Shown here piece after piece: positions 1-42,545 of a DNA stretch of 42,545 bases. Source of the stretch: a virus; IMG/VR virus record IMGVR_UViG_3300033142_000494, positions 1 through 42,545 of that record, one strand, 5' to 3'. Every line of letters begins with the position of its first letter. Positions within the stretch are counted from its first letter, which is position 1. Both the position numbers and the translations under genes were made by a program. Below the pieces are notes generated by a model. That model had not been told where the DNA came from, did not search any database, and worked only from the letters and a program-made list of their open reading frames with translations.

Positions 1-114
1 ACTTCTAGACGTCTATACTTCTAAGTTTCTACACTTCTAGACGTCTATACTTCTAAGTTTCTACACTTCTAGACGTCTATACTTCTAAGTTTCTACACTT
101 CTAGACGTCTATAC
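1..114. repeat. left direct terminal repeat: 3.6 copies of a 32-bp unit
   Basis: Three full tandem copies of a 32-bp unit (1-32, 33-64, 65-96) are followed by 18 bp of a fourth (97-114). The stretch is identical to the last 114 bases of the window. Each unit holds the 10-bp palindrome TAGACGTCTA. It is either a true terminal redundancy of a linear phage genome, comparable in length to the terminal repeats of T7-like phages, or an assembly overlap across a longer internal array. The sequence alone cannot separate these. Confidence 0.9.
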
Positions 115-276
115 ACTTAGATGCATAGTACTAAACAATATAAGCTTATTCTTATTTAATATAAAATAATTGTTTACTTTCTTTAATAAACGTGTTATTC
201 GCACGTGCGCACATTTATAAAGAGTAGTATATATTAATAAGTTATAAGCTTATTCTAAATTGTTATTTAATAAATG

Positions 277-305
277 TTTACTTCTCTTAATTAATATATT
301 ATTAT
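277..305 (+). promoter_or_regulatory. candidate sigma70 early promoter
   Basis: A -35-like TTTACT (277-282) is followed after 17 bp by TATTAT (300-305). It matches the pattern TTTACW-N17-TATAAT that recurs upstream of other genes in this genome. Confidence 0.5.
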
Positions 306-367
306 TAATTTTAAGAGTGAGCAAGAATATTAATTAATAAATACTTTGAAATTAATTAAAATAAACG

Positions 368-395
368 TTTACTTTTGTGTTTAATAGATTATAAT
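368..395 (+). promoter_or_regulatory. candidate sigma70 early promoter
   Basis: TTTACT (368-373), a 16-bp spacer and a consensus TATAAT (390-395) lie 30 bp before the first small gene at 425. Confidence 0.6.
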
Positions 396-432
396 GAATA
401 TAACTTAATAAGTGAGACAAACTAATGAATAT
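396..432 (+). repeat. 37-bp leader repeat, copy 1
   Basis: These 37 bases recur exactly at 619-655. The repeat carries the weak ribosome-binding region and the first codons (ATG AAT AT) of the small gene that follows. Duplicated leader and start regions suggest two mini-genes with shared translational or transcriptional control. Confidence 0.85.
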
Positions 433-583
433 TGAAAAGACTTTAAAGAAATGTAAATTAAACAGTGAAGATTTTATCACTATACTTTACACTGAGGAGG
501 GTGAGTACGTTCGCTTTGATTTAGAAACTAAAGAGGGGTTTTGTTTCCCTCTTGAACTAAGTGGGGAAGATATTGTAGTATAG
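425..583 (+). CDS. hypothetical early protein, 52 aa
   Basis: A 52-codon ORF starts with ATG and ends with TAG, directly behind a good promoter candidate. The protein is acidic, starting MNIEKTLKKCKLN and ending LELSGEDIVV, with no membrane segment and no motif I recognise. Its leader and first codons are an exact copy of those of the next small gene (648), so the two belong to one duplicated expression module. Tiny host-takeover proteins are common at this position in lytic phages, but no function can be assigned. Confidence 0.6.
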   Translation: MNIEKTLKKCKLNSEDFITILYTEEGEYVRFDLETKEGFCFPLELSGEDIVV

Positions 584-618
584 TTATATACTTATAGAGT
601 ATTATGAGTACTCTATGT

Positions 619-655
619 GAATATAACTTAATAAGTGAGACAAACTAATGAATAT
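619..655 (+). repeat. 37-bp leader repeat, copy 2
   Basis: This is an exact copy of 396-432 and overlaps the start codon of the ORF at 648. A 7-bp inverted repeat (TAGAGTA / TACTCTA, about 595-615) lies just upstream. Confidence 0.85.
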
Positions 656-821
656 AGCAACATTGTTCAGTGCACAAGAGTGGTTCGTAAAACTAAATAA
701 AGATGGCAAGACTTACGACTTATATCGTGAAGCTTATAATTGTTATACTGAAGACGACTTGCTAGGCAAAGGTTTGACCAAAAGCAGAACTACACTTAGA
801 ATATGTTACTTACAAGTGTAG
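648..821 (+). CDS. hypothetical early protein, 57 aa, possibly frameshifted
   Basis: The ORF starts with ATG inside the repeated 37-bp leader and ends with TAG. The first 45 residues (MNIATLFSAQEWFVKLNKDG and on) look like coding sequence. The last dozen (SRTTLRICYLQV) are basic and unlike the rest. Removing one A in CCAAAAGC (about 779) would give a more protein-like continuation, AELHLEYVTYKCSDL. A third frame after 803 encodes TYEQFLEMSKLVK. The gene may therefore be a degraded longer gene. No family is recognised. Confidence 0.5.
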   Translation: MNIATLFSAQEWFVKLNKDGKTYDLYREAYNCYTEDDLLGKGLTKSRTTLRICYLQV

Positions 822-895
822 TGACTTATGAGCAGTTCTTAGAGATGTCTAAACTAGTTAAAAGTTGTGTACTTATAGTATTATATACTTTATAA
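803..895 (+). pseudogene. small ORF, possible frameshifted tail of the preceding gene
   Basis: This 30-codon ORF (ATG 803, TAA 893-895) overlaps the end of the 57-aa ORF in another frame. It contains the coding-like stretch TYEQFLEMSKLVKS. There is no convincing ribosome-binding site. It ends inside a hairpin (875-901). It is either a remnant of the upstream gene after indels or spurious. Confidence 0.25.
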
Positions 896-901
896 TACTA
901 T
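868..901 (+). promoter_or_regulatory. candidate promoter overlapping an 11-bp hairpin
   Basis: TGTACT (868-873), 17 bp and TATAAT (891-896) form a promoter-like pair before the gene at 940. The -10 lies in the right arm of a perfect 11-bp inverted repeat (875-885 / 891-901, 5-nt loop). There is no T-run, so a terminator is unlikely. The overlap of promoter and symmetrical site looks regulatory. Confidence 0.4.
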
Positions 902-939
902 GCGAACATAATTAAACTTAATGTCAATGGAGACATACT

Positions 940-1389
940 ATGACTATTGTAAAGAAACAATTTGAAGAGTTATACACCTTATTAGTTGATAATAAGAACA
1001 AGGAAGTAGTAACGTTATTACCTCAGCTAATTGAGATGATGCAAAAGAAGAACAATGCGAGTGGTCAAGCCAACACTTTCCTTAAAGATGAGGATGGTAA
1101 CGTCACTCACATATTCTGTTACTATCATAAGAAGTGGGAAGATGTTACTGTAGCGGAGTATGGTAATAAGAAAGGTACTGCTACTGGACTTAACACAATG
1201 TGTAAAGAGGGTGTGTCTAACTGGACTAAACAACAGCGAGTTAAGAAGATACGAGAAGTCGCATTACTTGGTCGTATTACTAGTGGTGAGCTAAGTGTAG
1301 AGGAAATACCTGCTTATCAAGCACTACACCTTGAAAAATCTAAGTTTATCAAACCTCGTGCTGATGGACATGGTACTGATGAAGTATAA
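940..1389 (+). CDS. early protein of an unrecognised paralogous family, copy 1
   Basis: This 149-aa protein has a good GGAG ribosome-binding site. It is clearly paralogous to the 164-aa product at 3109. Both share a core with F-x-x-DEDG-x-V, then CYYHK-x-W, then TG-x-N-x-MCK-x-GVS-x-WTKQQR, then LLGR-x-TSG-x-L-x-VE-x-I. The conserved Cys and His residues (CYYH and MCK) could bind metal, and the basic WTKQQR helix could touch nucleic acid, but this is inference. The N-terminal ~45 residues are helical and differ between copies. Both copies sit in the early region ahead of replication genes. I do not recognise the family. Confidence 0.85.
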   Translation: MTIVKKQFEELYTLLVDNKNKEVVTLLPQLIEMMQKKNNASGQANTFLKDEDGNVTHIFCYYHKKWEDVTVAEYGNKKGTATGLNTMCKEGVSNWTKQQRVKKIREVALLGRITSGELSVEEIPAYQALHLEKSKFIKPRADGHGTDEV

Positions 1390-1456
1390 GTAACCTTATA
1401 GAGCTTATTCACTGAGTAGGCTCAATTAAGATTATTTATCAAGTAAGGAAAGTATT

Positions 1457-1492
1457 ATGTTAAATCCAAGCACTTATGAGTACGTATGTTAG
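1457..1492 (+). CDS. 11-aa leader-like mini-ORF
   Basis: An ATG at 1457 follows an AAGGAA ribosome-binding site and encodes MLNPSTYEYVC before TAG. It overlaps the start (1486) of the next small ORF in another frame, as a translational-coupling leader would. It may equally be the broken 5' end of that gene. Confidence 0.25.
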   Translation: MLNPSTYEYVC

Positions 1493-1596
1493 TATTACAA
1501 GACATTATAATACTTGAAGAGAAAGTTGAGATAGGTGAAGCTTCTCAAGAAGAATTAGATTTTGCTAGAGACACTTTAGAAGAATTAAACTCATGA
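1486..1596 (+). CDS. hypothetical small acidic protein, 36 aa
   Basis: ATG at 1486, TGA at 1594. The predicted peptide is acidic and helical (IILEEKVEIGEASQEELDFA). Its stop overlaps the start of the next small ORF as ATGA, typical of coupled phage genes. It has no strong ribosome-binding site of its own; the mini-ORF at 1457 overlaps its start. No family is recognised. Confidence 0.4.
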   Translation: MLVLQDIIILEEKVEIGEASQEELDFARDTLEELNS

Positions 1597-1712
1597 TACA
1601 ACAAGAGCTAGTTGAGATATGTGAAGAGTTCTCTTTATATTATGAAGTACTTGAGGGCGAAGAGTTTTATAAACTAAGTATGTACAGTGTGAATCGTTGT
1701 ATATTATTATAA
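1593..1712 (+). CDS. hypothetical small protein, 39 aa
   Basis: The start overlaps the upstream stop (ATGA). The product is acidic at its N-terminus (MIQQELVEICEEFSLYYEVL). The last codons and the TAA stop lie inside the left arm of a 25-bp inverted repeat (1698-1722). No family is recognised. Confidence 0.4.
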   Translation: MIQQELVEICEEFSLYYEVLEGEEFYKLSMYSVNRCILL

Positions 1713-1803
1713 TGATTTAATGATTATCTATATATAACAAATATAAATTATCATATATGTGTACTACCTATATATAAACATTAAATCATTTTAATAATAT
1801 ACA
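1698..1803. repeat. 25-bp inverted repeat around a 56-bp AT-rich core
   Basis: The arms 1698-1722 and 1779-1803 are reverse complements over 25 bp with a single mismatch. The enclosed 56 bp are almost pure A+T with repeated CTATATATA tracts. No T-run follows, so a simple terminator is unlikely. The length and position, between early genes and before the replication block, suggest a cruciform-forming site such as a replication origin, or a long RNA hairpin stabilising upstream transcripts. Confidence 0.8.
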
Positions 1804-1827
1804 TAAGACTATCTAGACATTAGTGCG

Positions 1828-1850
1828 GAGTCCAGAATTGGGTTATAATT
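1828..1850 (+). promoter_or_regulatory. 23-bp shared element with TATAAT, copy 1
   Basis: GAGTCCAGAATTGGG followed by TTATAATT matches 14878-14900 at 21 of 23 positions. Both contain a consensus -10 (here 1844-1849) without a -35 at the usual spacing. Both lie about 80-100 bp before a gene. It may be an activator-dependent (middle) promoter class; that is inference. Confidence 0.55.
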
Positions 1851-1926
1851 AATATTTAAGCCTAATGTCCAGCTTTATTCAGAGTGTCTCAGATTGCTCC
1901 GTATCAATCCGTACTCAGGAGGTACT

Positions 1927-2025
1927 ATGAAGTTTAAAACTAAAAGTATGGCAACGTCTAAAGCCGAAGGCTTAGGACTTACTAAAGTTATAAGGATAAC
2001 TAAAGATGACAATGGCAACGTCTAA
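1927..2025 (+). CDS. hypothetical basic small protein, 32 aa, disrupted by a 64-bp duplication
   Basis: It has a perfect AGGAGG (1917-1922) before ATG 1927. It encodes MKFKTKSMATSKAEGLGLTK and ends ITKDDNGNV. A 64-bp tandem duplication begins at codon 8 (1948). Because 64 is not a multiple of three, translation of copy 1 hits TAA just inside copy 2. Without the duplication the gene would end ...DDNGNL. The protein is changed only at its last residue by the event. Function unknown. Confidence 0.55.
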   Translation: MKFKTKSMATSKAEGLGLTKVIRITKDDNGNV

Positions 2026-2075
2026 AGCCGAAGGCTTAGGACTTACTAAAGTTATAAGGATAACTAAAGATGACA
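1948..2075 (+). repeat. 64-bp perfect tandem duplication
   Basis: Bases 1948-2011 and 2012-2075 are identical. A third partial copy, ATGGCAAC, follows at 2076-2083. Each copy begins with ATG GCA AC, so three possible start codons are spaced 64 bp apart. The perfect identity points to a very recent duplication, probably by slippage between the ATGGCAAC octamers. Confidence 0.95.
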
Positions 2076-2089
2076 ATGGCAACTTATAA
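2012..2089 (+). CDS. 25-aa ORF in duplicate copy 2
   Basis: This is the second copy of the duplicated segment, in another frame, read from its internal ATG as MATSKAEGLGLTKVIRITKD and on to DNGNL. It lacks its own strong ribosome-binding site. It may be translated by coupling with the 32-aa ORF or may simply be the displaced original 3' end of that gene. Confidence 0.3.
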   Translation: MATSKAEGLGLTKVIRITKDDNGNL

Positions 2090-2219
2090 TAAGACGTCAC
2101 CGAGATATGTAAGTAAGGTTAAGCAATGGATAAAGACTACTAAGGAAATACTTATAGGTCTATTCATCTTAATAGCGACGTGTGTAGACCTAGAGCCTTT
2201 GTTCAGTCTTATATTGTAG
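2076..2219 (+). CDS. small single-pass membrane protein, 47 aa
   Basis: The ORF starts at the ATG in the third ATGGCAAC octamer and ends with TAG. The N-terminus is basic (KTSPRYVSKVKQWIKTTK). A hydrophobic helix fills about residues 25-47 (ILIGLFILIATCVDLEPLFS), ending at the C-terminus. This gives a positive-inside single-span topology. It overlaps the preceding 25-aa ORF in another frame. Inner-membrane mini-proteins in early regions often modulate host envelope or superinfection, but nothing specific can be claimed. Confidence 0.5.
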   Translation: MATYNKTSPRYVSKVKQWIKTTKEILIGLFILIATCVDLEPLFSLIL

Positions 2220-2327
2220 CTCTAAAGTGCGAGGTACTATTAGAGGTCCTATTATCTCATGGTATGTCGTTATTCGTTAAACAATATACAAACATTAAAT
2301 CACTATGATAATCTACAAGGAAACATA

Positions 2328-2597
2328 ATGCATCATCAAGACCCTTACTACTATTTCTTTATTGTACCATTGATATTGCTCGTGGTTCAAGTACTTGGAG
2401 CAGCACTTATATGGTACTTCCATCAGATAATACTTAAGTATTTTAAACGAGCAGTCAAACATTTTGAAGTAGACAACAGTGATTATAGGATTGTCACTCG
2501 GAAGGAAGCAGAAATGCGAGCACACAAGAATGAACAAGAACGCATGGTGTCTAACCATGCAATACTCACTCAGCAAGGAGACGATAACAATGATTAA
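2328..2597 (+). CDS. hypothetical membrane protein, 89 aa
   Basis: I chose ATG 2328 because AAGGAA lies just upstream; the longer frame to 2259 lacks a ribosome-binding site. A hydrophobic helix spans about residues 8-31 (YYFFIVPLILLVVQVLGAAL). A basic, then charged cytoplasmic tail follows (HQIILKYFKRAVKHFEV; RKEAEMRAHKNEQERM). It overlaps the next gene by 8 bp. Possible roles are superinfection exclusion or an envelope anchor, but no family is recognised. Confidence 0.65.
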   Translation: MHHQDPYYYFFIVPLILLVVQVLGAALIWYFHQIILKYFKRAVKHFEVDNSDYRIVTRKEAEMRAHKNEQERMVSNHAILTQQGDDNND

Positions 2598-2715
2598 AGC
2601 CGTGATACCGCAAGGTCTAGCATCACAAGTACTCTTACGTGATATAGCAAGAGATGCTGTAGAACTTGCAGACAAACTATTAGAAGAACTTAATAAAGAG
2701 AATAAAGATGAGTGA
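2590..2715 (+). CDS. hypothetical small helical protein, 41 aa
   Basis: ATG 2590 has AAGGAG close upstream and is preferred over the longer upstream frame. The product is a short amphipathic helix-forming protein (LLRDIARDAVELADKLLEEL). Its TGA overlaps the next start (ATGAG at 2708), so it is coupled to that gene. No family is recognised. Confidence 0.55.
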   Translation: MIKAVIPQGLASQVLLRDIARDAVELADKLLEELNKENKDE

Positions 2716-3019
2716 TATATTCGACCACATGTTTGATGCTTATTATTCACGTGATAACGATTGTGGATTTGGAGTAAGTTTATCAAGTAACCCATTATTT
2801 TATCACAGTTTAATAACTTATCATCACTTAGAGCATGAGACTGATAAAGCTTATTTAGTTCAATTGAATGAGAAATATAAAGAATTACAAGTATGGCTAC
2901 CTAAGAAGATAATTAGAAAGTTGAATAAAGGTGAGTGTACTTGTTATGTTCATACTGACATATTTCTTAAAATACTAAAGACTGCTTATAAAGAACAAGT
3001 AACTGAAAAATTAATTTAA
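2708..3019 (+). CDS. hypothetical protein, 103 aa
   Basis: Starts within the end of the previous gene (8-bp overlap). The protein is rich in Tyr, His and Asp at the N-terminus (IFDHMFDAYYSRDNDCGFG), with LQVWLPKKIIRKLNKGECTC in the middle. No signal or membrane segment is visible and I do not recognise it. A strong promoter follows its stop, so it is probably the last gene of the first early transcript. Confidence 0.65.
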   Translation: MSDIFDHMFDAYYSRDNDCGFGVSLSSNPLFYHSLITYHHLEHETDKAYLVQLNEKYKELQVWLPKKIIRKLNKGECTCYVHTDIFLKILKTAYKEQVTEKLI

Positions 3020-3027
3020 AATAACTG

Positions 3028-3056
3028 TTTACAAGAACCTAATAATCTTATATAAT
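3028..3056 (+). promoter_or_regulatory. strong sigma70-type promoter
   Basis: TTTACA (3028-3033), a 17-bp spacer and a consensus TATAAT (3051-3056) lie about 50 bp upstream of the gene at 3109. Confidence 0.75.
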
Positions 3057-3108
3057 TAAATAGTCGAAACAAACTAACTTAATCACTTAAACTACTGGAG
3101 TCCATATA

Positions 3109-3603
3109 ATGGCTACTATTAAAAAAGCATACCAAGCAATCTTACTCGCATTAACAACCGCAATGGAAGCTGATGAGAATGCCACAATCGCAAGTGTCAT
3201 CAATGAAGTTACTGACCTTGCTGCAGCAAAAACTGGTTCAGGTGGTGGTAAAGCTACAGCATTCCACCGTGATGAAGATGGTGAAGTTGTTGCCATTAAA
3301 TGTTACTACCATAAGCTTTGGATGGACCCTCGTGTTGTTGAATTTGGTAAGAAAGCTACCAGCCCAACTGGTATGAACAACATGTGTAAAGATGGTGTAA
3401 GCAAATGGACTAAGCAACAACGTGATATTAAACAGCAAGAAGCTGAGCTTTTAGGTCGTGTTACAAGTGGTGACTTAGCTGTTGAAGATATTGAAAGTGA
3501 ACAAGAACGTATTCAAGCTGATGCAAAAGTCATTGTTGCTCGCGAAGATGAATATGGCTTCGAAACTCTTGAAGATTGTATTGCAGATAGTGCAGCACGC
3601 TAA
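3109..3603 (+). CDS. early protein of an unrecognised paralogous family, copy 2
   Basis: This 164-aa protein has GGAG upstream of ATG and the strongest promoter pattern in the early region. It shares with the 940 product the core RDEDG-x-V, CYYHK-x-W, TG-x-N-x-MCK-x-GVS-x-WTKQQR, LLGR-x-TSG-x-L. Its N-terminus is more helical and alanine-rich, with a Gly-rich hinge (TGSGGGK, ~42-48). The C-terminus is acidic (REDEYGFETLEDCIADSAAR). It has its own promoter and a terminator-like hairpin after it, so it is likely expressed alone and highly. A regulator or DNA-coating protein is possible, but this is inference. Confidence 0.88.
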   Translation: MATIKKAYQAILLALTTAMEADENATIASVINEVTDLAAAKTGSGGGKATAFHRDEDGEVVAIKCYYHKLWMDPRVVEFGKKATSPTGMNNMCKDGVSKWTKQQRDIKQQEAELLGRVTSGDLAVEDIESEQERIQADAKVIVAREDEYGFETLEDCIADSAAR

Positions 3604-3645
3604 TCAAGTTATAATAAGTGTAAAGTCAAAGACTAAACACAGGTT

Positions 3646-3672
3646 GGGTGTCTACGGATGCCCTTTCTTATC
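3646..3672 (+). terminator. rho-independent terminator with UACG tetraloop
   Basis: The RNA GGGUGUC-UACG-GAUGCCC forms a 7-bp stem (two G-U pairs) closed by a C(UACG)G tetraloop. UUUCUUAUCUU follows directly. It lies between the 3109 and 3691 genes. Read-through into the replication operon is likely only partial. Confidence 0.7.
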
Positions 3673-3690
3673 TTCAAAGGTTAGAATATT

Positions 3691-4245
3691 ATGACTGACA
3701 AATACCAATCAATTGAGCTAGCTCGACAACTAGTTACTGAAACTAATATGTCAGCTGATTTGATACTACAGAAATGTGGTGTCACACATAGAGAATATCG
3801 CAAATACTATCCTGAGACACCAATATCTCCAGCATTAGCTTGGGATATAATTGAAGCACAGAAGAAGTTAAGTAATAAGCAAATACAAGCAAAGTGGAAT
3901 CTCACTACTTCACAGCTTCATTACGCATTGTACAATAACAATGCCACAACACCACCACCTGAATATGCTACATCACCGCGTGCACAAGTGACAGAGTCTC
4001 TTAAACTCGCTAATGGTAGTCGTTCGCAAACTGATATAGCTGAAGAACATGGTGTCTCACAATCGTTTGTACATAAAGTAGCTAAGGAACTTAACTTGTT
4101 ACCTAATAATAGAAAAAAACGAGTAATGTTAACAGCAGAACAATGGCATGAGATAGAAGTTAAGTCTCATTCAACTCCAATAGAACGCCTTGCTAAGCAA
4201 TACGGTGTCTCACGTGATACAATATATAAGGGACTCCGTTCATGA
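3691..4245 (+). CDS. multi-helix-turn-helix DNA-binding protein
   Basis: This 184-aa protein shows up to four HTH-like units: ~21-39 (ADLILQKCGVTHREYRKYY), ~61-80 (SNKQIQAKWNLTTSQLHYAL), ~112-134 (QTDIAEEHGVSQSFVHKVAK) and ~163-183 (IERLAKQYGVSRDTIYKGLR). The last two are classic. It starts the replication operon and overlaps the primase-helicase gene by 4 bp (ATGA). It is likely a site-specific binder such as an origin-recognition, primase-loading or transcription factor. The family is unknown to me. Confidence 0.75.
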   Translation: MTDKYQSIELARQLVTETNMSADLILQKCGVTHREYRKYYPETPISPALAWDIIEAQKKLSNKQIQAKWNLTTSQLHYALYNNNATTPPPEYATSPRAQVTESLKLANGSRSQTDIAEEHGVSQSFVHKVAKELNLLPNNRKKRVMLTAEQWHEIEVKSHSTPIERLAKQYGVSRDTIYKGLRS

Positions 4246-6512
4246 AGCATTCCATACAACCTTATATAGACTTAGGATGGCACACGGTTCCTCTAAGTGG
4301 TAAACTTGAACGTAATCCAGATGGCACTAAAACAATACCGCGATTTGAGTCGGATTGGCGAGAGAACTACCAAGAGACTAGGAATGTTAAAGATAGTACT
4401 CTGGGTGGTGTTATCACAGGTAAAGTATCTGGTATTATAGCTATAGATTGTGATAATGAAGCAACATGGCAATTATTCAGAGCACTAGACACTTATAATG
4501 AATTTGTGTTTATAAGCAAAGGAAAAGGGTGCAAAGCCACAGGCTTGACACAAAGCGCTGGAACTCTAATTTATAAGTATACTGAAGAACTACCGCAGAA
4601 CTTTACTATTCATGAAGATGGTATAGACCTTGACTTTTATACTAATCATGGGTTTGTGTACTTACCAACTAAAGCTAACAAATCTAAAGTTACCTTGGAT
4701 AGTGACCCACTACCTGATATTCCTGAGTTACCAGCAACTGTTCTAGCATTATTGCTTCGCTTATATAAAAGTACGCGGCAAATAATGGTTGATGAGAGTA
4801 GTACTCAGAATACTAATCTGTTCACTGCTAACTTTCTAGCACCACTTATTCAACAGTTTGTACAGAGTCGCGGTGATTATATGCCAGGACTATTTCGCAT
4901 TATAACACCTAAGCGATTTAGACAACAACCTCAATATGTTAAGAGTGCACACTTACATCCTGATAACGTGCCTGATGGCGACGGCAGTACATATCTTAGT
5001 TCAGTGAGTGCCATCCTAGCTGCAGACTTGAGTGTGAGTCAGGAATTATATGCTGAAGCAATGGTTTATATCAATGACTTGTTCACAGTTCCAATGGACC
5101 AAGGTCGTCTAGATTCAACTATACTCAATCCAATGATAAATAAGAAAGCTACTGCAGACGGTAAAGTTATATGGCAATATGATGACAACTGGGAGCATTA
5201 TCGCTCAATATTTACAACTAAGGACCAGAGCACAATTGAGGTGGTATATGATGACTTAGCTAAGATGCATTATACTGTTGATAGTAGTCGTGGTATGTAC
5301 TCTAGCTTTATGCGTGACACAGATTTATACAATCACTTGCAAGCTGTAACTGCAACACCTATAACTAAGAAGGAGTTGATTCATGGAGTTCCTCTGGTAC
5401 GTACTGTTACTCATCCTCATCGTCCCTTCGGTTTTAATGCTGGGAATGATAGTACTAAACGCGATTTTAACGTGTTCAAGGCGACGCCTGCTTTATCGGT
5501 GTTTTACAAGCCTGAGGACTACGCTGAAAAGTATAAGGAACCGGAAATAACACTAAAGTTCTTTGAATCACTAGTACCTGACCCGTTAATGCGAAATTAC
5601 TTATTTGGCTTCCTAAAGACTAAGCTAACATCATTTAAGTATTCACCAATAGTATTGTACTTCCTTGGAGTTCCTGGTTCAGGTAAAGGTACATTTGTGC
5701 GAATCATTGAGGAGATATTTGGTTTAGTGCCAGCTCCATCAGCACAAGAGTTCCTGGATAAGTTTAATGGTTGGATTGTCGGTGCTTACTTTGTAGAACT
5801 AGATGAATATGGTGATTCACTATCTACCTTGAGAGAAAAAGAAGAAGCTATTGGTAAATTAAAAGCATTGACAGGTAAACGTAAGGTTGATATTCGCAAG
5901 ATGAGAGAGAACTCGCATCCATATGAGCACAACGTTACATTTATTATGACAGCTAATAAGAACCCTTTGATGCTCGATGATAATGACCGACGTATCGCGT
6001 TGTTTGACACACCTAATATTCTAGCTGACCAAGAGTGGGTTGAAGAAGCTGGTGGTATAGATTATGTATTTAATCAAGTGGTAGATAATGTCAACGACTT
6101 TTGCTATTGGCTGGCTACTGAGGTTGAACCTTTACCTGCTGCTGAATATATGCGACCACCTATGTTTGAAGGTAAGTTTGAACTAATAGCTGACAACATG
6201 CCTGCTGCTGCGCGTATAGCTTATTGCTTCAAACAACGTCAACTAAACTACTTAACTGAACTATGTTTAGATTATGCTTGTGATGATACTGCTACAGCCA
6301 TCAATACAGGTGAAGTAATGTTGAGTGAGCTTGATGAATTATATCAAGAGCTTACACAAGACAAAGGTACCAGGCGAGCACTCATCAAAGCACTACGAGA
6401 CCATGGTAATGTCAGCCTTGTTCGTGGTGGCTCTGAAGGCTCAGACTTCCACATCAGTGGTTACATGAAGAAAAAGAAAGAGGAGAATCCATTTGAAGAT
6501 GAATCTAAATAA
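4242..6512 (+). CDS. primase-polymerase / SF3 helicase
   Basis: This 756-aa protein resembles bifunctional phage primase-helicases. The N-terminal part (about 1-170) looks like an AEP (Prim-Pol) domain, with IIAIDCD giving D69-x-D71. The C-terminal part is an SF3 AAA+ helicase: Walker A GVPGSGKGTF (~476-485), Walker B YFVELDEYG (~516-524), motif C FIMTANKNP (~567-575) and DNDRRIALF (~580-588) with an arginine-finger candidate. Such proteins lay primers and unwind DNA at the phage fork. It is translationally coupled to the HTH protein upstream, a likely origin-binding partner. The middle third is of unknown role. Confidence 0.88.
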   Translation: MKHSIQPYIDLGWHTVPLSGKLERNPDGTKTIPRFESDWRENYQETRNVKDSTLGGVITGKVSGIIAIDCDNEATWQLFRALDTYNEFVFISKGKGCKATGLTQSAGTLIYKYTEELPQNFTIHEDGIDLDFYTNHGFVYLPTKANKSKVTLDSDPLPDIPELPATVLALLLRLYKSTRQIMVDESSTQNTNLFTANFLAPLIQQFVQSRGDYMPGLFRIITPKRFRQQPQYVKSAHLHPDNVPDGDGSTYLSSVSAILAADLSVSQELYAEAMVYINDLFTVPMDQGRLDSTILNPMINKKATADGKVIWQYDDNWEHYRSIFTTKDQSTIEVVYDDLAKMHYTVDSSRGMYSSFMRDTDLYNHLQAVTATPITKKELIHGVPLVRTVTHPHRPFGFNAGNDSTKRDFNVFKATPALSVFYKPEDYAEKYKEPEITLKFFESLVPDPLMRNYLFGFLKTKLTSFKYSPIVLYFLGVPGSGKGTFVRIIEEIFGLVPAPSAQEFLDKFNGWIVGAYFVELDEYGDSLSTLREKEEAIGKLKALTGKRKVDIRKMRENSHPYEHNVTFIMTANKNPLMLDDNDRRIALFDTPNILADQEWVEEAGGIDYVFNQVVDNVNDFCYWLATEVEPLPAAEYMRPPMFEGKFELIADNMPAAARIAYCFKQRQLNYLTELCLDYACDDTATAINTGEVMLSELDELYQELTQDKGTRRALIKALRDHGNVSLVRGGSEGSDFHISGYMKKKKEENPFEDESK

Positions 6513-6681
6513 GGAATGTTGTGGTGTCTTACTAGATAGACCTAAGGCACAGCAACATATCGACCGCATGCAAAGAGTTATAAACAAATGTGATGAGTAC
6601 TTCAGCAATGCTGTATACTTCTCCCCTAAATTCGACAAACTAGCAAAAGAACTTAAGGAGTTAAGTGACAATGATGGATAG
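6499..6681 (+). CDS. hypothetical protein, ~60 aa
   Basis: It overlaps the end of the primase-helicase gene. AGGAG at 6481-6485 would serve either TTG 6493 (7-bp spacing) or ATG 6499 (13 bp); the start is uncertain. The product is basic and helical with CC near the N-terminus (NKECCGVLLDRPKAQQHIDR). No family is recognised. Confidence 0.55.
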   Translation: MNLNKECCGVLLDRPKAQQHIDRMQRVINKCDEYFSNAVYFSPKFDKLAKELKELSDNDG

Positions 6682-6847
6682 TATTAAGAAACAACAATTA
6701 ATATCAGTATTACTTATTCGTGTTGAAGGTATGAAAGCTGATAATGCTTATTGTTTAATGGATAACTGTTACCCTAAATATTTAGAAGGCGACTTTACTG
6801 CAATTGCAGATGAAGTAGAAAACATAATTAATACACCAGGAGAATAA
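6671..6847 (+). CDS. hypothetical protein, ~58 aa
   Basis: Overlaps the previous ORF. AAGGAG at 6655-6660 supports ATG 6671 (GTG 6665 and ATG 6674 are alternatives). The sequence includes KKQQLISVLLIRVEGMKADN and ends IADEVENIINTPGE. It is soluble, mostly helical and of unknown function. Confidence 0.55.
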   Translation: MMDSIKKQQLISVLLIRVEGMKADNAYCLMDNCYPKYLEGDFTAIADEVENIINTPGE

Positions 6848-6849
6848 AT

Positions 6850-7089
6850 GTGAGTGTTTATACTAATATTATAATTCACTTTGTCGGTACTGAAGATGAA
6901 CTTAAGAATGTTATATCACCTGAGTTCGATGAGTATGACATATACTTAACAAAATTATTCGATGATTACTATAAATTTTATCACCCTGAATGTAATACAC
7001 ATGACCTTATGGTTACTATGGAAAAGATAGCAAACCATAAGAAATGTAAAGACATTTTTAGTGAAGTAACTTGGCAATATAAAGGATAA
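6850..7089 (+). CDS. hypothetical protein, 79 aa, GTG start
   Basis: The GTG at 6850 follows AGGAG (6839-6843); an ATG at 6848 is followed at once by TGA, so GTG is the only workable start. The product is aromatic and acidic (SPEFDEYDIYLTKLFDDYYK) with no recognised domain. It precedes the Dda-like helicase gene by 4 bp and is surely in the same transcript. Confidence 0.6.
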   Translation: MSVYTNIIIHFVGTEDELKNVISPEFDEYDIYLTKLFDDYYKFYHPECNTHDLMVTMEKIANHKKCKDIFSEVTWQYKG

Positions 7090-7093
7090 ACTA

Positions 7094-8401
7094 ATGATTA
7101 AAATATTTAAACAATTCCTTGCTGATAAGCAAGCTTGGGATATGTACATATCTGGTGCGGCTGGAACTGGTAAAACTACAGGTCTACGTGATGGTGTTCA
7201 ACATTGTATTGATAATGAGATACCGTACGTGGTATGTGCGTTCACTCATAAGGCTTGTGGTATACTTAGAAGTAAGCTGCCTGACCTTGCTAATGTTAAA
7301 ACATTGCATTCTTTCCTAGGTAAGCGACCTTGTATCAATACAAATGCTACAAAGAAAGAGCATGTCAATCTAAACACGAAGTCCTCAGTGACGGATGAAG
7401 AGCCTAAAATCTTATTCATTGATGAATATTCAATGATTGGAGAAAAAGACTTTATGGACATCAGAGAAGCTCAGGATTCTGATTATGACTCAATCCCAGA
7501 GCTTAAAGTAGTATGGATTGGAGACAAACATCAATTACCTCCCGTCGGTGACATGCAAGCGATAAAGCCAAGTGGTGATTATCAAGTAGTCTTAACTAAA
7601 CAATGGCGTAATGACAACCCTTTACAACAACCATTGAATGCGTTAATATCTTACCTTGATGGTGCTACACCTAAACCATTGGAAGCAGTACCTGATTACT
7701 TTGAACGTGGTTACAACTTAGTTAAAGAGTATGCTAATTGTAATGATGACAAAGTATTACTAGCTTACACAAATAAACGTGTGGAAGACCTCAATGCTAA
7801 AATAGCTGGTAAGCTTGAGTGTGAACCTTACGATAAAGTATTTAGTCCGACTACTCAGAAACATTATAAGTTCTTAGGTTGGGTACTTGAACCAGATTAT
7901 ATAGACTTACACTATAGTGACCCTCTACATTTAGGTTCTAAATTCCGTACACTTGAGAATCTGATTAAGTCAGGTTTATGTAAGTTTGCTTTGCTTGAAG
8001 ATGAAGCTGGTGATATATGGCAACATGCTTGCTTATTTGGTCATTACGAGCACAAAGTTATCAAAGAAACCCTTGAAGCTGAAGCAGTAAATTCTAACAA
8101 AGCAATAGAAACTAAACACAAAGGTCATAAAGCTGCAGGATGGGCTAAAGCTAATAGTAAGAACTTGCTAGCACGTACCCGTTCAAAAGCTTGGCGTGAT
8201 TGTTTAAGCTTCAAGGACTGTGTGATTTGCATTGACTTCCCTTATGCTATGACTGTACATAAGAGCCAAGGTAGCACATATCATACTGTATTAGTTGACA
8301 CAGATGATATAGCTCAATGTGCTGACAGAAACTTTGAAATGTACCTCAAACTGACGTATGTGGCTATCAGTCGCGCAAGCCATCGCGTGGTGACATCATG
8401 A
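7094..8401 (+). CDS. Dda/RecD-like SF1B DNA helicase
   Basis: This 435-aa helicase has motif I GAAGTGKTT (21-29), motif II ILFIDEYSM, motif III WIGDKHQLPPVGD, motif V AMTVHKSQGSTY and motif VI YVAISRAS near the C-terminus. The layout and length fit the T4 Dda-like 5'-3' helicases that act in replication initiation, fork restart and recombination. It complements the SF3 primase-helicase encoded just upstream. Its TGA overlaps the start of the following small gene (ATGA). Confidence 0.9.
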   Translation: MIKIFKQFLADKQAWDMYISGAAGTGKTTGLRDGVQHCIDNEIPYVVCAFTHKACGILRSKLPDLANVKTLHSFLGKRPCINTNATKKEHVNLNTKSSVTDEEPKILFIDEYSMIGEKDFMDIREAQDSDYDSIPELKVVWIGDKHQLPPVGDMQAIKPSGDYQVVLTKQWRNDNPLQQPLNALISYLDGATPKPLEAVPDYFERGYNLVKEYANCNDDKVLLAYTNKRVEDLNAKIAGKLECEPYDKVFSPTTQKHYKFLGWVLEPDYIDLHYSDPLHLGSKFRTLENLIKSGLCKFALLEDEAGDIWQHACLFGHYEHKVIKETLEAEAVNSNKAIETKHKGHKAAGWAKANSKNLLARTRSKAWRDCLSFKDCVICIDFPYAMTVHKSQGSTYHTVLVDTDDIAQCADRNFEMYLKLTYVAISRASHRVVTS

Positions 8402-8546
8402 ACGATAGAGAACGTAAAAAGCAGAAATAGAAGAAGATATTAAAACTGCTAAACGTAAAATTAAAGAAGAAACTAATAAAACTAGTGTATTTACAGCGTG
8501 TAAATGTATTGAGCTTGTAGGTTTTGGTGCTCATCTAGGTTTATAG
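8398..8546 (+). CDS. 49-aa basic protein needing a -1 frameshift (or broken gene)
   Basis: ATG 8398 overlaps the helicase stop. Frame 0 reads MNDRERKKQK then TAG (8428). A -1 shift after AAA AAG (8416-8421) continues as AEIEEDIKTAKRKIKEETNK and on to GAHLGL, ending TAG at 8544-8546. The continuation has no start codon of its own and looks like real protein. A-AAG is an efficient bacterial -1 slip codon pair. Either this is programmed frameshifting or one A was lost from the A-run by mutation or sequencing. Confidence 0.45.
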
Positions 8547-8556
8547 TAGCAGTATT

Positions 8557-8592
8557 ATAACAATTTGGTCTATACTTATTCCAAATTGTTAT
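8557..8592 (+). promoter_or_regulatory. 12-bp perfect inverted repeat abutting a promoter
   Basis: Arms ATAACAATTTGG (8557-8568) and CCAAATTGTTAT (8581-8592) pair perfectly with a 12-nt loop. The right arm is part of the repeated element described at 8575. It ends where the -35 TTTACT begins. It could be an operator, or a terminator for the upstream operon, but no T-run follows. Confidence 0.55.
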
Positions 8593-8595
8593 TTA
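8575..8595 (+). repeat. recurring upstream element, copy 2
   Basis: CTTATTCCAAATTGTTATTT matches 249-268 (one mismatch) and 12815-12834 (about two mismatches). In the 8575 and 12815 copies the -10 starts 40-41 bp after the element begins. Confidence 0.6.
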
Positions 8596-8620
8596 CTAAA
8601 TCAAATAAACGTTATATAAT
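8592..8620 (+). promoter_or_regulatory. sigma70-type promoter
   Basis: TTTACT (8592-8597), 17 bp and TATAAT (8615-8620), 27 bp before the gene at 8648. Same consensus as at 3028, 10070, 38095 (-) and 39420. Confidence 0.7.
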
Positions 8621-8647
8621 AAATTATCTTAACAAAGAGGATAGAAA

Positions 8648-8848
8648 ATGGCTAAAGTACTATTAAACTACGATGTTCAAACAGGTACACTTACTAATGA
8701 GTCAGGAATGACCGTTGGTACTTGGGCAGGTCTTCCAACTCATAAAGAACTTAAAGGAAACAGTAAAGTAGAAGATATGATTAAACTTAAGAATTCAGGT
8801 TTTACTGCTGAAGAGGTTATCGAAATGGGTAAAGCGGGGTTAATATAA
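8648..8848 (+). CDS. hypothetical protein, 66 aa
   Basis: First gene behind a strong promoter, with GAGG before ATG. The N-terminal half looks like short beta strands (VLLNYDVQTGTLTNESGMTV). The C-terminal half (MIKLKNSGFTAEEVIEMGKA) resembles short helical repeats in which a residue string is followed by GFTAEEV, as in various phage and bacterial small proteins. Its stop overlaps the next start by one base (TAATG), so it is coupled to the exonuclease. Function unknown. Confidence 0.7.
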   Translation: MAKVLLNYDVQTGTLTNESGMTVGTWAGLPTHKELKGNSKVEDMIKLKNSGFTAEEVIEMGKAGLI

Positions 8849-9393
8849 TGAAAGAACTATCGATTGATTTAGAAACAACTGGTACATTAGTAGATAGCCA
8901 AATATTATCTATCGGTTTAGCGATGTTTGATTTGAAAACTGGTGAGATAGGCAACACACTTTATCTTCCTATTTTCTTAAAAGATAATTGGGCTATCAAT
9001 GCTACTATTGGTACAATCAAGTTTTGGACTAAGCAAGCTATTGAAAATCCAGAAGCTTTAATAGGTTTATTTGAGTATGAAGAAAACCCTGATGCAATCT
9101 ATATGGAAACTGCATTAGAAATGATTCAAGATTTCTGTGTTACTAATAAACCTAAAACAGTATGGGCTAATGGTACTAAGTTTGACTTAGGAATGTTAGA
9201 ATATCAGTTCCATAAAGACAATCGCGAAATACCTTGGTGGCATAATGCAGACCGTTGTATGCGTACTCTACGACAGTTTGCTGGTAATATTCAAATTGAA
9301 GATTGTGGTGGTGCTGCACATAATGCTTTGTCTGATGCAATATGGCAAGCTAAGTACATTAGTGCAGCTTGTAATAAATTATGTCTCGTTTAA
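8848..9393 (+). CDS. DEDD-family 3'-5' exonuclease (DexA/DnaQ-like)
   Basis: This 181-aa protein carries the DEDDh signature: DLET near residues 7-10, WANGTKFDLGMLEY with the second-motif Asp (~114), and AHNALSDAIWQAKYI with the His and final Asp (~158-163). Length and spacing fit stand-alone phage 3'-5' exonucleases such as T4 DexA and related DnaQ-fold proteins. It likely degrades DNA or RNA ends, in nucleotide recycling or repair. The polymerase here has its own proofreading domain, so this enzyme is additional. Confidence 0.85.
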   Translation: MKELSIDLETTGTLVDSQILSIGLAMFDLKTGEIGNTLYLPIFLKDNWAINATIGTIKFWTKQAIENPEALIGLFEYEENPDAIYMETALEMIQDFCVTNKPKTVWANGTKFDLGMLEYQFHKDNREIPWWHNADRCMRTLRQFAGNIQIEDCGGAAHNALSDAIWQAKYISAACNKLCLV

Positions 9394-9653
9394 AGAGATT
9401 AGTAGACCAGGCGCTTACCAACGCTGAAGTAAAGTCTGGTAAGTGCTTGGCCTCGGATAACTTTTGTATTGTAATTCCACATACTTTCCCTAATGTTGAT
9501 AACATAAGAAGAGTGATGGGTTATGATGTATTAGTAACGGTAACAACTGATATTCAATTAGTTGCGTTACCACACGTAAACGGCAATAATGCCTTTGTTC
9601 AAGCTTTAAAAATATTTAATGAGGAAATGAAACATGAATGTAAATTGGTATAG
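9381..9653 (+). CDS. hypothetical protein, 90 aa
   Basis: Starts 13 bp inside the exonuclease gene and ends 20 bp inside the next gene, so it is tightly coupled. The sequence (SRLKRLVDQALTNAEVKSGK; DNIRRVMGYDVLVTVTTDIQ) has alternating helix and strand character and no recognised motif. Confidence 0.65.
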   Translation: MSRLKRLVDQALTNAEVKSGKCLASDNFCIVIPHTFPNVDNIRRVMGYDVLVTVTTDIQLVALPHVNGNNAFVQALKIFNEEMKHECKLV

Positions 9654-10038
9654 AAATGCGTCGGAAAAAGAAAATAATAAATCACACGGTACAGGTGAAT
9701 TGTTAAACATCTTATGTCCAGCGCAAACAAGCGAATGTATTGCTATTATTGTTGATAGTACTGGTAATTTTGTGGAAAAACAACTAAGCCTAGTTAAACA
9801 AGATGACCTTGCAAAGGTTGTTGACACAAGCGAACTTGAAGCTAAAATTGTTAAAGCCAACAAAACTATTGAACGTTTAGACTTAGAACACGGCGAACGC
9901 AAAGTACTTCTTGAAGAAGTTAGTAAAAAGTTAATTACTTCACAAGAAGAATCAAAAGAGCTTCATGGTGAATTAACAATAGCTTTAGATGAAATAGCTA
10001 AGTTAAAGAAACCTAAACCAGTGTCACCTAAGAAGTAA
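9634..10038 (+). CDS. hypothetical coiled-coil protein, 134 aa
   Basis: GAGGAAA precedes ATG 9634. Residues ~62-125 form a long charged helix with heptad character (ELEAKIVKANKTIERLDLEH; EEVSKKLITSQEESKELHGE). A basic Lys/Pro tail follows (KKPKPVSPKK). The N-terminal ~55 residues are compact with two Cys. It sits between the exonuclease and the ssDNA-binding protein. An oligomeric accessory factor is possible but unproven. Confidence 0.7.
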   Translation: MNVNWYRNASEKENNKSHGTGELLNILCPAQTSECIAIIVDSTGNFVEKQLSLVKQDDLAKVVDTSELEAKIVKANKTIERLDLEHGERKVLLEEVSKKLITSQEESKELHGELTIALDEIAKLKKPKPVSPKK

Positions 10039-10069
10039 TAGTATTTAATAAATTAATTTAAAATAAACG

Positions 10070-10098
10070 TATACAAGATGAAGTTTTTAAATTATAAT
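10070..10098 (+). promoter_or_regulatory. sigma70-type promoter of the SSB gene
   Basis: TATACA (10070-10075), 17 bp and TATAAT (10093-10098). Transcription would start near 10105, immediately before a hairpin (10108-10125). Confidence 0.6.
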
Positions 10099-10107
10099 AT
10101 ATTCAGA

Positions 10108-10130
10108 CTTTGGGATGTCTCAGAGTTTTT
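10108..10130 (+). terminator. hairpin plus T5 just after the SSB promoter
   Basis: CTTTGGG-ATGT-CTCAGAG folds into a 7-bp stem (two G-U pairs) followed by TTTTT. It fits a rho-independent terminator for the upstream operon. It would also be the extreme 5' end of the SSB transcript and could act there as an mRNA-stabilising hairpin or attenuator. Confidence 0.5.
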
Positions 10131-10163
10131 AATGTTAACTTATGCAAACAGGAAACAATCATA

Positions 10164-10805
10164 ATGTCTAAAAATCCAATAAAGAAAATGAAGTCGCCAA
10201 GAAGTCCATTAGAGTGGGTTACAATTGATGGTGAAGGTAAAGAAAACTTATCTGGTAAACTTCAATACGTAGCAAATGCTGTAGTTGAAAAAGACGACCC
10301 AATCATTGCTGAAATTGAAGCGTTCTGGGCTGAGAACAAGCCTAAAGGTTTTAAGAAAGATGCTAAGTCACTTGGTATTTATGCTCACAAAGTTGATTCT
10401 GGTGAGAAAGACGAAGAAGGTAAAGCTATCTTTGAAGAAGACGGTAAATCTTATCTTGCTTTCAAAACTGGTACTTCTTATGCTGATGGTAAAGATAAGG
10501 TAATTCAAATTTACAACGCGAAAGCTGCGAAAGTTAAATTACCTGAAGGTGTTAGTATTGGTAATGGTACAATCGGTAAAATTGCTGGTGCAATGGCTAT
10601 CTATGAAAATAGAACGCCTAAAGGTGCGTTAGTAGATGCAGGTGTTACTTTGTATCTTGATAGTATTCAAATCTTCAAGCTTGAAGAATATACTACTGAT
10701 GCAGGCTTCGAAGCTGAAGAAGGCGAAGAAGGCGACTGGGAAGGTGATGAAAACTCTTTCTCTGGTGAAGAAGCATCAACTACTACAAGCAAACCACGTG
10801 TATAA
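10164..10805 (+). CDS. probable ssDNA-binding protein (T7 gp2.5-like type)
   Basis: I chose ATG 10164 (AGGAAAC upstream; 213 aa) over the longer frame to 10110. The protein has a basic N-terminus (SKNPIKKMKSPRSPLEW), a central part with strand-rich segments (KDKVIQIYNAKAAKVKLPEG; GALVDAGVTLYLDSIQIFKL) and a very acidic tail (EAEEGEEGDWEGDENSFSGE). The acidic tail and the position just before the polymerase are typical of phage SSBs that recruit replisome proteins through the tail. Length also fits gp2.5. It has its own promoter and hairpin leader, consistent with high expression. Direct homology is not certain. Confidence 0.65.
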   Translation: MSKNPIKKMKSPRSPLEWVTIDGEGKENLSGKLQYVANAVVEKDDPIIAEIEAFWAENKPKGFKKDAKSLGIYAHKVDSGEKDEEGKAIFEEDGKSYLAFKTGTSYADGKDKVIQIYNAKAAKVKLPEGVSIGNGTIGKIAGAMAIYENRTPKGALVDAGVTLYLDSIQIFKLEEYTTDAGFEAEEGEEGDWEGDENSFSGEEASTTTSKPRV

Positions 10806-10918
10806 TCCGTTGTGAATCGGTTAAAGGTATCTGACAACGAGGCTTCGATATAGCCATTGATGTGACCTTCGAGTAGGTGCAAAGCCTACAACTTATTCTA
10901 ATTAACTTGGAGTCAACT
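10806..10918 (+). other. structured intergenic region
   Basis: Three short hairpins can form: CGTTGT/ACAACG (10809-10839), GGCT/AGCC (about 10842-10854) and GTAGGT/GCCTAC around GCAAA (about 10873-10889). None has a T-run. It may be a processed RNA leader or a weak terminator. It does not fold as a tRNA by eye. Confidence 0.35.
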
Positions 10919-11113
10919 ATGAGTAACTACCCTGATAATTGCCAAGGTAACAATTCTGATTATCCTTGGAACCAAGAAGACGCTCCTGAGTGCCCTGAAA
11001 TTGATTGTGGTGCACACTTAATAATTCATTGCAACGATAAAGACCTTACAGATATTGAATGTAGTGAATGTGATTATACTCAATACATTGAAAGGTGTAC
11101 TGATGATTTATAA
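10919..11113 (+). CDS. small zinc-ribbon-like protein, 64 aa
   Basis: GGAGT before ATG 10919 sets the start. The protein is acidic with several Cys: CPEIDCG, IHC and then ECSECDYTQYIERC. The C-x(2-5)-C spacing suggests a zinc ribbon or knuckle. It overlaps the DNA polymerase start by 11 bp and is therefore coupled to it. Role unknown; a polymerase or ssDNA-associated accessory is possible. Confidence 0.6.
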   Translation: MSNYPDNCQGNNSDYPWNQEDAPECPEIDCGAHLIIHCNDKDLTDIECSECDYTQYIERCTDDL

Positions 11114-12800
11114 AATTGTAAAACTAACTGAAGTTCAAGTTAACCCAGAACTACCTTTATTTTGTGATACTGAAACTTGTGGTTTATATGGTGAAGTGAG
11201 ATTAATTCAGTGTTACCAAGAAGGCTGGTCCCATGTATTATTAGTTGAGTGGCCTAATAACCTGCAACTAATGATGTTCATAATTAAGCATTGGACTGTC
11301 TGGCATAATGCTCACTACGATATAACAACTGTTCAAGAGCAAACTCATTCACGATTAATACCACCTAAGTTCGATGATACATTCCTTGCTGCTCGTTTAG
11401 CACAACCTCAATATGATAAGTATAGCTTAGATGCTGTTATTGCTCGTACTATGGGTTATGACCCTTATGAGAAAGCTGGACTTGATAAGAAAGTACTACA
11501 GAAGTCTAACTGGGATAGGTTAACATTAACTAAAGACCAATTATTGTATGCTGCACTTGATGTTAAGTATATGCCTGAGATATGGGCTGATGTTAATAAA
11601 GTTACTGAAGATACAACTTATGTCCTTGATAAATCCTGCCTAGCTAAAGCATTAGACTTTCAATGGAATGGTATGCCTGTGGATTCAGAAAAGGTAGATA
11701 CAGAATTCACTAGAATCAACAAAGAATTATCTGAAATTCCTATGCCTATTAATGCTAATTCTTGGCAACAAGTGCGAAAATGGCTCAACGTGGACCAATC
11801 TGATAAGATATTTCTATCTAATTTAGCTTTACGTGGTAATGACAAAGCGAGAGCCGTTCTTGATGTACGTTCACGTTGTAAATTACTTAGCTTTCTAACT
11901 AAGTATGACCATGATATTATTTATGGTAAGTTTAAGCCTTCAGCTAGGTCAGGACGATTTACTTCTGACGACCACAATTTACAGCAGATACCTCGTAAAC
12001 TTAAGTGTATCTTTGGTTATCCTGAAGACAGTGACCGTATACTTGTCTATTCTGATTATGCTCAGTTAGAACTACGAACAATCGCAGCTATCTTAGATGT
12101 TAAGCTAATGGTTAAAATGTTCCGTGAAGGTGTAGACTTACATGGTTATGTTGCGTCTATACTATTTGGTGAAGACTGGAAGAAGGATGATAGACAAGTT
12201 ACTAAAACCTATAACTTCAACTTATTATACGGTGGTTCAGTAGGTATGGTACTCAGTATTCTTAGTACTTACGGTCTTTTAGTTGAACCTCGTATAGCTG
12301 AACGCCACAAACTTAAGTGGCTTAAACTCTTTCCTGAAATTGACAAATGGCAGAAGCGAGAAATAAGTAATTGGCGTAAAGGTAAACTTGGTAGTACACC
12401 ATTAGGTCGTCAATATAAAGGTAATCTTATGACTGACCAAATGAATTTAATGAACCAAGGGGCTGGTGCTGAGGTAGCTAAGTTAGCAATGCATTACTTC
12501 TGTCCTAAGTTACAAGAGTTTAATGAGCAGAATGATACTGATGTTAAACTATGTAATTTCATTCATGATTCTTACATTCTAGATACACCAAACGACCCTA
12601 AAGTATATGAACCTGTTGCTAAAATCCTTGCTGAATGTATGCAGGAAGCCTGGTTTGAAATGAGTAAATGCTTCAAACTTAAAGACTTGCCTATGCCTGT
12701 TAACGTAAGAGTTGGTCATAACTGGGGCGACATAGAAAATGACGTATTCAAATGGGAGTATGACCTCGAAGGTATGGCTATGTACGAACGAGCGTTATAA
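11103..12800 (+). CDS. family A DNA polymerase with 3'-5' exonuclease
   Basis: Start ATG 11103 (AAGGTG upstream) gives 565 aa. The exonuclease domain is complete: Exo I D22-x-E24, Exo II N69/D73 (WHNAHYD) and Exo III Y149-x3-D153. Polymerase motifs: A YSDYAQLELR (D318, E323), B RQVTKTYNFNLLYG (K368, F372, Y376) and C IHDS (H488, D489). Phe at the position of E. coli F762 is the state commonly linked with virulent phages. Motif C reads HDS where most family members have HDE. It lacks a 5'-3' nuclease domain, which is supplied by the separate FEN protein at 15002. This is the replicative enzyme. Confidence 0.95.
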   Translation: MIYKIVKLTEVQVNPELPLFCDTETCGLYGEVRLIQCYQEGWSHVLLVEWPNNLQLMMFIIKHWTVWHNAHYDITTVQEQTHSRLIPPKFDDTFLAARLAQPQYDKYSLDAVIARTMGYDPYEKAGLDKKVLQKSNWDRLTLTKDQLLYAALDVKYMPEIWADVNKVTEDTTYVLDKSCLAKALDFQWNGMPVDSEKVDTEFTRINKELSEIPMPINANSWQQVRKWLNVDQSDKIFLSNLALRGNDKARAVLDVRSRCKLLSFLTKYDHDIIYGKFKPSARSGRFTSDDHNLQQIPRKLKCIFGYPEDSDRILVYSDYAQLELRTIAAILDVKLMVKMFREGVDLHGYVASILFGEDWKKDDRQVTKTYNFNLLYGGSVGMVLSILSTYGLLVEPRIAERHKLKWLKLFPEIDKWQKREISNWRKGKLGSTPLGRQYKGNLMTDQMNLMNQGAGAEVAKLAMHYFCPKLQEFNEQNDTDVKLCNFIHDSYILDTPNDPKVYEPVAKILAECMQEAWFEMSKCFKLKDLPMPVNVRVGHNWGDIENDVFKWEYDLEGMAMYERAL

Positions 12801-12814
12801 CAATAAGATATAAC

Positions 12815-12861
12815 CTTATTCCTATTTGTTATTTCATAAATAGGAATATTTAGTGTATAAT
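12815..12861 (+). promoter_or_regulatory. recurring element, 10-bp hairpin and promoter before the TS-fold gene
   Basis: The element CTTATTCCTATTTGTTATTT starts at 12815. ATTCCTATTT (12818-12827) and AAATAGGAAT (12838-12847) form a perfect 10-bp stem. TATAAT lies at 12856-12861, with a weak TTTCAT -35 (12832-12837) inside the loop. The organisation mirrors 8557-8620. It looks like a regulated promoter that restarts transcription for the nucleotide-metabolism genes. Confidence 0.5.
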
Positions 12862-12890
12862 TATTATATTAAATCAACGGAGAGTAAAGA

Positions 12891-13694
12891 ATGCAAAAGT
12901 TTGAACAAGATTATGCTGCTTTAGTACAGCAAATATTAGTACAAGGTGAAAAGCGACAAACTCGTAATGGTGAGACAACATCCATATTTGGTGCTATGTT
13001 GAAAGTACCAATGAATGGTGATATGACTTTCCCAGTATTACAAGGTCGTCGTATGTACCATAAAGGCGTGCTTGGTGAATTAGCAGCTATGTTACGTAAG
13101 CCTACATGTTTAGCGGATTTTGAAAAGTGGGATTGTAACTACTGGAAACTTTGGGCTAAAGAAGATGGTTCAATCAATGTAGACTATGGTAATGCTTGGC
13201 ATGCTGATGGTCAGATTGAACGATTAAAAGATTCACTAGCTAATAATCCAACTGACCGCCGTATGATTATTAATGGCTGGAGACCTTGGAACTTATCTAA
13301 TCTTGATTTACCTTGTTGCCATTTACTTTACCAGTTCTATGTTCGTGATGGTAAATACCTTGATATGATGTGGTATCAGCGTTCAGTAGATACAATGATT
13401 GGGTTACCTTCAGATATTGTATTTGCAGCAGCTTGGTTAGTATCAATAGCTAATGAATTTGATATGATTCCTGGCGAAATTACTATGATGCTTGGTGATT
13501 GTCATATTTACAAAGAACATTATCAAAGTGCTAAAACTTATATTGATAGGGTTGTTTATTCACCTATATTAAAAGCACCTACATATAGATTTATGGCAGA
13601 ACTTGGTAAAGACTTTTGTTTATTCGAACCTAAAGATATAATCTTTAACGTATATCAAACCCATCCTAAAATTGACTTGGAGCTAAAAGCCTAA
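12891..13694 (+). CDS. thymidylate-synthase-fold enzyme, probable dCMP (hydroxy)methylase
   Basis: This 267-aa protein has the TS core: catalytic Cys in LPCCH (C143), QRS-x-D (R164, S165, D167), GLPSDI and HIY (H205, Y207). These align with E. coli TS residues C146, R166, S167, D169, H207 and Y209. The one mismatch is D175 in place of the Asn (N177) that selects dUMP. Asp at this site is the hallmark of T4 gp42-type dCMP hydroxymethylase, and N-to-D mutants of TS are known to act on dCMP. The enzyme probably uses dCMP and methylene-THF to make 5-hydroxymethyl- or 5-methyl-dCMP. It is followed directly by the MazG-like and deaminase genes. Ordinary TS activity is the alternative. Confidence 0.8.
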   Translation: MQKFEQDYAALVQQILVQGEKRQTRNGETTSIFGAMLKVPMNGDMTFPVLQGRRMYHKGVLGELAAMLRKPTCLADFEKWDCNYWKLWAKEDGSINVDYGNAWHADGQIERLKDSLANNPTDRRMIINGWRPWNLSNLDLPCCHLLYQFYVRDGKYLDMMWYQRSVDTMIGLPSDIVFAAAWLVSIANEFDMIPGEITMMLGDCHIYKEHYQSAKTYIDRVVYSPILKAPTYRFMAELGKDFCLFEPKDIIFNVYQTHPKIDLELKA

Positions 13695-14272
13695 TGAACC
13701 TCGGACATATATTTGAACGTGTAAGTGATTGGAATTCTAAACGTTATGAACGTAAATACGACCACAACCTAAGTGTTAACCTTTTAACTGAAGAGTTACA
13801 AGAATATTTTGATGCTAATACTTTAGTTGACCAGCTTGATGCTTTATGTGATATGACTTATGTTGCAATTGGTATACTTTGGAAAATTGATGTTGATAAT
13901 AGTACTCTTGAGTTTAATGCTGAAGAGTCTCATGCTCAAGTAGCTAGGTTATTAACGACTAATACTCTTGACCCTATTTATTTAGTTGCGTCAGTATTAG
14001 CTCAATATGAACATGATAATGATTATCCAACAGCTCTTGCTGCTCAAATGATTGTTACTTTATGTATGACTCAAATGTCAGCAATGGGTCTCAATCAAGA
14101 AGAATCATTCATGTCACTAGTTGTTGTATGTGATAGTAATGATTCAAAAAGTATAAAGAAAACTGCAGCACATATTAAAGCAAACGACGGTGATAAAGGT
14201 CCTTACTTTGTTGCTCCTGAACCTAAATTATTAGCAATCATTGCTCAAGCGGAGTTACGTCATGGCAGTTAA
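13694..14272 (+). CDS. MazG-like nucleotide pyrophosphohydrolase
   Basis: A 192-aa all-helical protein. LLTEELQEYFDANTLVDQLD followed by ALCDMTYVAIG gives the EE-x-x-E and later D-x3-D metal-binding pattern of all-alpha NTP pyrophosphatases (MazG, dUTPase and human dCTPase families). A later segment (CDSNDSKSI) matches the N-x-SK region of that fold. It overlaps the TS-fold gene by one base and the deaminase gene by 11 bp. With a dCMP-type TS enzyme next door, a dCTP-to-dCMP function (as T4 gp56 performs) is an attractive but unproven guess. Confidence 0.72.
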   Translation: MNLGHIFERVSDWNSKRYERKYDHNLSVNLLTEELQEYFDANTLVDQLDALCDMTYVAIGILWKIDVDNSTLEFNAEESHAQVARLLTTNTLDPIYLVASVLAQYEHDNDYPTALAAQMIVTLCMTQMSAMGLNQEESFMSLVVVCDSNDSKSIKKTAAHIKANDGDKGPYFVAPEPKLLAIIAQAELRHGS

Positions 14273-14840
14273 AGACATAGTTAAGTATGTATTCTCAGAA
14301 GCAGCTAAGTCAAACGTAGAGAAGCGTAAAGTTGGTTGTGTTATTACTAATGCGGCTGGAGTTATTGTAGCAGCAGGTCGCAACGCATCATTTGAAGATG
14401 GTGAGACACCTGATATCCATGCTGAAGAAATGGCTTGTGAAGAATTTATAGATACCGGTACCGGTCCTTACACTGCTTATGTTTCACAACCACCTTGCCC
14501 TAATTGTGCTACAATCCTTTTAGACACTGGTATTAGTAGTATTGAAGTAGTAGAAGAGTTCATGAAGTTCGATGGTGATAAACTACGTCTTGATTTGATA
14601 CCTCCTTCTGCAACAAAAGCTTTAGCTGAAGTATTAACTTTTGGTGCTCGCAAGTACAAGCCAAACAACTGGAAAAACTGCAAAGACTTAGCACGTTATG
14701 AAGCTGCAATGTTACGCCATATCTTAGCTTATCAAGAAGGTGAGTCACATGATAGTGAATCAGGTATGCCCCACTTATGGCATGCAATGACTAATATTGC
14801 ATTCTTAATTGAATTAGATAAAGATTCAAAAATGTGTTAA
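14262..14840 (+). CDS. dCMP-deaminase-like domain fused to dATP/dGTP diphosphohydrolase-like domain
   Basis: ATG 14262 (GGAG upstream) gives 192 aa. Residues ~1-97 are a zinc-dependent cytidine/deoxycytidylate deaminase: HAEE (H53, E55) and PCPNC (C79, C82). Residues ~101-188 match the small all-alpha dATP/dGTP diphosphohydrolase (MazZ-like) family: KFDGDKLRLDLIPPSATKAL, FGARKYKPNNWK, RYEAAMLRHILAYQEGE and SGMPHLWHAMTNIAFLIEL. The fusion joins deamination of dC nucleotides with hydrolysis of a purine dNTP. In diaminopurine phages the MazZ step feeds PurZ, but no PurZ is seen here, so the role of the second domain is open. Confidence 0.8.
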   Translation: MAVKDIVKYVFSEAAKSNVEKRKVGCVITNAAGVIVAAGRNASFEDGETPDIHAEEMACEEFIDTGTGPYTAYVSQPPCPNCATILLDTGISSIEVVEEFMKFDGDKLRLDLIPPSATKALAEVLTFGARKYKPNNWKNCKDLARYEAAMLRHILAYQEGESHDSESGMPHLWHAMTNIAFLIELDKDSKMC

Positions 14841-14877
14841 AACCAAAGGTTTAAACTACAAAACGTATAGGCCAAAC

Positions 14878-14968
14878 GAGTCCAGATTTGAGTTATAATT
14901 TTAGTCTAATATGATTAATCAGACTCAATAAAATAGGTCAAATCTGGCGATTCTAGGAGTCCTAGAAT
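14878..14968 (+). promoter_or_regulatory. 23-bp shared element, nested inverted repeats and a 19-bp palindrome
   Basis: Bases 14878-14900 match 1828-1850 at 21 of 23 positions and contain TATAAT (14894-14899) without a -35. CCAGATTTG (14882-14890) is repeated inverted at 14939-14947. Inside lie AGTCT/AGACT and the palindrome GATTAATC. A perfect 19-bp palindrome, ATTCTAGGA-G-TCCTAGAAT, spans 14950-14968. The FEN gene starts at 15002. This is the densest symmetrical site in the replication block and looks like a complex promoter-operator. Confidence 0.6.
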
Positions 14969-15001
14969 TCCTCAATTACTTAAACTAAAGGAATAACTGC
15001 T

Positions 15002-15895
15002 ATGTTACTATTAGACTTATCAGGCGTTGCATGTGCTAAACCTATAACACTTTATTATGAAGGTGTTAAACCACCAATTGAAGATGTGCGAAACGTATTA
15101 ATCGGAGACATACAGAACTATGAAAAACTGTACAGTAAGAACTTTGGACGTATGGTTGTTTGCATAGATTCTAAACCTTATTGGCGTTCTGAAGTACATC
15201 CATCTTACAAACAAAACAGAACTAAAGCTAAAGCTAAGTCTGATATTGACTGGGATGCGTTCGGTGCTGATGTCAATCAAATTAATATAGACCTTGTAGA
15301 GTATAGTAATTACATTATTATTGACCTTAAAGGTGCTGAAGCAGATGATGTAATAGCTGTACTTACTGAACATGCTATTGCTAAAGATGAACCTGTAGCT
15401 ATTATTTCTAGTGATAAAGATATGATGCAATTGCAAGTACGTCATAAAAATGTTTATCAGTTTAGCCCTAACCGTAATAAGTTGCTTACTCTTGAAAACA
15501 CCGAATATGATTTATTATCTCACTTACTTAAAGGTGATGTTAGTGATTGTATACCAAATGTGTTCAGTCCTGACAACCACTTTATGATTGAAGGTGACAA
15601 ACCTAGACAAAAGTCTATTAGTAAGAAAATCATTGCTGAAGTCCGTGAATACTTCCCAGATAACTTAGATAACTGTGAATTACTTGCCGATGCGTTAGAA
15701 AGATTCAAACAAAACCAAGTACTTATTGATACTACTTATATACCTGAAGAACTTCAGAAAACTATAATTAGTACTTTTAAGCGTAAGTCTTGCATTAATA
15801 AAGACCACCGCATTGATGAATTACTATCTGAGTTTGATGGCGAAGATGAGGGTGATTTTATAGGTGAACCTTCTAATGTGTCTGTGAGGTTATAG
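15002..15895 (+). CDS. 5'-3' exonuclease / RNase H (FEN-like, T4 Rnh type)
   Basis: This 297-aa protein has AAGGAA before its start. It shows FEN family acidic motifs: D5 (LLLDLSG), D56 (VVCIDSKPYWR), E113/D115/D116 (GAEADDVIAVL) and D138/D140 (SSDKDMMQLQ). An H3TH-type DNA-binding segment follows (LKGDVSDCIPNV). KPYWRSEVHPSYKQNR resembles the T4 RNase H family. It would remove RNA primers and flaps, replacing the 5' nuclease domain missing from the polymerase. Confidence 0.85.
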   Translation: MLLLDLSGVACAKPITLYYEGVKPPIEDVRNVLIGDIQNYEKLYSKNFGRMVVCIDSKPYWRSEVHPSYKQNRTKAKAKSDIDWDAFGADVNQINIDLVEYSNYIIIDLKGAEADDVIAVLTEHAIAKDEPVAIISSDKDMMQLQVRHKNVYQFSPNRNKLLTLENTEYDLLSHLLKGDVSDCIPNVFSPDNHFMIEGDKPRQKSISKKIIAEVREYFPDNLDNCELLADALERFKQNQVLIDTTYIPEELQKTIISTFKRKSCINKDHRIDELLSEFDGEDEGDFIGEPSNVSVRL

Positions 15896-16338
15896 TGGCA
15901 ACACGTAAGAATAATAACTTATATTTACGTTATCAAAGAGCTTGTCAAGCAGCACTTCGCAATCGTTGTATTGCTTGGTTTGAAGAGGGTGATACATGTA
16001 TTGTAAATATGAACAATGATAAAGTGTATCATACAATACCCGCAGACTTACTAGACGCTATGATAAACGTACCTTATCGATGGTCTATACACATAGTCAT
16101 AGCAGGTAAGTCTAATAAACTCTTTACAAAAGGTTCAGTAATACAAACGTTATCAAAGTATTATGCATCAGACTTAACTAATTTAGTTGGTCAAGAGTTT
16201 GAGAAACTTGAAAAGAACTTTAATCGTACACACTATCATCGTAAAGGGTATGTAGCAATACCTAGAATTGAGGACTTGTCTGAAGCACAAGTTGAAACTA
16301 TATTAGACCGAATAGGGATTTGGAATAATGAAAACTAA
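15895..16338 (+). CDS. hypothetical protein, 147 aa, GTG start
   Basis: GTG 15895 shares a base with the upstream TAG. The N-terminus is basic (RKNNNLYLRYQRACQAALRN). The middle is strand-rich (ACQAALRNRCIAWFEEGDTC), and the C-terminus ends EAQVETILDRIGIWNNEN. No domain is recognised. The tight packing with the FEN gene suggests a replication accessory. Confidence 0.65.
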   Translation: MATRKNNNLYLRYQRACQAALRNRCIAWFEEGDTCIVNMNNDKVYHTIPADLLDAMINVPYRWSIHIVIAGKSNKLFTKGSVIQTLSKYYASDLTNLVGQEFEKLEKNFNRTHYHRKGYVAIPRIEDLSEAQVETILDRIGIWNNEN

Positions 16339-16513
16339 ACAAGCAGTAGCACACGTAATAAAACATAAAAACTTAACTAAGTATGCAATAGCGCAAATAC
16401 TAGGTGCACAACCTCCATCTATTGACCAATGGTTAAAACGTACTCGCATGTCTAAAGCATATGCTGAAGTGTTCCTAAAAGAATTTAAAATTATTGTAAC
16501 GGACGCAGTATGA
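16328..16513 (+). CDS. Cro-like HTH regulator, 61 aa
   Basis: Overlaps its neighbours on both sides. NLTKYAIAQILGAQPPSIDQ-W is a clear helix-turn-helix in a Cro-sized protein, and LKRTRMSKAYAEVFLKEFK fits the third and fourth helices. Cro-family proteins repress by binding short palindromes. There is no CI partner or integrase, so it likely tunes lytic transcription. The perfect palindrome at 14950-14968 is a candidate target. Confidence 0.7.
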   Translation: MKTKQAVAHVIKHKNLTKYAIAQILGAQPPSIDQWLKRTRMSKAYAEVFLKEFKIIVTDAV

Positions 16514-17697
16514 TTCCATATGAGCACCAAATAGATTTAGCGGAACGTGCCTATGATATTCTTCGTGATGAGATGATTGTCTATCTTTGTTGTGAAGAAC
16601 GAACAGGTAAAACGCTAACAGCTATATTAGTTGCAGAGATGTCTAATGTACAGAAAATACTTGTCATAACTAAGAAGAAAGCTTTAGATGGTTGGTTTGA
16701 AACACTTGAAGCTTTTAAACATGATAAAGATTTCACTGTTATTAATTACCATCAAGCACTAAAGCAGACAACTAAGTATGATTTAGTTATATTAGATGAA
16801 AGCCATAACTATATATCAGCTTATCCTAAGACTGGCAAATTGTGGAAAGAAGTTAAAGTATTAACTAGTGAAGTACCGCTGATTTATATTAGTGCTACAC
16901 CTTATGCTCAAGGTCCACAGCAACTGTTCCATCAATTCGCTTTGTCTTCATGGTCACCTTGGAATAAACACTCTACTTTCTATCGTTGGTTTCAGCTGTA
17001 TGGTAAACCTTATTCATTAGAAATTAATGGTATAAAGATTCCACAATACGACAGAGTGCAAACTGAGATGGTACTTGGTTGTGTTAACCATTTGTTTATA
17101 ACAGCAACACGAAAGGAGTTAGGCTTTGAACATGAACCACTTGATAATGTACATCCTATACTACTATCGGAAGCAACTCGTGAAACTTATAATGAGCTCA
17201 TTCAGCATGACCTTGTTGAACTTTCTGTTGGTATGCTTGTATGTGATACTAGTCCAAAACTTCGAACAAGTCTTCACCAACTAGAAGGTGGGACTATAAA
17301 GATGGGTGATGAACGTTATATACTAGCTAATACTGAAAAGATAGATTACATTCTTGATATGTTTGGCGACAATGAATCTTTAGTTATAATGTATAACTAT
17401 ATAGCTGAGAAGACTAAACTTGAGAATCACTTCAAGAAAGCAAGAATACTTCAAGCAACGTCATTCGCCGAAGGTGTAGACTTACATAAGTATCGTGATT
17501 TAGTTATATATTCGCAAGACTTCTCTACTGCACGTCACACACAACGTAGAGCTCGTCAATGTAATAAAGAACGTAAGTTTCCAATTGATGTACATTATTT
17601 ACTAGTTAAAGATGCTATTAGCGCACAAGTATATTCAACTGTAAGTATTAATAAGAAAAATTTTGTCGATAAAGTTTTCAACCGAGGAACAATATAA
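16510..17697 (+). CDS. SF2 DEAD/DEAH-type helicase
   Basis: This 395-aa protein has motif I EERTGKTLTA (29-38), motif II VILDESH, motif III YISATPY, a motif V-like ATSFAEGVDLHKY and motif VI HTQRRARQCN. The N-terminus YEHQ resembles a Q-motif. It is shorter than UvsW or RecG and resembles compact phage SF2 helicases used in recombination or fork processing. It is coupled to the Cro-like gene (4-bp overlap). Confidence 0.85.
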   Translation: MIPYEHQIDLAERAYDILRDEMIVYLCCEERTGKTLTAILVAEMSNVQKILVITKKKALDGWFETLEAFKHDKDFTVINYHQALKQTTKYDLVILDESHNYISAYPKTGKLWKEVKVLTSEVPLIYISATPYAQGPQQLFHQFALSSWSPWNKHSTFYRWFQLYGKPYSLEINGIKIPQYDRVQTEMVLGCVNHLFITATRKELGFEHEPLDNVHPILLSEATRETYNELIQHDLVELSVGMLVCDTSPKLRTSLHQLEGGTIKMGDERYILANTEKIDYILDMFGDNESLVIMYNYIAEKTKLENHFKKARILQATSFAEGVDLHKYRDLVIYSQDFSTARHTQRRARQCNKERKFPIDVHYLLVKDAISAQVYSTVSINKKNFVDKVFNRGTI

Positions 17698-17930
17698 TGG
17701 CGAGTCTCATAAATAAACAAATGTTACAAGAATTAACATTAGAAGTCTTAACAAAAGATATGAATGATAGTCTTGATATTATTACTAAAGAAGTAATAAG
17801 TAAATTAGAATCTCAAGTCAGAGCTAATGTAGCTGCTAGATTAATTGGCAGGGTTAATAAAGACTATGATATACAATTTGATAGAGATAGAATACAAATA
17901 ACAATCCGAATGGAGACTCGCCATGTTTAA
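17697..17930 (+). CDS. hypothetical protein, 77 aa
   Basis: Start overlaps the helicase stop (TAATG); the end overlaps the ligase start by 8 bp. The protein is helical and amphipathic at first (LINKQMLQELTLEVLTKDMN), then ends in two basic strands (DIQFDRDRIQITIRMETRH). No family is recognised. Confidence 0.65.
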   Translation: MASLINKQMLQELTLEVLTKDMNDSLDIITKEVISKLESQVRANVAARLIGRVNKDYDIQFDRDRIQITIRMETRHV

Positions 17931-18807
17931 ACCAATGAAACCTGCCTCAAAGCTGATAAATCCTGTAGACATGAAGAAGTGGCCTAAGCTTGCATCAATC
18001 AAGTTTGATGGTGTTCGTGGTGTCACTAGTAAAGAAGGTGTGCTATCTAATAGTTTAAAGTTAATACCTAATCTTTACGTTCAACGTATATTATCAACTG
18101 TACCTGCAGGTTTAGATGGTGAGTTAGTCTTACGCGGTGATAAGGGTAAACTGTATGACAATAATCAATCTGCTTTTATGTCTGTTCAGGGTGAGCCTGA
18201 CTTTGTATTCAAAGCATTTGATTACGTAGTTCTTACAGAAGCACCGTTTGCCTATCGTTTGAATATATTAACTCAACTATGTTTAGACTTAGAATTTGTT
18301 GAAGCTGTTAATCATATAGAGCTTAATGAGCCTCAGGAAGCTCTAGATTTGTATGAATCTGCAAGACGAGGTGGTTATGAAGGTTTAATATTACGTGACC
18401 CTGAAGCTCCCTATAAACATGGTCGTAGTACTGTTAATCAAGAGTGGGGTTTGAAGATGAAACCTTATGACCCTGATGAAGCTATTGTAACAGGTTTCAC
18501 CGAGCTTCACCATAATGAGAATGAACAATCATTGAATGAGATGGGTAATAATGTACGTTCTAAACATCAAGATGGCAAAGTTCCAGGTGGTACCTTAGGT
18601 TCACTTGTTTGTTTGTATGATGGTAAAGAGTTCAAGATAGGTACTGGTTTCAGTGCAGAACAACGCCAAGAGATTTGGAATAACCGGATGGATTATAAGT
18701 TAAAATATGTACGCTTTAAACATCAAGGTATTACTAAATCAGGCGTCCCACGTGGTCCAGCTGTATTCTTAGGCTGGAGAAATAAAATAGATATTGGAGA
18801 GAACTAA
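17923..18807 (+). CDS. ATP-dependent DNA ligase
   Basis: This 294-aa protein has motif I IKFDGVRG with the AMP-accepting Lys (K27), DGELVLRG (motif Ia/II area), motif III FKAFDYV, motif IV EGLILRDP and motif V EWGLKMKPYD. An OB-fold domain follows (GSLVCLYDGKEFKIGTGFSA). Length matches minimal phage ligases of the T7 class. It seals Okazaki fragments and recombination intermediates in concert with the FEN nuclease and polymerase. Confidence 0.93.
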   Translation: MFKPMKPASKLINPVDMKKWPKLASIKFDGVRGVTSKEGVLSNSLKLIPNLYVQRILSTVPAGLDGELVLRGDKGKLYDNNQSAFMSVQGEPDFVFKAFDYVVLTEAPFAYRLNILTQLCLDLEFVEAVNHIELNEPQEALDLYESARRGGYEGLILRDPEAPYKHGRSTVNQEWGLKMKPYDPDEAIVTGFTELHHNENEQSLNEMGNNVRSKHQDGKVPGGTLGSLVCLYDGKEFKIGTGFSAEQRQEIWNNRMDYKLKYVRFKHQGITKSGVPRGPAVFLGWRNKIDIGEN

Positions 18808-19097
18808 TGAAGAGTGCTATACATGTAGGTGGAGCTAATCCAGAGTCAGTAAATAAGTTAGCAGAAACTGTGTTACAAATATTACAAGTGCCTCATACAG
18901 ATGAGCGTACTAAACAATTAGCTTTGGAGGTTATTGGTAAAGGTGTTGAAGCTCCATCTAATCTCACAATAAGTAGTTGTAACTTTGAAATGCCTGAAAC
19001 TATTGTTAATAATGATTTTCAGCAAAGTAGAATTGATACTATTAATACTATGGAGCAAGAAGATGAGCGAACAAAAGCTTCAGAAGAAGATTCTTGA
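18807..19097 (+). CDS. hypothetical protein, 96 aa
   Basis: Start overlaps the ligase stop (TAATG), with GGAG upstream. Residues ~15-50 are helical (ESVNKLAETVLQILQVPHTD); the tail is acidic (MEQEDERTKASEEDS). It overlaps the start of the VRR-NUC reading frame. No function is recognised. Confidence 0.65.
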   Translation: MKSAIHVGGANPESVNKLAETVLQILQVPHTDERTKQLALEVIGKGVEAPSNLTISSCNFEMPETIVNNDFQQSRIDTINTMEQEDERTKASEEDS

Positions 19098-19356
19098 TTG
19101 ACTAGCTAATAATGGTTTTTATACAGTAAAGACTATTGTGTCAAACAAGAAAGGTGTGCCAGACATTCTGGCATGCTCCCCTAAGGGTCACTTTGTTGCT
19201 ATTGAAGTTAAGTTTGGTGGTAACAAAGCATCTAAGTTGCAAGACTATAACATAGCTCAAATAAAAAAACGTGGTGGATTTGCTATAGTGTGTTGGGACC
19301 TAGAAACATTAACAATCGCATTACATAAAGAAGGTATCATAGAATGGAAAAGTTAA
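19063..19356 (+). pseudogene. VRR-NUC nuclease interrupted by an in-frame TGA
   Basis: ATG 19063 (GGAG upstream) reads MSEQKLQKKILD, then TGA (19099-19101), then LANNGFYTVKTI into the catalytic core. A Trp (TGG) at the stop would give an unbroken start typical of VRR-NUC proteins. The core holds GVPDILAC, AIEVKFGG and SKLQDYN, i.e. the D...E-x-K...Q signature of PD-(D/E)XK VRR-NUC Holliday-junction-type nucleases. Either a G-to-A nonsense mutation or sequencing error, leak-through at UGA-CUA-G, or reinitiation at GTG 19138 giving 72 aa. The core is otherwise intact. Confidence 0.75.
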
Positions 19357-19787
19357 TTAAATTAATAGAGACAGAAGAAGGTTGGGCTAGTAACCCTTAT
19401 TATTGTAGTGAGAATTACCCTACAATAGGTTTTGGTTTTAAGATAGGTGAGAAAGATGCACCGCTACCTAGTTTTAGATTACCTAAAGCTGCAGGGGATG
19501 TTTGGTTAACTGAGATACTTAGAGGTTTAGAAGGTCAAGTAAACCATAGAACTTGGTATAACAACTTATGTCCTGCTCGTAAAGCTATAATAATGAGTAT
19601 GATGTATCAAATGGGTTACAATGGTGTTATGAAATTCAAGAATATGATTGCAGCACTTGAAATACAAGACTTTGTTAAAGCTTCAGCTGAGATATTAGAT
19701 AGTCGTTGGGCAGAGCAAACATCGTTAAGAGCTAATCGCCACGCTATACAATTACAGAGTGGCGACTGGCATCATTATTATAGTTAG
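19344..19787 (+). CDS. GH24 lysozyme (endolysin), E-C-T catalytic triad
   Basis: This 147-aa T4-lysozyme-like muramidase overlaps the nuclease gene by 13 bp. The catalytic segment reads TEEGW...C...PTIGFGF: E12, C21 and T27 fit the E-(8)-D/C-(5)-T spacing of GH24. Cys replaces the usual Asp20, a substitution known to keep T4 lysozyme active. No signal peptide or SAR helix is visible, so export depends on the holin encoded in the opposite direction just downstream. The stop codon overlaps the holin stop. Confidence 0.9.
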   Translation: MEKLIKLIETEEGWASNPYYCSENYPTIGFGFKIGEKDAPLPSFRLPKAAGDVWLTEILRGLEGQVNHRTWYNNLCPARKAIIMSMMYQMGYNGVMKFKNMIAALEIQDFVKASAEILDSRWAEQTSLRANRHAIQLQSGDWHHYYS

Positions 19788-20266
19788 TCTTTCTTTTTAC
19801 CAAAGACTTGAACTATCATTGGTGTTAGGTTTTGTACAGCACGTTCACCGAACAAGAAACCTAATACCAATACATTTATCACGATTAAAGCTGTTTGCTG
19901 TTGTTCACTAAATACTAAACCTACCTCAAAGAACCATTTAGAATCCATCCATAAAGTAGCAAAACCCCATACCGGACGTTGAGCACCACGAGCAAATAAA
20001 ATCAATGGACCTAATATAGGTATAGATTTTAAGTCTTTTGCAGTACCTTCCTGTTCAGATATACGTTTATCTAATTGAGTTGCAGAGTCCTGCAAAAATT
20101 TATTAGTTTGTGCTTGCTTTTCCATAAGCATACGCTCAATATTTAGTTCAGCTTCTGCTCTTTGTTGTGGATTCATGTCAGGAGGGAAGTACGACATTAC
20201 TCCCTCCTTGATTTCTTTAAATAATGAACCACCAACAAAGTCTGTAATCTTTGCTAGTACTGACAT
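19784..20266 (-). CDS. holin (three-TM, gene-transfer-agent type)
   Basis: This 160-aa protein has an amphipathic charged N-terminal part (RAEAELNIERMLMEKQ) and hydrophobic segments at about 80-92 (KSIPILGPLILFARG), 98-118 and 124-142 (TALIVINVLVLGFLFGERAV). The RP-W motif and C-terminal GERAV resemble the GTA_holin_3TM family. It is the last gene of the leftward virion operon. Its timing would therefore follow late expression, controlling release of the convergent lysozyme. Family assignment rests on pattern only. Confidence 0.72.
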   Translation of the reverse strand: MSVLAKITDFVGGSLFKEIKEGVMSYFPPDMNPQQRAEAELNIERMLMEKQAQTNKFLQDSATQLDKRISEQEGTAKDLKSIPILGPLILFARGAQRPVWGFATLWMDSKWFFEVGLVFSEQQQTALIVINVLVLGFLFGERAVQNLTPMIVQVFGKKKD

Positions 20267-20279
20267 ATTTATACCTCTA

Positions 20280-22223
20280 TTAAGTTATGACTTTCCAATC
20301 TGCGTTAGTCCAAGGACCTAAACTTGCACCAATACCTTTATACCAATTTTGCTCACTTGTTGAAAATACTTCTTCACCTAAGTAAGCTGGGGTAAGCACA
20401 CCGATAACAGCTAAGCCTGTTCTTCGGTTTGAATATTGTATAGCATCGCGCGTATAATTACCTTGCCATACCATACCTATAATTTGAGGGTCTGTTATAT
20501 CTAATGTAAAGTTATCATACACAGAACCTAAACCTGTACCACCTGTACGATTATCATCAACTAATAATTCAGTATGCGTAACATTATTAGTAATTAAATA
20601 CTCAGCATAAGTAGATGCAGGTTGTTCAAATTTAACAGCCCACTTAGTTTTAGCTGTTTGGATACCACCGACTACATCGTTGTTTCTAATAGTATTATAT
20701 GCAATAGTAAAATCATTTATAGCAAAGTTACTAGGGTTATTAAGATAAATACCTGCAACATCACCAACATTATTAAGCCCGTTTGCGATAATATCATTAC
20801 TTACAATAGTCATACCACGCAAAGTCCCATTACATTTAACTAATATACCATGAGAAGCACATTCTACAATTCTGTTGCCTTTGATGTACAATCCTGTAAT
20901 CTGTCCAGGGTATTCACCAGGGGCAGCAACTACTAAACCAGCACCACCACATTTATACAACATATTATTAGGGCCGAATGTAAAGTCTGAGTTACCACCA
21001 TCAATAAGTGCACCGTCACCTAAACTTTCTCGTATTTCATTACCAGCAATATTTAAACTTGTACCTGCTTCGACTTTAAAAGTTGGTCTATTTTCAGGTG
21101 TTAATAACCCACAACGTACAAGTTTATTATTTATAAATGTCGAACGTTGCCATAAGTGCATAGTATCAGACATGTCTGTAATTATATTTTCAGAAACAAT
21201 ACAATCATAAATGTGATAAACACGTATACCCATCATACCATTAGATATTACATTCTTGGTAATAACCACACCTGAAGTAACACCAACAGATTGATTATTA
21301 AAAAAGTAAGGAAATGATATACATCGATTATTTTCTATAATCCATGATTGATTAGCATCAAGACCCAATGTAGTTGTTCCATTTTGCATATATATAGCTG
21401 CTATATTATTAACTGCTGTATTATTTGATGGATAAGCATCTACATAATCATGTGAAGATTGGAATCTATTACCTGAAATTGTCAATTCAAATACACGACC
21501 ATGACCACTAACAACAGCTTGTTGTGTGAACAATATAGCCATTAAGAAATTATTATTACAAATACTTATATTCTTAAAGAATAACTCAGCGTCACCATAA
21601 TCACCGATTACAATAGCTTTACCATGGTCAACTGTCCCATCTCCAAAAGTACCGTTATGTATATCAACATCACTGCTTCTAATATACACCCAAGCATTAA
21701 CATCACCTGTACTTTCACCTAGTAGCTTCATACCTGCCATATCAAATTGAAGAGGATTTGTAATAAACACACTTGCTGTGGTTCTTACATTTAAGCTTTC
21801 ATTACCTACAACGTTAGGATTTTTAAGTGCTGCAGAAAGTGCTGCAGTATCATCTACAATACCATCACCAATTACACCGTATTGCTTAACATTAATAACA
21901 ATATTTTTAATCAACTTAGCTATATTACCATTAGCTAATGTGTGGTCACCTAATTCGTCAGGACTACCTACAAATGCACCAGATGCAACAATTAAATATG
22001 TAGCTGCGCCCATATCATCTGCCGTTGTATATCCAGCAGTCTTAACAGTCATACCAGGTATTAATGGTACTGATGCCTTCATTTTTGCTACTGTACTAAA
22101 TACAATGTCAAAGGCTATTTTATCTACTGTAATATTTTTACCATTTCTACTTTGTGTAACTTCACCTTCACCAAACGCTAAGTCTTGTAAACTAGCTAAT
22201 TGTTTATATATTGTAGTTGTCAT
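20280..22223 (-). CDS. tailspike with right-handed beta-helix
   Basis: This 647-aa protein has a short N-terminal anchor (LASLQDLAFGEGEVTQSRNG; also found in the product at 34699) and then a pectate-lyase-type beta-helix. The helix starts with VKQYGVIGDGIVDDTAAL (~110) and continues with many N-x-I/V-x-x-N coils such as IIENNRCISF, VITKNVISNG and LYIKGNRIVECASHGILVKC. The C-terminal ~100 residues (from ~550) form a separate domain. It should bind and perhaps cleave host surface polysaccharide. Nearest in transcription order are the ejection proteins and holin. Confidence 0.85.
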   Translation of the reverse strand: MTTTIYKQLASLQDLAFGEGEVTQSRNGKNITVDKIAFDIVFSTVAKMKASVPLIPGMTVKTAGYTTADDMGAATYLIVASGAFVGSPDELGDHTLANGNIAKLIKNIVINVKQYGVIGDGIVDDTAALSAALKNPNVVGNESLNVRTTASVFITNPLQFDMAGMKLLGESTGDVNAWVYIRSSDVDIHNGTFGDGTVDHGKAIVIGDYGDAELFFKNISICNNNFLMAILFTQQAVVSGHGRVFELTISGNRFQSSHDYVDAYPSNNTAVNNIAAIYMQNGTTTLGLDANQSWIIENNRCISFPYFFNNQSVGVTSGVVITKNVISNGMMGIRVYHIYDCIVSENIITDMSDTMHLWQRSTFINNKLVRCGLLTPENRPTFKVEAGTSLNIAGNEIRESLGDGALIDGGNSDFTFGPNNMLYKCGGAGLVVAAPGEYPGQITGLYIKGNRIVECASHGILVKCNGTLRGMTIVSNDIIANGLNNVGDVAGIYLNNPSNFAINDFTIAYNTIRNNDVVGGIQTAKTKWAVKFEQPASTYAEYLITNNVTHTELLVDDNRTGGTGLGSVYDNFTLDITDPQIIGMVWQGNYTRDAIQYSNRRTGLAVIGVLTPAYLGEEVFSTSEQNWYKGIGASLGPWTNADWKVIT

Positions 22224-22225
22224 AA

Positions 22226-25200
22226 TTATTTATCTCCTAGGATACGAACTCTGTCTGAGCCTTGTAATATAGCTTTATAGCCATACTGTTTTAATACTGC
22301 GTCTAATGCTTTACTATCTAAAGTTAAGGCTTCAGCTTCAGCGATTTCTTTTGCTTGTTGTAACGTTAGTATTCTATGCATAGGTATTGTAGTACTGTTA
22401 CCTGTACCTTTAAGTTTACCACCTGAATAAATCTTAACTTTAGGTGTACCAACTTCTACTTCCTTCATACGGTTACGAGCAGCTTCCTGTTGTAGATTTA
22501 GTATTTGTTTACTTAGATTAGCATCATCAAATACTTCTGCTTGTAAAGTCTTGAAGTTCTGAGCATCTAGAGGTTTCTCAAGTAACTTTTGTACACTTCG
22601 CAATAATGCTGCAGAGCGACCTTCTTCACCTGGCATTCTACTTTTGATATAAGTGTATACATTAGAAGCTGTAGCATACTTAGCTTTAACAACTAAGTCA
22701 GCAGATAAGCCTTGTGCAAATTTAGGTTTTGTAACTTGCCCACCTACAACAGCTAATGCTACGTCGTTTTTAAATGTCTCACCTAATTCAATAAGTGCTT
22801 TCTTAGTAGCACGAGCACCTGGTGTAGTAAAGTTAATCTTTTTAAGTTCATCAGCTAGCATAGGGAAATGAATAGCTTTAGAACCTTTATCAACACCGGC
22901 TGTAAATCTATTTGTTAATGCATCAACTACTGCACCTTCATACATCTTGCGACCTTCAATAGGTAGCTTAGTCATTATCTCTTCAAAAGAACCATCAATT
23001 GATGTTATGTGTCTACCTAAAGCTCTAACAACAGTCTCAGGTTGTACAGCTCTCATAGAACCATCTTTATTGAAAATTGCACGATACATAGCTGTTTTCT
23101 CAATCTGCTTCATTTTACTATAATCAATGCGAGCTTGAGACCAATCTTTTAACCATTTGTCAGGTTGCTCTAATACGTGAGGTGCACCTTCTTCAATAGC
23201 TGAATCTATATTATTAATTATACCGCGTAACGTAGCTTTATCATCAGCTTTAGTAATACGTTTATTATACAGGAAGTCGTTAGTCATTTGACGTAGTTCA
23301 AGTAGGTCACCGAAGCTACGACTTTCAGACATTGTATTAACACGACGCATTTGTAATATAAATTTCTGGCGAGTTACAGGGTCAGTAATCTTACCTCTAA
23401 GTTCTTCCATTACAGGTTTGATAGCTAGCTCTTCAAAATCCCACTCAAAGTCTAAACCACGAGGAGATTGTGTAGCTTTAGCTTTAACCCTTGCATACTG
23501 GTCTTTAACATCGCCAGTATAATTCTGTAAGTCAACAGCTAACATACGAGGAACTTGTTCATCTGTAAGCTTAGCAGTTTGAGTAAGTACATCTTCAGCA
23601 CGAGATTGCACGACATGTGCAGTTGCTGAACTTGCTTTTGGATGAGTAGCACCAGCTGCTCGTACTAAATCTTGCATACCTGGTTCAGTTAACGCTACTG
23701 CCTTAACACCTTTCTCATACTTGTTACCACTCAACGTAGCATGCTTTTCAAGTTGTTGAACAATACCAGTTATCTGGTCGTCTGTTAAGAAAGTTGTGTC
23801 TTTAAGAGATTGATAAGCAGCTTTTGCTTCACCACCCATAATTGCGTCTTTAGCACGAACAATTGCAGACCAACTTGTACCTACACCTTTAATAAGTGGA
23901 TAACCAATAGCTTCACCGATTGCTGCAGCTTCAAAAGCATTAAAAGCTCTATAAGCCATCGCTTCTGATTCAAAGTCTTCTTGTAACTTAATTGCTTGAA
24001 TCATATAGTCTAATTGAGAACCACTAACAGCTCCAAGCCAACCACCAACAACTGCACCTGTTACACCTCCTATTGCACTGAACAGTGGGACTGTAGCAAG
24101 TTCTTCAGGTAACGCTACTTGAGGTCCCATTTGACCCAAAGTTAATGCAAGAGCTGCACCTGCAGAAGCACCACGTTTACCTCCTATTATTGCACCACCA
24201 ATACCACCAGCAATTTCACCAGATACTTTCTTAAAGTCTTCCAACCATCCTGGTGTTACTTCAACAAGTCCCTCTGGCGTTTGAGCAAACCAACCTTCAC
24301 TACCTACTTCGTTAGCCTGCCATAGTAAGTCAAGGTTATAATCTTCTTTAGCTAAACTAATAATACGACTACGACTAGCTTCACGAGCTTGGTCATATCG
24401 TTGCTTAGCTTCTTTATTACCAAAGTAAGCAGGTATAGTCGTTATAGTATCAGACACCATTGTTGGATGTAATACCTTCATTGAACTAACTAGTTCTTCA
24501 GCAGTCATTTGTTCAGTATCATCAACTAAAGTATCAAACTTAGACTGTTTAGGTGTGTTAGAACGGAATCTACCACCTTGTCCACTCTTACGTTTACTTC
24601 TGAACGTAGGAGGTTCGGATGCAACTGTATCTGCTGTAGGCTCCATACCTTGCATCTTAGCTTTGATATCATCCATTGACATACCAGCAGCAATTGACTG
24701 TGTTATAACATTAACACGTCTAGCAACTTCATCAATGTCTTCAGCATCATAACCATAATCAGCTGTAAGCTTAGCGTTAACTTGCTCTTCAGTCATACCA
24801 GCTTTATAAGCCTGATAAGCAACAAAAGCACCAGCCGCCGGAGAAGAATACAAAGTAAAGTTTAACGGTTCAGATTTACCTGTTCCATAGGTCTCACCAG
24901 GTATAAGTCCAACATCTTCACCTTTAACTCGTACTTCTTTACTACTAGGTTTAATAACAGCGTAAGTGACACCTTCATCGCTAAACTGTTTTGTTAAGTC
25001 ATCAATGTTTTTACCGTCTAGAGCAGAACTAACTAAGTCTGGAACAGTTATATCTGCAGGTGCACCTATCTTACGATACACGTAATTAATAGCAGCTTCC
25101 CAACCATTCTGCTTACTGAATACACCTTCTTTATCATAGATACTACGTATTTGAACCAAGTCTTCTTCATTCAAACCTAGGTCTACACTTTTACCACCAA

Positions 25201-26107
25201 CTGTCTTAAGTTCGAAGGTTCCACCTGATTGTTTGGCTACTTTCTTGGCAGTGTTGACTACTTGTGTCTCGTACCATTTCTGTACACCTGGAGCTCTAGA
25301 TAATTCATTAACTTTACCACTAATAGGTATAGCTAGTTGAGCACGACCTTCGTCAACTGCATCAGACAATTCACGTTCAATACCCTTACGCAACCAAGTC
25401 TTTTCATAAGGTGATGTAGGTGCACTAGGTGAGCCTAAAGTATCTACAAACCAACTCTCAATATCTCCCGTGCCATCCCAACCTGCTCGTCTACCTAGTT
25501 CGCCTGCTTCTTCTAATTGCCCAGAACTTATAAGATTATCTAGTTCAACTTCTTCACCAATTGTAAAACTTCTACCTAGAGGACTAGTATTATAACCTTC
25601 TTGGCGGCCTACCTGGTGTAAGTCTGATTGGATTTCTGCAACTACTCGAGTCTCAGTACCATCAAGTGTTTCATCATACACACGAGTATGCATCAAGTAG
25701 TTATCATCTTCAGGGAAATGAGCTGAAGTATAACGTGACTCATCTCCTATATTAGAATTCCAAGGTCTTTTAGGCACACTACTATCTATATCTGCTTCAC
25801 CTTGACGACGGAACTTAAGTACTTTCTCGCGATAAGTAGGGTTGTCTTTACCACCAGGTAAATTCACAGATTGATAGTTAGGACTTTCCATTTTAGTAAC
25901 GTAGAACTTGTCTGCACGTTTGCCTTCGGCTTCAACTAATTGTTGTTTGGTGACTTTACCAGTTTTAGGTAGAATCATGTCAGCATACTTAAGTTCTTCA
26001 GCTTTGACACCTTTCTTTAATAACATAGGTGCAACTGACTCAGCTTTCATACTGAAACTTTCAGGTAATTCTTTAGCTACCTGTTTTAATAATGAACCAA
26101 TAGGCAT
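22226..26107 (-). CDS. giant ejection/internal virion protein with polyvalent-type N-terminal domain
   Basis: This 1293-aa protein is the largest in the genome. Residues ~135-170 (DDNYLMHTRVYDE, VVAEIQSDLHQ) match a domain seen in phage large polyvalent proteins that carry E-I-Q-S-D. Around 620-700 lie Gly/Ala-rich hydrophobic helices (GGIGGAIIGG, IGGVTGAVVGGWLG) that could insert in a membrane. Long helical segments follow to the C-terminus. Position, after the other ejection-type genes and before the tailspike, is that of P22 gp16-like ejection proteins. It is probably released into the cell with DNA. Whether the N-terminal domain is enzymatic is unknown. Confidence 0.7.
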   Translation of the reverse strand: MPIGSLLKQVAKELPESFSMKAESVAPMLLKKGVKAEELKYADMILPKTGKVTKQQLVEAEGKRADKFYVTKMESPNYQSVNLPGGKDNPTYREKVLKFRRQGEADIDSSVPKRPWNSNIGDESRYTSAHFPEDDNYLMHTRVYDETLDGTETRVVAEIQSDLHQVGRQEGYNTSPLGRSFTIGEEVELDNLISSGQLEEAGELGRRAGWDGTGDIESWFVDTLGSPSAPTSPYEKTWLRKGIERELSDAVDEGRAQLAIPISGKVNELSRAPGVQKWYETQVVNTAKKVAKQSGGTFELKTVGGKSVDLGLNEEDLVQIRSIYDKEGVFSKQNGWEAAINYVYRKIGAPADITVPDLVSSALDGKNIDDLTKQFSDEGVTYAVIKPSSKEVRVKGEDVGLIPGETYGTGKSEPLNFTLYSSPAAGAFVAYQAYKAGMTEEQVNAKLTADYGYDAEDIDEVARRVNVITQSIAAGMSMDDIKAKMQGMEPTADTVASEPPTFRSKRKSGQGGRFRSNTPKQSKFDTLVDDTEQMTAEELVSSMKVLHPTMVSDTITTIPAYFGNKEAKQRYDQAREASRSRIISLAKEDYNLDLLWQANEVGSEGWFAQTPEGLVEVTPGWLEDFKKVSGEIAGGIGGAIIGGKRGASAGAALALTLGQMGPQVALPEELATVPLFSAIGGVTGAVVGGWLGAVSGSQLDYMIQAIKLQEDFESEAMAYRAFNAFEAAAIGEAIGYPLIKGVGTSWSAIVRAKDAIMGGEAKAAYQSLKDTTFLTDDQITGIVQQLEKHATLSGNKYEKGVKAVALTEPGMQDLVRAAGATHPKASSATAHVVQSRAEDVLTQTAKLTDEQVPRMLAVDLQNYTGDVKDQYARVKAKATQSPRGLDFEWDFEELAIKPVMEELRGKITDPVTRQKFILQMRRVNTMSESRSFGDLLELRQMTNDFLYNKRITKADDKATLRGIINNIDSAIEEGAPHVLEQPDKWLKDWSQARIDYSKMKQIEKTAMYRAIFNKDGSMRAVQPETVVRALGRHITSIDGSFEEIMTKLPIEGRKMYEGAVVDALTNRFTAGVDKGSKAIHFPMLADELKKINFTTPGARATKKALIELGETFKNDVALAVVGGQVTKPKFAQGLSADLVVKAKYATASNVYTYIKSRMPGEEGRSAALLRSVQKLLEKPLDAQNFKTLQAEVFDDANLSKQILNLQQEAARNRMKEVEVGTPKVKIYSGGKLKGTGNSTTIPMHRILTLQQAKEIAEAEALTLDSKALDAVLKQYGYKAILQGSDRVRILGDK

Positions 26108-26108
26108 C

Positions 26109-27998
26109 TTAATATCCCTCGTTAGTATTCTGTGGTAATTTAAGTGACTGACTCATTGGACCTTGTTGTGAAGATTGTCCACCTTGAGCCATCTGAGATG
26201 CTTGTTGTTCAGCTGCAGGGTCACCACCGAGTTTCTGTGCAACTTGTTCTAATAATTGAGATATTTGAGGACTGTACTTAGTACCCATAGTCTTCATAGC
26301 TAAGGATGATACTTTGAAGAACTCAGCTGGAGCTACTTGAGCCAACATAGAACCAATTTGACCTGACATAACAGATTCAAGCATTAGCTGTCCTTTCTCA
26401 TCTTCATCATTAAAGCTTGAAGATTCAATCTTAACATCGAACTCACTAAATTCAAAGTCTGTACCTTCTTCAGATACAGGAGCAAGTAATATATTACCTT
26501 CATCATCTTCCATCATCTCACCATTAGCTGGGTCAATAACTTCCATTAATATAGGTTGGAATATAGGTTGTCCATTAGCGTCAAACTGACCAGAGAACAT
26601 TTCCATAGGTTTGTTAATCTCAACCCAACGCATACCTGTCATAGCATCAGTAATACGTAAGAACTGTGTAGCTCTATAATACTGCTTAGCTAAGTTAGCA
26701 ATGTCCATAGCAAGTGACTGGTAAAATGATTCAATACGTGCAGTTATATAACGCAATGACATGATAGTAGCATTTTGCTGTAGCTTAACTTTACGACCTG
26801 AGTCACTAGCAAATGCCATACCAAGGAAACTGTCATTGATACCTAGTACGCGTTGAATGCGGTCAAGTGCTTTATCAATCAAAGTGTATTGGTCAAGTAT
26901 CTCTTTAGACATTTGGTCAATACGTACACCAGCTAAGTCATTAACAGGTATAACACCATTTACACGATTGATAAGAGTTTTAAAGTCTTCAATGTTGTCT
27001 ACGGCGCCGTCTTGAACGAATACTTTAGTTGTGTTCGCCATCAACTGTATTTGTATGAGCGCTTGGTTAATAGCTTTTTGAGACTCAATGATTTCACGGA
27101 AGATACCATAGTATTCAGTTTTATTTGAACTGTGTAACTTCTGTACACGGTAAGGCCACTTGGTTTCTTTATAAGTAATCTCATCTTTACGTAAGATTTT
27201 ATTGTCATGCCAATATATAGACCAACGACGTCCATCTTCATCTTCTAAGACAGTATGTACGATAAGATAATTATCGTGAACTCTATAATAGCCAGAAAAG
27301 CCAAAACCGGAGTATCCATAATTATAATCACCACTACCTGAATAGTTATTAGCAGTACCAAACTTATACTCAAAATCAGCTTCATGGGCATTCGTGAAGT
27401 TTTGATAAGCTGAAATATCTTGAAGTATATCTTTACCGAATGTAGTTTTGACATCATCCTCAGACATCCATTTAAAACGATGTAAGTACTTAGCATCAGA
27501 ATAGTCGTCTAGGTCGCTCATAGGGTCCAGAACTAATTCATAATCTGGAACATGATTAACCTTACATTCGTTTATAGGTCTGCCAAACTGGTCACGTTTA
27601 CCTGTATCACTGACTTCAGTATAAGTACAAAGTATACCAGATATTAAACCACCTAACTTGATTTGGTCACCCTCAATATCAAATCTATTCTGCTCAAGTA
27701 TAAAGTTAATAGTATCATTTAACACTGTAGCAGTTGTAACATCACGAGGATTACGTGGACGTACAACAACAGTATTAACAACAGTACTATAATAGCCAAC
27801 TAACATACGAGCAAACATTTTAACAACGTTAAAAGTCTCTTTAGGTTGACCACGATTCTCAAGTACAGCTAGTTGGTCATAAGTATAATGACGATTGTGG
27901 TAAAGATTCCATGCTTCATTAGCTTCCTTACGAGACGCGTTATAAGTCTCATAACCTATCTTGAAGGTATCTTTACAGTCTTGGATTGTTGCTTTCAT
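26109..27998 (-). CDS. portal protein (P22-like type)
   Basis: This 629-aa protein shows portal features: NVVKMFARMLVGYY, then DQFGRPINECKVNHVPDYEL with a DP-x-S-DLDDYSDAKY stretch, and a long helical stem (IDKALDRIQRVLGINDSFLG; RYITARIESFYQSLAMDIAN). The C-terminal 60 residues are Gln-rich and probably flexible. It forms the dodecameric DNA gate at the capsid vertex and docks the terminase. Unusually it lies deep in the ejection-protein cluster, far from terminase and capsid genes. Confidence 0.88.
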   Translation of the reverse strand: MKATIQDCKDTFKIGYETYNASRKEANEAWNLYHNRHYTYDQLAVLENRGQPKETFNVVKMFARMLVGYYSTVVNTVVVRPRNPRDVTTATVLNDTINFILEQNRFDIEGDQIKLGGLISGILCTYTEVSDTGKRDQFGRPINECKVNHVPDYELVLDPMSDLDDYSDAKYLHRFKWMSEDDVKTTFGKDILQDISAYQNFTNAHEADFEYKFGTANNYSGSGDYNYGYSGFGFSGYYRVHDNYLIVHTVLEDEDGRRWSIYWHDNKILRKDEITYKETKWPYRVQKLHSSNKTEYYGIFREIIESQKAINQALIQIQLMANTTKVFVQDGAVDNIEDFKTLINRVNGVIPVNDLAGVRIDQMSKEILDQYTLIDKALDRIQRVLGINDSFLGMAFASDSGRKVKLQQNATIMSLRYITARIESFYQSLAMDIANLAKQYYRATQFLRITDAMTGMRWVEINKPMEMFSGQFDANGQPIFQPILMEVIDPANGEMMEDDEGNILLAPVSEEGTDFEFSEFDVKIESSSFNDEDEKGQLMLESVMSGQIGSMLAQVAPAEFFKVSSLAMKTMGTKYSPQISQLLEQVAQKLGGDPAAEQQASQMAQGGQSSQQGPMSQSLKLPQNTNEGY

Positions 27999-29698
27999 AG
28001 ACCTTGCTCCTTCATTGCATCATCGAAACTAAAGTCAGGATTAACATTGCCATTGACATCAGGTGGAGTCGCTACAGCGTCTTTATTGACTTTCTGCACT
28101 TTAAGCTCACGACCTTTCTTTAACTTAGCCATACGTAAATTAGGGTTTGTCATTCTATCTTCTATAGCTTCAATTGCTTTATCAATATCTTCAATAGACT
28201 GACCTGTGTAGTAGTGAGCTATATCAGGGTCATTCAAATCACGAATAGACTCTAAGTTATTCTTAATTGTTTCCATTTGTACTTGTAATTGTTGCATTAC
28301 AGGTTGGAATTTCTGACCTAGTGTACCAGCTGCTTTATTGAATGCTGCAATCTCTGGACCTGTTAGTGAAGAACCATATAAAGCATTACGGAATATATTA
28401 CGGAACGTTTCATATGATGATGTAGCTTTCTTACCACCTACTTCATCAAATATGTACTTCTTAAAGTTGTTCAACGTATTATCAAGTAAACCTGTTTCAT
28501 CTGGAGTTAATTCAGACCCTGCAGTATGTCCTAAAGCAGTAAGATTACGTAGATTACGAATAGTGCGTTTATCTTCAGTAGATAATTTAAACTTACGTAA
28601 GTCTTCCAGAGGGCTTATATAATCACGATGAATCTTAGCACGTTCAGTTCCTGTCATTTCGCTAGGTTTAGAGTCAAGCCAATTCATTTCGTCTAAACCT
28701 TTACGAAGTTCGCGAACATTAATAACTTCCTTCTGCGTAGTAGTCTTCGCAAGGTTACGGTACACCGACGTAGCTTCTTCACGTGTAGACTCCTTATTGT
28801 TATCTAAGTAATCTTGAACAAAACGTTCTTCGTTAGTAACACCTGTACCTTGACGACGAGATTGATAATACTGATTAAGAGCTTCTAAATTACTAATAGG
28901 TTTACCAGCATCTTTAGCATCTTGCATAATCTTTTCAACCTGACGTTCTTCAGTTGAACTTAACATTTTCTGGTCACCAGCTTCTATCTTCTGAAGTAAT
29001 TCATATGCTTCAGATACACTAGCTGCTCGACCTTCATCAATAAGTGATTGTACAACTTGTTCTTGCATTGTTACTTTCTTATGTGATTGACCTGAACGAA
29101 GCATTTGATTAACTCTAGCTTTACGCTCCATAGTCTTAAGCTGCTTATCATCTAGGTAGTTAGTATAACCTGTAGTAGCGTACATTGTCTCTCTAGGTAA
29201 TAAACGTTGTTCACCATTATTCTGAGTTACAACTATTAAATCTTCAGAGATATCAGTGTTACTATAAACGTCATCAGGGTTATACCCAGCTTGACGTAAG
29301 AGTTTATCATTAGTTTCAGATTTACTTATATTATCGTAGCGAGCAACTTCACCGTAGATGTTAGCACCAACAGGATTCTTCTTAGCATTACTAAGTAATA
29401 CGTTAAGATGTTTAGCATTACCATCAGAATTAAATCTGTCTAAAGCTGGAATAGTCATAGCTCCAAGAGCTTGGCGATTTATTTGTTGTGTTCGAGCTTC
29501 CAATTGTTGCAACTGGAGTTCATCAGTACGTTGACGTCCAGGAGCACCTTGTTGGAACTCTTGTAATTCAAGACTTGATTGCTGTTGTTTATTTTTAGCT
29601 TCAGCTAGTTGTGCGTCACGTAAGCTTTTAGTCGACATATCTTTTGATACTTGATTCAAACCTTGAGCCACACCTGACCACATTTGAGCACTTGGCAT
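27995..29698 (-). CDS. putative ejection / internal virion protein, 567 aa
   Basis: Largely helical and Gln-rich at the N-terminus (LAEAKNKQQQSSLELQEFQQ; LQLQQLEARTQQINRQALGA), with more coiled-coil segments to the end. It overlaps the portal gene by 4 bp and the upstream small ejection-like gene by one base. By position it corresponds to P22 gp20 among ejection proteins. No sequence-level family is recognised. Confidence 0.6.
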   Translation of the reverse strand: MPSAQMWSGVAQGLNQVSKDMSTKSLRDAQLAEAKNKQQQSSLELQEFQQGAPGRQRTDELQLQQLEARTQQINRQALGAMTIPALDRFNSDGNAKHLNVLLSNAKKNPVGANIYGEVARYDNISKSETNDKLLRQAGYNPDDVYSNTDISEDLIVVTQNNGEQRLLPRETMYATTGYTNYLDDKQLKTMERKARVNQMLRSGQSHKKVTMQEQVVQSLIDEGRAASVSEAYELLQKIEAGDQKMLSSTEERQVEKIMQDAKDAGKPISNLEALNQYYQSRRQGTGVTNEERFVQDYLDNNKESTREEATSVYRNLAKTTTQKEVINVRELRKGLDEMNWLDSKPSEMTGTERAKIHRDYISPLEDLRKFKLSTEDKRTIRNLRNLTALGHTAGSELTPDETGLLDNTLNNFKKYIFDEVGGKKATSSYETFRNIFRNALYGSSLTGPEIAAFNKAAGTLGQKFQPVMQQLQVQMETIKNNLESIRDLNDPDIAHYYTGQSIEDIDKAIEAIEDRMTNPNLRMAKLKKGRELKVQKVNKDAVATPPDVNGNVNPDFSFDDAMKEQGL

Positions 29699-30345
29699 TA
29701 TGCTACTCCTGTTCCGACATATGCTTGATTAGTAGGGTTACCAGCAATTACTTGATTATTAGCAGGTGGATTATATTGGTCTATAGCTCTACCAATAGTT
29801 TGAATACCTGAACTAATTGCTTGTCCAGCTGCTTGATTAGCATAACCTGCTTGTTGTTGCAAGTTGCTTGCTTGATTTTGCAATGCTGTGCTTAGTGAAC
29901 TACCTGGATTTTGACCTAGGCCAATTTGTAAGAATCTAGTCTTATCTTCAGCAGCTTGTCGTGGCGCATCCTGACGTATACCTGCACGTGTCTCAGCAGC
30001 ATTAAGCTCTGCTTGAGACTCAAGACTAGCAGCAATACCAGAAGATGGGTCAATACCACGTTGAGCTAAGTTTTCATCCATACGTGTTAACGCAGTCTGA
30101 TACTGTTGCTCAAATGTTTCTAGACCTGTTGCAGCATAATAATCAGGTGAAACATTCTCATAATAACTAGCTAGGTTATCTTGTAAAGGTCCATAGACTC
30201 CCTGCCAATCATCATACTTCTCTTGTTCAAAAGCTAGGGATTTAACACTAGCTTTACTCGCTCGTTTACTCGCTTTATTTGCTGAATGGGCTGCTACTCC
30301 ACTTGATATTACTGCACCGCCTACTACTGCTCCTGCTACACCCAT
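29698..30345 (-). CDS. putative small ejection protein (P22 gp7-like position)
   Basis: This 215-aa protein begins with a Gly/Ala-rich hydrophobic segment (MGVAGAVVGGAVISSGVAAH), then AHSANKASKRASKASVKS. The middle has YGPLQDNLASYYENVSPDYY. The Gln/Ala-rich rest includes ALQNQASNLQQQAGYANQAA. This pattern is common to small DNA-ejection proteins of podoviruses. It overlaps the sulfotransferase gene by 10 bp. Confidence 0.65.
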   Translation of the reverse strand: MGVAGAVVGGAVISSGVAAHSANKASKRASKASVKSLAFEQEKYDDWQGVYGPLQDNLASYYENVSPDYYAATGLETFEQQYQTALTRMDENLAQRGIDPSSGIAASLESQAELNAAETRAGIRQDAPRQAAEDKTRFLQIGLGQNPGSSLSTALQNQASNLQQQAGYANQAAGQAISSGIQTIGRAIDQYNPPANNQVIAGNPTNQAYVGTGVA

Positions 30346-30986
30346 AAATCACCTATGTCTTTATTGTTTTCTAATGAATATGAAAAACGCTCTAAGTCAC
30401 ATCCCCACATACTTTTAACTATCTCAATAGTTTCATCACTATAATAAGCGCTATAATGTTCGTGGTTAGTTCCATTTAGCGATTCAAACTTATCGGTGTC
30501 AAACATACTGCTTAATCCGTTTTTACTTATAAAATCGTCAAGACCTTGCTTTAAATCCTCAAACCTAACAACTGTAAAGGCATCTTTTTTAGCATGTTCT
30601 ATAAATTCCACCTGTGACATTGCATGAAAAAAATTAGGGTTCTTACTTAATATATAAAACCCTCTGGCAAAGTTTAAAAAGTCGGTAGTATCAACATCGT
30701 ATATCTTACCAAGGTCATATTTCTTAGCAAAGAAATACATAGAAACAAACCTATCGTACGGGTTTCTAACAACAGCTAAAACAGGCTTGTTAAGAATACT
30801 TGAACCTAAATTAACTTCTAATTCCGATATACTTTGATGTGAAGATTCAAATATATTTAAATGCCTAGGATTGTCACCGCTAAGGTATTCGTTCCTTACA
30901 GTATTCGCGTCTCCGAAGAATGTATATAGAGATGTGCTAGCATTCTTTGGGATGCGAATAAAAGTTAATAGTTTTCCTATAGCCAC
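30336..30986 (-). CDS. sulfotransferase-family protein
   Basis: This 216-aa protein carries both PAPS-binding signatures: 5'-phosphosulfate loop RIPKNASTSL (11-20) and 3'-phosphate motif VVRNPYDRFVSMYF with R74 and S82 eight residues apart. The remaining sequence fits the Sulfotransfer_2-type fold. It would transfer sulfate from PAPS to a sugar or other hydroxyl. It is inserted between a GNAT-like protein and the ejection cluster, inside an otherwise structural operon. Surface-polysaccharide modification (superinfection exclusion) or modification of a virion component are possible. Acceptor unknown. Confidence 0.82.
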   Translation of the reverse strand: MAIGKLLTFIRIPKNASTSLYTFFGDANTVRNEYLSGDNPRHLNIFESSHQSISELEVNLGSSILNKPVLAVVRNPYDRFVSMYFFAKKYDLGKIYDVDTTDFLNFARGFYILSKNPNFFHAMSQVEFIEHAKKDAFTVVRFEDLKQGLDDFISKNGLSSMFDTDKFESLNGTNHEHYSAYYSDETIEIVKSMWGCDLERFSYSLENNKDIGDLWV

Positions 30987-31369
30987 GATAAAGCCTCAAA
31001 ATATGTAGTTCCACCTTCGGTTTTGTAAGGCGACATTCCTAACTTAATAACAAAATTGCTTATTTTTCCTTTCGGGCAGTTTGTTATTATTCTGTTTGCT
31101 CCGTGCTTAAAAATCCAATTCATTATTTCTTTTGTTAATTCTCTCGACTTTATTATACTGTCGATTGGTGCTGCTATATGTACCTCAACCGTTTCATTAT
31201 CAACGCGCCAAAAAACAAACATAATTCTATAACACCCATCTTCGGCAACCCAAGGTTGATACTTCATGTGCTCTGTAACAACACCTATTCGCCTAACATT
31301 TTGTGGTTCATTTAGTATTTTTATAGCTTCTTGCTCTGATGCTAGTCTAATCATGGTGTTATCACCCAA
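30977..31369 (-). CDS. GNAT-fold-like protein, 130 aa
   Basis: The sequence runs like a compact N-acetyltransferase: a strand pair with YRIMFVFWRV, then VEVHIAAP, a helix (SRELTKEIMNWIFKHGANRI), TNCPKGKISNFVIKLGMSPY and a final strand. It lacks a textbook acetyl-CoA loop (Q/R-x-x-G-x-G/A). Small GNAT-like proteins occur at this place in podovirus tail/ejection operons (P22 gene 14 lies between genes 26 and 7). It could thus be a morphogenesis protein and not an enzyme. Confidence 0.55.
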   Translation of the reverse strand: MGDNTMIRLASEQEAIKILNEPQNVRRIGVVTEHMKYQPWVAEDGCYRIMFVFWRVDNETVEVHIAAPIDSIIKSRELTKEIMNWIFKHGANRIITNCPKGKISNFVIKLGMSPYKTEGGTTYFEALSWL

Positions 31370-31797
31370 GCGCCATCTTTGCGCCCATAAGTATTACCAT
31401 CAGAAGGTGCATCTGTTAAGTAGCCAGCACTTTCTAAGTCTGTTAAACGACCATCTTGAGTAGTATTAAGAGTGTCTATGTCATTTAAACGACCATCTTG
31501 TTCAACATTCTTTTCTTCTACTGCAATAATACGTTTAGTTAACTCTTCAACAATAAGCTCATCGACATTGTCTAAACGTAGTAAAGCTTGCTCTAAAGAG
31601 TCTTGTGCAGTTCGTAGTAATTCTGCAAGTGCTTCAGCAGAGTTTATGAGTTCTTGTTGACTTACATATTGGTCATTTGGACCTGAGCGATTACCTAGGA
31701 CTACATCTAGTTGTTCTACCAAGCGTGACAAGAAACGCTGTAAAACTACAGGCTCCTCTACGTTTGGTGGTACTGCTACTAGTGATTGATTAGCCAT
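31351..31797 (-). CDS. short trimeric fibre / head-tail fibre protein
   Basis: A 148-aa protein with an N-terminal segment (VVLQRFLSRLVEQLDVVLGN), then a coiled-coil repeat DGRLNDIDTLNTTQDGRLTD. It closes with the fibre-tip-like APSDGNTYGRKDGAWV. Similar tips end many phage fibres and head fibres. Located next to the tail nozzle gene; by position it resembles the needle/fibre slot of P22. Confidence 0.65.
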   Translation of the reverse strand: MANQSLVAVPPNVEEPVVLQRFLSRLVEQLDVVLGNRSGPNDQYVSQQELINSAEALAELLRTAQDSLEQALLRLDNVDELIVEELTKRIIAVEEKNVEQDGRLNDIDTLNTTQDGRLTDLESAGYLTDAPSDGNTYGRKDGAWVITP

Positions 31798-33703
31798 TTT
31801 GTCTTGGACTCGCTCTATATTCGATTTCGTGAACTATTCCAGTACCTTCAATTGCAAACTGGATGCTATAACCACGTTGCTCTTGTTGGGGTACCTGTAA
31901 TTGATGCGTATCTTTACTTGTTAGATTAGATGTAGCAACAACTTCGTCATCAATTATTATATCTATTATTATATCACCTTCTGAACGTACGTACACCTTT
32001 TTGTATGTTTTATTCTCAGAAAACGACCCTTCTACAAAGCGTGGTGACTTATATTTAAACGTTGTATTATTAGTATCTTTATATAAAGAATATAACTCTC
32101 CATTACTGTAACCAAATAATTCACCTAAGGCTACTGACAGAGATTCCGTACCTAAACTAAGAAACTTAGGTATTGTCTGAAAGCGATAATCCCAAGCTAG
32201 GATACTACCGTCTTTATTATGGCAATAATAAACTTCATCATTAACAGCAGAACTTATAGGGTCAAGTTTAATCTCACCTAAGAAACCTTTAGTTAAACTT
32301 CTTACGTTATTACCAGATGAAGTACATAAGCCATCTTCAGATGCCCATATAAGTGTACCTTCGAAAGCTTCAGCTATTGATTCAAAAGCTATGCAACCTT
32401 GGTCACCACGTAAAGACTGCTGAGCAAGTGAAGTAGGTCCTGTACCTGTAACTATGTATGTTTTAGTTCTAGTGAATACAAGTATACCATTAGCTACTGG
32501 ACCTAAACCTGTTATATCTGATTCAAATTGTAGCTCAAATTCTGGAGGCCAAGCATTAGGTTTACCTATAGGTGTAAATCTTAAAGATGAACCAATAGCA
32601 CCAAATAACATTGCATAAGATTCCGATAAGAATTGTAAACCTTTTGGTGCTTCATAGAAATTATCAGACTCTAATAATCTGCCGTCTATATTAGTATCAG
32701 TCAAATTATCAATATAAGATGTAGTAACCGCACTAAGTTCTTTAACTAAAGAGAACTGAGTTATATTACCACCAACTCTATATAAACGTTTAGTTGTGAC
32801 TTGAGGGTCTGCAGAACTACTAGGTAAACTAATTTGAATACTACCACTCAGTACTTCAAGTTCTAAAGATACATCACTTGGTGCAGACTCTGTACCATCC
32901 TCTATATTGTAGTAAGTATACACATATTGATAAGTACCATTAAAAGCAGAGAATAATGTATCATCTAGTTCTTCATTTGTACTTATATCATATATCTCAT
33001 CAAGATATGTATCTGTCTTACTTATAAAGCGTTTAATTAACCTCCACGCTCCGTCATAGTATCTATATAATACGGCAGAATCTCCAAACTTACCAGTAAT
33101 TTTAGCAAAATTAATAGCTCTATCACCTATAGACAATACAGTTATAATAGGATTCCTAATATATCTTGGAACTTTTTCAAAACCTATAACTTCACCATTA
33201 GCTCTAGTATTCGTTGTATCACTAGCATATACTGTAAATTTGAATGGTGTAGAGTATATATTATCTTTAATATTAATTAACATATAATCAAAATCTGCAG
33301 TAGGTAAATCCCCAGAAAGTATATAGTTGGTAGCTTCTATATCTTCTAATGGAACAGCTTTTGATAAATTGCTTACAGCAGGAGCTATGAAAGGTCGTTC
33401 TATACCAAGAAAATTGTAAGTACCATCTGAATATTTTTGAGGACGATTAATTCTATCTGTTAAGTACATTACACGCTGAAATTCTAAATAATCTGTAAGA
33501 TTATCTGAACTTAACCATTCACTACCAGCAACATAGTAAATATTATACAAACCTAATAAAATACCAGTAGCAAGTTTATCTTTAACAGGTTTAAGTACAC
33601 CACTAGCATTGTCTATATTCTCATAGACAACACCTTGGTTAACATTAAGTAACTGAGGTTCCAATCTGGTTGCAGCACCACCATCAAATATTTGTAATTT
33701 CAT
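31790..33703 (-). CDS. tail nozzle / stabilisation protein (P22 gp10 / T7 gp12 type)
   Basis: This 637-aa protein is predicted to be mostly beta. Segments such as GVVYENIDNASGVLKPVK, QVTTKRLYRVGGNITQFSLV, ITGLGPVANGILVFTRTKTY and TGTGPTSLAQQSLRGDQGC resemble podovirus tail nozzle (tubular B) proteins. It would close the head-tail channel and hold the tailspikes. It overlaps the fibre gene by 8 bp. Confidence 0.75.
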   Translation of the reverse strand: MKLQIFDGGAATRLEPQLLNVNQGVVYENIDNASGVLKPVKDKLATGILLGLYNIYYVAGSEWLSSDNLTDYLEFQRVMYLTDRINRPQKYSDGTYNFLGIERPFIAPAVSNLSKAVPLEDIEATNYILSGDLPTADFDYMLINIKDNIYSTPFKFTVYASDTTNTRANGEVIGFEKVPRYIRNPIITVLSIGDRAINFAKITGKFGDSAVLYRYYDGAWRLIKRFISKTDTYLDEIYDISTNEELDDTLFSAFNGTYQYVYTYYNIEDGTESAPSDVSLELEVLSGSIQISLPSSSADPQVTTKRLYRVGGNITQFSLVKELSAVTTSYIDNLTDTNIDGRLLESDNFYEAPKGLQFLSESYAMLFGAIGSSLRFTPIGKPNAWPPEFELQFESDITGLGPVANGILVFTRTKTYIVTGTGPTSLAQQSLRGDQGCIAFESIAEAFEGTLIWASEDGLCTSSGNNVRSLTKGFLGEIKLDPISSAVNDEVYYCHNKDGSILAWDYRFQTIPKFLSLGTESLSVALGELFGYSNGELYSLYKDTNNTTFKYKSPRFVEGSFSENKTYKKVYVRSEGDIIIDIIIDDEVVATSNLTSKDTHQLQVPQQEQRGYSIQFAIEGTGIVHEIEYRASPRQNG

Positions 33704-34407
33704 TAAGATTCTAATTTAATTGATAATCTAGCTGCTACTTCTGTACCTGCATCAGAAGTTAAGGCAGTTAAGTAAAAGTCCGCTGAGTCTCTATACTCTA
33801 TAGGTAATACGTTATGATATGTAGCACTTGAACTACCTGTCATTGACAAAGGGAATCTAAAAGGTCGTTTATAACTAGAACCTATAGGTTTAAAATATAA
33901 ACTAACTGCACCTGTAGATTGTTGATTTGCATCACGTACAATAGCTGCATATAACAATAATACTTGCCATTTTCTATCCATAGGAGTAGAATATAGACTA
34001 TCAACACTTAGTTGTGCATCAACAGAGCATGAACGATAATCTGTATCACCTGCAAGATTCTGAGCTTTAATTAAGCCTAAGAAAGGTAGAGGGCCTAGCC
34101 AGATTATATTGTTAATACGCGTAAAGAGTTTAGATGTTTGAACAGCTATTTGACCATTAAGAGTTATAGTCTCAGACAAGTACTTAAAGTCTATACCTAA
34201 ACCTACTACTTTAAGTAAACCTATATCTGCTACATTCGCACTAACTAGTTGAATGAGTTCTCCTGTATCAGAAGGTAAGTTAGGTTTAATACCACCTAAA
34301 GGAGACATGTAGGTTTCAACTAAGTTACTTAGGACAATTTCACTATAAACATTAGCTATATTATCATTAGAAACAAGAGCGTCAAAATTTGCAATCTTAT
34401 GAGCCAT
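33703..34407 (-). CDS. hypothetical virion-operon protein, 234 aa
   Basis: One-base overlap with the nozzle gene and 2 bp from the next. The sequence is strand-rich (LSETITLNGQIAVQTSKLFT; STGAVSLYFKPIGSSYKRPF) with no recognised motif. Location between the nozzle and the fibre-like genes suggests a tail or head-completion role. Confidence 0.65.
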   Translation of the reverse strand: MAHKIANFDALVSNDNIANVYSEIVLSNLVETYMSPLGGIKPNLPSDTGELIQLVSANVADIGLLKVVGLGIDFKYLSETITLNGQIAVQTSKLFTRINNIIWLGPLPFLGLIKAQNLAGDTDYRSCSVDAQLSVDSLYSTPMDRKWQVLLLYAAIVRDANQQSTGAVSLYFKPIGSSYKRPFRFPLSMTGSSSATYHNVLPIEYRDSADFYLTALTSDAGTEVAARLSIKLES

Positions 34408-34409
34408 TA

Positions 34410-34697
34410 TTAATCTTCCTTACGTTTAGGTATTTTAGCTAGTTGAACCTTAATCTCAGTTATATCAGACTGCATGTGCAATATAGGTTCTAGATATTCT
34501 TTAAGAACTGCTCGAACATCTTTATCTGTAACTAAAGTACTTTCTACACGAGCAAGTCGCTCAGCTAAGTTTGCATCTCGCTTATTACAATCCTTAGCAT
34601 GTTCTTCATTACGTTTCTTGTCCATACGGGAGTTGTAACCAATGAGAGAAAGAAGGAATCCAAGTAATGCAGCTGCCCAACCAGTCCAATTATCCAT
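34410..34697 (-). CDS. single-TM coiled-coil protein, 95 aa
   Basis: A hydrophobic helix at ~5-21 (WAAALLGFLLSLIGYNS) is followed by a charged coiled coil (AERLARVESTLVTDKDVRAV) and a basic C-terminus (KIPKRKED). This layout fits XhlA/hemolysin-like lysis accessories or a membrane-tethered virion protein. With a separate holin present, a second lysis factor is possible. Confidence 0.6.
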   Translation of the reverse strand: MDNWTGWAAALLGFLLSLIGYNSRMDKKRNEEHAKDCNKRDANLAERLARVESTLVTDKDVRAVLKEYLEPILHMQSDITEIKVQLAKIPKRKED

Positions 34698-34698
34698 A

Positions 34699-35223
34699 TT
34701 ATACTTCAGCCCAAACAGTGCCAGTATAGATTAATCGTATACCAGTATTAGTAGGTAGATTAAGATTACTACCACCTTTGAGTACTATGTTCGCGTTATT
34801 ATCAATTGTAGTATTAGCTGTTATAGCTATAATATTAAGTTCTTGACCTTTACTACCATTAGTAAAGTTTACAATACTATGTGCAGAACTTACATTGAAT
34901 ATAATAGTACTATTAGCAATTGCTGACACAGATGTAACAACACTTGCGATTGTTAGTGTCTTATTAATTAGTACTAGCTCTTCATACTCTGAACCATTAT
35001 GTTGATAGAAGCGAAGTAAACCACTTTCGACAAGTACAGCTTTGGGAAATTTATTAAAGTCAAGTTCATCTAGTTCAGTTAAACTATTGACCGGTCTAAA
35101 GCCGCGAATCTTAGATACTGTATAAGCAATACCCGCTCGTGTTTGTTGTGCTGTACCTTCGCCATACAGGAGGTCTTCTTCTGCAGCCAAAGCTTTTGTT
35201 ACTGTTCTTACTGAGGAAGCCAT
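34699..35223 (-). CDS. fibre-like protein sharing the tailspike anchor
   Basis: This 174-aa protein has at its N-terminus LAAEEDLLYGEGTAQQTRAG, matching the tailspike N-terminus in the pattern LA-x(3)-DL-x-(F/Y)GEG-x(3)-Q-x-R-x-G-x(3)-TV-x-KI. The rest is beta-rich (HSIVNFTNGSKGQELNIIAI) and ends IRLIYTGTVWAEV, like many fibre C-termini. It may be an adaptor, a truncated second fibre, or a partner attached at the same virion site as the spike. Confidence 0.6.
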   Translation of the reverse strand: MASSVRTVTKALAAEEDLLYGEGTAQQTRAGIAYTVSKIRGFRPVNSLTELDELDFNKFPKAVLVESGLLRFYQHNGSEYEELVLINKTLTIASVVTSVSAIANSTIIFNVSSAHSIVNFTNGSKGQELNIIAITANTTIDNNANIVLKGGSNLNLPTNTGIRLIYTGTVWAEV

Positions 35224-36263
35224 TAGAAACCTCTCCTATATGTTGTTTGGAATTGTCCAGCACGAGTAAAGTCACGCGAGCTATCTTTCTTAGCGTTCTT
35301 AACGTGGCGCTCGTATATCATCATTTGAGCAGCACCTTTTTGTTGATATGCAGTGTCTATGTCATTCATAAATGCTTGACCACATAAGTAGAACTTAAGA
35401 GCTATGTCATACATTTGAGGTATAGATAAATCACTAGTCTCATCAACTAAATCAGTGGGGTTTTGTAAGTAATAACAAGTAAGAAATGAACAAGCTTCTA
35501 CCATTGTATCTACAAAACCATATACGTCTTCAAATATATCAATTACTGTTTCATCAGTAATATCTACAACTGCACCATAAGGTGTTGTAAAAGTATAATC
35601 TGTGATATCTACTATAATACCAAAACCATCAGGAGGTGTATCTACTTCATCAGCTATTGTTAACGCCGAGACAACTCCAAAGTCAGGTGTTAATTCTGTA
35701 TCTATTGATAATGAAGCTAGTGAAGATACCACTCCAAAATCATCAACTAGTGTTGACTCTGTAACTAGTGTAGTTACACCATACAGCTCAGTTTCATGGA
35801 ATGTCTCAGTTGGCGTACCAACGAATAGGTAAGCTGTTTCTTCTAATGGACGGTCTGGGATAGGATAAATTTTACCTTCAAGCATATTACGACGGTCGTA
35901 TATGATTGCTTGAGGTTCACCTTTAGTTACTTCCCAGCGAGAGCCAGCTGTAGGAAGACCAAAATCAACAAATCTACGAGACATCGTAGTATTATCTAAT
36001 TCACGGTGTGTAATTAAAGGTAGTGCGGAATCATCAAACAAGACTCTGGTTAGTAACCAACAGTCGTCTGGCAATGTAAAATAAGGATTACCTATAACAA
36101 TAGGCACGTCTACACGTTCGTGAAGCATTTGAGTGTGTTGACAAAAATCAACTTGAGCTTCATTAAGCATAGCTATAAGTGTCGGGTCGTCCCAACGCTC
36201 TTTTTTAGGGTCTGCCAATGTAAGTCTAGCATTTGACAGTATTTTTTCTACTCTAGTTACCAT
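35223..36263 (-). CDS. head-tail adaptor (tail tubular A-like) with a repeat insertion
   Basis: I chose ATG 36263 (AGGTG upstream) instead of GTG 36272; 346 aa. The N-terminal part (DDPTLIAMLNEAQVDFCQHT; YFTLPDDCWLLTRVLF; YDRRNMLEGKIYPIPDRP) resembles podovirus adaptors that bind under the portal. Between about 160 and 251 lie five to six repeats of ~17-19 residues of the type D-F/Y-G-V-V-x(2)-L-x(n)-D, such as DFGVVSSLASLSIDTELTP and DFGVVSALTIADEVDTPPD. The adaptor fold then resumes with VEACSFLTCYYLQNP. The repeats look like an inserted surface domain. Confidence 0.72.
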   Translation of the reverse strand: MVTRVEKILSNARLTLADPKKERWDDPTLIAMLNEAQVDFCQHTQMLHERVDVPIVIGNPYFTLPDDCWLLTRVLFDDSALPLITHRELDNTTMSRRFVDFGLPTAGSRWEVTKGEPQAIIYDRRNMLEGKIYPIPDRPLEETAYLFVGTPTETFHETELYGVTTLVTESTLVDDFGVVSSLASLSIDTELTPDFGVVSALTIADEVDTPPDGFGIIVDITDYTFTTPYGAVVDITDETVIDIFEDVYGFVDTMVEACSFLTCYYLQNPTDLVDETSDLSIPQMYDIALKFYLCGQAFMNDIDTAYQQKGAAQMMIYERHVKNAKKDSSRDFTRAGQFQTTYRRGF

Positions 36264-36287
36264 CACTAACACCTAGTATAAAGAAGT

Positions 36288-36315
36288 AGAGGGTCCACTC
36301 CATGTGATACCCTCT
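36288..36315 (-). terminator. hairpin between capsid operon and adaptor gene
   Basis: AGAGGGT (36288-36294) and ACCCTCT (36309-36315) form a perfect 7-bp GC-rich stem. On the minus strand it is followed by a U-containing tract (ACUUCUUUAUAC). It is probably a partial terminator that lowers expression of genes after the capsid genes. Confidence 0.5.
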
Positions 36316-36322
36316 TATTTAA

Positions 36323-36763
36323 CTACTTAGTAATAGTAGTATATTCACCAGTATTCTTAGTGAACTCAACGTATTCTACAACAACGATATATTTACCAAC
36401 GTCAGTTGCAGCACCAGTAGTTGTGATACCTAAGAATAAAGGTTTGCCTGTGGTAGTCAAAGACTGACCAGTGAACGTACCTTCTTTACCTGTTGACTTC
36501 AAATCAGCTGCACTTAAAATCTCAGAACCACCTTCGGTAGTACCAATAGTTGCTACGTTAGTAGTAGCTGCATCAGATGCAGTTTCAACGTGAATATAAG
36601 CGTCAGTGATTACCGCACGAGGTGGTAAGTTAGCAAGTAAGAAGTTACCAGAACCTGAAGTAATCTGATCATCTTCTGTGCCTTCAATAACTTTAGCAGA
36701 AAAAAGGCAAATGCTTTTCTTTTGCATAAAGTTATTTTGGCGGGTTTTATCGATATTAGCCAT
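36323..36763 (-). CDS. putative capsid decoration or head protein, 146 aa
   Basis: Directly downstream of the major capsid gene (2-bp gap). The sequence is strand-rich and Thr/Gly-rich: FLLANLPPRAVITDAYIHVE and KYIVVVEYVEFTKNTGEYTT. This is typical of small capsid-associated proteins that follow the capsid gene. A hairpin after it would give it high expression with the capsid. It also contains the only GATC I found (36667-36670). Confidence 0.6.
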   Translation of the reverse strand: MANIDKTRQNNFMQKKSICLFSAKVIEGTEDDQITSGSGNFLLANLPPRAVITDAYIHVETASDAATTNVATIGTTEGGSEILSAADLKSTGKEGTFTGQSLTTTGKPLFLGITTTGAATDVGKYIVVVEYVEFTKNTGEYTTITK

Positions 36764-36765
36764 GA

Positions 36766-37929
36766 TTAGCTCCCTACCTGAACATCTACAGTAACAACAC
36801 CGTAATCAATATCTGATACTTTAGCTGCTTTGTATTTGCCGTTTTCAGCTTTAAGCTTGGTCTTACGTACTTCAGTCCAAACTTCCAATGCAGATTCTGA
36901 CTTAATGGCAAAATCTTGTGATGGCTGCCAGCGATAATCAGGCATTTTACCAAACGCAATTTGAAGTGCACCAGTACCTAAGATAACACCACGAGAGTGT
37001 AAGGTAGCAGAAGCATAGTCAAAACCTTCTTGACCAGTCCAAATAGCAGTTGTTGGGTCCGCACCATCATATTGACGTAAACCACACATTTCAACTTCAG
37101 AATCATCAAGACCCCAACCAAGAGTGTTACCGTCAGTAGCACCAAAGAATTGGTTTGCTTCAACAATAAGTAAAGCACCGATTTGACCGATAACACCTGA
37201 GAAGTTGCGGTTGTTATTACCACGGAAGTCACCAGAGCGTACCAATGTTTGGTAACCTGCTGTGTCTTTACGCAATAAGTTAGCCATAGCTGAATCGATA
37301 ACGAATATCCATAATGGACGTTCACCATTTGAGCCAGTGGTTTTGAACGGGTCTAGAGGACGGCGAATACCACCAGTCGTATAACCATTTGATGTTTTAA
37401 GTGTCTTCTCAATATCAAGCAACTGGTTAAAGTTGAATGTTGACCCTAAGTCAATAGTATGAGACGGAGCTTGAACACCATCATCGTTAGTTTCAATAAG
37501 ACCTTGAGAGCTATCAAATAACGCTTGGTCTTTCCAACGAATCCATAAATCGCCTAATTTATTACGCGAGTCACTATGCTCATTGATTTGTAAATCACCG
37601 ATGTTAACGCCGTCGAACTTATCACCATTGTCAACTACCAAGCGGTAACGGTCAACAGTAATTTTGTCAGAGAATTTCTTCTTTTGCTCCCCTTTACCAA
37701 ACGCTGTATCTTTACCTTTGATAGCTTTACCAGAGATATTACCATCGAAGTCAAATACAACAGTGTGGCCTTCGGCCGAATTTTCATTGTTTGCCTGAAA
37801 GACAATAGAGTCTTTAGACGAGCCGGTATAGGGATTCCAGAACGACTGTGATGCTTTTTGGATTAATCCTTCACGCATCCACTTACGACGTTCTAAGTCC
37901 GAACCAACCTTTACAATACCAGTAGACAT
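36766..37929 (-). CDS. major capsid protein
   Basis: This 387-aa protein has a capsid-like layout: IVFQANNENSAEGHTVVFDF, then KGEQKKKFSDKITVDRYRLV and DNGDKFDGVNIGDLQINEHS. The middle has LRKDTAGYQTLVRSGDFRGN and IGALLIVEANQFFG, as in N4 gp56/DUF4043-type capsids. It lies between scaffold and adaptor genes, behind its own strong promoter (38095-38067). It has a higher share of C/G-ending codons than neighbours, consistent with high expression. Confidence 0.85.
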   Translation of the reverse strand: MSTGIVKVGSDLERRKWMREGLIQKASQSFWNPYTGSSKDSIVFQANNENSAEGHTVVFDFDGNISGKAIKGKDTAFGKGEQKKKFSDKITVDRYRLVVDNGDKFDGVNIGDLQINEHSDSRNKLGDLWIRWKDQALFDSSQGLIETNDDGVQAPSHTIDLGSTFNFNQLLDIEKTLKTSNGYTTGGIRRPLDPFKTTGSNGERPLWIFVIDSAMANLLRKDTAGYQTLVRSGDFRGNNNRNFSGVIGQIGALLIVEANQFFGATDGNTLGWGLDDSEVEMCGLRQYDGADPTTAIWTGQEGFDYASATLHSRGVILGTGALQIAFGKMPDYRWQPSQDFAIKSESALEVWTEVRKTKLKAENGKYKAAKVSDIDYGVVTVDVQVGS

Positions 37930-38066
37930 AATAGTCTCCTTTATTAGATTGAATTAAGTGTTATTGACATTATCGTAAGACGAATCCTAATGGAGGCCTA
38001 TTATAGCAAGTTTCAGTCATGAGAGAAGTAACTTCTGAATCATTTCTTGAACTTATGTCTATAATT

Positions 38067-38095
38067 ATTATAGCAAAATGTCTTACGGAAGTAAA
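38067..38095 (-). promoter_or_regulatory. strong promoter of the capsid gene
   Basis: On the minus strand TTTACT (38095-38090), 17 bp and TATAAT (38072-38067). The 195-bp gap 37930-38124 also contains a second leftward TATAAT near 38000 and an 8-bp inverted repeat CGTAAGAC/GTCTTACG. No ORF is seen in the gap. Confidence 0.72.
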
Positions 38096-38124
38096 TAAGT
38101 ATTAAAATTATTATTATTAGAATA

Positions 38125-38643
38125 TTACAGCTGAGTAATACTACCAGTCATTTTAAGTAAGTAGCCTTCTAATTCCCATAACTTGTTCTCAGCGGAATGT
38201 TCAGCACGTTCTTTAGCGTACTTCTTACCAAGTTCAAAGTCAAAATTATCAAAGTCAACACAAGCTGACTCACCGTAAGCAATCTGAAAACCATTAGGTA
38301 AGAATGCCCAACAACCAGTCACTGTAGTATCACCAACACGTTCAAACTTATATTCAAGTGATTCTTTAAGTTTTTGAATATGGTCAAACGGTACTTTATT
38401 GATACCATCTACTATATTACGAGCGGCAAAGACTTTCGCATTACAATGATAAACATCACTAATATTTAAGAATACAACAAAGTCACCTTCATTAACAGGT
38501 TCATAGTGTTTGAACACTATTTCTTCTGTTAAGTTATTAAACTGGAGCAGTGAAGTAGATTCATTAATTACTTTTAATATGTCTGCTGCTACTACTTTAT
38601 GTGCTCTACGTATTATAGGTTTGCTAAAATAATTAGTAAACAT
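38125..38643 (-). CDS. N4 gp49 / Sf6 gp66 family protein
   Basis: This 172-aa protein has a C-terminal segment, GESACVDFDNFDFELGKKYA, followed by ENKLWELEGYLL. That is the signature of the phage Gp49/gp66 family of unknown function. The N-terminal ~100 residues (FVVFLNISDVYHCNAKVFAA) are a different domain. One-base overlap with the scaffold gene. The family is usually in early or head regions. Confidence 0.75.
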   Translation of the reverse strand: MFTNYFSKPIIRRAHKVVAADILKVINESTSLLQFNNLTEEIVFKHYEPVNEGDFVVFLNISDVYHCNAKVFAARNIVDGINKVPFDHIQKLKESLEYKFERVGDTTVTGCWAFLPNGFQIAYGESACVDFDNFDFELGKKYAKERAEHSAENKLWELEGYLLKMTGSITQL

Positions 38644-39359
38644 TAGAATATTTCCTTAGTGTAGTCGTTTGAGTTCTGGGCGTCAACTGCTTCTTTACTA
38701 GGAGTGTTGCTGCCACGTGAGTTGTTGAAACCTGGTTCGTCTTTGAGATGTTCACCAGTATCAAGCTTTTTACCTTTACCTAGATAAGTCTTAACTTCTT
38801 CGAGGTATTCGTCAAATTGGATTTCGCCTTTTTCTAATTTGCGTGTTATGCGAGGTGGGATATCATTCTGGATAACTTCATCTGTAAGTTGTACATCTGG
38901 GTTATCTAAATTGAATTGTTCTAATTGGAGACCACGTCGTTCTAATTCTGTACCTTGTGAAGCTTCATCACTAATTAGTTTACGTTTTTCTTTAAATTGA
39001 GTACGTTTTGTTTCTTCGAGATTGCCAATTTCAGTACGCCATGCATCTGGGTCTTGAACTTTAAGCTCTTCTAAACGTGCTTGTTCAGTATTACTTAAAT
39101 TAGATACTGCATCGCTTTCCCAGGATGATGCTAACTGATTATTTTCAGCAACAAGTGCTTTGTTCGTTTGTTGACTCTTTGTATAAGCACTTTGAGTATC
39201 ACGAAAACGCTTCATTTGTTTAGCTGCAAACATTACGGACTCATCAGCTTCCATACCTTCAGCTAATACAAGATTACCTTTGTCGTCCACTGTTGATTTT
39301 GCTACTACTTCATTAACCCGACTCTCAAAGGTCGGAGTACCACTTTTATCACTTGACAT
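38643..39359 (-). CDS. scaffolding protein
   Basis: First gene of the leftward virion operon, 238 aa. It is charged and helical (FAAKQMKRFRDTQSAYTKSQ; LEETKRTQFKEKRKLISDEA) with a low-complexity C-terminus (NNSRGSNTPSKEAVDAQNSN). Such composition and the place one gene before the major capsid gene are typical of internal scaffolds that guide procapsid assembly. Confidence 0.72.
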   Translation of the reverse strand: MSSDKSGTPTFESRVNEVVAKSTVDDKGNLVLAEGMEADESVMFAAKQMKRFRDTQSAYTKSQQTNKALVAENNQLASSWESDAVSNLSNTEQARLEELKVQDPDAWRTEIGNLEETKRTQFKEKRKLISDEASQGTELERRGLQLEQFNLDNPDVQLTDEVIQNDIPPRITRKLEKGEIQFDEYLEEVKTYLGKGKKLDTGEHLKDEPGFNNSRGSNTPSKEAVDAQNSNDYTKEIF

Positions 39360-39402
39360 GGTGAATTCCTCTAGTTACGTAGTTACTATTGACTACTATG
39401 AT

Positions 39403-39431
39403 ATTATATGACAAATATGTTTACAAGTACA
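39403..39431 (-). promoter_or_regulatory. leftward late promoter
   Basis: On the minus strand TGTACT (39431-39426), 17 bp and TATAAT (39408-39403), 44 bp before the scaffold gene. It overlaps the rightward promoter below by 12 bp, so the two cannot be occupied at once. Confidence 0.55.
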
Positions 39432-39448
39432 CGTTTTTATAATATAAT
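39420..39448 (+). promoter_or_regulatory. rightward promoter of the terminase operon
   Basis: TTTACA (39420-39425), 17 bp and TATAAT (39443-39448), 33 bp before the ribbon-helix-helix gene. Confidence 0.72.
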
Positions 39449-39480
39449 TTATATAAGATTAATAGCAACCGGTACTCAAC

Positions 39481-39654
39481 ATGGCAATCTTTACTTTCAG
39501 TTCGAAAGATAAACGTCCAGAAGACGAACAACTAATAAAAGACATCAAAGAATACTGTTATAGAAAGAACTTAAACTTCTCTGGGTTAATTATAAACCTT
39601 CTTCGTAAACATAAGGAAGAGCTGTCAGGTCAAAAGAATGGTGACCTGTCATGA
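39481..39654 (+). CDS. ribbon-helix-helix (Arc-like) regulator, 57 aa
   Basis: A beta strand (AIFTFSSKD) is followed by two helices (EDEQLIKDIKEYCYRKN and FSGLIINLLRKHKEEL), the layout of Arc/MetJ-type ribbon-helix-helix DNA-binding proteins. Its stop overlaps the small-terminase start (ATGA). It sits directly downstream of the divergent promoter pair and is therefore well placed to switch between the late leftward and the terminase transcripts. Confidence 0.65.
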   Translation: MAIFTFSSKDKRPEDEQLIKDIKEYCYRKNLNFSGLIINLLRKHKEELSGQKNGDLS

Positions 39655-40148
39655 TGGATGATAAACTGAAGTATAAGGTTATCTCCTTATTACAACAAGA
39701 AATACAACCGAAAGACATAGCAGAAGACTTAGATGTCAGTTACGGTTCTATACTTAAATTACGACGTCAATATGAAGAAGCTAAGTTAAATAATACTATG
39801 GACCAGTTGCTAAATATAGATGAATTAGTATTTGAAGAAGTAGCAGATAAGCTTGATGACTTACCTTTAGCTAAAGAAGCAGTAGTTGAACTAGTTGATG
39901 GCCTTAAAGGAATAGAGAAACTAAGTATCAATTTTCAAGCTACAGCTGACATTATTAATACGCGCGTACGTTCATTAATAATGAGTGTCGACCACATATC
40001 TGAACTTGAGATTGCTGCTGATATATTATGTAAGCTTCAAACCTCATTCATCAATAAGAATATGACGCAAGTTAATGTTCAAAATAACTTTGGTGATACT
40101 GGTACTCCAAAATACACACAATTCCTTTCGGATAAGCCAGGAGATTAA
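39651..40148 (+). CDS. probable small terminase subunit
   Basis: This 165-aa protein has an N-terminal HTH (IQPKDIAEDLDVSYGSILKL) and helical oligomerisation segments (DELVFEEVADKLDDLPLAKE; GIEKLSINFQATADIINTRV). Size, domain order and location upstream of the large terminase fit a TerS that recognises packaging DNA. The C-terminus carries MTQVNVQNNFGD, a pattern often seen in this class. Confidence 0.7.
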   Translation: MMDDKLKYKVISLLQQEIQPKDIAEDLDVSYGSILKLRRQYEEAKLNNTMDQLLNIDELVFEEVADKLDDLPLAKEAVVELVDGLKGIEKLSINFQATADIINTRVRSLIMSVDHISELEIAADILCKLQTSFINKNMTQVNVQNNFGDTGTPKYTQFLSDKPGD

Positions 40149-40150
40149 TA

Positions 40151-40651
40151 ATGAGTAAATATAGTAAATATATAGGTTTAACTTTTAATCACCTTACTTG
40201 TTTAGCACATGTCAGTGGTGATAGTAAACCTTCACAAGCTTTGTATTTGTGGAAATGTACTTGTGGTAAGACTAGAACTGCTACATATGCAAACGTACAG
40301 CAAGGTCATACAAAATATTGTGCTGAATGCGGCTCTAAAGTGTCTGCTAAGAATCAAGTACTAGCTGCTAAAGCAACCACAAGACATTCTGAGTCTAAAA
40401 CACCTTTACATCGTGCATGGACTAATCTACGTGTTAGATGTACTAAACATCACTTGTATATTGAGAAAGGTATTAAGTGTTGTAAAGAATGGGATAGTTA
40501 TGAGCAATTTAAAGAAGATATGTTTAGTACTTATTTTCAAGGTGCCCACTTAGACAGAATAGACAGTTCTAAAGGTTATTATAAAGAGAATTGTCAATGG
40601 TTATCTGCATCAGACCACAGTATAAAGACTGTTAAGGATAGAAGATGCTAA
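40151..40651 (+). CDS. HNH homing-type endonuclease between the terminase genes
   Basis: This 166-aa protein has an N-terminal GLTFNHLTCL segment and a Cys cluster (WKCTCGK...YCAECG) resembling the zinc-binding part of phage HNH proteins. The C-terminal HNH-type part has HRAWTNLRVRC, LDRIDSSKGYYKENCQW and LSASDH. Free-standing copies often lie beside packaging genes and are mobile, although some HNH proteins act in cos cleavage with terminase. It ends 7 bp into the large-terminase gene. Confidence 0.8.
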   Translation: MSKYSKYIGLTFNHLTCLAHVSGDSKPSQALYLWKCTCGKTRTATYANVQQGHTKYCAECGSKVSAKNQVLAAKATTRHSESKTPLHRAWTNLRVRCTKHHLYIEKGIKCCKEWDSYEQFKEDMFSTYFQGAHLDRIDSSKGYYKENCQWLSASDHSIKTVKDRRC

Positions 40652-42279
40652 GAATAACTGAAGAACAATTTAATGAGCTCTATACAGATATGGTAGGCTA
40701 CTATGATTTCTTTAATTTACCTCCTGCACCTGGACTAAGTACTGAAGACTTTGAACGTCGTTATTTAGGTAGTAAGTTATGGCGTCTAAATAACTTATAC
40801 CATATAATTGACAAACACGGTAAACCTGTTACGTTTAAAATGAACTTATCACAACATAAAGTTTATGCCGCTAGTCGTAAACACCCTCGTGTTATAATAT
40901 TAAAGTCAAGACAGCAGGGTATATCAACATTCTGGTTAGTTAGTTATTTTGATGATGCTGTATTCTGTCCATTTATGAATATAGGTTTGCTCGCGCAGGG
41001 TACTGATGAAGCGTCTACACTATTAGAACGCACCAAATTCCTATGGGATTCACTTGACCCCAGTGTTAAACAATTTATAGGTGTGTTACTAAAGAAAGAT
41101 AATACTAAAGAGTTCTCATTCTCTAATGATTCAACTATATTTATACGTGTATCATTCCGTTCTACTACATTGCAACGTCTACACGTGTCTGAAATGGGTA
41201 AGATAGCTAATATGTACCCTAAGCGAGCTAAAGAATTAAAAACAGGTACACTTCAAGCTTTAGCTAAAGGTAATACCGGTGCAATTGAGTCGACTGCTGA
41301 AGGCAAGAACATGTTTAAGGATATGTGGGACGACTCTGTTATAGCTCTTTCTTCTGGTCAAATGGCACCTAAAGATTTCTATCCTGTATTTCTATCTTGG
41401 ATGGATGACCCTGATTGTTTGCTTGACATAGACCAATCTATAGATACTAGTGCACAAGAATATTTTGATGAACTAGAAAAAAATACAGGCCAAATATTAT
41501 CGCAAGAGCAAAAGAACTTCTGGATTGTTCAACGCCGCGAGTTAGGCGGAGATGTCCTACAAGAGTACCCTGGTACTCCAGAAGAGGCGTTTACTGCGTC
41601 GCGTGATGGAACCTTCTATGCCCGCCAGTTTAATGAAGCTGTTGTACGCAAGAATGGCATCGTCAAACACTTGTACGATGAAAACCTACCTGTTGACGTG
41701 TATATAGATTTGGGTGTTGACGATTACTTTGTTATGCTCTTTGTTCAATGGTACCATGGTAAATGGCGTCTTGTACATGAATACTGGAACAACGGATATG
41801 CACTAGTTCATTATTTGGATTACGCTCGCGATTCCAAATACCACATAAGAGCCATGAGATTCCCTCACGATATTAAAGTCCGCGAACTGGGCTCAGCTAA
41901 AGGTGGAGGGCGCGCAAAAAGCCGTTATGATACCGTACTTGAATATAAGAAGCTGCACAGGTTATCGTGGAGACTAGATGTTTTACCAAGGTCAAGTGTA
42001 GATAATGGAATTGAAGCTGTACGTCGCATGATACCTAACATGATGGTGGATGCTTCATGTAAATATATAATGGATTGCTTGCTTAACTATAGTAAAGAAT
42101 GGGACGATAAACTTCAATGTTGGAAGACTACACCTGTGCATGATGAATACTCACATGGTGCTGATGTACTCCGACAATTAGCTGGGAACACCATTGAAAG
42201 CGCGGAACAACATCAAAGTAAATTGGAAAACTTCTACCAAGGGCGAAGTGGAGGGAATACAGGAGGTTTTGCTCTATAA
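40645..42279 (+). CDS. large terminase subunit (packaging ATPase/nuclease)
   Basis: This 544-aa protein has an ATPase domain with a Walker A-like loop KSRQQGIST (87-95), FRSTTLQRLHVSEMGKI (Walker B/coupling region, about residues 171-187) and QALAKGNTGAIESTAEGKNM. The C-terminal RNase H-like nuclease has VYIDLGVDDYFVMLF and later HDEYSHGADVLRQLAG. It pumps DNA through the portal and cuts concatemers. A terminator and a GC-rich patch before the terminal repeat follow; the cut site is probably there. Confidence 0.92.
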   Translation: MLRITEEQFNELYTDMVGYYDFFNLPPAPGLSTEDFERRYLGSKLWRLNNLYHIIDKHGKPVTFKMNLSQHKVYAASRKHPRVIILKSRQQGISTFWLVSYFDDAVFCPFMNIGLLAQGTDEASTLLERTKFLWDSLDPSVKQFIGVLLKKDNTKEFSFSNDSTIFIRVSFRSTTLQRLHVSEMGKIANMYPKRAKELKTGTLQALAKGNTGAIESTAEGKNMFKDMWDDSVIALSSGQMAPKDFYPVFLSWMDDPDCLLDIDQSIDTSAQEYFDELEKNTGQILSQEQKNFWIVQRRELGGDVLQEYPGTPEEAFTASRDGTFYARQFNEAVVRKNGIVKHLYDENLPVDVYIDLGVDDYFVMLFVQWYHGKWRLVHEYWNNGYALVHYLDYARDSKYHIRAMRFPHDIKVRELGSAKGGGRAKSRYDTVLEYKKLHRLSWRLDVLPRSSVDNGIEAVRRMIPNMMVDASCKYIMDCLLNYSKEWDDKLQCWKTTPVHDEYSHGADVLRQLAGNTIESAEQHQSKLENFYQGRSGGNTGGFAL

Positions 42280-42293
42280 ATAATACATATGAG

Positions 42294-42327
42294 GCACTTT
42301 ATATAAATTTATTAAAGTGCTTTTATT
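42294..42327 (+). terminator. rho-independent terminator after the large terminase
   Basis: GCACTTTA (42294-42301) and TAAAGTGC (42313-42320) form an 8-bp stem with an 11-nt loop, followed by TTTTATT. It closes the rightward operon before the terminal repeat. Confidence 0.85.
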
Positions 42328-42406
42328 GTGTGAAAATCAAAGTCCCACGAACCATCAACAACTGCGGCCGACATCGTCCCTAGGCCCCTAGAGCTCTAAA
42401 CGTTTC
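42328..42406. other. non-coding GC-rich patch before the right repeat
   Basis: No ORF is visible. In contrast to the AT-rich genome, it has CGGCCG, CTAGG-CC-CCTAG and GAGCTC, all symmetrical. Its place between the large-terminase terminator and the terminal repeat makes it a candidate terminase recognition or cutting (pac-type) site. Confidence 0.4.
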
Positions 42407-42545
42407 GACGTCTATACTTCTAAGTTTCTACACTTCTAGACGTCTATACTTCTAAGTTTCTACACTTCTAGACGTCTATACTTCTAAGTTTCTACACTTC
42501 TAGACGTCTATACTTCTAAGTTTCTACACTTCTAGACGTCTATAC
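42407..42545. repeat. right repeat array: 25 bp plus direct terminal repeat
   Basis: A partial 25-bp unit (42407-42431) is followed by three full 32-bp units (42432-42463, 42464-42495, 42496-42527) and 18 bp (42528-42545). The last 114 bp equal bases 1-114. If the ends are joined through the redundancy, the array has one partial, three full and one partial unit. Confidence 0.9.

Follow-up and report, generated by a model that had tools for sequence, protein, structure and literature searches.

If a phage enzyme retains the whole catalytic set of thymidylate synthase (TS) but carries Asp instead of the Asn that defines canonical ThyA, what does it make and what could the product be used for? 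The question is raised by a 42.5-kb virus record (positions 1–42,545, analyzed at its full length and called here the window) that belongs to a tailed phage with podophage-type genes, namely those for a family A polymerase, a T7-type ssDNA-binding protein, helicases, ligase, portal, capsid, spanin and terminase. The TS-like gene is the first of three overlapping ORFs that run in one direction (12891–13694, 267 aa; 13694–14272, 192 aa; 14241/14262–14840), the first two sharing the TAATG at 13692–13696, and its surroundings are as follows.

11103–12800, + strand: family A DNA polymerase (PF00476, 4e-34), upstream of TS in close relatives
12891–13694, + strand: TS-fold protein, predicted to be dCMP-specific (PF00303, E = 6e-55; residue table; model)
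13694–14272, + strand: all-α NTP pyrophosphohydrolase, DR2231-like or dimeric dUTPase-like (PF01503, E = 4e-5; model)
14262–14840, + strand: putative zinc deaminase of the dCMP/5-methyl-dCMP type fused to DUF5664 (PF00383, E = 2e-12; PF18909, E = 7e-32)
15002–15895, + strand: 5′-3′ exonuclease (T4 RNase H-like) of the replication module (PF02739, 1e-17)
16510–17697, + strand: SNF2/ResIII-like helicase of the replication module (family scans), downstream and conserved in close relatives
17923–18807, + strand: ATP-dependent DNA ligase (PF01068, PF14743)

Elsewhere in the window, two early ORFs (940–1389 and 3109–3603) both match PHROG 10459, of unknown function, and likely represent a duplicated early gene, and an ORF within the structural gene cluster (30336–30986, − strand) matches PHROG 3347, “galactose-3-O-sulfotransferase” (E = 4e-12).

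Alignment with E. coli ThyA shows that residues 21, 58, 80, 83, 94, 126, 127, 143, 146, 147, 166, 169, 207 and 209 (E. coli numbering) are kept in the window TS, in which the catalytic set of the superfamily is complete (Arg21, Glu58, Trp80, Tyr94, Arg126′, Arg127′, Cys146, Arg166, Asp169, His207 and Tyr209). In the window's own numbering the catalytic residue is Cys143, Asp98 corresponds to V93 of E. coli and the C-terminal tail reads HPKIDLELKA, while the Asn177 typical of ThyA is replaced by Asp175, as it is by Asp in the aligned T4 gp42. An AlphaFold model of the protein, of pLDDT 95.6, can be superposed at 1.5 Å on residues 1–264 of E. coli TS (Z score 33.8), and the dN/dS of the gene, estimated between the window and two close relatives, is ~0.13–0.18. 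The change Asn → Asp at position 177 is cited as shifting TS from dUMP to dCMP, with 5mdCMP as the product (PMC8670742). The initial annotation had claimed that every catalytic residue but D175 matches E. coli TS, that this Asp is of the gp42 type and that an Asn-to-Asp TS acts on dCMP; the first two points are confirmed by the alignments, and the third agrees with the cited work. The TS-fold protein is very probably a dCMP-type enzyme.

The protein might instead be an ordinary dUMP-dependent thymidylate synthase that tolerates Asp177, its neighbors being generic nucleotide housekeeping genes and the phage DNA canonical. The window TS has in fact 28–31% identity to true TS and the full TS fold, and the td gene of Escherichia phage VR26 (L019:298–1155), annotated as thymidylate synthase and located beside frd, likewise has the selector residue changed to Asp (GLPFDIGSY; 177 in E. 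coli numbering), so that either VR26 td acts on dCMP or Asp177 is not decisive; T4 td has Asn at this position (PDB 1tis). The distribution of the residue among phages, however, argues against an ordinary TS. Two scans, one run with the alignment of the window clade and an independent one run with Asn-type TS, together gave 66 TS genes of the Asp type and 71 of the Asn type (representatives sharing <90% identity in either scan; one contig, that of L087 and L127, turned up in both). In the resulting tree the window clade forms a single branch (SH-aLRT 100), separate from T4 gp42 and from the TS of AXL1 (taken as a stand-in for its relative Xp12, genome MT664984), the placement of the latter two being unsure because both are long branches. 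According to the residue table, Asp177 is present in nearly all members of this clade, where it is accompanied by V93D, P145C and F176S/A, and the single Asn exception is L046.

A pyrophosphohydrolase gene lies ≤1.5 kb from TS in 56 of 66 Asp-type as opposed to 2 of 71 Asn-type phage genes, although other pyrophosphohydrolase families beside Asn-type TS may have been missed, since the search profile started from the protein of the window itself; the same profile detected distant versions beside a second Asp clade and beside the AXL1 TS, and the pairing is thus seen in two Asp clades plus AXL1. Within the independent scan all 64 Asn-type phage TS representatives keep Asn, and 63 of them are devoid of the pyrophosphohydrolase. 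Together with the persistence of Asp almost throughout a deep clade and with the palindrome statistics presented below, these counts make an ordinary TS very improbable. The Asn-bearing member of the window clade (L046:8001–8657) is one of the two Asn-type genes with a pyrophosphohydrolase nearby, which is still found ~0.7 kb downstream; its sequence suggests an apparent reversion to dUMP specificity. The second Asp177 clade (L082–L101), largely consisting of 48–65 kb phage contigs, has Ser for Trp83 and Tyr at 176, and the pyrophosphohydrolase is close by in 13 of its 13 downstream-complete representatives.

An association of this kind has a precedent. MetaGPA, a study that selected modified-cytosine phage DNA from sewage and coastal water, found TS as the top domain, mostly with Asp177 in the modified contigs, the ligase domains PF14743/PF01068 and the deaminase domain PF00383 as further associated families, and PF01503, PF00383 and PF14437 as domains co-occurring with TS (PMC8670742). 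All six Pfams (PF00303, PF01503, PF00383, PF14437, PF01068 and PF14743) are found in the window, and Asp-type TS with these neighbor domains had already been tied to cytosine modification in 2021. On the other hand, position 147 is among the top two that separate modified from unmodified contigs in that study (PMC8670742), and the window TS retains His147, which neither T4 gp42 nor AXL1 has, a circumstance that counts against the modified-cytosine reading.

The partner of the TS gene displays the metal-binding helices EExxE...D of the pyrophosphohydrolases (E33, E34, E37 and D53, all fully or almost fully conserved) and yields an all-helical model (pLDDT 94.3), whose nearest solved structures are dimeric phage dUTPases (TM 0.56, with a weak E), a result compatible with either dCTP or dUTP as the substrate. 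By profile the protein is related to DR2231 (E = 0.008), and that of a relative is annotated NTP-PPase_DR2231_like. The 13694–14272 product is a candidate for the conversion dCTP(dUTP) → dCMP(dUMP), its pairing with Asp-type TS being what points to dCTP. Since a tested PF18909/DUF5664 homologue hydrolyzes dATP, dUTP and dGTP (PMC12884076), this product, and not the PF18909 domain, is the sole dCTPase candidate of the locus. Accordingly, of the two domain assignments made initially, a MazG-like gene and a deaminase fused to a diphosphohydrolase-like domain, both hold as far as the domains are concerned (PF01503; PF00383/PF18909), while DUF5664 offers no dCTPase candidate. DUF5664 also occurs in Z phages; a link with 2-aminoadenine (Z-DNA) was considered and dropped, no PurZ-like match being found among the ORFs scanned.

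The deaminase moiety, likely to start at the ATG at 14262, has intact HAE and PCxxC zinc motifs; at the allosteric motif G(Y/W)N(A/G) of dCMP deaminases it reads GRNA, most stand-alone deaminases of the clade having GYNG or GFNG. A deaminase is found near TS in 31 of 53 Asp-type members of the window clade and was not found near the TS of VPMS1; being optional, it leaves TS and pyrophosphohydrolase as the conserved core. The adjacency opens another route by which the DNA would stay canonical, namely a thymidylate supply in which TS makes 5-methyl-dCMP and the adjacent deaminase converts it to dTMP. Indeed, dCMP deaminases accept 5-methyl-dCMP, and Xp12 obtains dTTP from 5-methyl-dCTP through its deaminase (PMC12088426); furthermore, searches of 32 genomes revealed no ThyX and no additional complete TS gene, the TS of G018 being split over contig ends. 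Yet this route leaves unexplained why many clade members, VPMS1 included, possess TS and pyrophosphohydrolase with no adjacent deaminase, nor does it predict the missing avoidance of palindromes described below, and we regard it as improbable, albeit less so than an ordinary TS.

If dCMP is the substrate, is the product methylated or hydroxymethylated? The signature of the T4 dCMP hydroxymethylase consists of an Asp at Cys −3 and a Ser (or Thr) at −2 from the active-site Tyr, with the C-terminal tail absent, whereas Trp83 and Leu143 of E. coli TS exclude solvent (PMC6400193). Formation of 5-hydroxymethyl-dCMP as by T4 gp42, which would result in virion 5hmC, either bare or decorated by an unrecognized enzyme, is suggested by Asp177, shared with gp42, by the annotation of one relative as a pyrimidine hydroxymethylase by others and by Asp98: this clade-wide residue occupies the site equivalent to T4 Ser94, the water-binding residue that is reported to map in space to E. 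coli position 93 (PMC6400193), and might activate water, thereby representing the one feature that could favor hydroxymethylation. The remaining features of the active site point the other way. The Asp at Cys −3 is missing, being Leu140 in the window and Leu in every clade member (one clade scan demanded this Leu, another scan and the tblastn hits did not). No Ser or Thr stands at Tyr −2, where the window reads Val97-Asp98-Tyr99; almost every clade member likewise has a hydrophobic side chain at −2 and Asp at −1. The solvent shield of TS is kept (W80, W83 and L143 in E. coli numbering, with Trp83 in nearly all the clade), as is the tail that gp42 lacks, which aligns and models through E. coli residue 264. 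Since shield and closing tail are retained and the hydroxymethylase Asp is missing, 5-methyl-dCMP is the likeliest product, a hydride reducing the intermediate.

The enzymes expected downstream of a hydroxymethylase are likewise missing: family scans of the window yielded no glucosyltransferase match, and no carbamoyltransferase (PF16861) was found in 32 genomes. Tet/JBP proteins were sought in the same genomes and gave no match either, a negative that carries no weight because the search had no positive control. A methylating TS needs dihydrofolate reductase (DHFR) for regeneration of its cofactor. DHFR, which suits methylation better, is found in two of the closest relatives (G001 and G002) and in G014; the window itself has none. 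As these genomes have neither ThyX nor a second complete TS, the DHFR, if it serves a phage enzyme, serves the Asp-type TS. The methyl product thus appears about twice as probable as the hydroxymethyl one, and a dCMP hydroxymethylase, while the most serious competitor, remains unlikely. The T4 gp42 analogy drawn at the outset consequently stands for the selector Asp, whereas the hydroxymethylase signature is missing and the methylation features of TS are present, so that a 5-methyl-dCMP synthase of the Xp12 type is the better model.

Is a modified base likely to reach the phage DNA? Modification of cytosine throughout a genome blocks most type II enzymes, and selection against their sites should therefore fade. 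The observed/expected ratio of C-containing 6-bp palindromes, calculated with a maximal-order Markov model on about 40 kb per genome, is 0.83–1.01 (median 0.92) in 23 clade genomes, the window having 1.01; it is 0.63–0.93 (median 0.82) in 20 Asn-type TS phage contigs and 0.43–0.81 (median 0.59) in five isolates presumed to be unmodified. The corresponding p-values against the clade (1e-5 and 2e-5, respectively, and 0.005 when the Asn-type group is limited to contigs with GC ≤50%) are optimistic because the genomes are related. Phages known to have modified cytosine give 0.92 (T4) and 0.89 (AXL1). The same difference is seen between phages matched by recorded or named hosts, most contigs being without a known host: in V. 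parahaemolyticus VPMS1 has 0.99 vs 0.43 for VpV262, in P. marina PH1 has 0.98 vs 0.81 for RIO-1 and in E. tarda KF-1 has 0.93 vs 0.76 for MSW-3. For L046 the ratio is 0.88, compared with 0.97–1.02 for pieces of the window, but its 16.6 kb are too little to weigh. The near absence of palindrome avoidance in the clade is as expected if the DNA resists type II restriction, and constitutes indirect evidence to this effect.

The tetranucleotide GATC behaves differently, the window having a single site (36667–36670) vs ~102 expected. Roughly one in two genomes of the clade is likewise nearly GATC-free, other palindromes not being avoided, and GATC is also depleted in T7; the depletion probably stems from adenine-methylation-dependent processes and says nothing against cytosine modification. 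Concerning restriction itself, VPMS1 DNA was digested with HhaI (Fig. 1B of PMC4870561), for which 148 sites and a largest fragment of 1.8 kb are predicted.

In the pathway that we infer, the pyrophosphohydrolase would first convert host dCTP to dCMP, thereby removing a competitor and supplying the substrate. The dCMP would then be bound through Asp175, a residue read directly from the sequence, and attacked at C6 by Cys143; a one-carbon unit would be transferred from methylene-tetrahydrofolate to C5 and, as in Xp12, reduced by a hydride to give 5-methyl-dCMP. Kinases, probably those of the host, would produce 5-methyl-dCTP, to be used by the family A polymerase in place of dCTP. Most cytosine in the virion DNA would then be 5mC, and the majority of type II restriction enzymes would be unable to cut it. 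In a side branch the deaminase-DUF5664 protein, where present, would yield dTMP or dUMP from (5-methyl-)dCMP and trim other dNTPs. The window contains no recognized modified-dCMP kinase, which we count against the pathway; family scans of the window agree with the earlier statement that neither a glucosyltransferase nor a dNMP kinase is recognizable. The general scheme put forward initially, in which dCTP is stripped and a 5-modified dCMP supplied, gains support from the clade-wide Asp, the gene pairing, the MetaGPA Pfam set and the palindromes, all of which are properties of genomes.

Overall, a C5-modified cytosine is likely to be present in the virion DNA, and on balance we lean towards a cassette that would make a C5-modified cytosine nucleotide for phage DNA, most likely 5-methyl-dCMP in the Xp12 manner. 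A more ambitious formulation seems doubtful when taken as a whole: a ~40-kb podophage lineage would have swapped its genomic cytosine for 5-methylcytosine by means of a separately evolved Asp177 dCMP methylase, with an Asp beside the active-site Tyr, and of a dedicated dCTP pyrophosphohydrolase, the branch of the window making its thymidylate by methylation followed by deamination through the deaminase-DUF5664 fusion.

Were cytosine modification confirmed, its genome-wide occurrence would extend past the Xp12 group and the large phages related to T4. It would be the normal condition in a small-podophage family that is widespread, being present in many environmental samples, and that includes several phages isolated on aquaculture pathogens of fish and shellfish and annotated only as having a “thymidylate synthase”. 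It would explain the tolerance of restriction sites and would bias restriction- or bisulfite-based work on these phages. A compact dCMP-modifying enzyme with a nearly whole TS active site would also represent a natural test of the determinants of methyl vs hydroxymethyl transfer, and the pairing of Asp177 with a pyrophosphohydrolase, along with palindrome neutrality, would offer cheap genome-only predictors of cytosine-modified phages.

How does the window compare with known systems? Its closest named relatives by TS protein identity are the Edwardsiella phages KF-1, IW-1 and ETP-1 (60%) and Dickeya phage Amaethon (58%), followed by Vibrio phage VPMS1 (53%) and Pseudoalteromonas phage PH1 (48%). 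These Kafunavirus and allied podophages share with the window the gene order pol-TS-pyrophosphohydrolase-(deaminase/DUF5664)-nuclease-helicase-ligase, the enzyme being annotated merely as thymidylate synthase, and base modification goes unmentioned in the KF-1/IW-1 genome paper. A cytosine-modification cassette is previously undescribed for this phage group, the strategy itself being known as a defense against restriction enzymes.

The gp42 system of T4, with its dCTPase and HMdCMP kinase, resembles the window in the TS fold, in the selector Asp and in the logic of removing dCTP while supplying a 5-modified dCMP, but Asp145, Ser94 and Val85 of gp42 are replaced in the window by Leu, Val-Asp and Trp, and the C-terminal tail, missing from gp42, is complete. 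The modified contigs of MetaGPA have the same domain set and Asp177 but include some with a carbamoyltransferase, for which the search of 32 genomes found no match, and the window TS keeps His147.

The closest parallel is offered by the 5mC pathway of Xp12 and the other bosaviruses. The DNA of Xp12 is fully 5mC (PMC9206674; PMC8543423) and the phage has a folate-dependent dCMP methyltransferase (PMC8543423), while AXL1 DNA resists most enzymes tried (PMC9206674). In AXL1 gp61–gp64 encode in a row DHFR, dCMP deaminase, the Asp-bearing TS and a nucleotide pyrophosphohydrolase; AXL1 and the window share Asp177 and an adjacent PF01503 pyrophosphohydrolase and zinc deaminase. Both appear to lack Asp at Cys −3, although a gap in the alignment near 143 blurs this comparison, the AXL1 residue being Asn or Val. 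The two TS proteins are nevertheless very distant (phmmer E = 1e-11) and lie on separate branches: in that of AXL1, position 147 is Pro and a TS-like tail is not evident, whereas the window keeps both His147 and the tail; furthermore, the window has a deaminase-DUF5664 fusion and no DHFR. In light of this likeness, the window cassette appears to work in an Xp12-like fashion within an unrelated lineage, its TS having kept more of the ancestral active site.
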